The position numbers were made by a program, and so were the translations under genes. This document shows positions 1 to 45,708 of a stretch of 45,708 bases of DNA, piece after piece. The DNA is taken from contig PMAE01000055.1 of assembly GCA_003152485.1 (NCBI GenBank), positions 13,530 to 59,237 of the forward strand. Reading direction: 5' to 3'. Source of the DNA: Gemmatimonadota bacterium. GTDB taxonomy: Bacteria; Gemmatimonadota; Gemmatimonadetes; Gemmatimonadales; Gemmatimonadaceae. Numbering within the stretch: the first letter of the stretch is position 1; every line of letters begins with the position of its first letter. The notes under the pieces were generated by a model that saw only the letters and a list, made by a program, of their open reading frames with translations, ran no database searches and was not told where the DNA came from.

Positions 1-28
1 GGCCGTCCGTATACGTGAACCGATCGGG

Positions 29-2014
29 CTAGCGGTGCCCGTCGTGGTCGTGGTGCGAGAAGTCGAACATGTCCATCAAGTCGCTGATCGCCGGTGCGTT
101 GACCGGAGCGTACGGGTTGTCACGCGCCGTCACGGGATTCGGCAGGTTGTCGCGCGAGTTGTGCGCGAGCGTCTCCAGTCCCCAATTGGCCTCCACGAAC
201 TTGTCGAACGATATGTGGTCGCCGTACGAGTGCACGAGGCCCACACCCTTCGAGTAGGGTGACACGACGAGCAACGGAATGCGTGTGCCATCGCCGAAGA
301 AGTCGAGCGGCTGGATGTAGCCGGAGTCATAGTAGCCACCGCCCTCATCGGCCGTGATCATGATCGCCGTCTCCTTGAAGAGCTCAGGGTTCTTCTTGAC
401 CATCTCCACGATCTTCTTCGTGAACCCTTCGAACAGGTCCCACTTGGACGACGCTGGGTGGCCGTCGAGGTATCCGTCCGGCTTGACGATCGAAACGGCG
501 GGCAGCGTGCCGTGCTCGATATCGTCGTACAGGTTGGTGATGTCCTGCAGGTTCTTGCGCAGGTTGGGGTTCGTCATGATCTGCTTCGAGTACAGAAACG
601 GGTTGCAGATGTTGCAGTACGTGCTGGCCTCGCCCGTTTCGGTCCCGTTCGCCCAGCCTTCGCCGTAATACTTCCACGAGATATGGTGGTCGGCCAGCAA
701 CAGCCCGAGATTGTTCTGCGTCGTCGGCGGAATCGTGAAGACATTGGCGCCCAAGGGAGCCGGGGCACCGGTTCCGAGGTAGCCAGGGTTGTAGTTGTTA
801 ACCAGATAGTAGGCGCCTTTGCGGCAATCGTTGCGAATCGTCTCGTAAGGCAGCGACTTCAGGTACTCGCGTACGGGTCCGATCCCCGGCAGAGCCGCGT
901 CGGCGCAGCCGACGTATGACCCACCACCGTAGCCGTCCTCGGTGTACCAGTTGTTCGTCCCCGTCTGAGGGTTCGGGTTCTCGATCTGGTTGCTGGGCGG
1001 AGTCACCGGCGCTCCGGTCGAGTCGGCGTAATAGATCAGCGTGCCGAACCCGAGCGCGATGTGGTTGGCGCCCGTGCCACCCTCGACCGCCTGGTGAAAG
1101 TTGTCGCTCATCGCGAACTCTCGCGCGAGCTTCGTGAAGTACGGCACGTCGCCGGCCTGGACGTTGAAGAAGCCCATCGACGTCGCGCCTTCGCCGGTGG
1201 TCTCGTCGTTGAAGCCCGCGGGTAGCGGGGTGCCGTTGCCGCCGGTACCGGTCTGTACCTCGACCCACGGGAACAAGTCGGACTGGCACCCGCTCGGGTT
1301 CCGCTTCGTCGCTTTGGTGATGTCGCAGTCGGTCTGCTGCCACATCTGGTAGAAGCGGTGCACCGGGCTGCTGGTATACGAATCGTATGACGTGTAGCGG
1401 CTGACCTGGAACGGACGGTCGGGCAGCGTCAATGGGAATCGTGCGTCATCGACATCCGCCGCCTGACCCGTCCCGCCGGTCGTCAGCAGCACGTCGTTCC
1501 GCCGCAAGAGCGCGGGCTCGGTGTCTCGTGCCTCCGCGACCGTCTGGAACGGTGCCTTCGTGGGCGCGCCGTCGGTGTTGATGGGCGGCAGCGTGCTGTA
1601 GGGTCCGGTCTTCTCGGGATGCGGCGAGTATTCTTTGGTGTCGGTCGCCTTCCACTGCTGCGCCCTCTTCCAATGCGGGCCGGGTGTGCCATCGGCATTG
1701 ATGATCCCCTCAGAGAGGAGATTCCACACCGTCTGCCCGTCGCGCGGCACGTAGGCGGCGAAGAGGTGGTCGAACGTGCGGTTCTCGCCGATGATGTAGA
1801 TCACGTGCTTGATCGGCGTCCGCGTATTGTGGTCGTTGCTGTGGTCGTCGCGGTGGTCGTCGCGGTGGTCATTGCTGTGATCATCCTGCTTCTCAGTACC
1901 CTGTGCGGCCGCCGCCGCCGTCGCCTGGGCGCGAACCAGCGCCGGGATGCCAACCATGCATCCGGCCCCGATCACGCAACCCGCGACCGTCATTCGTAGG
2001 CCTGCTCCTTTCAT
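29..2014 (-). CDS. Secreted phosphoesterase (phospholipase C / acid phosphatase family)
   Basis: The 661-residue protein begins with a signal peptide (MKGAGLRM..., cleavage likely after LVRA). A short low-complexity linker of His/Asp tetrapeptides follows, then a phosphoesterase domain of the phospholipase C / AcpA type. Family signatures visible are HVIYIIGENRTFDHLF at the start of the domain and ITADEGGGYYDSG near the C-terminus, which carry metal and nucleophile positions in this family. The C-terminus is again His/Asp rich (HHDHDGH). I chose the ATG at 2014 because GGAGGAC lies just upstream and the signal peptide starts there; the frame stays open further upstream. The enzyme probably hydrolyses phosphomonoesters or phospholipid head groups outside the cytoplasm, but the substrate cannot be read from the sequence. 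It lies next to type II secretion genes and could be a substrate of that system (inference). Confidence 0.85.
   Translation of the reverse strand: MKGAGLRMTVAGCVIGAGCMVGIPALVRAQATAAAAAQGTEKQDDHSNDHRDDHRDDHSNDHNTRTPIKHVIYIIGENRTFDHLFAAYVPRDGQTVWNLLSEGIINADGTPGPHWKRAQQWKATDTKEYSPHPEKTGPYSTLPPINTDGAPTKAPFQTVAEARDTEPALLRRNDVLLTTGGTGQAADVDDARFPLTLPDRPFQVSRYTSYDSYTSSPVHRFYQMWQQTDCDITKATKRNPSGCQSDLFPWVEVQTGTGGNGTPLPAGFNDETTGEGATSMGFFNVQAGDVPYFTKLAREFAMSDNFHQAVEGGTGANHIALGFGTLIYYADSTGAPVTPPSNQIENPNPQTGTNNWYTEDGYGGGSYVGCADAALPGIGPVREYLKSLPYETIRNDCRKGAYYLVNNYNPGYLGTGAPAPLGANVFTIPPTTQNNLGLLLADHHISWKYYGEGWANGTETGEASTYCNICNPFLYSKQIMTNPNLRKNLQDITNLYDDIEHGTLPAVSIVKPDGYLDGHPASSKWDLFEGFTKKIVEMVKKNPELFKETAIMITADEGGGYYDSGYIQPLDFFGDGTRIPLLVVSPYSKGVGLVHSYGDHISFDKFVEANWGLETLAHNSRDNLPNPVTARDNPYAPVNAPAISDLMDMFDFSHHDHDGHR
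1829..1888 (-). repeat. 12-bp tandem repeat encoding His/Asp tetrapeptides
   Basis: Five consecutive 12-base units of the type GTGGTCGTCGCG (plus-strand reading) lie at 1829, 1841, 1853, 1865 and 1877. They encode five [Q/S/R][D/N]DH tetrapeptides just after the signal peptide of the phosphoesterase. The two central units are identical. The in-frame length means copy-number change would not break the gene. Confidence 0.9.
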
Positions 2015-2156
2015 GTCTGCTGTCCTCCGCTGAGTGTGTGCAGCGCGCGCGTTGTGACGAATGCCCCTCCGACTGCGGGGCTGATGCACACAGTAGGCAC
2101 GGCAGATATCGACGCGGTCACGGAAGCGACCGCATGATGGCACGCATCGGTCTTGA

Positions 2157-2171
2157 AGCTGTGACACAGCT
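2157..2171. promoter_or_regulatory. Palindrome AGCTGTGACACAGCT upstream of the gspH-like gene
   Basis: This perfect 7-bp inverted repeat with a one-base centre lies in the 227-base divergent gap between the phosphoesterase and the gspH-like gene, 70 bases before the latter's ATG. Its core, GTGACAC, is the reverse complement of the core of the palindrome at 5171-5183. It is a candidate operator; the regulator is unknown. The rest of the gap shows no other clear feature. Confidence 0.5.
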
Positions 2172-2241
2172 CGGCCATACACGCATCGGTGTGACCGCCG
2201 ACCGTTGCGACAGGGAGCGCGACGGAATACGTTGGATCGCG

Positions 2242-2655
2242 ATGGGCATCCACGACCGCCGCGGTTTCACGCTGATCGAGCTGCTCGTCGTACTGGCGAT
2301 CATGGCGCTGGCATCGGCGATCGTGCTGCCGGCACTCGTCCGCCCGCGAGCGAGGATCCAGCCGATGCAATCCGTGATCGAAAGCGCGCGGGACGCCGCG
2401 GCGCATCGCGGCGAGGTCGTGTATCTGCGGATCGAGACGAATGGAGCGTGGCACATGGAGGGAGGCGGGTCGCCGCTCGAAGGCGACAGCGCCGGCGGCC
2501 GGATCGCGCCGGTCGCCGCCGTTCCCCTCACACTCCGCATCTCCCCCTCCGGCAGCTGCGCCTTCGACGTGCGGAGTGCCTCCGCCGCTCGACTGCTCGC
2601 GATCGACCCGCTGACCTGCACCCTCGCGGCGCCGGTCAAGACTTCCAGTTCGTGA
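2242..2655 (+). CDS. GspH-like type II secretion minor pseudopilin
   Basis: This 137-residue protein starts MGIHDRRGFTLIELLVVL, a classical prepilin leader (cleavage before Phe, Glu at +5) followed by one hydrophobic helix that anchors the pseudopilin in the inner membrane before assembly. The rest is a short globular domain with no other recognisable motif. Its size and leader fit GspH, although GspG, I and J are already present nearby, so H is partly assigned by elimination. There is no strong ribosome site before the ATG. The open frame extends upstream, but the leader begins naturally at this Met. The gene converges on gspG and their 3' ends overlap by 20 bases. Confidence 0.75.
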   Translation: MGIHDRRGFTLIELLVVLAIMALASAIVLPALVRPRARIQPMQSVIESARDAAAHRGEVVYLRIETNGAWHMEGGGSPLEGDSAGGRIAPVAAVPLTLRISPSGSCAFDVRSASAARLLAIDPLTCTLAAPVKTSSS

Positions 2656-3142
2656 TGTCGGCGTCTTCGTCGGTCCCGCCAATCTGTCCGTCCCGCCCCA
2701 GCGTCGAAAGATCGTAGCCGCTCCGGTTGTGGTCACCCGGGCTCGTGTAGAGGTAGGGTCGTCCCCACGGATCGGACGGTACGTCGCGCTTGAGGTACGG
2801 CCCGCGCCAATCGAGCGGCACCGGATCGCGCGTCGGCTTCGACTGCAACGCGCCGAGTCCCTGATCGGTGGTCGGATACGACCCGTTGTCGAGACGATAG
2901 GTATCGAGGGCCGTGCCGAGGAGCTCGAGCTGGGTCTTCGCGGTGGCGCTCTTCGCTTCGGAGACGCGCCCCAGTATCCGGGGGCCAACCAATGCCGCGA
3001 GAAGCCCGAGCACGATGATCACGACCAGCAACTCGATTAGCGTGAAACCGGTCGGCCGACGCCCGGCACGCGGTCCGGTACGCGGTCCGGTACCCGGTCC
3101 GGTACGCGGCGCGATGGCGCTCATCACCTGCATGGTGTGCAT
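2636..3142 (-). CDS. gspG: Type II secretion major pseudopilin GspG
   Basis: The 168-residue protein carries the prepilin motif GFTLIELLVVIIVLGLLAAL and the GspG hallmarks downstream: the TAKTQLELLGTALDTYRLDNGSYPTTDQGL helix and loop, and DPWGRPYLY. GspG is the main subunit of the periplasmic pseudopilus that pushes folded substrates through the secretin. The leader before the cleavage site is unusually long, about 30 residues. It contains a Thr-Gly-Pro-Arg/Gly repeat produced by a 12-bp tandem repeat. Alternative Mets lie at positions 4 and 7. It stands alone on the minus strand, separated from gspF by the plus-strand J-I-K cluster, and overlaps the gspH-like gene tail to tail. Confidence 0.93.
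   Translation of the reverse strand: MHTMQVMSAIAPRTGPGTGPRTGPRAGRRPTGFTLIELLVVIIVLGLLAALVGPRILGRVSEAKSATAKTQLELLGTALDTYRLDNGSYPTTDQGLGALQSKPTRDPVPLDWRGPYLKRDVPSDPWGRPYLYTSPGDHNRSGYDLSTLGRDGQIGGTDEDADITNWKS
3069..3104 (-). repeat. 12-bp tandem repeat in the gspG leader
   Basis: Three adjacent 12-base units (CGCGGTCCGGTA, the same again, then CCCGGTCCGGTA) encode the Thr-Gly-Pro-Arg type repeat in the cytoplasmic leader peptide of the GspG precursor. The repeat lies upstream of the predicted cleavage site, so it would be removed from the mature pseudopilin. Confidence 0.85.
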
Positions 3143-3175
3143 CCTAGAATCGGGTGATATACCACAGGGCCGCCA

Positions 3176-5128
3176 TCAGCGAATCGCAACGCGGCTCGCC
3201 GGCAGCATGGTGCCGCTCGTATCGGTCAGCGCTCGCAGAAACGCGATGAGATCGGTCCGCTCGCACCGCGTCAGTCGGAGCGGATGGTCGAACAGCGTTT
3301 GGTAGGGAAGCTCGATCCCGATCCCTGTCCCGCCGCCAGCATCATAGAACGCCACGACGTCGGCGAGCGAAGAAAAGGCCCCGTTGTGCATGTATGGCGC
3401 GGTCACCGCGGCGTTCCGGACCGTCGGCACTTTGAACGCAAACCGGTGCGAATCGACGTGGTCGATGCCCGCACGCCCGGGGTCGGGGTCGAGCCGGGCA
3501 TGGTGCAGCGCCGGCCGATCGGGAATGCCGATGATCTCGGGGTCCGAGCTCAGAAACGTCGGTGGCTGCGTCCCGTTGAACAGCGGCGCGAAATGGCAGG
3601 TGCCACAGCGCCCCTTTCCCATGAAAACCGTGAACCCGCGTCGCGCGGCCGAGCTCATCGCGCCGCTGTCGCCGCGCACCGCGCGATCGAAGGGCGAGTC
3701 GAGCCTGGTCAGCGACCGCACGTAACTGGCGAGAGCGACGCGCAGCGATGTCGGCGTGACCGCACGGTCCGGCGCCGCACCGAACGTACCGGCGAACGCC
3801 GCGCGGTAGCTCGAATCGGCCGCCACGCGGCGGACCACGGTATCGAGCGCGCTCTGCATTTCGTCGGGGTCGCTCAGCACGACCGCCACCTGCTGCTCGA
3901 GCGTCCGCGCTCGCTCGTCGGCGAAATACGCGGGTTGGAGCGCGGCGTTGAGGAGGGTCGGTGTGCGCCGGGCCGGCGGTGCGCCTGCCGGACGCGGCAC
4001 CCCTGGGACAAGTGGGGTCCGTTTCGGCAGGCCATCGGTAAAGGCCCGAGTCGGAAGGTGGCACCCGGCACAGGAGCGGGTGCCCGGCCCGGAGAGCCGC
4101 GGGTCGGCGAACAACCGGGCGCCTAGCGCAACGACCGCAGCACCAGTATTCACCGGAAAGGGGTAGCGGGCTGCGTAGGCCGCCGCGTCGAACGCGCCGC
4201 TGTCGTACACTGATGCCGCATCGGCGCGCCACAGGTGCACGCGTGGCGGACCGACAATCGACCGCGCCGAGCGAAGCGACGCCAGGGCATGCGACGCGGG
4301 CACGCTATATCGGGCGAGGAAGGTGAGCCGGTCCATCCGCTCGAAGGTGGCATGCCGGCGCAGGTAGCGCGCGGCTTCGCGTAGCGCGCTGTCGGCCCCC
4401 CGGAACTCGGCGGCGGCGCGGTCGCTCTCCGGTGTGTCTGGAGGAACAAGGGTAGCGCGCACGCCGTCGAGCGCGGCGGCGGCGTCGAGGAGGGCGTCGT
4501 CCTGCCGGTCGGAATCGAACCCCGCGATATCCAGCGTGCTCACGCGGGCGATCTCGGCGCGCGCGGCGTCGAATACCGCCGCCTCCTCGACCTCGAGCGT
4601 CCCCGTCAGCGAGCGGAGGACCGCAACTCGTTCGCGCATCGCGTGAATCCGAGCGCGCAGCGTCGCCCTGGTGGAATCGACGACCCGGGGAAAGATCGCG
4701 CTCTCGATCATCGGAAATGCGCCCGGCGTGTTGTAGGGACGCGGTTGGAGGTCGTCCTCTCCCTCGGTTTCGAGCGGTCCCTCGAGCAAGGTGACGACGT
4801 CGGGTGCGTAGTACGCGAGCAACCCCTCGACGCGCTTGTACGCCGTCCGCGTTCGGCGGAATGCCCGCTGCGCGTCGATCGTCCTCCCGCCGTCGATCCC
4901 AGCCGTCAGCGTGTCGAACGCCGCAACTAATGAATCGAGCTGCGCTTCGAACACACGCTGTGCGGCCGGCAACGGCGTGTGCGAACGCCCCCTGATCGCC
5001 GAAATAAGCGGCCGCCACGCCACTGCATGGCGGTCGCTGGTCCAGGCACTGCCACTAGCGAACACAGCGAGGCAGGCGCACGCGCCGACCGAACGGAGGA
5101 GTGCAACGATTGTTGCCATCGTCCTCAC
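3176..5128 (-). CDS. Imelysin-like / di-haem cytochrome c peroxidase (MauG family) fusion
   Basis: This 650-residue secreted protein has a signal peptide at the N-terminus, an all-alpha imelysin-like region (about 45-320), then a MauG/cytochrome c peroxidase region. The imelysin-like part includes AYKRVEGLLAYYAP. Two haem-binding motifs are visible, CAGCH (Cys353-His357) and CGTCH (Cys508-His512), as expected for the electron-transferring and peroxidatic haems. It probably reduces peroxide or oxidises a partner in the periplasm. Proteins with this N-terminal extension are known in the family. The start may be this GTG or the ATG three codons on (5119). It is transcribed divergently from gspJ, with 167 bases between them that hold two palindromes. 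It lies inside the secretion locus but is not a secretion component. Confidence 0.88.
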   Translation of the reverse strand: MRTMATIVALLRSVGACACLAVFASGSAWTSDRHAVAWRPLISAIRGRSHTPLPAAQRVFEAQLDSLVAAFDTLTAGIDGGRTIDAQRAFRRTRTAYKRVEGLLAYYAPDVVTLLEGPLETEGEDDLQPRPYNTPGAFPMIESAIFPRVVDSTRATLRARIHAMRERVAVLRSLTGTLEVEEAAVFDAARAEIARVSTLDIAGFDSDRQDDALLDAAAALDGVRATLVPPDTPESDRAAAEFRGADSALREAARYLRRHATFERMDRLTFLARYSVPASHALASLRSARSIVGPPRVHLWRADAASVYDSGAFDAAAYAARYPFPVNTGAAVVALGARLFADPRLSGPGTRSCAGCHLPTRAFTDGLPKRTPLVPGVPRPAGAPPARRTPTLLNAALQPAYFADERARTLEQQVAVVLSDPDEMQSALDTVVRRVAADSSYRAAFAGTFGAAPDRAVTPTSLRVALASYVRSLTRLDSPFDRAVRGDSGAMSSAARRGFTVFMGKGRCGTCHFAPLFNGTQPPTFLSSDPEIIGIPDRPALHHARLDPDPGRAGIDHVDSHRFAFKVPTVRNAAVTAPYMHNGAFSSLADVVAFYDAGGGTGIGIELPYQTLFDHPLRLTRCERTDLIAFLRALTDTSGTMLPASRVAIR

Positions 5129-5170
5129 AAAGGCCTGGCTATGTCACAACATGTCGTCGGATCGGCAAGA

Positions 5171-5183
5171 ACCGTGTCACGGT
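5171..5183. promoter_or_regulatory. Palindrome ACCGTGTCACGGT
   Basis: A perfect 6-bp inverted repeat with one central base, in the divergent promoter region between the cytochrome peroxidase gene and gspJ. It shares its GTGTCAC core (as reverse complement) with the palindrome at 2157-2171, which also precedes a pseudopilin gene. Candidate operator; no promoter boxes can be assigned with confidence. Confidence 0.5.
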
Positions 5184-5211
5184 CCGCACGATGCCGCTGC
5201 GTCACGCGGTG

Positions 5212-5225
5212 CGTACTGCAGTACG
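5212..5225. promoter_or_regulatory. Palindrome CGTACTGCAGTACG
   Basis: A perfect 14-bp palindrome lies 70 bases before the gspJ ATG in the same divergent gap. Its centre is about 41 bases from that of the palindrome at 5171-5183, roughly four helical turns, so two dimers could sit on the same face of the DNA (inference). Confidence 0.5.
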
Positions 5226-5295
5226 TATTGCACCAGTGTCGCGTCGCGGAACCGTTACAGATTGTCACTGTCGCGATGCACCACATTGGGAGTGT

Positions 5296-5946
5296 ATGCC
5301 GAGTGAGTTGCCCGCGCGAAGGCGAGTGGTTGGGTTTACGCTGCTCGAGGTCTTGGTGGCGATCGTGCTCACCAGTATCGTCGTCGTCGTCGCGTACGCG
5401 ATGGCGCAGGCGGGCATCGACGCGCGAACACATCTCACGACGCAGCTGCGCGATGTGCAGAGCACGCGCGCCGCACGCGAGATCCTCCGTGATGCGCTCC
5501 GCAACGCGCGCGCCCAGGATCCAGGGGATTCCGGACGCGGCGGCGTGACGCTATCGAACGACACGCTCTCATTCGTCGCCGCCGGCGGTGCCACGCCGCT
5601 CGACCCGGACTACGATTGGATCTTCACGATCGCCCCCGGACCACACGGGCTCATGGTTTCGGCCGTCGCCAGAGGCCACGCAGCGCCCGCAGTGGTCCAC
5701 TTTGCCGTCCCCGAGGTCACGCGGTGGGATGTCCGACTCCTCGCGCCCGACGGACTGACCTGGCGGTCCGCATGGAACGAACCCAAGCTCATGCCGCGCG
5801 CGGTGGTGATCGCGTTCTGGAATGGTGACCGCCTGTCGGGGCTGCCGTTGCACGTCGTGCTGTGGCCCGGTCCCGCACCGGCCGCCGGCGATCCGATGCG
5901 GAGCCCGGGAACAGCGGCAGCCGGGCTGCAGGGGGCGTCACCGTGA
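5296..5946 (+). CDS. gspJ: GspJ-like type II secretion minor pseudopilin
   Basis: The 216-residue product begins MPSELPARRRVVGFTLLEVLVAIVL, a prepilin leader with cleavage before Phe and Glu at +5, followed by one transmembrane helix. Its length and the helix QLRDVQSTRAAREILRDALRNA match GspJ, a pseudopilus tip subunit that works with I and K. It is the first of three overlapping rightward genes (J, I, K), and its TGA shares four bases with the GTG of the next gene. The J-then-I order is the reverse of the common gspI-gspJ arrangement. Confidence 0.8.
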   Translation: MPSELPARRRVVGFTLLEVLVAIVLTSIVVVVAYAMAQAGIDARTHLTTQLRDVQSTRAAREILRDALRNARAQDPGDSGRGGVTLSNDTLSFVAAGGATPLDPDYDWIFTIAPGPHGLMVSAVARGHAAPAVVHFAVPEVTRWDVRLLAPDGLTWRSAWNEPKLMPRAVVIAFWNGDRLSGLPLHVVLWPGPAPAAGDPMRSPGTAAAGLQGASP

Positions 5947-6320
5947 ACCGAGTTCGGCGGCGGGCGGGGCTCGTGCTCCTGGAAGTCATGGTTGCGCTGG
6001 TCATCCTGAGTCTCGTCGGCGTCGGCGCGCTACAGCTCGTGCATCAGAGCCACGAGGTGGTCGCTGACGCTCGTCTGTGGTCGGACGCGGTCGCGTATGC
6101 GAAAGACGGGATGGAACTGGTCAAGTTGGGGAGCGTTGCCCTGCACGGCCCACCCGGCGACGCACTCCCGGGGGGCTTCCGGCGACAGATCACTCGCCGG
6201 CCGTCAGCGATGGGACCCTCGTTCGAGCAACTGACCGTCACGGTCTTTCTCCCCGGCGGAGGACAATTCAGTCTCGATCGGCTGGCGCGTATCGCTGATG
6301 ACGGGACGGCGCAATGGTAG
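5943..6320 (+). CDS. gspI: GspI-like type II secretion minor pseudopilin
   Basis: The 125-residue protein has a prepilin-type N-terminus (RRAGLVLLEVMVALVILSL) and the small size typical of GspI, the tip subunit that nucleates the J-K complex. I chose the GTG at 5943 because it overlaps the gspJ stop in a GTGA quartet, a junction used repeatedly in this locus. Its own stop overlaps the start of gspK by 7 bases. The residue before the LVLLE segment is Gly, as required by the prepilin peptidase, although Leu rather than Phe follows. Confidence 0.8.
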   Translation: MNRVRRRAGLVLLEVMVALVILSLVGVGALQLVHQSHEVVADARLWSDAVAYAKDGMELVKLGSVALHGPPGDALPGGFRRQITRRPSAMGPSFEQLTVTVFLPGGGQFSLDRLARIADDGTAQW

Positions 6321-7207
6321 CGCCCGATCGGGGGTGGCACGATCGTGGAACGCCCATCCGCGACCGAGGGTGCCCGGACCGGCGTGGGATGGCGTTGATC
6401 TTCGTGCTCTGGATCCTCGTGTTGCTCGGCCTCGCCGTCGGCGAGCTTGCCGCGCGCGCGCGATCGGAAGCACGCATGGTGGCGACGCTGAAGTCGCGCG
6501 CGGTCGCTCAATACGCGGCCGAGAGCGGCGTTCTGGCGACGACGATAGCACTGCGGACTATACTCGACTCGGCAGACGACCCGGTCGAGCTTGCGGCCCG
6601 CACCCGGCGGCTGGATACGGTCGGGCGCGCGTCAACTGATCTGGCGGCGGGCGGGGCGCAGTTCGCCGTCTCAGTGATCGACCTCAATGCCCGGCTCGAC
6701 CTCGCCCGCGCCGACTCGGCCACACTCAGCGCACTGTTCACCCAGTTCATTCCAGCCGAACGGGCAGGCGCCGTGGTCGCCGAGCTACGGCAGGCGCCGG
6801 TCACCCGCTTTGCCGAGCTGGCTCGCGTCCCCGGGGCCGACGACGCGCTGGCGCTCGCGGTCGCTCCCTACGTCACCGTGTGGAGCGACGGGTTCGTGAA
6901 CGTGAACTCGGCGCCGGAGGCGGTGCTCGCGGCGCTACCGGGGATCGGACCAGCGCGAGCCCGCGCCCTCGTCGCACGGCGCGGCGCGGGAGAGCTGTTT
7001 ACGTCCGTGGACGCGTTCCGACCCACGTCGGCATCCCGGGGCGCCGTGCCAGTCGACGGAAGCGTGCTGACGATCGCACCAACCCGTCTCATGATCGTCA
7101 GCCGCGGCTGGCAGCGGGGCGCGCCGCTCACGCATGAGATTCAGGCCGTCTACCTCGTGCTCGCGGGGACGCTCACCTTGCAGAGTTGGGAGGAGCGAGA
7201 CCGCTAG
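6314..7207 (+). CDS. gspK: Type II secretion minor pseudopilin GspK
   Basis: This 297-residue protein starts with a charged leader and RRGMALIFVLWILVLLGLAVGELA, then AAESGVLA, both typical of GspK. A later segment reads VNVNSAPEAVLAALPGIGPARARALVARR, the helix-hairpin-helix-like motif found in the large alpha domain of GspK. GspK caps the pseudopilus tip with I and J. The ATG at 6314 overlaps the end of gspI. The gene converges on gspF with only 21 bases between stop codons, and no terminator is visible there. Confidence 0.88.
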   Translation: MVAPDRGWHDRGTPIRDRGCPDRRGMALIFVLWILVLLGLAVGELAARARSEARMVATLKSRAVAQYAAESGVLATTIALRTILDSADDPVELAARTRRLDTVGRASTDLAAGGAQFAVSVIDLNARLDLARADSATLSALFTQFIPAERAGAVVAELRQAPVTRFAELARVPGADDALALAVAPYVTVWSDGFVNVNSAPEAVLAALPGIGPARARALVARRGAGELFTSVDAFRPTSASRGAVPVDGSVLTIAPTRLMIVSRGWQRGAPLTHEIQAVYLVLAGTLTLQSWEERDR

Positions 7208-7228
7208 AGGTGGTTCGTTCCGCTCCGT

Positions 7229-8440
7229 TTAGTTGGCCTTGAGATCGATCCCGTAGATCGCCTGCAGCATGGCGAGCGCGATGAAGCCGACCAGCGTGCC
7301 AAACGTCAGGATCAATGCCGGCTCTATCAGCGTGACGGCCGTGCGCAGCGCGCGATGGACCTCGCTGTCGTAGCTGTCCGCGACGCGGAGGCAAAGATCG
7401 TCGAGCCGGCCGCCTTCCTCACCGACGGCCATCATCTGAACGGCCAACGGCGGCAAGGTGTTGGCCAGAGCGGGGGCCAGGGCGCTTCCTTCGGCCAGCG
7501 CTGCGACCGCGTGATCGAGCCCGTCGCGCACGACCAGATTGGTGGCGGATGCGCGGGCGATCTTGAGCGCTGGCAATAGGGGGACGCCGCTCTTGAGCAG
7601 CAGGCCCAGCGTGCGCGTCACGCGCGCGGTGGAGTACTTGCGCTCGATATCGCCAATGAACGGCCAGCCGAGGCGCGCCGTATGCCAGCGCCGGCGCATG
7701 CCCGGCTGGATCAGCGCCTGTCGCACGCCGACACCGGCGGCGATCACCAGCAGGAGCCAGAGCCACCACCACACAGTCAACACGTGGCTCACGGCTAGCA
7801 GGAAGCGCGTGCTGAGCGGAAGGGTTCCGCCCATGTCGGCCAATACCGTCGCGAACCGCGGGATGACGAATCCCAGCAGCACGCCCACGCCGACCACGGC
7901 AACGACGGCCATGAGCGCGGGGTAGAGCAATGTCGAACGGACCTGCGAGGTGAGCTCGGCGCCCTCCTCCAACTGTTGCGACAGCTGCGCGAACACGACG
8001 TCGAGCGCGCCACTCGATTCCCCGGCCGATACCATCACGATGAATAGCGAGTCGAAATAGCGGGGCTGCCGGGCGAGCGCGTCGGCCAGCGTCGCGCCCC
8101 CCTGCACGGCGCCTCTCACGTCGCGCACCGCCGCAGCCAAGCCGTCATGTCCCGCGTGCTGCGCCGTGAACGCCAGCATCCGGTCGAGCGGGACGCCGGC
8201 GGCTAGCAGTGTGGCCGCGTTGCGCGCCCAGAGCACGACCGCCGCTCGTCGCCCGAGTCGCCGGCCGGCCGACACCGCGGTCGCGGTCGGTGCTTCATCG
8301 ACGCGTACGGGATAGAGATGCTGCCGTCGCAGGCCATCGAGTGCCGACTGACGGGATGGCGCCTGCATCACGCCTTCCACGAGCTGTCCGTCTGGTGTCG
8401 CGGCGCGGTAGCGGAATTGTCCGGCGGCGGCCGAACTCAT
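7229..8440 (-). CDS. gspF: Type II secretion inner-membrane platform protein GspF
   Basis: The 403-residue protein has the duplicated T2SSF domain: FRYRAATPDGQLVEGVM at the N-terminus, then two similar cytoplasmic helical domains separated by membrane helices, with a third helix at the C-terminus (LILTFGTLVGFIALAMLQAIYGI). GspF forms the membrane platform linking the ATPase GspE to the pseudopilus. Its ATG overlaps the gspE stop in an ATGA quartet, so translation is probably coupled. It is the last gene of the leftward gspL-M-C-D-E-F operon. Confidence 0.95.
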   Translation of the reverse strand: MSSAAAGQFRYRAATPDGQLVEGVMQAPSRQSALDGLRRQHLYPVRVDEAPTATAVSAGRRLGRRAAVVLWARNAATLLAAGVPLDRMLAFTAQHAGHDGLAAAVRDVRGAVQGGATLADALARQPRYFDSLFIVMVSAGESSGALDVVFAQLSQQLEEGAELTSQVRSTLLYPALMAVVAVVGVGVLLGFVIPRFATVLADMGGTLPLSTRFLLAVSHVLTVWWWLWLLLVIAAGVGVRQALIQPGMRRRWHTARLGWPFIGDIERKYSTARVTRTLGLLLKSGVPLLPALKIARASATNLVVRDGLDHAVAALAEGSALAPALANTLPPLAVQMMAVGEEGGRLDDLCLRVADSYDSEVHRALRTAVTLIEPALILTFGTLVGFIALAMLQAIYGIDLKAN

Positions 8441-10020
8441 TCCAGTACCTCATCGCGCGTCGCCCGTAGCACCTCCTCGAGCGTGGTGACGCCGTCGCAG
8501 GCTTTCGCCCACCCAGCGGCTCGGAGCGACGCCGTCCCGGACCTACCGGCGAGGGACCGGAGCTCAGCCAGGGGCGCCTGGCGGACGACCGCGTTCCGCA
8601 TGTCGGGCGTCATCGGCATCAGCTCGTACAACCCGGTGCGACCCCGGTAGCCTGTCCCGGCGCAATTCTCGCAACCGCGGCCCCGGCGGAATCGCGGGGA
8701 CGACACCGCGCTCTGCCCCACGGCGACGCGCGCGAGCACGTCCTCGGCCGGGCACACGTCCTCGGCGCACGCGTCACAGACGACGCGCACGAGTCGCTGA
8801 GCGACGATGCCCAGCACCGTCGCGGCGACGAGATAGGGTTCGATCCCCATGTCGACCATGCGAGTCACGCCGGACGGTGCGTCGTTGGTGTGCAGGGTCG
8901 AGAACACCAAATGCCCGGTCAGCGCCGCTTGAATCGCGATCTCGGCCGCTTCGCGGTCGCGCATCTCACCGACCATGATCACATCCGGATCGTGGCGCAG
9001 GATCGACCGCAGCGCCGCCGCGAACGTGAAGCCGATCTTCGGGTTGATGGGGATCTGGGTGATGCCCGCGATCTGATACTCGACCGGATCCTCGACCGTC
9101 ACGATCTTGACGCCGGCCCGATTCACCCGGTCGATAGCGCCATAGAGCGTCGTCGTCTTGCCCGATCCTGTAGGGCCGGTGACGAGTACGATCCCATGCG
9201 GCTGGTGCACCAGTTCTTCGAACTCCTCCAGCAGCTGCGGTGGCAACCCAAGCTCACGCAGGTCGCGCACACCAACCCCGCGGTCGAGGATACGCAGGAC
9301 GACGCTCTCCCCGTGCAGCGTCGGGGTGATCGACACGCGTAGGTCGAGGTCACGATCGGACAGCCGGAGACGGATGCGTCCGTCCTGCGGCAGGCGTCGC
9401 TCCGCGATATTGAGCGCCGCCATGATCTTCACACGGCTGATCACCGCCGCCTGGTACTGGCGCGGGGGGTTCGACATCTCCTGGAGCACGCCGTCGATGC
9501 GATAGCGCACACGCAGGCCGTCGGCGCCGGCCTCGAGGTGGATGTCGCTCGCGCGGGACCGAAGCGCTTCCAGTATCAGCAGATTGACGAGCTTGATGAC
9601 CGGCGTCTGGTTGGCCAGAGCGCGCAAATCGTCGATCGTCGCGTCGTCCTCTGCCAAGAGTACCATGTCGCCATCACGGGGGTCGGCGACCGCAGCGTCG
9701 ATTGGCTCGTCCGACTGAGCCGACATGACGGCGGCATGAATTTCGGCCGCCGCCGCGTCGATTACGCGGACCGGTCGCTCGTACAGCCACGAGAGCTCGT
9801 CGAGGACCGTTGGATCGAGTGGGCCGCCGGCCGCAATCACCAACTCGCCGGTCTCGGTGATCGAAAGCGGGATCAAGCAGTACTCGTCGAGATATTTTGG
9901 CGACAAGCGGCGCGCGAGCGAACCGGCTGCCCCGGCGCGAAGGTCGGTGGCGCTGCGCGTGGCGGACGACGCTGACGAGGCCGGAGGAGCCCACGGCGTG
10001 GTGGGCGCCGCATGCGTCAC
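8437..10020 (-). CDS. gspE: Type II secretion ATPase GspE
   Basis: The 527-residue protein has a T2SSE N-terminal domain (SPKYLDEYCLIPLS...), then a PilT/GspE ATPase core. Walker A is GPTGSGKT around residues 282-289, with the Asp and His boxes downstream (STLHTNDAPSGVTRMVDMGIEPYL). A four-cysteine zinc motif is formed by Cys415/Cys418 and Cys450/Cys453, as in GspE. It powers pseudopilus growth from the cytoplasmic face. The start is GTG, overlapping the secretin stop as GTGA. The first 35 residues are Ala/Pro/Ser rich and probably disordered. Confidence 0.96.
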   Translation of the reverse strand: MTHAAPTTPWAPPASSASSATRSATDLRAGAAGSLARRLSPKYLDEYCLIPLSITETGELVIAAGGPLDPTVLDELSWLYERPVRVIDAAAAEIHAAVMSAQSDEPIDAAVADPRDGDMVLLAEDDATIDDLRALANQTPVIKLVNLLILEALRSRASDIHLEAGADGLRVRYRIDGVLQEMSNPPRQYQAAVISRVKIMAALNIAERRLPQDGRIRLRLSDRDLDLRVSITPTLHGESVVLRILDRGVGVRDLRELGLPPQLLEEFEELVHQPHGIVLVTGPTGSGKTTTLYGAIDRVNRAGVKIVTVEDPVEYQIAGITQIPINPKIGFTFAAALRSILRHDPDVIMVGEMRDREAAEIAIQAALTGHLVFSTLHTNDAPSGVTRMVDMGIEPYLVAATVLGIVAQRLVRVVCDACAEDVCPAEDVLARVAVGQSAVSSPRFRRGRGCENCAGTGYRGRTGLYELMPMTPDMRNAVVRQAPLAELRSLAGRSGTASLRAAGWAKACDGVTTLEEVLRATRDEVLE

Positions 10021-11891
10021 GGGTGCGAGGGTGGTGGCGGGTGAGGGGGCGTGTGCGAGAGGACGCTGTCGATCTGCGGACCCAGGATCTGCAGCTTGTC
10101 GCGCTCGGCGTGCAGCAGCGAATCCGACTGCTCGTCGGTGGTCACGACGTACGGCGTGAGAAAGATCGCCAGCTCGGTCCGCTGGTGATCGACGCTCTTG
10201 GTCTTGAAGAGGTTGCCGAGCACGGGAATGTCCTGGAGGAGCGGAACGCCGCTCTCCATGTTGCTCCGCGTTTCCCCGATCAATCCGCCGATCACGACGC
10301 TGTGGCCGGACTTCACGATGGCGCTCGTCTCCGCTTCGCGCGTCGTGATGATCGGTGAGTTCTGGGCCGCCGCGACTGTTGTGCTGGAGAGCTCGCTGAC
10401 CTCTTGGAGGATGCGAAATGTCACATAGCCATCGTTGTTGACCGTCGGGAGCACCGTGAGCTGCGTGCCGACGTTCTGATACTGCACGACTTGATCGACG
10501 ACCGCGTTCAGACTGGTGAGACTCGCCGAGGTAAAGGGAACCTGGCTACCGACGAGGATGCGGGCCTTCTCATTGTTGAGCGCGAGCACGCGGGGCGCCG
10601 ACAGGACCCGGACGTTCGTGCGGGCAGTGAGCGCCTGGAGAACGGCGCGCACGTTGATCGTGCCCATCGTGACGACCCGGATACCGGCGCCTGCGATCGC
10701 GCTGATCAGCGAATCAGGGACCAGCGGTCCGACACCACCCAAAATGCCGCGAGTGCTATCGCTCCCCCCGAATCCCTTCTGCGAGAACAGATTCCAGTTG
10801 ACCCCCCACTGGCTCGCCTTGTCGAGCGTCACCTCAGCGATCAAGACCTCGAGCAGCACCTGGGCAGGGCGAACGTCCAATTGCTCGATCGTGCCCTGCA
10901 GCACTGAAAAGTTGGGCGGCGCCGTGCGGATGACCAGCGAATTGGTGGCCTGGTCGGGCACGATCGTCGTTCCGCCGACGAGACCGCCGCGGCTGACTCG
11001 TCCCCCTGCCTGCACACTGTCCCCCGACCCCGGTGCAGACATCGCCGGCGCTTCCAACGGGATCTGTGTCCGCTGCTGAACGGATTCCAGCTCGCGCGTC
11101 TCCAACCCCTGAAGCGATGACGAGAGTCCCTTCCCTTCCAGCGCTTGCACGCGTGCCCGCGGCGGCGGCGCGGCGACCGTCGCTCCGAACACCTGTCCCA
11201 ATGTCGCGGCCAGTTCGGCGGCACTCGCATGCTTGAGCGGATAGACGTACGTGCTGAGTCCGGACTCTCCGCCTGTCTTGACGTCGATTTGACGGAGAAG
11301 ATCGAGATAGCGGGCGACGTTGATGCCGCGGTCAGTCACCAGGATGGCGTTGGAGCGCGGTACAACTTCGATCCGCGCCTGCTTGTCGGCGACGTCCCGC
11401 AACAGCGACACGGCTTCGTCGGCCCGCATGAAATCGAGGGGGACGATCTGCGTGACCAAGCCGAGCGGTGCTGGATCGGGGAAATTCTTGCCCGTCCGCA
11501 ACGGTCCGGTGGCGGGTCGCTTGTCGTCGGGGAGTACCTGAGTGACTGGCCCATTCTGAACGAGTACCAGTCCCTGCGCAGCGAGAATGCCTTCGAGTAC
11601 GGCCCCGGCCTGCGACGCCGGGACGGGCTGCGGGGTCTGGAAGGTGATCCGGCGCGCCGGAACATCGGTCAGCACGACGTTGACGCCGAGTGCCATGGCC
11701 AGAGATCGGATCACATCGGCGAGATCGGCGTTCACGAAGTTGATGCGCACCGTCGCCGGAGGTCCGGCCACGGACGGTGCCGGCGCCTGAGCATGCATTG
11801 GCGCGGCGAGCAGCGCGACGGCCGCCATTGACGCCATGCGTGACGCCACCGAGCGCACCGGATGCCGTTCGCGGAATCGGATCGTGGTCAC
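10017..11891 (-). CDS. gspD: Type II secretion secretin GspD
   Basis: This 624-residue outer-membrane secretin has a signal peptide ending near MHAQA and an N0 domain (INFVNADLADVIRSLAMALGVNVVL). N1-N2 type repeats follow (IVPLDFMRADEAVSLLRDVADK; YVYPLKHASAAELAATLGQVFG), then the C-terminal secretin domain with the signature VPLLQDIPVLGNLF near residues 545-562. It forms the exit channel for folded proteins. The GTG start overlaps the gspC stop in a GTGA quartet, and its own stop overlaps gspE in the same way. No separate pilotin gene is seen in the window. Confidence 0.96.
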   Translation of the reverse strand: MTTIRFRERHPVRSVASRMASMAAVALLAAPMHAQAPAPSVAGPPATVRINFVNADLADVIRSLAMALGVNVVLTDVPARRITFQTPQPVPASQAGAVLEGILAAQGLVLVQNGPVTQVLPDDKRPATGPLRTGKNFPDPAPLGLVTQIVPLDFMRADEAVSLLRDVADKQARIEVVPRSNAILVTDRGINVARYLDLLRQIDVKTGGESGLSTYVYPLKHASAAELAATLGQVFGATVAAPPPRARVQALEGKGLSSSLQGLETRELESVQQRTQIPLEAPAMSAPGSGDSVQAGGRVSRGGLVGGTTIVPDQATNSLVIRTAPPNFSVLQGTIEQLDVRPAQVLLEVLIAEVTLDKASQWGVNWNLFSQKGFGGSDSTRGILGGVGPLVPDSLISAIAGAGIRVVTMGTINVRAVLQALTARTNVRVLSAPRVLALNNEKARILVGSQVPFTSASLTSLNAVVDQVVQYQNVGTQLTVLPTVNNDGYVTFRILQEVSELSSTTVAAAQNSPIITTREAETSAIVKSGHSVVIGGLIGETRSNMESGVPLLQDIPVLGNLFKTKSVDHQRTELAIFLTPYVVTTDEQSDSLLHAERDKLQILGPQIDSVLSHTPPHPPPPSHP

Positions 11892-12400
11892 GGCGATTGC
11901 CGCAGAGTCGGCGGCAAGTGCAGCACGAGCGGCCCCGACTGGCGATCCAGCGTGACGGTCGAATCAGTGATCGCCACGAGACGAGCGCCGGCGATCACGT
12001 CTCCCATGTAATGCGCATGTGCGCCTCGAGGCGGTGTGTTGTCATCGATCAGTGCGACGGCGCCGTGGGGCCCGATGGTCGTGCCGTAGAGAGTGAACGC
12101 CGCCGTGCGCGGTGACGGCACAGCCGGATGGCGGGTGATGCGGGCGTCCGTGACGACGGCTCGAGGCGGCGCAACTCGCGACCGCGCGAAGATGTTGGCG
12201 GCGACGATCGGATCGGACGCGGCGGAGTCGATCTCACCGGCCGCTGGCTGCGCTAGCCGTGGGACGGCCAGGTCGCCCACGCGAGTTGTGGGTGCTTCGA
12301 GCGCTGCGGCAGCTGGTCGTCCGAGCGGCACCCACCGAAGCACAACGCCGCTCACGGCCAACGCGGCGGCGGTTAGATAGAGCGAGCGAGTGGCATTCAC
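11888..12400 (-). CDS. gspC: GspC-like inner-membrane coupling protein
   Basis: The 170-residue protein has one N-terminal membrane helix (SLYLTAAALAVSGVVLRWVPL), a linker, and a C-terminal beta domain (AFTLYGTTIGPHGAVALID ... GDVIAGARLVAITDSTVTL) resembling the homology region of GspC/PulC, which links the inner-membrane assembly to the secretin. It is shorter than enterobacterial GspC and lacks a PDZ or coiled-coil C-terminus. The start was set at GTG 12400, because that codon overlaps the stop of gspM as GTGA. Identification rests on topology, domain resemblance and position before gspD. Confidence 0.72.
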   Translation of the reverse strand: MNATRSLYLTAAALAVSGVVLRWVPLGRPAAAALEAPTTRVGDLAVPRLAQPAAGEIDSAASDPIVAANIFARSRVAPPRAVVTDARITRHPAVPSPRTAAFTLYGTTIGPHGAVALIDDNTPPRGAHAHYMGDVIAGARLVAITDSTVTLDRQSGPLVLHLPPTLRQSP

Positions 12401-13041
12401 GGACTGTCCTTCACCGAGCCGTCGTACAGGCCATGAAGACGGAGCGTCCAAGTGAGTACCTGACGCGGCCCAGCGACCGCGGTCGCCACCACGCCGTCGC
12501 CGTCGTCCGCATCTAACCCAGCGTTGACGGTCAACTCATCGACAACCAGCAACGGACTTCCATGGTCGAGACGGGCGAGGAAGTCCACCAACCCGTACAG
12601 ATCACCGCGCGCTTGCAACTGCACCGGAATGGCGAGGAGGCCCGGCCGCTCGGCGTGCGGTTCGCCGGCTGCGTCGACCCGTTCCAGCTGGACGGCGCTC
12701 TGGCCCGCGTCACGTTGCACGAGTTCCTGGAGCGCCGAGGCCGCGAGCGCGGGCGTCGCGCCCGCGACCACTCGGTCGTTGTCTGCGGCTGACGCTCGGC
12801 GCGCGGCCTCCAGCGTCTGACGTAGCCGGCCAGTGTTGGCGACCATCGTCGCCAGGCGGTCCCAATGCTCACGCGCGGCCGTCAGTCTCGCTTCCCGGCT
12901 CGACCAGTGGTGCGCGAACGGCAGCACCAGCCAGACGGTCGCCAGCAGTATCGCGCTCACGATCGCGCCTCCGGCTACCACGCGACGTTCGCGGGGCTCA
13001 AGGCGTCGACGCAAATCGAAAGGCGAGGGCGAAGCTTTCAT
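12397..13041 (-). CDS. gspM: GspM-like type II secretion protein
   Basis: The 214-residue product begins with a short charged cytoplasmic segment containing LEPRERRVVAGG, typical of GspM. One membrane helix (about 21-41), a periplasmic coiled region (about 45-90) and a ferredoxin-like domain (about 110-205; LLAIPVQLQARGDLYGLVDFLARLD) follow, as in GspM/PilO. It would pair with GspL in the assembly platform. The ATG at 13041 lies 44 bases inside the end of gspL. A longer open frame exists upstream, but the conserved N-terminus begins here. Confidence 0.8.
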   Translation of the reverse strand: MKASPSPFDLRRRLEPRERRVVAGGAIVSAILLATVWLVLPFAHHWSSREARLTAAREHWDRLATMVANTGRLRQTLEAARRASAADNDRVVAGATPALAASALQELVQRDAGQSAVQLERVDAAGEPHAERPGLLAIPVQLQARGDLYGLVDFLARLDHGSPLLVVDELTVNAGLDADDGDGVVATAVAGPRQVLTWTLRLHGLYDGSVKDSP

Positions 13042-14296
13042 AGGCGCGGTTGGCGATCTGGGCCCGATTGGTGGCGGAGAGAAAGTGGACGTCGCGGAAT
13101 GCGGTACCGGCGCCCAGTGCCGCGAGGGTCGCTGACGCGTTGGGGGCGTATCCATCGACCTGCCAGTCGAGGCCTTCTCCCCGGATCTCGCGGACGAACG
13201 CGCCGGGCGGGAGCGCAATCGATAGCGCATGCAGTACGTGCAGCGGATCGGGACGTTCGACACCGATCGCACGCATTGCCTCTGACCGCTGGGTGAGACT
13301 GGCCAGCTCGGCCTGCATCGCGAGAGCCGGGGCGGCGTGCGCGGTCAGTGCAACGCTTGCTGCATCGAGATCGATTGCTTCACGCTCTCGGCGGCTGTCG
13401 AGCGACGACAACGCGAACAGGAACGCGGCCGCGCACGCCGCCGCGGCAGCACCGAGTGCGCGGACACGCCGGCGCCGGATCTTCACAGCGTGCGCGGGCG
13501 ACACGAGCGTTTCGGCGAGCGGTGGCGCGTCGTCCAGGGCAAGTGCCGTACCGTAGGCCACGGCAAAGGTGCCGGCGACGCCGACACCGTGGTGCGCTGG
13601 ACCGAGTGCGGGCAGCGGTTCGAGCGACACATTAGGGAACAGACCGGCGAGGGCGACGTGGCGGGCGTCGGTCCACGGATCGAGGTACGCCGTCGTGCAG
13701 CCGGGCGTGGGAAAGCCGTCGGCCTCCAGGACGGCGGCTACCCGCGGCAGGGTGTCGTACGGTCGTCGGGCACGCGTCACGCGCTGGCGACTGATCTCGG
13801 CGATCGCGATGCCCGCATCCTGGCCATCGAACACAACCAACGCGTCGCCGATCGATGCCGTGGCCAGCGCCCGCGCAAGCGCGCCCGGGGCCGGTTCGAC
13901 CAGGTCAACCGGACCAATGCGTTCGATCGCCTCAATCCAGCGGGCGAGCGACGAAGCGGCGACTGCAAAGACGAGCTCGTCGTCGGCTCGGACCGCGGGG
14001 ACGATCTCGTCCCCGCGGACGGCGAAGAATCGTTCGGGTTCGAGCAGCAGGATATTGCGGCGGTCGGCGGCGGAAAGCGCGGGCAGGGTGACTCGCTTCG
14101 TTCGCAGCAACTGTAAGTCGATGGCGACCGCAATCCGGCGTGGCGTTCCAATGAGTGCGCGCAGGGTATCGACCGCCTCGTCGGGTCGCTCCGGATCAAA
14201 TGGCACCTCGAACGCCTGAGCACGCCGCCGCGGCCACTGGGTCAGCACGACCGCCCGCACCTGGTGAACGCCCAACTGCAGCCCTGCACGCGTCAT
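12998..14296 (-). CDS. gspL: GspL-like (PilM/PilN-type) type II secretion protein
   Basis: The 432-residue protein has an actin-like cytoplasmic region (about 1-250; IAVAIDLQLLRTKRVTLPAL, LVVFDGQDAGIAIAEISRQRV), a single membrane helix near 280-300 and a periplasmic ferredoxin-like domain near the end (LHALSIALPPGAFVREIRGEGLDWQVDGYAPN). This PilM-PilN type fusion is the layout of GspL, which recruits GspE to the membrane. I use the ATG at 14296 rather than the TTG one codon earlier. It is the first gene of the leftward operon. The 447-base gap upstream of it holds the inverted repeat at 14499. Confidence 0.85.
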   Translation of the reverse strand: MTRAGLQLGVHQVRAVVLTQWPRRRAQAFEVPFDPERPDEAVDTLRALIGTPRRIAVAIDLQLLRTKRVTLPALSAADRRNILLLEPERFFAVRGDEIVPAVRADDELVFAVAASSLARWIEAIERIGPVDLVEPAPGALARALATASIGDALVVFDGQDAGIAIAEISRQRVTRARRPYDTLPRVAAVLEADGFPTPGCTTAYLDPWTDARHVALAGLFPNVSLEPLPALGPAHHGVGVAGTFAVAYGTALALDDAPPLAETLVSPAHAVKIRRRRVRALGAAAAACAAAFLFALSSLDSRREREAIDLDAASVALTAHAAPALAMQAELASLTQRSEAMRAIGVERPDPLHVLHALSIALPPGAFVREIRGEGLDWQVDGYAPNASATLAALGAGTAFRDVHFLSATNRAQIANRAYESFALAFRFASTP

Positions 14297-14498
14297 CAAC
14301 TGCCGCGCGCGTTGGCGCTAGGAATTCGACGTCCCCTCGACTGTGACACCCAACCTCCAGCTCGTTGAGGGGAGCGCGCGGCACCGCAAGTGCTCGGTCG
14401 GCCTCTCGCTCGCCGGCGCGGTCGATGTCAGCGGCGCGCCAGATTGCTTCACCGCAGCTTAGGCGACTTGCGCGAGACGCGCGCGTCCGGCGACCGCC

Positions 14499-14530
14499 GT
14501 TTGCAACAGCGCGACCGTGTTGTTGCAAAC
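14499..14530. promoter_or_regulatory. Perfect 10-bp inverted repeat in the gspL - yciF-like intergenic region
   Basis: GTTTGCAACA (14499-14508) and TGTTGCAAAC (14521-14530) are exact inverted copies separated by 12 bases. There is no T-tract, so it is not a standard terminator. It lies about 200 bases upstream of the first gene of the gspL-F operon and about the same distance before the DUF892 gene, so it could be an operator for either. Nothing else is recognisable in the 14297-14743 gap. Confidence 0.55.
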
Positions 14531-14743
14531 GATGTTCGAGCCGAGTCGATGCCGTGGCTGATTCGTTACGCGCCAGCGCGGGCATGGTCGGGGACGGTGT
14601 TGCGCTCACCTGGGGGTTGGGCAAGGCGGTCGCCGTACGTGCGGATCGCAACCGAGGTGAGCCGTCGCGCCCGCGTACGGCTCTTGCCACTAGGCGCAGG
14701 GAGGACTGCACCCACACTGTCGAATCGCTACCGGAGCTGAGCC

Positions 14744-15325
14744 ATGGAACTGAACACACTACACGAGCTGTACGTCGATGAACTCAAGGACCTCTACAGC
14801 GCAGAGAACCAAATACTCAAAGCGTTACCCAAGATGATCCGCGCGACCACCCATCCCGAACTCAAAAACGCGTTCACCGACCACATGAAGCAGACGGAAA
14901 ACCAGGTCAAGCGACTCGAACACATCTTCGCGGACCTCGACGAGAGCCCCAAAGGCAAGAAGTGCCACGGGATGGAAGGAGTGCTCGAAGAAGGAGCGGA
15001 GCTTATCAAGGAACGACCGGCGGCCGACGTCCTCGATGCCGGCCTGATCTCGGCGGCACAACACGTCGAGCACTACGAGATGGCGGGCTACGGCACTGTG
15101 CGCACGTGGGCCGACAAGCTGGGGCGCGAACAGGACGCGCGCCTGTTGCAGGAGACACTCGACGAGGAGCGCAAAGCGGACGAATTGCTCACCAAATTAG
15201 CGACGCAATCCATCAACATTGATGCGGACCGCGAGGTCGAACTCTCGACTGCGTCGGAGACCGACAGCAAACCACGACCGAAACCGAAGGCTGCGAAAGC
15301 ACCGCAGCCCTCGACGCATCTGTAA
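14744..15325 (+). CDS. DUF892 / YciF-like ferritin-fold protein
   Basis: The 193-residue protein matches the YciF (DUF892) family of four-helix, ferritin-like di-iron proteins linked to stress. The conserved acidic and His residues are visible in ELYVDELKDLYSAENQIL, AQHVEHYEMAGYGTVR and QETLDEERKADELLTKLA. A Lys/Pro/Ala-rich tail (PRPKPKAAKAPQ) extends past the usual fold. The start has a good ribosome site (GGAGCTGAGCC before ATG). The stop is only 3 bases from the convergent stop of the lhr-type gene. Function is likely iron or redox stress protection, not proven from the sequence. Confidence 0.9.
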   Translation: MELNTLHELYVDELKDLYSAENQILKALPKMIRATTHPELKNAFTDHMKQTENQVKRLEHIFADLDESPKGKKCHGMEGVLEEGAELIKERPAADVLDAGLISAAQHVEHYEMAGYGTVRTWADKLGREQDARLLQETLDEERKADELLTKLATQSINIDADREVELSTASETDSKPRPKPKAAKAPQPSTHL

Positions 15326-15328
15326 GGT

Positions 15329-18300
15329 CTATGGATAGTCCAGACCCAGGCCGCCGTGACGGAACCCGAGTTGACGAAATACGGCGGCCCTGGGACTGGA
15401 AATCGCGGGGAGGCCATCGATCGTTTCGAGGGTGCTGGCGCGATGCCGACGATGCCCGGCGTCGCCGCGCGACAAATATTCGGCGAGTGCTCGGCTAGCC
15501 GCCGTGAGATCGGAGTCCGACAAGCCCGGAGCTACCACGACCCGACGGCCGCGCCCCTCGGCCGCGAGCATCACGACGCCGCGGCGAGTCACGAGCACGG
15601 CCCCGGCGCCGCGAGGCCGAGACAGCGGATCTCGGTCGGCTTTGGGAGCGAACGGCGAGCGCGGCAACGAATACGGGTTCGCAGGATCACTCGCCGCAAA
15701 TGCGATCACCGGCGCGTCGGCGTCGTCGCGCGCGGCACGGAGCCGCTCCACCGCGTCGGGCAGCGCAAACTGGGCGCCCCCCAATCCATCCACGAAATAA
15801 CCGCGTCGTACCTCACCACGGTATTCCATCCGCTTGAGCTCGCGATAGATCGCGCGCCAGCCAACCGGCGGTCGCTCACGCCGCCACCAGTCACGCGCGA
15901 CGATGCCGTACCGAATGAGCCACTGCTGCGCGATCGCGGCCGCGTGCGCATCCTCCGGTAACACGGGGCCGAGCGTGCCGGCGCTCGCGATCAACGACCA
16001 TCGGCCGACCCACCCGGATGCGCCGGCAGGACCCGGCAGATCGGGGCGACGCCAGCGCGGCAACCGCGGGACGTTGACCCGGCGTTGCACGACGCGGCCG
16101 GTACTCGGTGTGAAATCGGCGGGAAGCCATCGCGTCGGGTCGGGCGCATCTCGCCGCGGACGCAGCGGCAACGCCCTCGCCCGGACGACCTCGCGCAACG
16201 CTTCCGCTGTGTCGTTCGTCACAAGGCCCACCGCAACGAGTTCCCGTAACGCGTCACGTGTCGCAAAGAGGCCCAACCCCGTTGCCGCCTGGAGATCGGC
16301 GAGAAACGACGCGCCCTGCCGCGCCAGTACATCGCGCACCGCCGCCGCCCCATCGCTCAGCTGCGGCGCCGCCTGCGAATCGAGCCAGAGCGCGCCGGTA
16401 CCACGCTCGAAGAACCGCACGGTGACCAACGCGGGCGGAACGCCCGCCGCGACGGACGGGGCGCGCGCGGCATCCTGTCGCTGGCCGCCGGCCCAGACGA
16501 CGCCGCCGGTACCCGCGACGCGTGAGAGCCACGTCGGCTCGTAGTGATCTACGCGGGCTGGCAACACGTCCCGTTCCCACCCCGCAGCCGGCCGCGCCAG
16601 CCCCGCGAGCTGCTGCACCGCAGTCGCCACGCCCGCCTCCCCGTCGAGACGATCGCGCCGATCCACGTGTTGCCACCGCTGCAGAAAGGCCGCGAAGGTC
16701 GGCATGTCCGTCGGACTGATCTCGGCGCGCAGCGCCGCGAGCGCGCGGCGGCGGGCACGCTCCAACAGCGACCGGGAGCACCACTCGGGTCCCGCCACGC
16801 CCTGGCGAAACGCGCCGCGCACCAGCCGTCCAGCCCGCTGCCAATCCGTGAGCCGCGTCTCGATCCAACGCCCGGGCCACGCGTACCGCTCGCGTACCTC
16901 CGCGACCGTCACCGGTCCCGCCAACGCGAGGTATCGGGCCAGGATTTCGCGACGGGCCGCGCGTTCGCCGCTGGCCGCTGCGGCGTATCGCGCACGCTCG
17001 TCCGCCGGGATGATCCGCGTGGGAGCATCCGGCCCATTGACCGGAAATTCGACCGCGCGCCCCGCGGCCACCAACACCGCGACGGGATCGTCCACCGACC
17101 GCCGCACCTCGACCGGTGCCACACGCGCGCGAAGCTCATCGAGCGTCAGATCGCCGGCCCGATCGAGCAGATGGGCCAACGCATCGGCGTCCCGCGCCTG
17201 CCGGCGCGGCGCAGTCCCGCGCCGCTCCGCCACCACCGCGGCCAGCGCACGTTCCGTCGCCTCGTCCACGCCGGCACCGTCAGCGCCCATCAATTCATCC
17301 AGCATCGAGCGATCGACCGCCAGCCACGACGCGGCCCGCTCAGCCCGCGGCGTGTCGTCCACGTACAACCAATCCATCACGAACGCGAACTGCAGACCCG
17401 CGGCGAAGGGCGATGCCCGATCGGTTTCCACCACGCGGATATTGATCTGGCGGTCGGCGATGGACTGCAGCACCTGGACTAATGCGCTCACATCGAACGC
17501 ATCCTGCAATACTTCGCGATATGTCTCCACCAGGATGGGAAACGTCGGGAACTGCCGGACCGTCTCGAGCAGGTCGAGCGCCTTCAGTCGCTGGAGCCAG
17601 AGCGGCATCCGCCGGCGTGGCGAACCTCGGGGCAAGAGCAGCGCGCGACCCGCATTCATCCGGAACCGTGCGCCGAAGAGCGGCGAGCTGCCGACCTCGT
17701 CGATCACACGCCGCTCGGCGTCGGCCGGCGTCAGGTCGAGGAGCAGCTGGACGGGGGGCGCGTCGCCCAGGTCGGGCAAACGGAGCATGATGCCATCATC
17801 GCTCGTCTGGACCTGGACATCGACGTGATCGCCGAGGGCCTCGCGCATCCGTTGGGCGAGCGCCATCCCCCACGGCGCATTCACTCGGCCGCCAAAGATC
17901 GAATGGACGACGATCCGGACGGCCCCCGTCTCATCGCGAAAGTGCTCGACGACGACCGTCTGATCGTCCGGGACCACGCCCGTGGACGCGCGCTGGTCAC
18001 CAACATACGCCCGCAGGTTTCGAATGCTGGCTTCGTCGCAGTGATAGGCCGCCGCGAGTGCCGTGTCGTCGAGATCGCCAGACGCCAGCTCGCGGCGCAG
18101 TCGGCCGACACGCCGCGAGAGATCCACGCTGCGGGTCGAGAACTCGCCGTGCCAGAAGGGCATGCGGGCCGGCGCGCCCGGCGCGGGCACGACTACCACG
18201 CGGTCGTGCTCGACGGTGGCGATCCGCCAGGTGGCGGACCCGAGCTGAAACACATCGCCGACCCGGGACTCGTGCACGAACTCTTCGTCCAGCTCACCGA

Positions 18301-19888
18301 GCCGCGTGCGATCCGGAAGATTCACCGTGTACAAGCCGCGATCGGGGATCGTACCGCCCGAGATGATGGCCATCATCCGACTTCCCCGCGACCCGGCGAC
18401 TCGTCCGGTGGCGCGGTCCCAGGTCAGACGCGGCTCCAGCTCCGTCGCCAGGTCCGACGGATACTTGCCCGCCAACATGGCGAGGGTCTCGTCGAACGCC
18501 GACCGGGTGAGCCGGTGGTATGGATAAGACCGACGGACGAGTGCGTACATCGCATCGGCCGTCGTCTCTTCGGCCGACGCGATGGCGACCAGGCTCTGCG
18601 CCAACACGTCGAGCGCGTTCTGAGGCACGCGGGTGGCTTCGACCTCGCCCGCAATCATGGCCGCGGCGAGCGCGGCACACTCCGCGAGGTCATCGCGGTG
18701 CGTTGGCACAATGATCCCGTGACTGACGTCGCCCAACCGGTGCCCGGCGCGCCCAACCCGCTGTAATCCGGCCGATACACGCTTCGGACTCTGAAGCTGC
18801 AGGACGAGGTCGACCGCACCGATGTCGATCCCGAGCTCGAGTGAGCTGGTGGTGACCAGCGCAGGCAACTCACCGGCCTTGAGCGCGCGCTCGAGCTCGA
18901 GCCGTCGCTCGCGCGACATCGAGCCATGATATGCCCGCGCGAGCTCGGTACCCGCGAGCTCGTTGAGGCGTGCCGCGATGCGCTCCGCCTGCGCGCGGTT
19001 GTTCACGAAGACCAACGTCGTCCGGTGACTACGAATCGCGTCGAGCGCGAGTGCCGCGACCGCGGGCCACACGCTGCCCCCGACTTGGGTCAAGTCCGGG
19101 ACCGGCGCCCGGACAGTGAGATCCATCGGCTTGACGAGACCGCAGTCGATCACGCTGACGGGACGAAACGCGATGGTGCCTGGCGGTGGGTCGTCGTCGG
19201 GCGGCCGCTGCTCGCACCCGCCGAGGAAGCGGGCGATCTCGTCGAGTGGACGTTGCGTTGCGGAGAGGCCGATACGTTGCGGGGCATCGCGTCCCTGGGA
19301 GACGCAGAGTGCATCAAGCCGCTCGAGGGTCAGCGCCAGGTGAACACCGCGCTTCGTGCCCGCGACGGCGTGGATTTCATCAACGATGACCGCCCGAACA
19401 CCCGGGAAGAGTGTCCGTCCGCGTTCCGTTGTGAGGAGGATGTTGAGCGATTCCGGCGTGGTGATCAGGATGTGCGGCGTGACGCGCAGCATTCGCGCGC
19501 GCGCGGCAGGCTTGGTGTCGCCGCTCCGTACGGCAACGCGAATCTCGGGAAACGGCTCGCCCGCCTCCTCGAATCGCCGCGCGAGCTCCGCCAGTGGCAG
19601 CTCGAGGTTCCGGTGGATGTCGTTGCCGAGCGCTTTGAGGGGCGAGACGTAGAGGATCTGCACCGCGTTGGGGAGCGGCGCCCGCTGGCCCTCGGTGATC
19701 AGCTCGTTGAGCTCCCACAGGAATGCGGCAAGCGTCTTCCCCGTGCCGGTCGGCGCCAGGATGAGGGTGTGCGTCCCCTCGGCGATGGCCGGCCATCCGC
19801 GCTCCTGCGGCGGACTCGGCGCGCCCAGTGTCTCCGTGAACCACCGGCGGACGATCGGGTGGAAGCTCTCCAGGGGGGTCATCGCCAT
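15329..19888 (-). CDS. lhr: Lhr-type superfamily 2 ATP-dependent helicase
   Basis: The 1519-residue protein is of full Lhr length. Motifs in order are Q-motif region PPQERGWPAI, Walker A APTGTGKT (45-52), DEIH box (170-173), then helicase motifs TLVFVNNRAQAERIAARL, GIDIGAVDLVLQLQSP and QRVGRAGHRLGD. After the helicase core and the Lhr winged-helix and beta-bundle part comes the long C-terminal region known from large bacterial Lhr (Lhr-CTD). Lhr proteins unwind DNA and RNA:DNA hybrids in repair. I chose the ATG at 19888 (MAMTPLESF); ATG 19882 is equally possible. A -10-like TATACA lies at 19901-19906. The CsoR operator covers the -35 region, so copper-linked control is possible. Confidence 0.93.
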   Translation of the reverse strand: MAMTPLESFHPIVRRWFTETLGAPSPPQERGWPAIAEGTHTLILAPTGTGKTLAAFLWELNELITEGQRAPLPNAVQILYVSPLKALGNDIHRNLELPLAELARRFEEAGEPFPEIRVAVRSGDTKPAARARMLRVTPHILITTPESLNILLTTERGRTLFPGVRAVIVDEIHAVAGTKRGVHLALTLERLDALCVSQGRDAPQRIGLSATQRPLDEIARFLGGCEQRPPDDDPPPGTIAFRPVSVIDCGLVKPMDLTVRAPVPDLTQVGGSVWPAVAALALDAIRSHRTTLVFVNNRAQAERIAARLNELAGTELARAYHGSMSRERRLELERALKAGELPALVTTSSLELGIDIGAVDLVLQLQSPKRVSAGLQRVGRAGHRLGDVSHGIIVPTHRDDLAECAALAAAMIAGEVEATRVPQNALDVLAQSLVAIASAEETTADAMYALVRRSYPYHRLTRSAFDETLAMLAGKYPSDLATELEPRLTWDRATGRVAGSRGSRMMAIISGGTIPDRGLYTVNLPDRTRLGELDEEFVHESRVGDVFQLGSATWRIATVEHDRVVVVPAPGAPARMPFWHGEFSTRSVDLSRRVGRLRRELASGDLDDTALAAAYHCDEASIRNLRAYVGDQRASTGVVPDDQTVVVEHFRDETGAVRIVVHSIFGGRVNAPWGMALAQRMREALGDHVDVQVQTSDDGIMLRLPDLGDAPPVQLLLDLTPADAERRVIDEVGSSPLFGARFRMNAGRALLLPRGSPRRRMPLWLQRLKALDLLETVRQFPTFPILVETYREVLQDAFDVSALVQVLQSIADRQINIRVVETDRASPFAAGLQFAFVMDWLYVDDTPRAERAASWLAVDRSMLDELMGADGAGVDEATERALAAVVAERRGTAPRRQARDADALAHLLDRAGDLTLDELRARVAPVEVRRSVDDPVAVLVAAGRAVEFPVNGPDAPTRIIPADERARYAAAASGERAARREILARYLALAGPVTVAEVRERYAWPGRWIETRLTDWQRAGRLVRGAFRQGVAGPEWCSRSLLERARRRALAALRAEISPTDMPTFAAFLQRWQHVDRRDRLDGEAGVATAVQQLAGLARPAAGWERDVLPARVDHYEPTWLSRVAGTGGVVWAGGQRQDAARAPSVAAGVPPALVTVRFFERGTGALWLDSQAAPQLSDGAAAVRDVLARQGASFLADLQAATGLGLFATRDALRELVAVGLVTNDTAEALREVVRARALPLRPRRDAPDPTRWLPADFTPSTGRVVQRRVNVPRLPRWRRPDLPGPAGASGWVGRWSLIASAGTLGPVLPEDAHAAAIAQQWLIRYGIVARDWWRRERPPVGWRAIYRELKRMEYRGEVRRGYFVDGLGGAQFALPDAVERLRAARDDADAPVIAFAASDPANPYSLPRSPFAPKADRDPLSRPRGAGAVLVTRRGVVMLAAEGRGRRVVVAPGLSDSDLTAASRALAEYLSRGDAGHRRHRASTLETIDGLPAISSPRAAVFRQLGFRHGGLGLDYP

Positions 19889-19908
19889 AGACGAGAGCAA
19901 TGTATAGG

Positions 19909-19937
19909 TTGTCATACCCCTAGGGGGTATGTTACAT
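19909..19937 (+). promoter_or_regulatory. copA promoter, probably leaderless
   Basis: A -35 box TTGTCA (19909-19914) and a weak -10 box TTACAT (19932-19937) are 17 bases apart. The copA ATG starts only 7 bases after the -10, so transcription should begin at or next to the start codon. No Shine-Dalgarno sequence is present at a usual distance. The CsoR operator fills the spacer. Confidence 0.6.
19913..19931. promoter_or_regulatory. CsoR copper-repressor operator
   Basis: The sequence CATACCCCTAGGGGGTATG has 8-bp perfect arms around a TAG centre and matches the known TACCC...GGGTA type of CsoR operators. It lies between the predicted -35 and -10 of copA, where binding would block RNA polymerase. 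A csoR gene follows copA, giving a closed autoregulatory loop. It also lies 7 bases upstream of a -10-like box for the divergent lhr gene. Confidence 0.88.
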
Positions 19938-19944
19938 TGCGAGA

Positions 19945-22197
19945 ATGACAGCGACACTCACTCCGCCCCTCGGGGCGTCCCGGACCGAGACCTTTGCCGT
20001 CAGTGGCATGCATTGCGCCGCCTGCCAGTCGCGGGTCCAGGGCGCGCTACAGACGTTGCCCGGCGTCACGGACGCGACGGTCAATCTGATGACGCAGAGC
20101 GCGACGGTGACCTACGATCCCGGACGCCTCACCGCAGACGCACTCGTGGATCGGGTGCGCTCGACGGGATACGACGCCGCGGCCCCGACGGACGACGCGT
20201 CGGCGATCGAGGAGCAGGAGGCGCTCGACCGGGAGCGAGCGGCCGAGTTCCGGCAGTTATCGCGCGGGGCGGCGATCGCGATCACGGCAGGCGTGGTGGT
20301 CGCGGTCGCGCCGATTCCTCGAATCGCCCTGCTCGCCATCACTGCCGCGGTCATGGTATGGCCGGGACGTCATTTCTATGTTCGCGCGTGGTCCGCCGCC
20401 CGGCATCGCACGGCAGACATGAATACACTGATCGCGGTCGGGACGGGCGCGGCATTCCTCTTCTCCGTACTGGCGACTCTCGCGCCGGGCATGTTCGTCC
20501 GGCGCGGGGTGACTCCCGACGTCTACTACGAGGCGGTGGTCTTCATCATCGGCCTCGTCCTCGTCGGGAACGCGCTCGAATCACGGGCCACGCGTCGGAC
20601 GGCGGCGGCGCTCCGCGCGCTCATCGCGTTGCGCCCGGCGCGGGCCCGGGTAGAGCGCGATGGGGTAGAGGTCGAGATTCCGCTCGAAGCGGTCCGCGTC
20701 GGTGATGCGGTTGTCGTGCGTCCCGGAGAGCGGATTCCCGTGGACGGTGTGATCGTCCGGGGAACGAGCGCGGTGGATGAGTCGCTGGTCACGGGGGAGT
20801 CACTCCCGATCGACAAGGGTCCGGGCGACCACGTCATCGGCGGCGCGTTGAACAGTGCGGGGGCGTTCACCTATCGGGTGACCGCCGTGGGGCGGGATAC
20901 TACGCTGGCACGCATCGTTGCGCTCATGCGGTCCGCGCAGGGCACGCGGGCGCCGATCCAGCACGTGGCGGACCGCGTGAGCGCAGTCTTCGTCCCCTCC
21001 GTCATGGTGATCTCCGCCGTGACATTCGTGGTATGGCTCCTCGTGGCGCCTGGTGGGCCGAGCACGGCATGGGTCCGTGCGCTCGCGGCCGCGCTGTCGG
21101 TGCTCATCATCGCGTGTCCATGTGCCATGGGCCTCGCCGTACCAACTGCGATCATGGTCGCCAGCGGCAAGGGAGCGCAGCTCGGCATTTTGATCAAAGG
21201 CGGCGAGGCGCTCCAGCGCCTGCGGGCCGTGGACACGATCGTGCTCGACAAGACAGGCACCATTACCGCGGGCCAGCCGGCAGTCACCGACATCGTCGCG
21301 CGGGCGCCCGCCTCGGATCAGACGAACCGTGATCTCCTCCGGCTCGCGGGGTCGATCGAGCATTCCTCCGAACACCCGCTCGGCCGCGCTGTCGTGAACC
21401 GGGCGGTCGCGGACGGCGTAGCTCTCGGACGCGCGCGCGATTTTCGCGCAATCGCCGGCCAGGGCGCCACCGGGGTCGTTGACGGCGTGTCGGTCGCGGT
21501 CGGCAACGCGGCACTCATGGCGGATCTCGGTGTGGATGTCACGCCGATGGCAGCCGGCAGCGACCGCGTGTGGGCCGATGGCAAGACCGTCATGTATGTG
21601 TCGGCCGATACGCGGCTCGTCGGATTGCTAGCGCTGGCCGATCCGATCCGTCCGACCTCGCGAGATGCGGTCGCGCGGCTTTCCGCATTGGGCCTCGAGG
21701 TCGTCATGCTGACCGGCGATGCGCAGCGAGCAGCCGAGTCGATCGCGCGCCAGGCCGGCATCACGCGAGTGGTGGCCGGCGTGTTGCCGGCGGGCAAGGT
21801 CGCGGAGATCCAGCGACTCCAGCGCGGCGGACACGTGGTCGCGATGGTCGGCGACGGGATCAATGATGCGCCGGCGCTGTCGGCGGCTGATGTCGGCGTG
21901 GCAATCGGTACGGGCGCAGACGTCGCGATCGAGGCGGCGGACGTGACACTGTTGCGCGGCGACCTGCAGGGCGTTGCGCGAGCGGTGACGCTCGCCCGCC
22001 GCACGATGCGGATCATCAAGCAGAATTTGTTCTGGGCGTTCGCGTACAACGTGATCGGCATCCCGATCGCCGCCGGCGTGTTGTACCCGGTGTGGGGGGT
22101 GATGCTATCCCCCATCCTGGCCAGCGCGGCAATGGCGGTGAGCTCGGTCAGTGTCGTCAGCAACAGCTTACGGCTCGGCCGCGCCCCGATCGCATGA
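19945..22197 (+). CDS. copA: Copper-exporting P1B-type ATPase CopA
   Basis: The 750-residue protein has one N-terminal heavy-metal-binding domain (GMHCAAC, 21-27), then membrane helices and the actuator domain (VTGESLPIDKG). The copper-transport CPC motif is at 391-393, the phosphorylation motif DKTGT at 435-439, the HP locus at SSEHPLGRA and the hinge GDGIND at 636-641. These mark a Cu(I) efflux pump of the inner membrane. It starts the copA-csoR operon behind a CsoR operator. The stop overlaps the csoR ATG in an ATGA quartet. Confidence 0.97.
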   Translation: MTATLTPPLGASRTETFAVSGMHCAACQSRVQGALQTLPGVTDATVNLMTQSATVTYDPGRLTADALVDRVRSTGYDAAAPTDDASAIEEQEALDRERAAEFRQLSRGAAIAITAGVVVAVAPIPRIALLAITAAVMVWPGRHFYVRAWSAARHRTADMNTLIAVGTGAAFLFSVLATLAPGMFVRRGVTPDVYYEAVVFIIGLVLVGNALESRATRRTAAALRALIALRPARARVERDGVEVEIPLEAVRVGDAVVVRPGERIPVDGVIVRGTSAVDESLVTGESLPIDKGPGDHVIGGALNSAGAFTYRVTAVGRDTTLARIVALMRSAQGTRAPIQHVADRVSAVFVPSVMVISAVTFVVWLLVAPGGPSTAWVRALAAALSVLIIACPCAMGLAVPTAIMVASGKGAQLGILIKGGEALQRLRAVDTIVLDKTGTITAGQPAVTDIVARAPASDQTNRDLLRLAGSIEHSSEHPLGRAVVNRAVADGVALGRARDFRAIAGQGATGVVDGVSVAVGNAALMADLGVDVTPMAAGSDRVWADGKTVMYVSADTRLVGLLALADPIRPTSRDAVARLSALGLEVVMLTGDAQRAAESIARQAGITRVVAGVLPAGKVAEIQRLQRGGHVVAMVGDGINDAPALSAADVGVAIGTGADVAIEAADVTLLRGDLQGVARAVTLARRTMRIIKQNLFWAFAYNVIGIPIAAGVLYPVWGVMLSPILASAAMAVSSVSVVSNSLRLGRAPIA

Positions 22198-22565
22198 GCG
22201 CGCGTCGCAAGCGCCCCACGGGACGGGCAGCGGCATCGCCCGCCGCTCAGCCGGTGGTCACACCAAGCGGTGACGGACGCAAGTCAGTCGCGGTGGACTC
22301 GGCCGCCAAATCGCGCAATCTGCTCCGGCTCCGGCGCATCGAGGGCCAGGTCCGTGGCCTACACGGGATGGTGGACGCCGACCGATACTGCGCCGATGTG
22401 CTCACCCAGATCGCGTCGGTCCACGAGGCGCTTCGCGCCGTGGGACGTGAGCTCATGCGGCATCACCTCGAGCATTGCGCGACAGCGGCGATTCGGGCCG
22501 GCGGTCGGGACAGCGACGTGATGTATGATGAGCTGATGGAGCTGATGTACAAACACGTGCGGTAG
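22194..22565 (+). CDS. csoR: CsoR-family copper-sensing repressor
   Basis: The 123-residue protein has the DUF156/CsoR helical fold (LLRLRRIEGQVRGLHGMVDADRYCADVLTQI...). The Cu(I) ligand set is complete: Cys66, His91 and Cys95, with the same spacing (25 and 4) as the Cys-His-Cys site of known CsoR. An N-terminal tail of about 35 basic and Ala-rich residues is longer than usual. It is translationally coupled to copA (ATGA overlap). In the apo form it should bind the operator at 19913-19931, with release on copper binding. Confidence 0.94.
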   Translation: MSARRKRPTGRAAASPAAQPVVTPSGDGRKSVAVDSAAKSRNLLRLRRIEGQVRGLHGMVDADRYCADVLTQIASVHEALRAVGRELMRHHLEHCATAAIRAGGRDSDVMYDELMELMYKHVR

Positions 22566-22570
22566 TGGCG

Positions 22571-22600
22571 AGGTGGTTCGTGGTGGGTGGTTAGTGAGAG
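22571..22600. repeat. Degenerate GT-rich (GGTGGTT-type) repeat
   Basis: The stretch after csoR reads as degenerate copies of GTGGTTNGTGG (AGGTGGTTCGTGGTGGGTGG, then TTAGTGAG). It resembles the repeats at 31781-31801 and 35512-35610. It overlaps the 3' end of the leftward membrane-protein gene. Confidence 0.6.
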
Positions 22601-22989
22601 GTAGGCAGCGATTGCCGAACGAGATACGCGCTGAGCGCGCTTCCGACGGTCGCGGCACTCCAGGCGAGGAGAGCGGGGAACAGGACTGTCGCGACGACCA
22701 GGACCGAGCCAGGAGCGCCTGCGATTTGGCCTAATGCAGTGATCAGGGCTGGGAGGGGCCCGCGGGCCGCAGTCCAGAGGAGGAGGCTCGTCCACGCGAG
22801 GGCGGCGGCAATCGATGCGCAGGTCGCCGCGCGAGTGCCGTGTGCATCCTGCTGCGTCGAGTGGGCGGCCCACATTCCCCACACGAATGCGGCGATCGCG
22901 ATCCCCCACCATCCGATCGCGGCCGTGGCGGCGATCAGGGCGACGGTGACCAGGATCAGTTGGCCGAGGTACGCCGCAATGCGTGTCAT
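22591..22989 (-). CDS. Small integral membrane protein, function unknown
   Basis: The 132-residue product is almost entirely hydrophobic, with about four membrane helices (LGQLILVTVALIAATAAIG, WWGIAIAAFVWGMWAAH, ASIAAALAWTSLLLWTAA, VLVVATVLFPALLAWSAA). I do not recognise a family. The ATG at 22989 overlaps the TGA of the penicillin acylase gene in an ATGA quartet, so the two are co-translated and the membrane protein may serve the acylase or its substrate. Its 3' end runs into a GT-rich repeat next to csoR, with convergent stop codons. Confidence 0.7.
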   Translation of the reverse strand: MTRIAAYLGQLILVTVALIAATAAIGWWGIAIAAFVWGMWAAHSTQQDAHGTRAATCASIAAALAWTSLLLWTAARGPLPALITALGQIAGAPGSVLVVATVLFPALLAWSAATVGSALSAYLVRQSLPTSH

Positions 22990-25577
22990 CGGGCTGGGTC
23001 CAGCGTCAGCGTCGCGCGAATATCTGAGGGCGCGAGCCCGCTCACGGCATGTGGCATCCGAACTGAGTCGAGCGTGCCGGCGAGCCACTGCGGGAGACGG
23101 TCCGCGTACCGCGTGCTGACCGGATTGCCTGACTGGCCTCCCGGGTATGTCGCCCAGGCGTGTACCTCCGGGCCGAGTTGCACGACCATCCGCCAGCTCG
23201 GTCCCTCAGTACCCCCGCCGCTCGATGGGCTCAAGGTCTCAATGCCACCCTGCACCGGCAATCCCAGGCGGGAGAACGGCCGCATGTAGAGGAGATGGTT
23301 GAAGTTCGCGTGCCGGATGCGGGCCCACTCCCACCCGCCGCCGTCCGGCGGTCCGTAACGCGCGGTCACCGAGTCGAGCGCGACGGTCAAACTAGCGGTG
23401 AGTCCGTCATCGCGTGTCTCGATCGCCGGAGTGCGTGGGTCATCCCACCATAGACTCTTCGGGTCGGCGAGCAGTTCCGCGAGCACGGCGTCCGATGGAG
23501 TGGCAACGCGGGGCCCATGCGGTTGTCGGGGTGGGATAAGGCGAATCCATGCGCGATTTCTAAGCGCGCGCATCGCGGCTTCGAATAACACGGCACGATC
23601 GTTTTCTCGCGTATACCGGCGATCCCACTCACCGAGCAACCGCGCGGCGTCCCGCCCGCGCGGTCCGGCGTGCCCGCCACTGTCGGCGCGCCGGAGGGCA
23701 TTGAGAAAATACGGAACGAAATAGTCGGCCCGTGCACTGCCGGGATCGGTCTGCCACCGGCGCATGTCGTCGGGGGTGACGAGCGAGTCGGCCCGCAGGA
23801 GTGCATTGATGTGGGCGGCGCGCCATGGCGATGGCCAATCGGCGCCTAGGTACACCCCGCGCGCGGCGCTAGGCGCATCGGGATCGACCGGCTCCTGATT
23901 ATTCGAGGCCAAATAACCCTGGGGCGGATCGATGGCCGCCGGATAGCGATCGAGCGACAGCGCACCCGTCCAATCGCTCGCCGACGTCGATCCGTCGCGA
24001 ACCACGTCGCCTCGCCCATCACCGGGACGCAGCGGATATCGTCCCGTCGATCGAATGGCGATGCTGCCGGAACGGTCAGCCACGAGCATGTTTTGCGCGG
24101 GCACATCGTATCCCGCGGTCGCGCGCAGCCATTCCGCCGTCGAGTGCGCGTGCGGCGCGGCGCGGAGTGCACCGAACGCGCCGCCGCCTTCCAACGCGGT
24201 CCAGCGCATCGACTGCCATCCGCCGCCCCCTGGTCGCAGGGGGCCGCGATGCGTGTAGAGCACCACCTCCCTCGCCAGGATCTCGCCGGCAGGCCCCCGA
24301 TAGGTCTCGAGGCGACGCTCGAGTGGGTGCCACACGCCGTCGAGCCGATACTGCGTCGGGTCCCGCCGATCGTCCACGGTCTCCGCGTAGTAGTCCATCA
24401 CGTCGGACCCGGTGTTGGTGAAGGTCCACGCGACGTCCCGAGTGAAACCGAGGATGACGCCGGGACCACCCGGGATCGTGACGCCCGCGACATCAAGCTG
24501 GCCCGGTACCACGAGATGGACCTCATACCAGAGCGACGGGAGCGTCATCTCGAGATGCGGATCACCGGCGAGCAAGGCATACCCCGCCTGTGTTCGCCGC
24601 GGCGACACCGCCCAGTTGTTGCTACCGAGCGTGGCCTCCACGCCCGCGCCAGGATGCGTCGCGCCATGAGTTGCGTCTGGTGCTGGGTCAGCTGTTGGGT
24701 CGGGTGGGGCGCCACCGGTCGCGCCGAACGCGCGGCTCGATCCATCGCGGAGCGCGGCGACGCCCATCGTCGATCCGTCGGCGTCTGGCGGTCCGGGAGG
24801 GGGCAGCCGATCAGTCCGGAGGCGGAGCACCGCGGACGCCGATGGGACGATCGGCTGCTGCAACGGCGAGTGGAGCGGGAGCAGTGCGCGCGCAGCTGAA
24901 TCCCCGACTACTCTGGCGACAACCTCTCGTGCGCTCTCCACGCGATCGTACGAGAGCGTGCGCGACATGCGATTGAGCAGATGGAGCGCGTCGATCGGCG
25001 CCCAGCGGCGCGGCCGGCGGCCGAGCAGTTGGTACTCGATCGGCAGATCTGCCGGGCCCATCTGGTCGATCCACGCGTTGACACCGTCGGCGTACGCACG
25101 CATCTCGATCGCGTCCGCTGACGTGGTGTCGAGCGCGGCGAGCATACGTTCCGCAGCCCGTGGCATGCCAAGTCTCCGCGTATCGCGATCCTCCGACAAC
25201 GCGGGCGCGCCGACCAATTCGGTCAACGTCCCGGCGCCGGCCCGGACCTGGACCTCGATCTGGAAGAGCCGATCCCGCGCGACGACATACCCCAGGGCGC
25301 GATAGGCGTCGGCCTCCGAGGTCGCGAAGATATGGGGGACGTTCCGGCCGTCGTATCGCACGTCGACACGCGCGCTGAGTCCCGGAATGTGTCCGGCCGC
25401 GGTACGCGGCAGTTCCGCGCTCCGCGCCACCGCCCAGATGCCATGGACCGGATCGAGCGCGGGGCCAAGCGGCGGTGCCGGTCCGAACCGGATCGACCCG
25501 ATCGCGATGCATGCACTCAGCACGAGGACCGCGATCACGACGCGCGCGATGTGAGAACGAGTGGACACGCGCACCAA
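22986..25577 (-). CDS. Penicillin acylase family N-terminal nucleophile hydrolase
   Basis: The 863-residue protein has an N-terminal membrane or signal helix (VVIAVLVLSACIAIGSIRF) and an alpha chain (RYDGRNVPHIFATSEADAYRALGYVVARDRLFQIE). The autocatalytic site is GSNNWAVSP, where Ser319 becomes the nucleophile at the N-terminus of the beta chain after removal of the linker. Beta-chain motifs GDPHLEMTLPSLWYEVHL and TNTGSDVMDYY are present. Such enzymes hydrolyse amide bonds in beta-lactams or acyl-homoserine lactones; the substrate cannot be assigned. The linker before Ser319 is a Pro/Asp/Ala-rich repeat. The start shown is a TTG; GTG codons at 25574 and 25568 are alternatives. Confidence 0.92.
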   Translation of the reverse strand: MVRVSTRSHIARVVIAVLVLSACIAIGSIRFGPAPPLGPALDPVHGIWAVARSAELPRTAAGHIPGLSARVDVRYDGRNVPHIFATSEADAYRALGYVVARDRLFQIEVQVRAGAGTLTELVGAPALSEDRDTRRLGMPRAAERMLAALDTTSADAIEMRAYADGVNAWIDQMGPADLPIEYQLLGRRPRRWAPIDALHLLNRMSRTLSYDRVESAREVVARVVGDSAARALLPLHSPLQQPIVPSASAVLRLRTDRLPPPGPPDADGSTMGVAALRDGSSRAFGATGGAPPDPTADPAPDATHGATHPGAGVEATLGSNNWAVSPRRTQAGYALLAGDPHLEMTLPSLWYEVHLVVPGQLDVAGVTIPGGPGVILGFTRDVAWTFTNTGSDVMDYYAETVDDRRDPTQYRLDGVWHPLERRLETYRGPAGEILAREVVLYTHRGPLRPGGGGWQSMRWTALEGGGAFGALRAAPHAHSTAEWLRATAGYDVPAQNMLVADRSGSIAIRSTGRYPLRPGDGRGDVVRDGSTSASDWTGALSLDRYPAAIDPPQGYLASNNQEPVDPDAPSAARGVYLGADWPSPWRAAHINALLRADSLVTPDDMRRWQTDPGSARADYFVPYFLNALRRADSGGHAGPRGRDAARLLGEWDRRYTRENDRAVLFEAAMRALRNRAWIRLIPPRQPHGPRVATPSDAVLAELLADPKSLWWDDPRTPAIETRDDGLTASLTVALDSVTARYGPPDGGGWEWARIRHANFNHLLYMRPFSRLGLPVQGGIETLSPSSGGGTEGPSWRMVVQLGPEVHAWATYPGGQSGNPVSTRYADRLPQWLAGTLDSVRMPHAVSGLAPSDIRATLTLDPAR

Positions 25578-25702
25578 TATGGAGCGGTCCGCGGCAGTTG
25601 CGAGACCTAAGGCCGGCGCGGAAACACGACGGCCGGCGCCGCGTGCGCGGGCCGCCCGTGTCGTGGAGCGTTGATGTCCCGAACGGCAGCTCTGAAGTCC
25701 GG

Positions 25703-28393
25703 CTACCGGCTCCCCGTCGAGTCAGCGACGTGTTTGAGTGAGTCTGCGCGGTGCCGACGTAACGACACGGCGCGGCGAACGGCCGCCATCTCGGCGGCTG
25801 CCTCTGGTGTGAGTGCGTCGCTGAACGCGGCGCTCGCCCGGAGTTCGGCCGCGGTCTTGGGCGGCTTGGGACGCGAGGCCGCGATCGCCGCTTCGGTGCG
25901 GGGGATCGGGGCTGCTCCCGGTGAGTAGACCGCGGCAGGATTGGCGCGCAACGGGTGCGTGACCAGCGCCGTGTCACCGGCGCGCGCCAATCCCGCGCGA
26001 GTGCCGGCATACGAGGCAGGGGTTGCGGCGGGTCCGATTGGCAGCCGTGGCGTTGCGGATGCGCCAGGCATCGCCACCGTGTCGGGCGGCAAGTTCGTGG
26101 CGGACGCCGCGAGCGAATCGATCGTCGACGCCGCAGCGGGGGCCGCTGTCGTCGGGGTCTCGGCGGTGGTCGTCGCGGGTGACGGAGCAGGATTCGTGTT
26201 CGATTCCCGCCGCGGCGCATTCGTTGGTGCACTCGCCGTCGTCACCACGCGGAATATCACGATGCTCGCCGCCGCGACGGCAATGACTCCGCAGGCCACC
26301 GCCATCGTGTACAGCCGCGTGCGTGTGCGATGGAGTCGCGGCCGGGTCGGCGGCTCACGCATCGCGGTGCTGTTTCGCGGCTCGACATTCAGCGCACTCG
26401 CCGCTGACGCACTCTCAGCGTTCGCGCGGAGTTGGTTGGCCTCGACCGACATCGCGACTGCCGCAACGACTGCGGGTTCAGACGGCAGGAGATCCAAATG
26501 CGGCGCAAGCGCTGCGGAGACGCGTGGTGACGCGACAGGCACTCCCTGCCCTGGGAGAGGCGGAGCGAATGGCGAGCGAGACGGCTGCGGCAGCGCCACC
26601 GGGGCGTCCGCGACTTCGGCTGACCCATCCGCGGCTGCGTCGGCCCGCAATTCCGCAGGCGATTCCGGATGCGATTCGGGATGCGATTCCGCGGATGCCT
26701 CCGCGAGCGACGCCGCACGGCGCGCCGCACGTCTATCCGCGCGCCCTTTCGCACGCCGATCCCGGCGCGGCGCCTCAGCACTCGCTCCCGCCGCTGAGGT
26801 GGGCGCAACCGACGGCGACGAATCACTTTGGACCGGTACAACCGACGCGTCGGGCACGGGCGATACGGGTGTTGCGAAGGCAGCTGTCGCAGCCGATGCA
26901 ATTGACGCAACCGGCGCCAATGACGCCGACGATTCTTCCGATGCCGCTGGTGGCGCCACAACTGGCGCGGCGACCGATCCGGGAGTCACCTCGGCGGGAG
27001 CCACCGCGGCAGGGATCACCGCGATGGGAGCGGCCGATGCGGGAGCCACCGATGCGGAGGCAACCGGTACCGCGGCAACGGACGCGGGCGCAATCGGCTC
27101 GGCCGGTGGTGGCGCGGACGCCGCGGGAGTCGCCGACTTCGGTGGTGTCCACCGCGCCGATGCCAGTGCCGCCATATGGGCCGGCATGGGCGGCACTGGC
27201 GGGAGCATCGACATGGGCACGGCCATCGGCGGTGGCGTGGCCGACCGCTGGCGCGGACTGGTTCGCGGGTCGGCCGAGGGTGCGGTCCGAGGCTCTGGCG
27301 GGCGAGGCCGATCAAAGGGCGGACGCTGGCGATTGACGCCCGGTGCTGTAACGCCGGGAGCTGTCACGGTCGATGAAGCGGCGGGTGTTCGACTCGCACC
27401 GCTCAACGGGTCACCAACGGGACGGACGGCCGGCCGGCTCGGACGCGAGACGCGGGGGGGCGGCGAGAGTCGTACGGCCGGCGCCTTGGCCTTTGGGTCG
27501 TGCAGCGCAGCCAGCTCGGCGAGCGGAAGGGCCAACGTCGGCTCGCCCTCGGCGGCGGACCCGGCCCACGGTTCGAGTGGGATGCCGAGTTCGAGCGGGA
27601 CGTCGTGGTCGAGCACCTCGTGGACCGCACGCGGCGGTTCCATCGCGGCGACCGCGTCGCGAGCGTCGGTCCACGGCTCGCCGACGACGGCGCCGCTGCA
27701 CGCGCAGCCCAGCCGGGGCGCGAGATCGATGACCCGGCGCTCTTTCTCCGAGATGCGGAACGCCACCTCGGCGAGGAAGTCGCGCGCCGAGGGCTCGATC
27801 AGCATGTATCCGCGTTTCTCGGCGTACAGCCAATTGGGTGCGGGTGCGCCGCCCGGCAATGAATAGAACCGCCGGGCATCGCGAGTCAGCCGCTCGTCAA
27901 CATCAGATGATTGGTCCGCCGGCACGATGCCGCGCTTGGTGAGGCTGCGCAGCAGCGCGTTCGGCGTGGCGTGGCGATCGATCGCGGGGTCCGATGCACC
28001 CGGGCATTCGCCGACATACGTGATGTGGACGCCGGTCGCACCAGCCCGCGCGCGGAGATACCGCGCCGCGAGCACCGGAGGCGATGCCATCGGGAGCAGA
28101 TGCGGCACGAGGTTCCCCACTCGCCGCAACCGCTCGGCGACGCGGGGACAGGAACAGAGTACGACCGAGTCTTGGCCGCGGGCGGCGATCTCGTTGAGGC
28201 ACCCCGCGGCGACGAGCTCATCACCCCAACTCGCCGGGATGACCGCGCTATACCCCGCCGCGTAGCAGGCATTCGTGAGCTGCGCGGGTGTCGCAGGGCG
28301 CACCGCTAGCAGCGCGTCGGCGCCGAGGATGATGATCGCGGGTGTTGCGGGCGCGGAACGCGCGGAGAGCGCGGCCGCCGGAGCTGGTGACAT
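25703..28393 (-). CDS. Membrane protein with an [FeFe]-hydrogenase-like N-terminal domain
   Basis: The 896-residue protein has three parts. Residues about 15-260 resemble the large-subunit C-terminal (H-cluster) domain of [FeFe] hydrogenases, with counterparts of L1 (LCSCPRV, Cys80/Cys82), the PHLLPMASPPVLAARYL helix, L2 (YVGECPG, Cys130) and L3 (LGCACSGAVVG, Cys230/Cys232). No ferredoxin domain precedes it. Residues about 290-690 are Ala/Pro/Ser-rich low complexity, then one membrane helix (about 695-719), then an Ala/Pro-rich tail ending in a charged helix. The catalytic loops deviate from the TSCCP and MPCxxK consensus, so catalysis is doubtful and a redox- or gas-sensing role is possible (inference). 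It lies 123 bases downstream of the sigma/anti-sigma/thioredoxin operon on the same strand. The 125 bases between it and the acylase gene show only GC-rich imperfect dyads. Confidence 0.7.
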   Translation of the reverse strand: MSPAPAAALSARSAPATPAIIILGADALLAVRPATPAQLTNACYAAGYSAVIPASWGDELVAAGCLNEIAARGQDSVVLCSCPRVAERLRRVGNLVPHLLPMASPPVLAARYLRARAGATGVHITYVGECPGASDPAIDRHATPNALLRSLTKRGIVPADQSSDVDERLTRDARRFYSLPGGAPAPNWLYAEKRGYMLIEPSARDFLAEVAFRISEKERRVIDLAPRLGCACSGAVVGEPWTDARDAVAAMEPPRAVHEVLDHDVPLELGIPLEPWAGSAAEGEPTLALPLAELAALHDPKAKAPAVRLSPPPRVSRPSRPAVRPVGDPLSGASRTPAASSTVTAPGVTAPGVNRQRPPFDRPRPPEPRTAPSADPRTSPRQRSATPPPMAVPMSMLPPVPPMPAHMAALASARWTPPKSATPAASAPPPAEPIAPASVAAVPVASASVAPASAAPIAVIPAAVAPAEVTPGSVAAPVVAPPAASEESSASLAPVASIASAATAAFATPVSPVPDASVVPVQSDSSPSVAPTSAAGASAEAPRRDRRAKGRADRRAARRAASLAEASAESHPESHPESPAELRADAAADGSAEVADAPVALPQPSRSPFAPPLPGQGVPVASPRVSAALAPHLDLLPSEPAVVAAVAMSVEANQLRANAESASAASALNVEPRNSTAMREPPTRPRLHRTRTRLYTMAVACGVIAVAAASIVIFRVVTTASAPTNAPRRESNTNPAPSPATTTAETPTTAAPAAASTIDSLAASATNLPPDTVAMPGASATPRLPIGPAATPASYAGTRAGLARAGDTALVTHPLRANPAAVYSPGAAPIPRTEAAIAASRPKPPKTAAELRASAAFSDALTPEAAAEMAAVRRAVSLRRHRADSLKHVADSTGSR

Positions 28394-28477
28394 GACGCGG
28401 AGTTGAGTTGCGCGCTCGCCGTCCGCGATCCGACGGAAGCACCTGCATCGCCGGGTCGAAAATGAGCAAACGCTTAC

Positions 28478-28508
28478 GGAATCCTCATTACTCGACGAAT
28501 GGGATTCC
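28478..28508 (-). terminator. Hairpin after the thioredoxin gene
   Basis: Arms GGAATCC and GGATTCC, extended by CATT/AATG past a one-base bulge, form an 11-bp stem 9 bases after the thioredoxin stop. On the minus strand only a weak T-containing stretch (GTAAGCGTTTGC) follows, so it may be an inefficient terminator or an RNA-processing or stability element before the hydrogenase-like gene. Confidence 0.4.
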
Positions 28509-28516
28509 CCTCCGTT

Positions 28517-29176
28517 TCACCCCACGGTCCGGGACGGAGCCGCCGGGGCATCGGGCGCCGAGTCTCCCGCGTCGCGGAACCCGACGGCGTCACGACCCGA
28601 ACCGGTCAGCGCATGCTCGATGCGCGTGAGGACCTCATCGACCGTCGTCGCACCATGATCGCGCGCGTACCACCGCCGCACCTCGCGATACCGGTCCTCC
28701 TTGGTCAGCGTGCGCCCTTCGCCCACGACCCAGGCCTGCAGCGCGGCAGGGCGCGGGCCCCACCACGCACACTCGCGGTAGGTCGGGTCGAGAATCATGA
28801 CCACCGGGATCGATCGCGAGCCGTTGGTCAAATGCGCGTCCATGAGGTCGAGGTTGGCGTCGCGCCCGAGCACCCGCAGGTCGATGTTCGGGGCATGTTC
28901 CGTGAGACGACCGAGGACAGGCAAGGTGTTCACGGCGTCGCCGCACCAGTCTTCGACCAAGACGAGCAGATGCCAGGGGCCGCCAAGCGTCTCGGCGCGG
29001 GCGAGGGCCGCATCCTCTATGCGGGCGCGCGAGTACACGGCGCGCCAGAGATCCGCATTCGCGACCGCCGCGGCCAGGAATTCAGTGAGGGAACGTCCGG
29101 CGGCGAACCGCTCCTGGAGGGAGCCGACTGACTCCCCGCCGACGATCGGCGGCGCCACGACGGGCGTCGTCGTCAT
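28517..29176 (-). CDS. Thioredoxin-family protein
   Basis: The 219-residue cytoplasmic protein has a thioredoxin-like core (WHLLVLVEDWCGDAVNTLPVLGRLTE, then SIPVVMILDPTYRE with the conserved cis-Pro region). The active site is WCGDA, with a single Cys and Ala at the usual second-Cys position. It is therefore probably a monothiol member of the thioredoxin-like family (PF14595 type) rather than a classical disulfide reductase. The start is the ATG at 29176, 11 bases after the anti-sigma stop, so it belongs to the sigma operon. The C-terminal tail (from SGRDAVGF) is low complexity. Confidence 0.82.
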   Translation of the reverse strand: MTTTPVVAPPIVGGESVGSLQERFAAGRSLTEFLAAAVANADLWRAVYSRARIEDAALARAETLGGPWHLLVLVEDWCGDAVNTLPVLGRLTEHAPNIDLRVLGRDANLDLMDAHLTNGSRSIPVVMILDPTYRECAWWGPRPAALQAWVVGEGRTLTKEDRYREVRRWYARDHGATTVDEVLTRIEHALTGSGRDAVGFRDAGDSAPDAPAAPSRTVG

Positions 29177-29187
29177 TGCACCACGCG

Positions 29188-30084
29188 CTACTTGCCTGGG
29201 CGATTGGCGGTGGCGGCGATGATGAGCGCGCCGGTGGGCTGCGGGACGCCGCCGGCCGGCTCTTCGGTCACCGCGATGGCGCGGAGGGAATCCGCGGCGA
29301 GTGGGTATGTGGCCTGGACCTCGGCACCGCCGTCCGGCTGCGGGTTGAACGTCCCCGCGCTGATCTTCGCGTGGGGGGTGACGAGCCACAACTGATACGT
29401 CTTGCCGGCCGCCGGTGCCGGCAGATCGCGCGCGACGAGCGTCCATCGGTTGGCCGCGTGATCCCAGAACATCCACGCCCACGGCGCCCGCACGGCGCTC
29501 GATGTGAGTTGCATCGTGGAGACTTGCTTGCCGGTGACCGCGCGCACGAACGCGTCGCGGGCCTCCACCGAGTCGCGCAATGCCTGGACGCGTGCCAGCA
29601 GAGTCGTGCGCTCGGCGGTGAACTGCTCGCCGTCGAGCGTCGCACGATGTTGCACGGCGATCACGCCAATGATTCCCGCCGCGATCGCGAGGCCCCAGCC
29701 GAGGACCGGCGATGCCGCCCACGAGCGACGCGTCTGCCCCGCCCCGCCGGCGATCGCGCGAGGGGGTGGCCACGGGCTGCCCGACGCGGGCGGCCCGTCG
29801 GACGCGGCCGCCGGTTGGGAGCCATCGGCGACCGACAGATCGGCTCGGGCTCGGGCCAGGAGGCGGGTGCGGACGCGCGCGCGGCTCACCGCATCGACGG
29901 TGACCGGTGGGGCCGCGAATGCCAGTTGGGCAAGGGCGTCGCGGAGCGCGATGAGCGTCGGCCCGCACTCGGGACATCCCGTGGCGTGGGCTACGACCCC
30001 GGCCTGGTCATCGGGCGACAATGCGTCGAGCGCCGCCTCCGGCAGCAGTTCAGCCGCCTCCGAATGACTCACGTCCCGGCTCAC
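29188..30084 (-). CDS. Anti-sigma factor, RskA type with zinc-binding N-terminus
   Basis: The 298-residue protein has a ZAS-like N-terminus with His33, Cys37 and Cys40 (HATGCPEC), a Pro/Ala linker, one membrane helix (VLGWGLAIAAGIIGVIAV, about 128-146), a short coiled segment and a periplasmic RskA domain (WTLVARDLPAPAAGKTYQLWLV ... GALIIAATANRPG). It should hold the ECF sigma factor at the membrane until an envelope or redox signal leads to proteolysis or zinc loss. Its GTG overlaps the sigma stop in a GTGA quartet. The HxxxCxxC motif and the downstream thioredoxin suggest possible redox control (inference). Confidence 0.9.
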   Translation of the reverse strand: MSRDVSHSEAAELLPEAALDALSPDDQAGVVAHATGCPECGPTLIALRDALAQLAFAAPPVTVDAVSRARVRTRLLARARADLSVADGSQPAAASDGPPASGSPWPPPRAIAGGAGQTRRSWAASPVLGWGLAIAAGIIGVIAVQHRATLDGEQFTAERTTLLARVQALRDSVEARDAFVRAVTGKQVSTMQLTSSAVRAPWAWMFWDHAANRWTLVARDLPAPAAGKTYQLWLVTPHAKISAGTFNPQPDGGAEVQATYPLAADSLRAIAVTEEPAGGVPQPTGALIIAATANRPGK

Positions 30085-30722
30085 GAGCGTCCCTCCCCCT
30101 CGTTTCGATAGGTGGCGAGGCAGTCGCGCAGCTTCTGGGCAGCGAGCCGGGTGCGCGTCTTCACCGTGCCAAGCGGTTGGCCCGTGCGGTCGGCGATCTC
30201 GGCCTGACTCAAGCCGGCGAAGTACGCGAGCTCGAGGACCTCTCGTTGTTCGCGCGGCAGCGTCTGCAGCGCCTGGGCGACAATCGTCCGGCGTTCGGAG
30301 GCTTCGGCTCGAACGGAAGGATCGTCCGCGGCGGACGTCGCACCCCCGGCGCCGGAGTCATCGAGCGAGACGGGCGTGAGTGGCTCTTCGCGCAGTCGCC
30401 GCCGTGACCGCAACCGGTCGAGGGCTCGGGTCCGCGCGATGGTGAGCAGCCAGGTGCCGACCTCTCCGCGCGATCCATCGTAGCGAGAGGCTTGGCGCCA
30501 CACCTGCCAGAACGCCTCCTCCACGACATCCTCGGCGTCGTCCCCATCTCTGACCAGGCGGAGCACAAGCGAGAACACGGGCCGCGACCAGCGGTCGTAG
30601 AGTTGTGCCAGGGCTGCGTCGTCTCCAGCACTCATCCGCGCCACCAGTTCACGGTCGTCGCTCCCGGACGGCGAAGAGACCGTCCTGGGAGAGTACGAAT
30701 GAGTGGGGGCCGGCGGATTCAT
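30081..30722 (-). CDS. ECF-type RNA polymerase sigma factor
   Basis: The 213-residue protein has sigma region 2 (LAQLYDRWSRPVFSLVLRLVRDGDDAEDVVEEAFWQVWRQ) and region 4 (LQTLPREQREVLELAYFAGLSQAEIADRTGQPLGTVKTRTRLAAQKLRD). These identify an ECF sigma factor of the SigK/RskA-partnered kind. The ATG at 30722 starts a plausible N-terminus; the open frame runs further upstream, but a promoter at 30733-30760 lies there. It is co-transcribed with its anti-sigma and a thioredoxin. Confidence 0.95.
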   Translation of the reverse strand: MNPPAPTHSYSPRTVSSPSGSDDRELVARMSAGDDAALAQLYDRWSRPVFSLVLRLVRDGDDAEDVVEEAFWQVWRQASRYDGSRGEVGTWLLTIARTRALDRLRSRRRLREEPLTPVSLDDSGAGGATSAADDPSVRAEASERRTIVAQALQTLPREQREVLELAYFAGLSQAEIADRTGQPLGTVKTRTRLAAQKLRDCLATYRNEGEGRS

Positions 30723-30732
30723 TCTCTGCGAA

Positions 30733-30760
30733 TGTATAGTCTGCAGCAAAGGCCGTGCAA
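30733..30760 (-). promoter_or_regulatory. Promoter of the ECF sigma operon
   Basis: On the minus strand TTGCAC (30760-30755) and TATACA (30738-30733) are separated by 16 bases, and the ATG lies 10 bases after the -10. These are housekeeping-type boxes, so basal expression probably does not depend on the ECF factor itself. The 5' leader would be only about 3 bases. Confidence 0.55.
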
Positions 30761-30830
30761 ATTGCGGGCGACGGCGAACGGGTAAGGTCTGGGCGACGTG
30801 GCGCAGGGATTCCAGCCGCGGCCCATTTGG

Positions 30831-30860
30831 TTGTCTCACGGTCGCCACAGTACCTAGCTT
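30831..30860 (+). promoter_or_regulatory. Promoter of the zinc-ribbon gene, probably leaderless
   Basis: TTGTCT (30831-30836) and TAGCTT (30855-30860) are 18 bases apart. The ATG begins 6 bases after the -10, the spacing seen for leaderless genes with a TANNNT box. No Shine-Dalgarno sequence is visible. Confidence 0.5.
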
Positions 30861-30866
30861 ACGCGC

Positions 30867-31781
30867 ATGACCGCCCCCTCATCCGATCGTCCGTCGGCGT
30901 CCACGCCGAGCGGCCACGCGAGCACTACGCCGGCCGTCGCTTCGGATGGAGGCCCAGCGGCCGGGCGCCGGTGCGGGAACTGTGGGGCCGCATCGACCGG
31001 CGGGCGGTTTTGCGCCGACTGCGGCGCGCCGTTCGAGGGAGCGCTCTGCGCGGCGTGTCGCTCATCGCTGACCGCGGGCGCCAAATTCTGCCATCGATGT
31101 GGTACGGCCGTGGGGGCCGCGTCACCCATGGACGGACGGAGCGCGACCTTGCTGCCGTGGGCGGTGACCGCGATCGCGCTCATCGCGATGATCGCGGTCG
31201 TCGCCGGCCGCAACTTCGGCATGGGGCTGGGTCGATCGGGCCCGGTGGCGCAGACGGACCCGAGTGCCGCGGACCAACCGGTCACGGGCGACGCCCCGTT
31301 CGCGAACGGCGCCGGGTCTGGCGCCGAGGTTGTCCGTGCCCCGGACATCTCCGCGATGTCTCCGGGCGAGCGGGCCGATCGATTGTTCGATCGTGTGATG
31401 CGACTCAAGGAAGAGGGCAAGCAGGACAGCGTCGAGTTCTTCGCACCGATGGTCATGTCCGCCTATCAGATGATGGGCCCGCTGAACGCGGATCAACACT
31501 ACGACCTCGGTCGGATTGGCGAGGTTACGGGGGTCACCGATCTGGCGCGGGCAGAGGCGGACACCATCTTGCGGGCCAATCCAACGCATCTCTTGGGGCT
31601 CGCGCTCGCGGCGCACGCCGCGACGGCGGCCAACCGGACGCCGGCAGCGCGCGGCTATTATCGGCGCCTTCTCGTCGCGGCCCCGGGAGAGACCGCAAAA
31701 GGGCTTCCGGAGTACGCGCGGCATCGAAATGATATCGACGCGGCCATTGCGGAAGGGAAGAAGCTGGCGGGAGGCACTTAG
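30867..31781 (+). CDS. Double zinc-ribbon membrane protein with TPR-like C-terminus
   Basis: The 304-residue protein has four Cys pairs near the N-terminus (RCGNCG, FCADCG, LCAACR, FCHRCG), which form two zinc ribbons. One membrane helix follows (about 93-113; AVTAIALIAMIAVVAG), then a low-complexity linker and a helical C-terminal domain (ADQHYDLGRIGEVTGVTDLARAEADTILRANPTHLLGL) that resembles TPR repeats. The role is unknown; such proteins are usually annotated as zinc-ribbon domain proteins. The linker codon stretch APFANGAG coincides with a REP-like palindrome core (31296-31309). The stop codon lies inside a GT-rich heptamer repeat. Confidence 0.75.
   Translation: MTAPSSDRPSASTPSGHASTTPAVASDGGPAAGRRCGNCGAASTGGRFCADCGAPFEGALCAACRSSLTAGAKFCHRCGTAVGAASPMDGRSATLLPWAVTAIALIAMIAVVAGRNFGMGLGRSGPVAQTDPSAADQPVTGDAPFANGAGSGAEVVRAPDISAMSPGERADRLFDRVMRLKEEGKQDSVEFFAPMVMSAYQMMGPLNADQHYDLGRIGEVTGVTDLARAEADTILRANPTHLLGLALAAHAATAANRTPAARGYYRRLLVAAPGETAKGLPEYARHRNDIDAAIAEGKKLAGGT
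31296..31309. repeat. REP-like palindrome core inside the zinc-ribbon gene
   Basis: CCGTTCGCGAACGG is a perfect 14-bp palindrome identical to the core at 35647-35660. It lies in the low-complexity linker of the zinc-ribbon protein, where an insertion would be tolerated. Confidence 0.6.
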
Positions 31782-31801
31782 TGGTTGGTGGTTGGTGGTT
31801 A
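31781..31801. repeat. GTGGTTG heptamer tandem repeat
   Basis: Two copies of GTGGTTG and one of GTGGTTA run in tandem directly from the stop codon of the zinc-ribbon gene. The same degenerate unit occurs after csoR and after the HD-GYP gene. Confidence 0.8.
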
Positions 31802-31842
31802 GCAGATAGCGATTTGGCGTTGGCGGCGAGGGCACGTGGTCC

Positions 31843-31875
31843 CCGCAGTAGGGGCTGTTCGCGAACGACCCACGT
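31843..31875. repeat. REP-like palindromic element, copy before mqnD
   Basis: CGCAGTAGGGGCTGTTCGCG leads into an imperfect inverted repeat centred on GTTCGCGAAC (31857-31866) and then CCCACG. It closely matches the element at 35636-35667. It lies just upstream of the mqnD start. Confidence 0.7.
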
Positions 31876-31887
31876 GGTGGTGAGCGG

Positions 31888-32799
31888 GTGGGAATACTCA
31901 AACGAAACACAACGACGCATACGATGATCGCGACTGCTTCGCGCGGGACGGATACGGGGACGGCGACGGGCCAGGTGATCCATCTGGCGCACAGCCCGGA
32001 TTCGGACGACGCGTTCATGTTCTACGGGTTGGCTCAGGGGAAGGTGGACACCGAGGGTCTCCGGTACATCCATGAGTTGCAGGACATCGAGACGTTGAAT
32101 CAGCGGGCGCGACGCGCTGAGCTGGAAGTCACGGCCGTGTCCATCCACGCGTACGCGTATCTCACGGATCGCTACGCGCTGCTTCCTCACGGGGCGTCGA
32201 TCGGCGATCGATATGGGCCGCGACTCGTGGCGCGGGAGCCGTTGTCGCGCGCGGACGTTCGCGGGCGCCGGATCGCGATCCCCGGGCCACTCACGACCGC
32301 CTATCTCGCGCTGCGGCTGTACGAGCCCGATTTCATTGCGGTGCCGACGCCGTTCGATCAGATCGAAGCCGCGGTGCTAGCCGGTGATGCAGAGCTCGGC
32401 CTCTTAATTCACGAGGGACAGCTCACCTACGCGGACGAAGGGTTGCACCTCGTGGCCGACATGGGTGCGTGGTGGTACGAGGAGACCGGATTGCCGCTGC
32501 CGTTGGGTGGTAATGTGATTCGCAAAGACCTGGGTCCTGCGCTGATCGCGAAAGTCTCGCGGCAGTTGAAGGAGAGCATCGCCTACGGCCTCGCACATCG
32601 CGAGGCCGCGCTCGACCACGCCATGCAATACGCGCGCGGCCTCGCGCGGCGGAAGGCGGACACCTTCGTGGGGATGTACGTGAACGAATGGACGCTCGAC
32701 TACGGCGATCGCGGCCGCGCAGCCGTCCGCGAGCTGATCGGACGCGGCGTGTCGAGCGGGATGATTCCCGGCCCCGTCACGATCGAATTCGCGGATTAG
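31888..32799 (+). CDS. mqnD: 1,4-dihydroxy-6-naphthoate synthase MqnD
   Basis: The 303-residue protein carries the MqnD/MqnA-type periplasmic-binding fold with LAHSPDSDDAFMFYGLAQGKVDTEG, VSIHAYAYLTDRYALLPHGAS and GELGLLIHEGQLTYADEG-like segments. It catalyses the late step of the futalosine route to menaquinone, turning cyclic dehypoxanthine futalosine into 1,4-dihydroxy-6-naphthoate. The first codon is either this GTG, preceded by a weak GGTGGTGA, or the ATG at 31924. The mature fold starts after both. No other mqn gene is nearby, so the pathway is dispersed in this genome. Confidence 0.93.
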   Translation: MGILKRNTTTHTMIATASRGTDTGTATGQVIHLAHSPDSDDAFMFYGLAQGKVDTEGLRYIHELQDIETLNQRARRAELEVTAVSIHAYAYLTDRYALLPHGASIGDRYGPRLVAREPLSRADVRGRRIAIPGPLTTAYLALRLYEPDFIAVPTPFDQIEAAVLAGDAELGLLIHEGQLTYADEGLHLVADMGAWWYEETGLPLPLGGNVIRKDLGPALIAKVSRQLKESIAYGLAHREAALDHAMQYARGLARRKADTFVGMYVNEWTLDYGDRGRAAVRELIGRGVSSGMIPGPVTIEFAD

Positions 32800-32911
32800 C
32801 GGTTCCGAGGAAGCAGCTCGTGGTTCATGAAGAAACGCTAATCATGTTCGACGGAGGTCGAGTGTCGGTCAGGCTGCGTTACAGGCATTTCCGACGGGGC
32901 GTCTTGTTGCT

Positions 32912-34363
32912 GTGAGCCGGTCCGCCCCCCAGTCTCGTCGCGTCACGCGTGCCGGGGCCCCATCCGCGATGGGCTCCAATGATGTAGCGGCCGTCACGGA
33001 CCCCATCGCGGAGAGCGAGGCGCTCGCGGAGATCGCGCGCGGACTCGCGGGCGCGGCGAACGACCTCGGAGCGTCGTTCGACCTGTTGGCGACTGGCGCG
33101 GTCACACTCCTGGCCGCGGCCGGTGCGATCGTCGCGCAGATCGAGGGTGACGTCTTCCACGTCTCCGCCGCGGCCGGGTCTCTGGTCCCGATGATCGGAT
33201 TTCGCGCGCCGTTGGCGGACTCGTTCGCGGCCGCGGTCATGGGCCGCGGCCACGCTGTCACGCTCAATGATGCGGCCAGCGATCCACGCCTCGAGCGGCT
33301 GTTCCTCGCGGCGTTCGACCCCCGACAACTGGTCGTCGCCCCGATGATGGCGGAGCGGGAGGGACGAGGATTCGTCCTCGCACTGAACAGCGGGCGCGGC
33401 GCCTTCACGGTCGGCGATGGCTTGACCCTGCAGCGGATCGCCGACTACGGCGCGATCGCTCTTCGGCACGGCGAACTGATCAAGCAGGTCCGGGACGGAG
33501 CGCAGCAGGCGCGGGAGCGGGAACGTGCCCTCGCTGACACCATGCACCAGACCGAGAAGCTGGCCGCGCTGGGAGAGCTTGTCGCGGGCGTCGCGCACGA
33601 ACTGAACAACCCGCTGACCGGCATCTCGATGTTTGCGCAGTTGCTGCTCGATGACGCGCTCGATGAGGACCAGCGGGAGTCCGTGCGCACGATCAAGCGC
33701 GAGGCCGACCGCGCGGTGGGCGTGATCCGCGACCTGCTCGCGTTCTCCCGGAAGAGCGGTCCGAGAATGGTGGCGGTCGATCTGAACGCCCTGATCAACC
33801 AGACGCTCCGATTGCGCGCGTACTCACTGCAGACGGCTGGAGTGCAGGTCACGGCGACCCTCGACCCGGCGCTCCCGGCAATTGCGGGGGACGACCGCAA
33901 GCTGCAGCAGGTGTTGCTCAACTTGATCGTGAACGCCGAATACGCGATGCACCGGCAAGGCACTCGGGAGCTCACGGTGCGCACGATGTGGGAGGGTGGC
34001 GCGGGCTCCGGGCGCACGATCGTCGAAATCACGGATACGGGAACCGGCATGGCGCCGGAACTCGTGAAGCACATCTTCGAGCCCTTCTTCACCACCAAAC
34101 CCGCGGGCGTTGGAACCGGACTGGGGCTGAGCGTCAGCTACGGGATCGTGCAAGCCCACGGCGGCACCATCACCGTGCGCAGTGCACCGGGGACGGGATC
34201 CACGTTCGTGATCTCGCTTCCCCTCCGGACGCAACACTTACCAGTCCCGGCTGCGACCGGCCGTCGGTCCCGTTCCGCTCCGTCGCCTACCGCAGCCGAG
34301 CCAGCGGTGTCCACGCTGGTCGCGGCCCCATCACCTTCCTCTTCTGTGCCCGATGCCGACTGA
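32912..34363 (+). CDS. Cytoplasmic GAF-domain histidine kinase
   Basis: The 483-residue protein has an N-terminal GAF-like domain (about 40-190), a short coiled coil, a HisKA domain with H-box ELVAGVAHELNNPLTGISMF (phosphoacceptor His229) and a HATPase domain (LLNLIVNAEYAM, TDTGTGMAPELVKHIFEPFFTTKPAGVGTGLGLSVSYGIVQAHGG). There is no membrane segment, so it senses an internal signal. The low-complexity C-terminus overlaps the next gene by 11 bases, which points to the HD-GYP regulator as its partner. The start is GTG, and Met at codon 20 (32969) is an alternative. Upstream, 32800-32911 shows no clear promoter. Confidence 0.92.
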   Translation: MSRSAPQSRRVTRAGAPSAMGSNDVAAVTDPIAESEALAEIARGLAGAANDLGASFDLLATGAVTLLAAAGAIVAQIEGDVFHVSAAAGSLVPMIGFRAPLADSFAAAVMGRGHAVTLNDAASDPRLERLFLAAFDPRQLVVAPMMAEREGRGFVLALNSGRGAFTVGDGLTLQRIADYGAIALRHGELIKQVRDGAQQARERERALADTMHQTEKLAALGELVAGVAHELNNPLTGISMFAQLLLDDALDEDQRESVRTIKREADRAVGVIRDLLAFSRKSGPRMVAVDLNALINQTLRLRAYSLQTAGVQVTATLDPALPAIAGDDRKLQQVLLNLIVNAEYAMHRQGTRELTVRTMWEGGAGSGRTIVEITDTGTGMAPELVKHIFEPFFTTKPAGVGTGLGLSVSYGIVQAHGGTITVRSAPGTGSTFVISLPLRTQHLPVPAATGRRSRSAPSPTAAEPAVSTLVAAPSPSSSVPDAD

Positions 34364-35489
34364 CACGCACGCGAACACGGCGACCCCGCCCCGGTCGCGC
34401 CAACCGCTCGGCACACGATCGTTTCAGGCGACGTCGGAGAGCACATCGAAACGGCTCCTGGTCGTTGACGACGAGGCATCGGTCACGGACGCCCTCGCCC
34501 GCTTTCTCCGATCACGAGGGTATGACGTCGAGACGGCGAGCTCGGGAGAGGCTGCGCTGAGCGCGCTCGCTGACGGGCGGTTCGTGGCAATGCTCTGTGA
34601 TGTGCGGATGCCGGGAATGTCAGGCGTGGAGACGGTGCCTCGCGCGCTACGCGTCGACCCGGACCTGGCGATCCTGATGCTGACCGGTATGAACGACGCG
34701 CCGACGGCGACGAATACGCTGTTCGCGGGAGCGCTGGACTACCTGCTCAAGCCGATCGAGCTCGCCGATCTGCACCAAGCAATCGAGCGGGCGTTGCACC
34801 GGCGCGGACTCGAGATCGACCGGCGGGCGATCGAGCGGGTCATTCGCGAGGAGGTCATTGCCAGGACCGAAGAGCTGGAGCTCGAGAAGCAGGCGCTTCG
34901 CACGCTCTCCATCAGTACGGTCGAGGCATTGATCAACGCGATGGAGGCCAAGGATGTGTATCTCCGTGGCCATTCTCAGCGCGTGGCCGAGCTCTCAGCC
35001 TCGATCGCGGCCGAGCTCGGATTGGACGAGGATGTCGTCGAGCACGTGCGCATGGCCGCGCGGGTCCACGATGTCGGCAAGATCGGGATTCGCGAATCGG
35101 TCCTCAATAAACCGGGACCCCTCACGAAGGACGAATACGACCATGTCAAAGAGCATGTCCGGGTCGGGATGGCGATCCTGGCGCCGCTCAAGCACCTAGG
35201 CCCTGCCCTCCCCTTCGTCCAAGACCACCACGAGCATTGGGATGGCCGCGGTTACCCCAATGCGAAGTCCGGGCCCAGCATCTCAATCGGAGGCCGGATC
35301 CTCGCCGCCGCCGACGCGTTCGACGCGCTGACGTCGAAGCGGGCGTACCGCGATCCGATCACCCCCAAGCAGACTGTGGAATACCTAGCCCTCCACGGCG
35401 CTGGCCTCCTGGATCCCGATGTCTACCAGGCGCTCGCGAATGTGATCCTGCGACAGAAGTCGCTCGTGTTCTCGTTCATCGAGGACTAG
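34353..35489 (+). CDS. Response regulator with HD-GYP phosphodiesterase domain (RpfG-like)
   Basis: The 378-residue protein has a receiver domain (LLVVDDEAS, phosphoacceptor Asp83 in MLCDVRMPG, Lys in YLLKPIE), a helical linker and an HD-GYP domain with HDVGKIGI and the complete HHEHWDGRGYP motif. HD-GYP enzymes degrade cyclic di-GMP, so the pair with the upstream kinase probably couples a cytoplasmic signal to c-di-GMP levels. All metal-binding residues that can be identified are present. The ATG lies inside the end of the kinase gene. A GT-rich repeat follows the stop. Confidence 0.94.
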   Translation: MPTDTHANTATPPRSRQPLGTRSFQATSESTSKRLLVVDDEASVTDALARFLRSRGYDVETASSGEAALSALADGRFVAMLCDVRMPGMSGVETVPRALRVDPDLAILMLTGMNDAPTATNTLFAGALDYLLKPIELADLHQAIERALHRRGLEIDRRAIERVIREEVIARTEELELEKQALRTLSISTVEALINAMEAKDVYLRGHSQRVAELSASIAAELGLDEDVVEHVRMAARVHDVGKIGIRESVLNKPGPLTKDEYDHVKEHVRVGMAILAPLKHLGPALPFVQDHHEHWDGRGYPNAKSGPSISIGGRILAAADAFDALTSKRAYRDPITPKQTVEYLALHGAGLLDPDVYQALANVILRQKSLVFSFIED

Positions 35490-35511
35490 CGGCAAGCGAT
35501 TGCCAGTCCGC

Positions 35512-35610
35512 CGTTAGCGGTTTGTGTTTTGTCGTGAGCGGACTGCGGTAAGCGGTTTGTGGTGAGCAGTTCGTAGTGAGCGGTTTGTTGTTTGCGGTTT
35601 GTTGTTGTCG
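35512..35610. repeat. Degenerate GCGGTTTGT(G/T)GTGA repeats
   Basis: About five degenerate copies of AGCGGTTTGTKGT are packed into 100 bases downstream of the HD-GYP gene. The frames across it contain short runs like PLTTN/NHQPL when read in reverse, but no gene. It resembles the repeats at 22571 and 31781. Confidence 0.7.
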
Positions 35611-35635
35611 CCCGTCCACAATGGCCGGTGGCCTA

Positions 35636-35667
35636 CGCAGCAGGGGCCGTTCGCGAACGGCCCCACG
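35636..35667. repeat. REP-like palindromic element, intergenic copy
   Basis: The bases 35643-35664 form a perfect 22-bp palindrome with core CCGTTCGCGAACGG and GGGG/CCCC ends. CGCAGCAGGGGC before it matches the copy at 31843. The remaining sequence of this 522-base gap (35668-35862) has no recognised gene. Confidence 0.75.
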
Positions 35668-35862
35668 GTGCGCCGGCGGCCACAACCGCCAATGGCGGCC
35701 AACCAGACCCGTTCGCGAGCGCCGGACGGTCGGTGCGGATGGATTGTGGGCGGCGACTTCGTGTGGCGACCGGCGACCGGCGGCTGCTCACCAACACGCG
35801 GGCGCGGGACCGCAAAAACTTGCTACCCATTCACGGACTACCACCCACTATCTTCTTTGCGC

Positions 35863-35891
35863 TTGACTCGACGCGCCGATCAGTGTATTCG
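35863..35891 (+). promoter_or_regulatory. Promoter of the bipolar acidic/basic protein gene
   Basis: TTGACT (35863-35868) and TATTCG (35886-35891) are separated by 17 bases. They would give a 5' leader of roughly 115 bases before the ATG at 36012, which has its own GGGAGG ribosome site. Confidence 0.5.
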
Positions 35892-36011
35892 GTGTCTCGA
35901 CAAGTGGGGCTCGTGCGATCGCCGTGCGTGGGACTGGGGCGTCCTGAGGCACAAGGCGTGCAACGCGGATGGCACGCATGCTGGCGACACAAACTTTAAT
36001 GGGAGGCGGTC

Positions 36012-36713
36012 ATGCCGCGCGGTGATGAGCTGCGGGATGGGCTGCAGGAAGAGCTCAAGTTCTCCGAACGCGACGACGACAGTGAAGACCTCGGCTACGG
36101 TAGCGGGGTTGGCGGCGGCGGTGCGTCCTACGATGACGACGACGAAGAGGATGGCGGGTGGGCGATCACGAAGGACGATAGCGAAGAGTTGTGGGATAGC
36201 GCGGAGGAGGGCGACGACGACGATGAAGAGGAAGGGGTAATCGTCGTCGAGGTCGTCGAGGAGGACGAGGACGAGGAGGGCGATCTGTTCGGCGGGGCGC
36301 CGCGTGGTCGTCGCGGCCGACCAGCGGGGTCGAAGTCGGGGGGCGGCGCAGCTGCCCAACGGCCGGCGGAGCCCGCGAAGCCGGCCGCGAACGCGCCCGA
36401 GCACGCGGCGACGCCAGCGGCCGCCAAGCCGGCGCCCGTGAAGGCTCCCGTCAAGCCGGCACCGGCGGCGCCGGCGGCGGCTGGTAAGAAAGGAGTTGCC
36501 CATGGCGCAGCCAAGCCGAGCGTGGCCAAGCCGAACACGGCAAAGCCCAACGCAGTGAAGAAGAACCCCGTGGCGGCGGCAAAGAAATCGGCCCCAAAAA
36601 AGCCGGTCGCCAAGAAACCCGCGCCGAAAAAGGCAGCCCCCAAGGCTCCCGCTCGGGGTAAGGTCAAGAGCACCGCGCGAAAGGGCGGCCCCGCCAAGAA
36701 GGGACGGCGCTAG
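36012..36713 (+). CDS. Bipolar protein: acidic N-terminus, histone-H1-like Lys/Ala/Pro C-terminus
   Basis: The 233-residue protein has an Asp/Glu/Gly-rich first half (about 1-90; runs of DDDDEED and EEGDDDDEEE) and a second half of Ala, Lys and Pro (AAKKSAPKKPVAKKPAPKKAAPKAP) like the tail of histone H1 or bacterial AlgP/Hc1 proteins. GRRGRPAGSK at the junction resembles an AT-hook. It has no other fold signal and is probably mostly disordered. A nucleic-acid or chromosome-compaction role with self-inhibition by the acidic half is inference. Start and ribosome site (GGGAGGCGGTC ATG) are clear, and an intrinsic terminator follows. Confidence 0.8.
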   Translation: MPRGDELRDGLQEELKFSERDDDSEDLGYGSGVGGGGASYDDDDEEDGGWAITKDDSEELWDSAEEGDDDDEEEGVIVVEVVEEDEDEEGDLFGGAPRGRRGRPAGSKSGGGAAAQRPAEPAKPAANAPEHAATPAAAKPAPVKAPVKPAPAAPAAAGKKGVAHGAAKPSVAKPNTAKPNAVKKNPVAAAKKSAPKKPVAKKPAPKKAAPKAPARGKVKSTARKGGPAKKGRR

Positions 36714-36812
36714 CTCGGAACGCCGCACCGCCGGAGATGCAGACCGCACCACCCGCCACCGTTCGACACGCCCTCCCCGCTGTCGACGTGCGGTAGCCCC
36801 TAGTGCGGGACT

Positions 36813-36847
36813 GGGATCGGGCCAGCATTCGGCCGATCCCCCCTTTC
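36813..36847 (+). terminator. Intrinsic terminator after the bipolar protein gene
   Basis: GGGATCGG (36813-36820) and CCGATCCC (36833-36840), extended by CC/GG past a bulged G, form a GC stem around AGCATTC. CCCTTTCT follows. Confidence 0.7.
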
Positions 36848-36878
36848 TGCCACTATCGCGACGGCAAGCGCACACTGT

Positions 36879-36884
36879 TATAGT
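36879..36884 (+). promoter_or_regulatory. -10 box of the MerR gene, leaderless spacing
   Basis: TATAGT ends 6 bases before the ATG at 36891, so the mRNA should start at the initiation codon. The box lies inside dyads CACT-GTTAT-AGTG (36873-36885) and CACTAT...ATAGTG (36851-36885), which could serve autoregulation by the MerR protein. No good -35 box is visible. Confidence 0.5.
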
Positions 36885-36890
36885 GGGGGC

Positions 36891-37448
36891 ATGGCTGAAT
36901 CGCCGGTAGCACTGCTCCGCGTGCACGCCAACAACGCCCCGTGGAACGCGCGTGGGTTGGCCTCGCATGCGACGGCTCTGGTAGATGCGGCGGGGATGCG
37001 GCCGACCAACTCGTCTGCCCGCGCGGCGCCCAGTGCACGGGCCGTCCGGTTCTATGTCGCCAGCGGATTGCTCGATCGGCCGGAGGGGACGGGCACCGCC
37101 GCCACCTACCATTATCGGCACCTGCTCCAACTCTTGGAGATCAAGATCCGCCAGCGCGAGGGGCAGACCCTCGACGTGATCAAGCGGGAGATGACCTCCA
37201 TTACGGGCGACGCCCTCGAGCGCCGAATTGCGCAGGCATTGGCTCCGGCACTGGGTGCCGGCATGATGGCAGCCGTCGCGCACGATACCGATAGCCCGGT
37301 CCGGTGGCGGCGTGTGCCGGTCAGCGAGGGGATCGAGCTCCACGTACGCGATGACTCGCCGGCCGCGCGCGACGAGGCCCTGATCGCCATGCGCGAAGCA
37401 GTTCGTGCGGCGTTGGCGAGGGGCGGCGGCGCTGGCACGAACAGATAG
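36891..37448 (+). CDS. MerR-family transcriptional regulator
   Basis: The 185-residue protein has a MerR-type winged helix-turn-helix (about 46-100; ARAVRFYVASGLLDRPEG ... YHYRHLLQLLEIKIRQREGQTLDVIKREM). It is preceded by about 45 residues of unusual N-terminal extension. The C-terminal part has no Cys pairs and ends in a short domain with RWRRVPVSEGIELHVRDD, so the ligand is unknown and metal sensing is unlikely. It is a single gene, followed after 72 bases by an SDR gene. Confidence 0.85.
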   Translation: MAESPVALLRVHANNAPWNARGLASHATALVDAAGMRPTNSSARAAPSARAVRFYVASGLLDRPEGTGTAATYHYRHLLQLLEIKIRQREGQTLDVIKREMTSITGDALERRIAQALAPALGAGMMAAVAHDTDSPVRWRRVPVSEGIELHVRDDSPAARDEALIAMREAVRAALARGGGAGTNR

Positions 37449-37526
37449 ACAGAAGCTCGTGTGGACGAATCACGGGTGTCATCGGCGGAGGTATGGTGAG
37501 GGCGACGGACCAACGAGAGGATGGGC

Positions 37527-38261
37527 ATGGCCCGCTTTGACGGCGCCGTGGTCGTGCTGACCGGGGTGGGGCGCGAGGGTCAGGTTGGCGAGGCGATTGC
37601 CAGAGCATTCGCCGCGGAGGGTGCGGCGCTCGCGCTGGTGGACCGTGATGAGACCTCGGTAGGGGCGCGGGCGGCGACGCTCGCCGCGGGGGGCACGACG
37701 GTGACCGCGATCGCGTGCGACCTGACGGATGCGAACCAGGTGGCGCAGGCCGCGGCTCGGGTGGCGGCAGCGGCGCCGGCGTCGGGCGATCGCCCCGCGG
37801 GCCGAGTCGACGCGGTGGTGCACATCGCGGGTGGATTCGCGATGAGCAACGCGATCGGGGAGAGCGATCCCGACACCCTGCATCGCATGATCGAGTTGAA
37901 CCTCACGACCGCGTATCTCGCCTCCCGCGCCTTCGTGCCGCTGGTGCGCGACGGGGGGAGCGTCGTGTACTTCGCCTCGGCCAACGTCCTGCCCGGTGCG
38001 TCGAGCGCCCGCATGAGCGGCTACATCGCGGCGAAGACGGCCGTCGTGGGTCTCATGCGGTCGGTGGCGGACGAGGGACGCTCGCGTGGGCTGCGGGCGA
38101 ACGCGGTGGCGCCCATCTCGATCCGGACTGGCGACAATCTGCGCGCGATGGGATCGACGACCCGCTACGTCGAGCGCGAGGCGGTGGCCGACGCGGTCGT
38201 CTTCCTCTGCTCGCGTGCCGCGCGATCCATCACCGGTCAGGTCCTTCGACTCACCGACTGA
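37527..38261 (+). CDS. Short-chain dehydrogenase/reductase
   Basis: The 244-residue protein has a Rossmann N-terminus (VVVLTGVGREGQVGEAIARAF), the DxxxV segment (CDLTDANQV), a HIAGGF motif in place of NNAG, and the catalytic Ser and YIAAK (Tyr and Lys). C-terminal AITGQVLRLTD-type residues close the fold. The cofactor loop has one more residue than the usual TGxxxGIG. I use the ATG at 37527 because GAGAGG (37515-37520) is properly spaced from it and abuts the earlier ATG at 37521. The substrate is unknown. Its stop overlaps the presumed start of the RepA-like gene. Confidence 0.9.
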   Translation: MARFDGAVVVLTGVGREGQVGEAIARAFAAEGAALALVDRDETSVGARAATLAAGGTTVTAIACDLTDANQVAQAAARVAAAAPASGDRPAGRVDAVVHIAGGFAMSNAIGESDPDTLHRMIELNLTTAYLASRAFVPLVRDGGSVVYFASANVLPGASSARMSGYIAAKTAVVGLMRSVADEGRSRGLRANAVAPISIRTGDNLRAMGSTTRYVEREAVADAVVFLCSRAARSITGQVLRLTD

Positions 38262-39145
38262 TCGACATCCTCCCTCCGCGTCGCGATCCCCGGTCGCCCC
38301 GGCTCGTCCAACTCGACCGATCGCTCGAGTTACTCCCGCTGTTCCGATTGAGCGATTCATCGGAGGACGGGGCGGTCTCGTTCACGCCGGGTCCGCCGAA
38401 CCCGCCCGGCGCCCGCTGGCGAGTGTTGCCCGCTCCGGCGGATCGTTTGCCGGGCACATTCGACCAGGACGTCTACGTGGAACTCTTCCGCCGATATCAC
38501 GAGGCGGGAGCGCCTGGGGACGGAACGATCGCCTTTACGCTGCACGCATTCCTCCGGGCGATGGGCCGCCGCGTCGACGGTCGGACCTACGAGCAGCTGC
38601 GGGGCGCGCTGACCCGTCTGGAGCGCACGGTGCTCGAATCGACCGGATCATATTTCGTCGCCGACCGCACCATCGCGGGACACTACGTCGACGAGCGATT
38701 GACGGTCCTCACCGCGGTGTCGATCGACAGGCGGCGATTGGCGGAGCGGGACCAGTTGGGGCTCTTCCCGGCGGCAGCATCGGGTGAGCCGGGCGAGGCG
38801 CGGGTGACCCTCGGTCCGCTGCCTCGAGCGAACCTCGCGGCGGGCCATGCGGTCGTTCTGTCCGCGACTCGATACTTTGCGCTCCCCTCCCCGACCGCCC
38901 GCCGCCTGTACCGGCTGTTGACCGCAATCCGCTCCGGCTCGGGGGTCCCGGCAACCGGGCCCAGCGAGTGGGACGTTGCGCTGGAGGCGTTGGCGGAACA
39001 GCTTCCCCTTTCGCAGCGGTACCCCTCGCACCTCCAGCGAGTATTGGAGCCGGCCCACACATTGCTAAAGGCGGCCGGTGTCCTCCGGACCGCGGCGGTA
39101 CGGCAACAAAGGCGAGAGTGGGTCGTCCACTATGAACTACTGTAG
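38258..39145 (+). CDS. Replication initiator protein A (RepA/RPA)-like protein
   Basis: This roughly 295-residue protein resembles the RPA family of plasmid replication initiators: LPGTFDQDVYVELFRRYHEAGAPGDGTIAFTLHAFLRAMGR, RTYEQLRGALTRLERTVLESTGSYF and a C-terminal winged-helix-like region (ALEALAEQLPLSQRYPSHLQRVLEPAHTLLKAAGVL). No ATG or GTG precedes the conserved region in frame. The candidates are CTG at 38258, which forms a CTGA overlap with the SDR stop, and TTG at 38347. Chromosomal copies may act as DNA-binding regulators rather than initiators (inference). A 16-bp tandem repeat covers its stop codon. Confidence 0.72.
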   Translation: MIDILPPRRDPRSPRLVQLDRSLELLPLFRLSDSSEDGAVSFTPGPPNPPGARWRVLPAPADRLPGTFDQDVYVELFRRYHEAGAPGDGTIAFTLHAFLRAMGRRVDGRTYEQLRGALTRLERTVLESTGSYFVADRTIAGHYVDERLTVLTAVSIDRRRLAERDQLGLFPAAASGEPGEARVTLGPLPRANLAAGHAVVLSATRYFALPSPTARRLYRLLTAIRSGSGVPATGPSEWDVALEALAEQLPLSQRYPSHLQRVLEPAHTLLKAAGVLRTAAVRQQRREWVVHYELL

Positions 39146-39170
39146 GCGCGCCACACTGTAGGCGCGCCAC
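39139..39170. repeat. 16-bp direct tandem repeat at the end of the RepA-like gene
   Basis: ACTGTAGGCGCGCCAC occurs twice without a gap (39139-39154, 39155-39170), followed by ACTG of a third partial copy. Each unit contains the palindrome GGCGCGCC. It overlaps the stop codon of the RepA-like gene. Confidence 0.9.
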
Positions 39171-39199
39171 ACTGCTCACCGATAACCGGCTACCAGGTC

Positions 39200-39406
39200 A
39201 TGGCAACCAAACTCGACAAGACGATCAAGCGTGAGTTGGACATGGACGGTCAAGCATATACCGTCGCGATCTCCCCCTCGGGGATCAAGATCACCCAGAA
39301 GGGCTACCGCAAAGGTCGGGAGATGACCTGGCGCGGGCTCTGGGCTGGGGGGCAGGAGGAAGGCGCGGCCGGCGGGGGAACTCCCCCATCGGCGCCGAGT
39401 ATGTAG
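39200..39406 (+). CDS. Small conserved-looking protein of unknown function
   Basis: The 68-residue protein (MATKLDKTIKRELDMDGQAY...) has a compact, mixed charged N-terminal part with ISPSGIKITQKGYRKGREMTW, and a Gly/Ala/Pro tail. I have seen similar small proteins with the DGxxYTVxISPxGxKxxxKGxRKGRExxW pattern, but no function is known to me. The ATG has a modest AGG ribosome site. It sits between the RepA-like and CtpA genes. The 148 bases downstream, up to ctpA, show nothing distinct. Confidence 0.7.
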   Translation: MATKLDKTIKRELDMDGQAYTVAISPSGIKITQKGYRKGREMTWRGLWAGGQEEGAAGGGTPPSAPSM

Positions 39407-39554
39407 CTAACCGCTTCGAGTCGGTCGAGACGGCGCGGACGCGACGCAAGTCGCGGTGCCCGGCTAGCCTCATTGGCCGGGCTCGGCCCGTTTCCGGCCC
39501 GTCGGCGGTACGCATTCCTCCGGCGATGGATTTCCCACTTTGATCAGCCGCCGC

Positions 39555-41168
39555 ATGCCACGATTTCGCAGTCCCCGGCCCCGTACCATCGCGTTGGCCT
39601 CTCTCGTATTCGTCCCGTTGATCGCGGGCGGATTCGCGATGCAGACTCGAGTCAGTACCGACGGCGCCCGCGTGTTCGATCAGGTGTTGACGCTGGTGTC
39701 CGATCGATTCGTCGATACGCTCGATGCGGCGGCGCTCTACGAGAAGGCCGCGCAAGGATTGGTGCACGAGCTGAACGACCCCTACTCCGAGCTGCTCCCA
39801 CCGAAGCGCCTCACGGAATTCTCGCGGCGCACCGGCGGCCGGTACGGCGGGGTCGGCATGGCGATCGAAGACATTGGCGGCAGCATCGTCGTGAGCAAGG
39901 TCTTCCCGCATACGCCGGCCGAAGAGGCCGGGGTCGCCGAAGGCGACCACATTACGCAGGTCGAGACCGCGACCACGCAGGGATGGACGCTGGCGAACGT
40001 GTCCGATTCGCTGATCGGCACCGTGGGGACGAAGGTGTCGGTGCACTTTGCCCGGCCGGGCGTCGCCGAGCCGATCGTGCTCCGATTTACGCGGGCGCTG
40101 ATCCATGTGCCGGCGGTTCCCTATGCGATCATGCTCGAAGGGAAGATCGCGTATGTGCCGCTCCAGCAATTCAACGAGGACGCATCCGAGGACCTCGACG
40201 CCGCGCTCAAGCGCTTGGTGACGGCCGAAGGGGCAAAGGGCGTCGTGCTGGATCTGCGTGACGACCCGGGCGGCATCCTCGATCAATCCCTGGAAGTCAG
40301 CAACGCGTTTCTCAGTGAGGGGCAGCAGCTCGTGAGCGTGCGCGGGCGAAACGCATCGACCCAGATCTACACGGCGAAGGAAAAACCGCTGTTCCCCACG
40401 GTACCGTTGATCGTACTCGTGGACGGTGGCACCGCCAGCGCGTCGGAGATCGTCGCGGGCGCACTGCAGGATCACGACCGCGGATTGATTATGGGCACGA
40501 CATCGTTCGGCAAGGGACTCGTGCAGACGGTGTTCCCGCTCGATGCCGGCTACGCGCTCAAGATGACGACCGCGAAGTGGTATACGCCGAGCGGTCGCTC
40601 GATCCAGAAGGAGCGGAAGCTGCTGCCGGATGGTGAATTCATTGAAGTGCACCCGGACTCGCTGGAGACGGATTCGTCGCGCAAGGCGCGCCCCGCGTTC
40701 AAGTCGGACGCTGGTCGCACGGTGTACGGTGGCGGCGCGATCACACCGGACGTGGTGATCAAGCCCGATACGTTGACCACGCAGCAGCAAGCGTTCAACA
40801 AGTTGATCGCCCCGAAGATCCAGCCGGTGTTGCAAGCGCTCGCGAGTCTGGCCCTCGATGTCAAGTCCACGGTGAAATCACCGTCGTTTACGGTGCCACC
40901 CGCGTGGCGAGATGATTTTTACGGCAGACTGCAGAAGGCCGGTGTCGCGATCAACCGGGCGCAATACGATTCCATGTCGAGCTACGTCGATCGGGTGATC
41001 GGCGGCCGAGTGACGCTCGCGGCGTTTGGTGATTCCGCGCAAAAGCGGCGCGACCTGGATGTGGACGTGCAGCTCAAGAAAGCCGTCGAGCTCCTCCAGC
41101 GCAGTCAGACCCAGAAGGACCTGTTCGATGAGGCGCAGCAGCTCGCGGCGGTGCCGCCGAAGAAGTAG
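39555..41168 (+). CDS. ctpA: C-terminal processing protease CtpA (S41 family)
   Basis: The 537-residue protein has a signal or anchor helix (TIALASLVFVPLIAGGFAM), a PDZ domain (YGGVGMAIEDIGGSIVVSKVFPHTPAEEAGVAEGDHI) and an S41 core. The Ser-Lys-Gln triad is visible: Ser295 (TASASEIV), Lys320 (SFGKG) and Gln324, with the 25-residue Ser-Lys spacing of Prc/CtpA. It acts in the periplasm, trimming C-termini of secreted proteins. The extra C-terminal 140 residues (helical) are typical of bacterial members. The ATG at 39555 is preferred over the TTG five codons upstream. A strong terminator follows. Confidence 0.93.
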   Translation: MPRFRSPRPRTIALASLVFVPLIAGGFAMQTRVSTDGARVFDQVLTLVSDRFVDTLDAAALYEKAAQGLVHELNDPYSELLPPKRLTEFSRRTGGRYGGVGMAIEDIGGSIVVSKVFPHTPAEEAGVAEGDHITQVETATTQGWTLANVSDSLIGTVGTKVSVHFARPGVAEPIVLRFTRALIHVPAVPYAIMLEGKIAYVPLQQFNEDASEDLDAALKRLVTAEGAKGVVLDLRDDPGGILDQSLEVSNAFLSEGQQLVSVRGRNASTQIYTAKEKPLFPTVPLIVLVDGGTASASEIVAGALQDHDRGLIMGTTSFGKGLVQTVFPLDAGYALKMTTAKWYTPSGRSIQKERKLLPDGEFIEVHPDSLETDSSRKARPAFKSDAGRTVYGGGAITPDVVIKPDTLTTQQQAFNKLIAPKIQPVLQALASLALDVKSTVKSPSFTVPPAWRDDFYGRLQKAGVAINRAQYDSMSSYVDRVIGGRVTLAAFGDSAQKRRDLDVDVQLKKAVELLQRSQTQKDLFDEAQQLAAVPPKK

Positions 41169-41189
41169 TCGTCGCGTCGTCGGAGAATT

Positions 41190-41230
41190 GGGGGCCAGCC
41201 CGGGTGAACCGGGGCTGGCCCCTCGTTCGT
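41190..41230 (+). terminator. Intrinsic terminator after ctpA
   Basis: GGGGCCAGCCC (41191-41201) pairs with GGGCTGGCCCC (41212-41222), extended by GG/CC, and is followed by TCGTTCGTT. It is a strong GC stem about 20 bases after the stop. Confidence 0.8.
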
Positions 41231-41388
41231 TACATACGGCCGAGTTGCGGCCGTCGGCGGCCCCTCTGCTGCAGGGGGTGGGCGAATCGCCTAGCTTTCA
41301 CGGATTGCCGGATCGGAGCCGGCGCCCGATCGGTCGTGGCGGGACCGACCGCAGTGTGTCACTCCCAACCCTCAAATCCCTCCGACCT

Positions 41389-42528
41389 ATGGCTGGCCTG
41401 ATCGTCCTCCTCATCCTGATCGGGGCCGTGCTCGCGATCGGCAGCAGCGCGTTCAGAATCGTCGGGCAAGCGGAAGTGATGGTGATCGAGCGGTTGGGAC
41501 GGTTCAATCGCGTCGCGCGCTCCGGGTTCAATTTCCTGGTGCCGTTCATCGATCGACCACGGACGATCGACGTACGCGTATTCGATACCGACGTCAACGG
41601 CGTCAAACGGGTGACGGCCGGTTCGACGTCGCGCATCGACTTGCGCGAGCAGGTGTTGAATTTTCCGAGCCAGCCGGTGATCACGAAGGACAACGTGACC
41701 ATCGACATCGACGCCGTGATCTACTATCGCGTGGCGGATCCGCAGAAGGCGACGTACGCCGTGCAGAACCTGCCGTTTGCGCTCGAGACGCTGACGCGCA
41801 CGACGCTCCGGAACATCGTCGGAGAAATGGAGCTCGATCAGACGCTGGGATCGCGCGATACGATCAACAAGCGGATGCGTGACGTGATCGAGGAAGCGTC
41901 GATCGGCTGGGGCGTGGACGTGACGCGGGTGGAGCTCCAGGCGATCGAGCCGCCGCGCGACATCCAGCAGTCGATGGAGTTGCAGATGCGCGCGGAGCGG
42001 GAGCGGCGGGCGGCGGTCACAAACGCCGAGGCCGGGAAGCGCGCGGCGATTCTGGAAGCGGAAGGCGTGCGCGAGTCCGCGGTGCTCCGGGCCCAGGGTA
42101 TGGCGGCGGCACGAATCGCGATGGCGGAGGCGGAGGCGGAGACGATCACCAAGATCGCCAGCGCGATGCCGGGCACCGAGACTCTGGAGGCCGCGACTTA
42201 TCTATTGGCGCTCCGGTATTTCGAAGCCCTGCCGGCGGTCGCCCAGGGCGCGGCCACGACAATGTTTCTGCCGGCCGAGGCGTCGGGGGTGCTCGCGGCG
42301 CTGGGAAGCTTGCGCACGTTGCTGACGACCTCGCCTGGCGGCGCTCCAGGTGGCCGGCCCAGCGGTGGTCGAGGAAACCCTGGAGGCGCTCCGCCTGGCG
42401 CTGGCGGGATCCCGGCACCGGGCTCTGCGTGGCCCCCCATTCCGGGGCTGCTCGGGCCGGGATTGGGATCCGGGACGACGGATGGGTCGGGAACGGCAGC
42501 TGGAAAGCCACCGAGCGGTAACAAATAG
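41389..42528 (+). CDS. SPFH/stomatin-like membrane protein (QmcA type)
   Basis: The 379-residue protein has one N-terminal membrane helix (AGLIVLLILIGAVLAIGSSAF), a band-7 domain (IVGQAEVMVIERLGRFNRVARSGFNFLVPFIDRP) and a long coiled coil (ELQMRAERERRAAVTNAEAGKRAAILEAEG). These identify a QmcA/slipin-like SPFH protein that forms large membrane cages and modulates proteases or membrane domains. The last 90 residues are a Gly/Pro-rich tail (GGRPSGGRGNPGGAPPGAGG), which is unusual and probably disordered. No NfeD partner is adjacent. The start is the ATG at 41389. The 220 bases before it carry the ctpA terminator and no clear promoter. Confidence 0.9.
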   Translation: MAGLIVLLILIGAVLAIGSSAFRIVGQAEVMVIERLGRFNRVARSGFNFLVPFIDRPRTIDVRVFDTDVNGVKRVTAGSTSRIDLREQVLNFPSQPVITKDNVTIDIDAVIYYRVADPQKATYAVQNLPFALETLTRTTLRNIVGEMELDQTLGSRDTINKRMRDVIEEASIGWGVDVTRVELQAIEPPRDIQQSMELQMRAERERRAAVTNAEAGKRAAILEAEGVRESAVLRAQGMAAARIAMAEAEAETITKIASAMPGTETLEAATYLLALRYFEALPAVAQGAATTMFLPAEASGVLAALGSLRTLLTTSPGGAPGGRPSGGRGNPGGAPPGAGGIPAPGSAWPPIPGLLGPGLGSGTTDGSGTAAGKPPSGNK

Positions 42529-42578
42529 CGCCCAATCGTTCCGCATCGCAGCACAAACGTGCGGAATCACACAGCATC

Positions 42579-42839
42579 GTGTTTCTCATCGAGGAGACGC
42601 TGGCATTGCGATCGCCGTCTGGTCCGATCACCATGGAGCGCGCGGAGCGCATCGCGAGGGGCCACGCCTGCGAGAACTGCGGAGAGTACAACTACAAGCG
42701 GATGGTCGTGGAGGGGGTGGCCCCGAGCAAACGGTCCGAGCTCGGGGAGGTGTGGCGTGTCAATAAAACCTGCGGGGTGTGCGGACTAGAGCACGAGATG
42801 GGGATCTCGTCTCAAGGGGACGTGGTCTACGTGACGTAG
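42579..42839 (+). CDS. Small zinc-ribbon protein
   Basis: The 86-residue protein has two Cys pairs, CENC and CGVC, about 25 residues apart, consistent with one zinc ribbon, and an otherwise polar sequence. I do not recognise a family. The start is uncertain: GTG at 42579 or ATG at 42633, which keeps both Cys pairs. It follows the SPFH gene by 50 bases. Confidence 0.6.
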   Translation: MFLIEETLALRSPSGPITMERAERIARGHACENCGEYNYKRMVVEGVAPSKRSELGEVWRVNKTCGVCGLEHEMGISSQGDVVYVT

Positions 42840-42925
42840 GCGACGCCGCGGCGAGAGAGGGGAACAGAATCGGGGGAAACGGGAAAGGAGAAAAAAGGGT
42901 CAAAGGGTAGCAGGGAGGGGACAGC

Positions 42926-42966
42926 GGGGGCGGGGGCGGGGGCTGGGGGCTGGGGGCGGGGGGCGG
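42926..42966 (+). repeat. G-run tract with G-quadruplex potential
   Basis: Six runs of five or more Gs, separated by single C or CT, lie in 41 bases (GGGGGCGGGGGC, then GGGGGCT units). Shorter G-runs extend upstream to 42840. The tract lies in the 312-base gap between two small zinc-ribbon genes. The rest of the gap (42967-43151) holds no clear gene. Confidence 0.85.
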
Positions 42967-43151
42967 AACGTTTTCCACACCCGCCGGTATTCAGGAGCGT
43001 GAGCCGTGCCTGTCCAGTCTTTAGGATGGGCGCGGCCGTTCGCGCCAAGGGGCCGGCCTGACCGATAAGTGCCTCGGGCCGGTTAGATTTCAGGCTCAGC
43101 CGGTGCGCGGGAAGATCTGGGCGCGCCCGGAAGTATTCTTTGGAGGCTTTC

Positions 43152-43361
43152 ATGCGCAAACCACGCCCGAACACCTACAACCCGGCGCAAGCTCTGCACC
43201 TGATCGCCAGCGATCGGAGCGGCTCGCCTCTCAGTTGTCCGTCGTGTTCCGGCCCGATCGAACGCGATCCCACTCGGATGCCACCCCCCCCGAAATCTCA
43301 CGTGACGCTGAAGTGCACGCGGTGCGGGCGCTTCGCCAGGTACATCGCGGGGGCGGCCTAG
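43152..43361 (+). CDS. Small zinc-ribbon protein
   Basis: The 69-residue protein (MRKPRPNTYNPAQ...) has Cys pairs CPSC and CTRC, about 23 residues apart, forming a zinc ribbon. The N-terminal half is basic. GGAGG lies 5 bases before the ATG. No known family is apparent. An intrinsic terminator follows at 43409. Confidence 0.65.
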   Translation: MRKPRPNTYNPAQALHLIASDRSGSPLSCPSCSGPIERDPTRMPPPPKSHVTLKCTRCGRFARYIAGAA

Positions 43362-43408
43362 CGGGACCTCCCGGATCGGAATGGCCGGGTTGGCAGGATG
43401 GTCGCGGA

Positions 43409-43442
43409 GGCCGGGTGCAGCGTGCTGCAGCCGGCCTTTTGT
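43409..43442 (+). terminator. Intrinsic terminator after the small zinc-ribbon gene
   Basis: GGCCGG (43409-43414) plus TGCAGC (43416-43421) pair with GCTGCA (43424-43429) and CCGGCC (43431-43436) around a two-base loop, with a single G-G mismatch, followed by TTTTGT. This is a strong rho-independent terminator. Confidence 0.92.
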
Positions 43443-43630
43443 ACTCGGGGAATCCGACCCGCCGGCGGGGCGTCAAGAACGCGATTCATCCAGCCTCGAG
43501 GGTATGGCGCGCACAATACTTGCTCTCTTAGGACTGTATCAACGCGCACATCCGTTTACTGAATCTGCGCGATCTGTTTACCGGTGAGTGGCATCACAGT
43601 TAGTCCCGATAGGGGGAGAGGGGTCGGCAA

Positions 43631-43840
43631 ATGGAACGGCTCCAAGGAACGGTAAAATGGTTCAACGACGCGAAGGGCTACGGCTTCATTTCGCGCGAGG
43701 CCGGCCCCGATGTCTTCGTGCATTTCAGTTCAATTCAGGGGACGGGATTCAAGTCCCTTGCCGAGGGCGATCGCGTTGAATTCGAGATCGTGGAGGGCCA
43801 GAAAGGACCACAGGCGTCCGAGGTCGTGAAGAGCGCTTAG
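43631..43840 (+). CDS. Cold-shock protein (CspA family)
   Basis: The 69-residue protein is a single cold-shock domain with RNP1 (KGYGFIS) and RNP2 (VFVHFS), an RNA chaperone that melts structured mRNA. GGGGGAGAGG lies just before the ATG. About 190 bases of leader separate it from the previous terminator; this region may hold a csp-type structured 5' UTR. It has the usual length of CspA proteins. Confidence 0.97.
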
Positions 43841-43886
43841 TCGCGAACGATGGTTCGATGGCCACGCACGGGCCACAGAGGAAACT

Positions 43887-43934
43887 CACCCCGGGAGCGA
43901 TGCTGGGCGGCAGCCGCCTCGGGGTGCTTTTGTT
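43887..43934 (+). terminator. Intrinsic terminator after the cold-shock gene
   Basis: CACCCCG (43887-43893) pairs with CGGGGTG (43920-43926) around a GC-rich inner part, followed by CTTTTGTT. It lies 47 bases after the csp stop. Confidence 0.85.
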
Positions 43935-43986
43935 CGTTGAGAGGGCTCGCCGCGAACGGCTCATCCCGAGCGGCGAGTAGCAGCTC

Positions 43987-44451
43987 CTACGCGGCGACGG
44001 CGTGGGCTTGCCGCGGGGGATCGAGGGGAAGCTCTATCTGCTCGCGGCCGGTGGCGTGGACGGTGCTCGTGGTCACGTGGCGGACGCCGTCGCGGATGCC
44101 GTCGCGGATGCCGTCACGGATGCCGCCACGAAGGCCGTCGCGAACGGACGGCGCAGGCGAAATCACGACCGGCGGCGCGCCCTGAGCAGGATCGGCGGTG
44201 GAATCGTTCGACGCCAACTCGCCGGGCTGGGCCCCCTGATCGGGGGCACCGAGCTGCAACGTCTGATGGTAGAAGCGGAGCGTCTGGATCGGTGCCCGGA
44301 GACTCGTAACGTTCGCGCGACTGATGGCGATGGCTTCTTCGCGTACCTGCCGCGGGAGGGAGCGCGCGAGCGGGTGCGCCAGCAATCGCTGAATCGCGAC
44401 CGAATCATGGGCGATCAACGCCCCGCACAGATCCTCGAGGTACGCCAACAT
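43987..44451 (-). CDS. Hypothetical protein with a tetrapeptide repeat
   Basis: The 154-residue protein starts with a helical region of about 75 residues (LCGALIAHDSVAIQRLLAHPLARSLPRQVREEAIAISRANV), followed by a polar linker and an Ile/Val/Leu-Arg-Asp-Gly repeat encoded by a 12-bp tandem array, then a short tail. No family is recognised. GAGAGG precedes the ATG at a good distance. The 118 bases upstream contain no confident promoter. Confidence 0.65.
   Translation of the reverse strand: MLAYLEDLCGALIAHDSVAIQRLLAHPLARSLPRQVREEAIAISRANVTSLRAPIQTLRFYHQTLQLGAPDQGAQPGELASNDSTADPAQGAPPVVISPAPSVRDGLRGGIRDGIRDGIRDGVRHVTTSTVHATGREQIELPLDPPRQAHAVAA
44081..44140 (-). repeat. 12-bp tandem repeat in the hypothetical gene
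   Basis: Five 12-base units (CGGACGCCGTCG, CGGATGCCGTCG, CGGATGCCGTCA, CGGATGCCGCCA, CGAAGGCCGTCG) from 44081 encode the (R)DGI(R)-type tetrapeptides on the minus strand. The array is in frame. Confidence 0.9.
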
Positions 44452-44569
44452 ACCACCTCTCTACCCTGGGCTTAGATACACTTTGCAACTATTGTGCGAG
44501 TGCACGCAAGTGCGAGGGCCAGGCGAGACAGTGACGTTACAACGGGCGTCGCGGTAACTGCGAACCCGG

Positions 44570-45256
44570 TCAGGGGAGCAGATCGAACCGGACGCCGCGA
44601 CGGCGCGCCCGGCGACGTTTGGGGGCGTGACGAAAGAGCTGCGCCGGGCGCCCGCGACCCTCGCTTCGCCACTCATCGGTCGCCTCCACCAGCGATGCGC
44701 CATGCAGCGCGCGGCGGAAGCTCGCCTTGTGCAACCGGTGTCCAATCAGGATCTCGTACACCCGCTGTAAATCGCTCAATGTGAATGTCGGCGGCAGTAA
44801 CCGAAACGCGACGGGCGCATAGTCGAGTCGAAGCCGCACGCTCTCGACCGCCGCGCTCACGATCGCGCGCTGGCGTGGCGCGAGTGGCTGCAGCTCCGAC
44901 ACGGGGAACCACGCCGCGTCTTCGCCGGGCGCTGAAAGCGTTCCCACTGGAACCGCGCCCACGAACGCGACGGAGAGGTCCACGTCACCCGGGTGTCGCC
45001 GCCCATCGGCGAACGCGCCAGTCTGCTCGAGCCACACAGGGGCCGACGGCAACGCGCTCCGGGCCACCCGCACCGCCGTATCTTCCAACGTCGCATCCGA
45101 GCGCTCCGACAGGCTCCACGGAAGTGCCCACCGCTCCAGGGCACCGTCGGGCGCACGCACGAGCAACACCGCGAGATGCCGGTCGAGCGGCGTCACGAGC
45201 ACGACATCGACGGAATACGCGGCACGCCGGGCAGACGGAGTAGAACGATCTCGCAC
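44570..45256 (-). CDS. NrtR-like transcriptional regulator (Nudix-related plus winged helix)
   Basis: The 228-residue protein has an N-terminal Nudix-like domain whose Nudix box is degenerate (the usual REXXEE is replaced by DTAVRVA), so it probably binds but does not cleave a nucleotide ligand. The C-terminal winged helix is FRLLPPTFTLSDLQRVYEILIGHRLHKASFRRAL, as in NrtR regulators of NAD or sugar-nucleotide metabolism. The GTG start is used because it abuts the promoter region; there is no Met nearby. An inverted repeat in its own promoter is a candidate operator. Confidence 0.85.
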   Translation of the reverse strand: MRDRSTPSARRAAYSVDVVLVTPLDRHLAVLLVRAPDGALERWALPWSLSERSDATLEDTAVRVARSALPSAPVWLEQTGAFADGRRHPGDVDLSVAFVGAVPVGTLSAPGEDAAWFPVSELQPLAPRQRAIVSAAVESVRLRLDYAPVAFRLLPPTFTLSDLQRVYEILIGHRLHKASFRRALHGASLVEATDEWRSEGRGRPAQLFRHAPKRRRARRRGVRFDLLP

Positions 45257-45261
45257 TCCCC

Positions 45262-45290
45262 GATTTAGTACCGAGTGGATACTAAGTCAA
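45262..45290 (-). promoter_or_regulatory. Promoter of the NrtR-like gene
   Basis: On the minus strand TTGACT (45290-45285) and TAAATC (45267-45262) are 17 bases apart. The GTG start comes only 5 bases after the -10. Confidence 0.5.
45265..45285. promoter_or_regulatory. Candidate NrtR operator
   Basis: TTAGTA (45265-45270) and TACTAA (45280-45285) form 6-bp inverted arms across a 9-base spacer, 21 bases in all. They overlap the promoter of the NrtR-like gene. NrtR operators are known to be about 21-bp palindromes, so autoregulation is plausible. Confidence 0.5.
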
Positions 45291-45327
45291 GGGCCGCGGT
45301 ATGGCGCGCGCGACCCCCCCCGCGCGA

Positions 45328-45708
45328 CTACTGCGCGCCGTCGGCCTGGTCGCCCTCGGGCGTCGGGTCCGGTGCGGCCGCAGGCTTGGACTCCCCGCCC
45401 GACTCGGCTCCAGCATCGGGGCCGTGCTCGCCCTCCTCGGCGCGGCGGGCTTGCCACCGCTGCAGCGCACGTGCGACTTCCACGTTGTTGGCGGCGATCT
45501 CGGAGAGCGCATCAAGCGCGTGCTTGACGTCCGGAGCCACTGTCTCCGCGACCACCGGCGGGACATGCCCCACTCGGCGACCCGGGTCGGACCGGCGCTC
45601 GACTAAGACGTGGGCGCGGACGGTCGCATCGCCCGACGCGTCGGGCGTCGATTCGATCGCGACATACCCGCCGCCAGGCAACGGTCTGCGATACACGCGG
45701 TCGTCATC
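45328..45708 (-). CDS. Hypothetical protein, 5' end beyond the window
   Basis: The visible part encodes DDRVYRRPLPGGGYVAIE, then a beta-rich stretch (VRAHVLVERRSDPGRRVGHVPPVVAETVAPDVKHALDALSEIAANNVEVARALQRWQARR) and a Glu/Gly/Pro-rich acidic tail. The frame is open to the window edge, and the first in-frame start seen is GTG at 45696, so the gene may begin outside. No family is recognised. The 71 bases to the NrtR-like gene contain that gene's promoter. Confidence 0.6.
   Translation of the reverse strand, partial: DDDRVYRRPLPGGGYVAIESTPDASGDATVRAHVLVERRSDPGRRVGHVPPVVAETVAPDVKHALDALSEIAANNVEVARALQRWQARRAEEGEHGPDAGAESGGESKPAAAPDPTPEGDQADGAQ

Follow-up and report, generated by a model that had tools for sequence, protein, structure and literature searches.

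The closest described relatives of the protein reported here are the sensory [FeFe] hydrogenases, for which a role in H2 sensing has been proposed but has little physiological proof. The enzymes of groups C and D carry a C-terminal Cx2Cx4Cx16C motif (PMC8163306). Among [FeFe] hydrogenases, the HydDB classification distinguishes kinase-linked (C1), chemotaxis-linked (C2) and phosphatase-linked (C3) types; a cyclase-linked form is found there only among the [NiFe] enzymes (2c), and as of 2016 the database held no cyclase-linked [FeFe] type (PMC5037454). A further relative is Nar1, a [FeFe]-hydrogenase-like protein with two four-cysteine sites that is tied to Fe-S trafficking and O2 sensitivity (PMC12621388). 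With Nar1 there is a known case of an H-domain that does not act as a hydrogenase. Our literature search, the coverage of which was incomplete, returned no described H-domain protein from Gemmatimonadota or joined to a GGDEF domain. It also yielded no protein with the layout described below, in line with what an earlier note on this DNA had stated.

The window (the whole stretch of 45,708 nucleotides that was analysed) comes from a soil bacterium. As judged from its sequence, the gene studied here is a membrane-tethered remnant of a hydrogen sensor, from which the hydrogen-handling parts and the signalling domains have been lost.

The N-terminal domain and its surroundings

The reading frame (Table 1) starts with an ATG at 28393 and stops at 25703, and its start methionine is shared by the three species of the window's genus in the homologue alignment. 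The PF02906 search that the earlier note had proposed was positive for the homologues, of which 38 of the 46 aligned were matched (best E 1.2e-8), far beyond chance, but not for the window protein alone: its residues 10-270 matched with an E-value of 0.0028, which is under the Pfam cut-off and would be weak if taken alone. The match to TIGR04105 had an E-value of 0.021, and a PF02906 search of the window's own genome at E 0.001 returned nothing, so that homologue profiles were required. A match of the full protein to Cation_ATPase_C (E 0.22) was put down to chance.

An AlphaFold2 model made from the homologue alignment had a pLDDT of 94.3 and a pTM of 0.92. When the PDB was searched with this fold, 38 matches were obtained at E ≤ 0.001, all of them [FeFe] hydrogenases with a probability of 1.00; the TM-score was about 0.55-0.65 depending on query length, and the next PDB match came only at E 0.057. 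A profile including the sister proteins described below matched 43 PDB sequences, all named [FeFe] hydrogenases (best E 3e-18), with which it aligned loops L1, L2 and L3 in register. It is therefore near certain that the N-terminal domain is a true homologue of the H-domain of [FeFe] hydrogenases. The earlier note had assigned it to this family from its sequence, and the assignment is borne out by the homologues, by the PDB profile matches and by the fold, which is that of an [FeFe] hydrogenase and not an unrelated one.

Table 1 Features of the H-domain gene and of its neighbours, in window coordinates
Feature	Position	Strand	Evidence
Whole gene (896 aa); membrane-tethered protein derived from an H-domain	25703..28393	minus	ORF and translation
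[FeFe]-hydrogenase-like H-domain, residues 10-270	27584..28366	minus	PF02906 profiles, AlphaFold model, fold search
L1-like loop LCSCP; Cys82, which never varies, matches the Cys of TSCCP that ligates the [4Fe-4S] cluster; Cys80 does vary	28145..28159	minus	Homologue alignment
L2-like loop GECPG; Cys130 invariant, MPCxxK lysine missing	27998..28012	minus	Homologue alignment
L3-like loop LGCACSG; Cys230 at the position of the H-cluster bridging Cys	27692..27712	minus	Profile alignment to PDB
Ala/Pro/Ser-rich linker, residues 271-690, predicted cytoplasmic	26324..27583	minus	Composition
Single transmembrane helix, residues ~699-718, basic residues N-terminal of helix	26240..26299	minus	TM prediction
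Ala/Pro/Thr-rich outside tail, residues 719-896, charged possible helix at end (AAEMAAVRRAVSLRRHRADSLKH)	25706..26239	minus	Sequence
Penicillin-amidase family protein, next gene downstream	22986..25577	minus	Pfam
Thioredoxin-like protein (PF14595), 123 bases upstream of the H-domain gene	28517..29176	minus	Pfam
Anti-sigma factor (RskA_C, zf-HC2)	29188..30084	minus	Pfam
ECF sigma factor	30081..30848	minus	Pfam

Prediction also recovered the layout that had been claimed for the remainder of the protein: a stretch of about 400 residues rich in Ala, Pro and Ser, one membrane helix and an outside tail. The linker contains 24% Ala, 19% Pro and 12% Ser and no Cys. The transmembrane helix is preceded by the basic segment PRLHRTRTR, which predicts an N-in/C-out orientation with a cytoplasmic H-domain. 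The membrane anchor is not universal in the family. A transmembrane segment was present in at least 28 of 50 homologues, often at the extreme C-terminus; a paralogue in the window's own genome (second H-domain copy, L040, G000:C8:77368-78207) has no membrane helix, and a copy from the same genus (in G044) stops about 75 residues past the H-domain. The paralogue adjoins a gene that, by its sequence, looks Smr-like. The linkers are otherwise variable and disordered, but 26 of the 50 homologues, long members from other genera (L004-L030), share a motif PR(A/T)Yx(A)RR (LPR(A/T)YxARR), the conservation of which suggests a putative binding site. The motif is absent from the window's own genus, window protein included. 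A charged C-terminal helix is common to some long members and is found in a weak form in the window protein.

The gene had been described as lying just after an ECF sigma, anti-sigma and thioredoxin operon. These three genes are indeed present, on the same strand. The genus, and only the genus, shares the gene order sigma, anti-sigma, thioredoxin, H-domain gene, penicillin amidase. The gaps flanking the H-domain gene measure 123 and 125 bases, and promoter and terminator scans of them gave nothing recognisable; the neighbourhood may be an operon. Comparison of the family loci revealed no neighbour conserved over all of them. At 19 of 40 loci, a Crp-like gene is placed divergently beside the H-domain gene. 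In 148 genomes, both genes occurred in 26, the H-domain gene alone in 16, the Crp-like gene alone in 34 and neither in 72, these being raw counts that ignore kinship. We did not adopt a functional link between the two, as the Crp-like gene is absent from the window's genome and co-occurrence is loose (26/42). This regulator (L041-L048, L112-L139) has no conserved Cys and occurs in 34 genomes that do not have the H-domain family. Elsewhere in the window (19945-22565), the sequence reads as a copper-type P-ATPase followed by a short CsoR-type-like regulator.

The cysteine site and the missing hydrogenase parts

Five cysteines (Cys80, 82, 130, 230 and 232) sit where the earlier note had placed them. 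Their conservation, the failure of which the note had named as a refutation, held for Cys82, Cys130, Cys230 and Cys232, each present in all 49 homologues, but not for Cys80, kept in only 44 of 50. In register with the hydrogenases, Cys82 corresponds to the ligand Cys of TSCCP, Cys130 to the Cys of MPC and Cys230 to the bridging Cys of L3, whereas the proton-transfer cysteine of TSCCP is matched by Ser81, not by Cys80. Hydrogenases and sister proteins have a further cubane ligand 3-4 residues ahead of the bridging Cys; here it is missing, and Cys232, two residues past the bridging position, takes its place. Three of the four invariant cysteines thus align, in the sister-inclusive profile, with cubane ligands of the H-cluster. 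A few members (L018, L019 and L029) have an extra Cys 3-4 residues before the bridging position, which may be a relic.

The deviation of the loops from the TSCCP and MPCxxK consensus, also pointed out earlier, was confirmed. L1 (LCSCP) retains the ligand Cys, the adjacent first Cys being replaced by Ser81; L2 (GECPGA) retains the Cys without the Lys; and L3 (PRLGCACSG) retains the Cys at the bridging position, the other ligand being at +2. All 49 homologues have the four conserved cysteines at cluster-ligand places, as in a single four-Cys Fe-S protein, and these residues likely bind one Fe-S cluster.

As the earlier note had suggested, the window's genome was searched for the maturases HydE, HydF and HydG, and none was found over the cut-off. 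HydG was not over the cut-off in 22 genomes holding the Gemmatimonadaceae family of the window protein (f1), nor was any of the three in any of the genomes searched that hold f1 or the related families f2, f7 and f9. As a control, HydE and HydF were over the cut-off in both genomes of a more distant group (f11), in which HydG was present too; in one of the two genomes it is divided between contigs. The window's genome is 92% complete, and related genomes that are near 100% complete agree on the missing maturases. Weak matches to HydG, HydE and HydF in f1 genomes were sub-threshold and resemble radical-SAM or GTPase proteins of a generic kind.

Other hydrogenase parts are missing from the protein itself. 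It has no ferredoxin match in Pfam and its H-domain begins at residue 10, in keeping with the claimed loss of the N-terminal ferredoxin domains. The two N-terminal [4Fe-4S] motifs of the sensory groups C and D are absent, as is the C-terminal Cx2Cx4Cx16C motif, there being no Cys in residues 271-690 and 719-896. Nor does the full protein contain a Pfam output domain (PAS, kinase, cyclase or phosphatase). We conclude that the window protein is no longer a hydrogenase; the missing maturases and the altered loops support the notion, raised before, of a repurposed Fe-S protein.

Sister proteins and descent

The window protein is not a singleton: homologues, about 50 of which were sampled, occur in 42 of the 148 Gemmatimonadaceae genomes, several of which hold two copies, and their identities range from 36 to 95%. 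No relative was found in the plasmid records searched. A search of the phylum with the family alignment was positive for 115 of 395 genomes, and the matches outside the family mostly had E-values of 1e-28 to 1e-45. The closest (E ~1e-40) are sister proteins of about 590 residues, comprising two ferredoxin motifs, an H-domain, a PF04060 FeS motif (Cx2Cx4Cx16C) and a GGDEF domain, the site of which is intact in most of them. The more distant f11 proteins combine ferredoxin, H-domain and FeS motifs with HisKA/HATPase, i.e. with a histidine kinase as output, and their loops are near standard (L1 TTCP or TSCP, L2 PCIAKK, L3 CCNGC). In one f11 genome (G148), a complete set comprising a hydrogenase, a kinase-linked sensor, HydE, HydG and HydF is found on a single contig (C176:6109-14711, part in L102). 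The PF02906 matches on this contig include a second one that is stronger (318 bits).

A supported branch of the tree has the f1 family on one side; the cyclase-linked proteins form another side and f11 a third. With f11 as outgroup, f1 would be sister to the cyclase-linked proteins, a rooting that is tentative because f11 is on a long branch. We read the window protein as a repurposed descendant of sensory (group C/D-like) [FeFe] hydrogenases.

The cyclase-linked proteins also bear on the role of the cysteines. All four canonical residues were found in 27 of 73 such proteins, one in 11, none in 35, and two or three in no case; this all-or-nearly-none pattern is as expected for the ligands of one cluster. 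Cluster cysteines were absent from all 16 proteins of f7 and f9 and from 19 of the 57 of f2, where another 11 had one, and their loss probably occurred at least twice, in f7/f9 and within f2. Sister proteins devoid of these residues indicate that the H-domain fold can persist without a cluster. The four-Cys site was lost in no sampled member of the window's family. Many of the proteins at L092-L101, L104-L111 and L142-L199 have lost all cluster cysteines of the H-domain and mostly keep the ferredoxin and FeS motifs.

Proposed function and comparison with known systems

We propose, with a probability of roughly 60%, that the protein is a repurposed H-domain with one [4Fe-4S] cluster, membrane-tethered and redox- or gas-responsive, which signals by protein contact. 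Cys82, Cys130, Cys230 and Cys232 would hold the cluster at the cubane position of the H-cluster, and the domain would stay in the cytoplasm, tied to the inner membrane via a single helix and the disordered linker. If the cluster changed its redox state or was attacked by O2, NO or peroxide, this would alter the domain, which would then pass the signal to a partner; contact between proteins is proposed because no cyclase or kinase output remains. The earlier suggestion of a redox or gas sensor is strengthened by the diguanylate cyclase or histidine kinase outputs of the nearest relatives, and the protein is probably a redox- or gas-responsive regulator. Much more tentatively, a membrane-tethered single-cluster sensor may have arisen stepwise from an H-domain by a ligand swap, the empty [2Fe] cavity now binding another ligand or a gas.

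We considered the possibility that the protein carries or helps to assemble Fe-S clusters, as a bacterial equivalent of eukaryotic Nar1. The logic of an H-domain without maturases would be the same, yet no Fe-S assembly genes were seen beside the loci, the protein lacks the ferredoxin site that Nar1 has at its N-terminus, occurrence in only 42 of 148 family genomes is unlike that of a housekeeping factor, and the nearest relatives are signalling proteins. This explanation is therefore improbable. Rather unlikely, too, is a cluster-free protein-binding scaffold in which the cysteines are kept for zinc or disulfides. The invariance of the four residues in the window's family (49/49), the position of three of them at cluster-ligand sites of hydrogenases and the predicted cytoplasmic location of the H-domain all argue against it, even though sister families that keep the fold with no cluster cysteines suggest that it can work clusterless. 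That the protein is a working H2 sensor or hydrogenase carrying the complete H-cluster, as the fold, the bridging-Cys position and the descent from putative H2 sensors might suggest, is very hard to reconcile with a genome without HydE, HydF or HydG over the cut-off and a protein without ferredoxin, MPCxxK lysine, first TSCCP cysteine or normal L3.

A single phylum spans a series from a kinase-linked sensor with maturases, through cyclase-linked proteins without maturases and with or without cubane ligands, to a bare tethered domain. With this series it can be asked which element of the H-domain does the signalling, and whether the fold can sense without H2 chemistry. PF02906-type matches in soil genomes are not, alone, proof of hydrogen metabolism.

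Like the group C/D sensory [FeFe] hydrogenases (TmHydS, TamHydS), the window protein has the H-domain fold and lacks the first Cys of TSCCP. Unlike them, it has no N-terminal ferredoxin, PAS or kinase, no MPCxxK lysine and no maturases; one L3 ligand has moved and a membrane anchor has been added. Their Cx2Cx4Cx16C cluster motif is present in the sister proteins of the phylum but not in the window protein. The cyclase-linked sister proteins resemble the window's family in the absence of maturases and the loss of the L2 lysine, and differ from it by two ferredoxin clusters, an FeS domain, a GGDEF domain and an L3 that reads PCEGC or has lost its Cys. Nar1/IOP1 is likewise an Fe-S H-domain protein without a hydrogenase role, but it keeps an N-terminal ferredoxin-like site, which the window protein lacks, and acts in cytosolic Fe-S assembly; to our knowledge, it has no linker and membrane anchor of this sort. 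The H-domain superfamily itself is already known.
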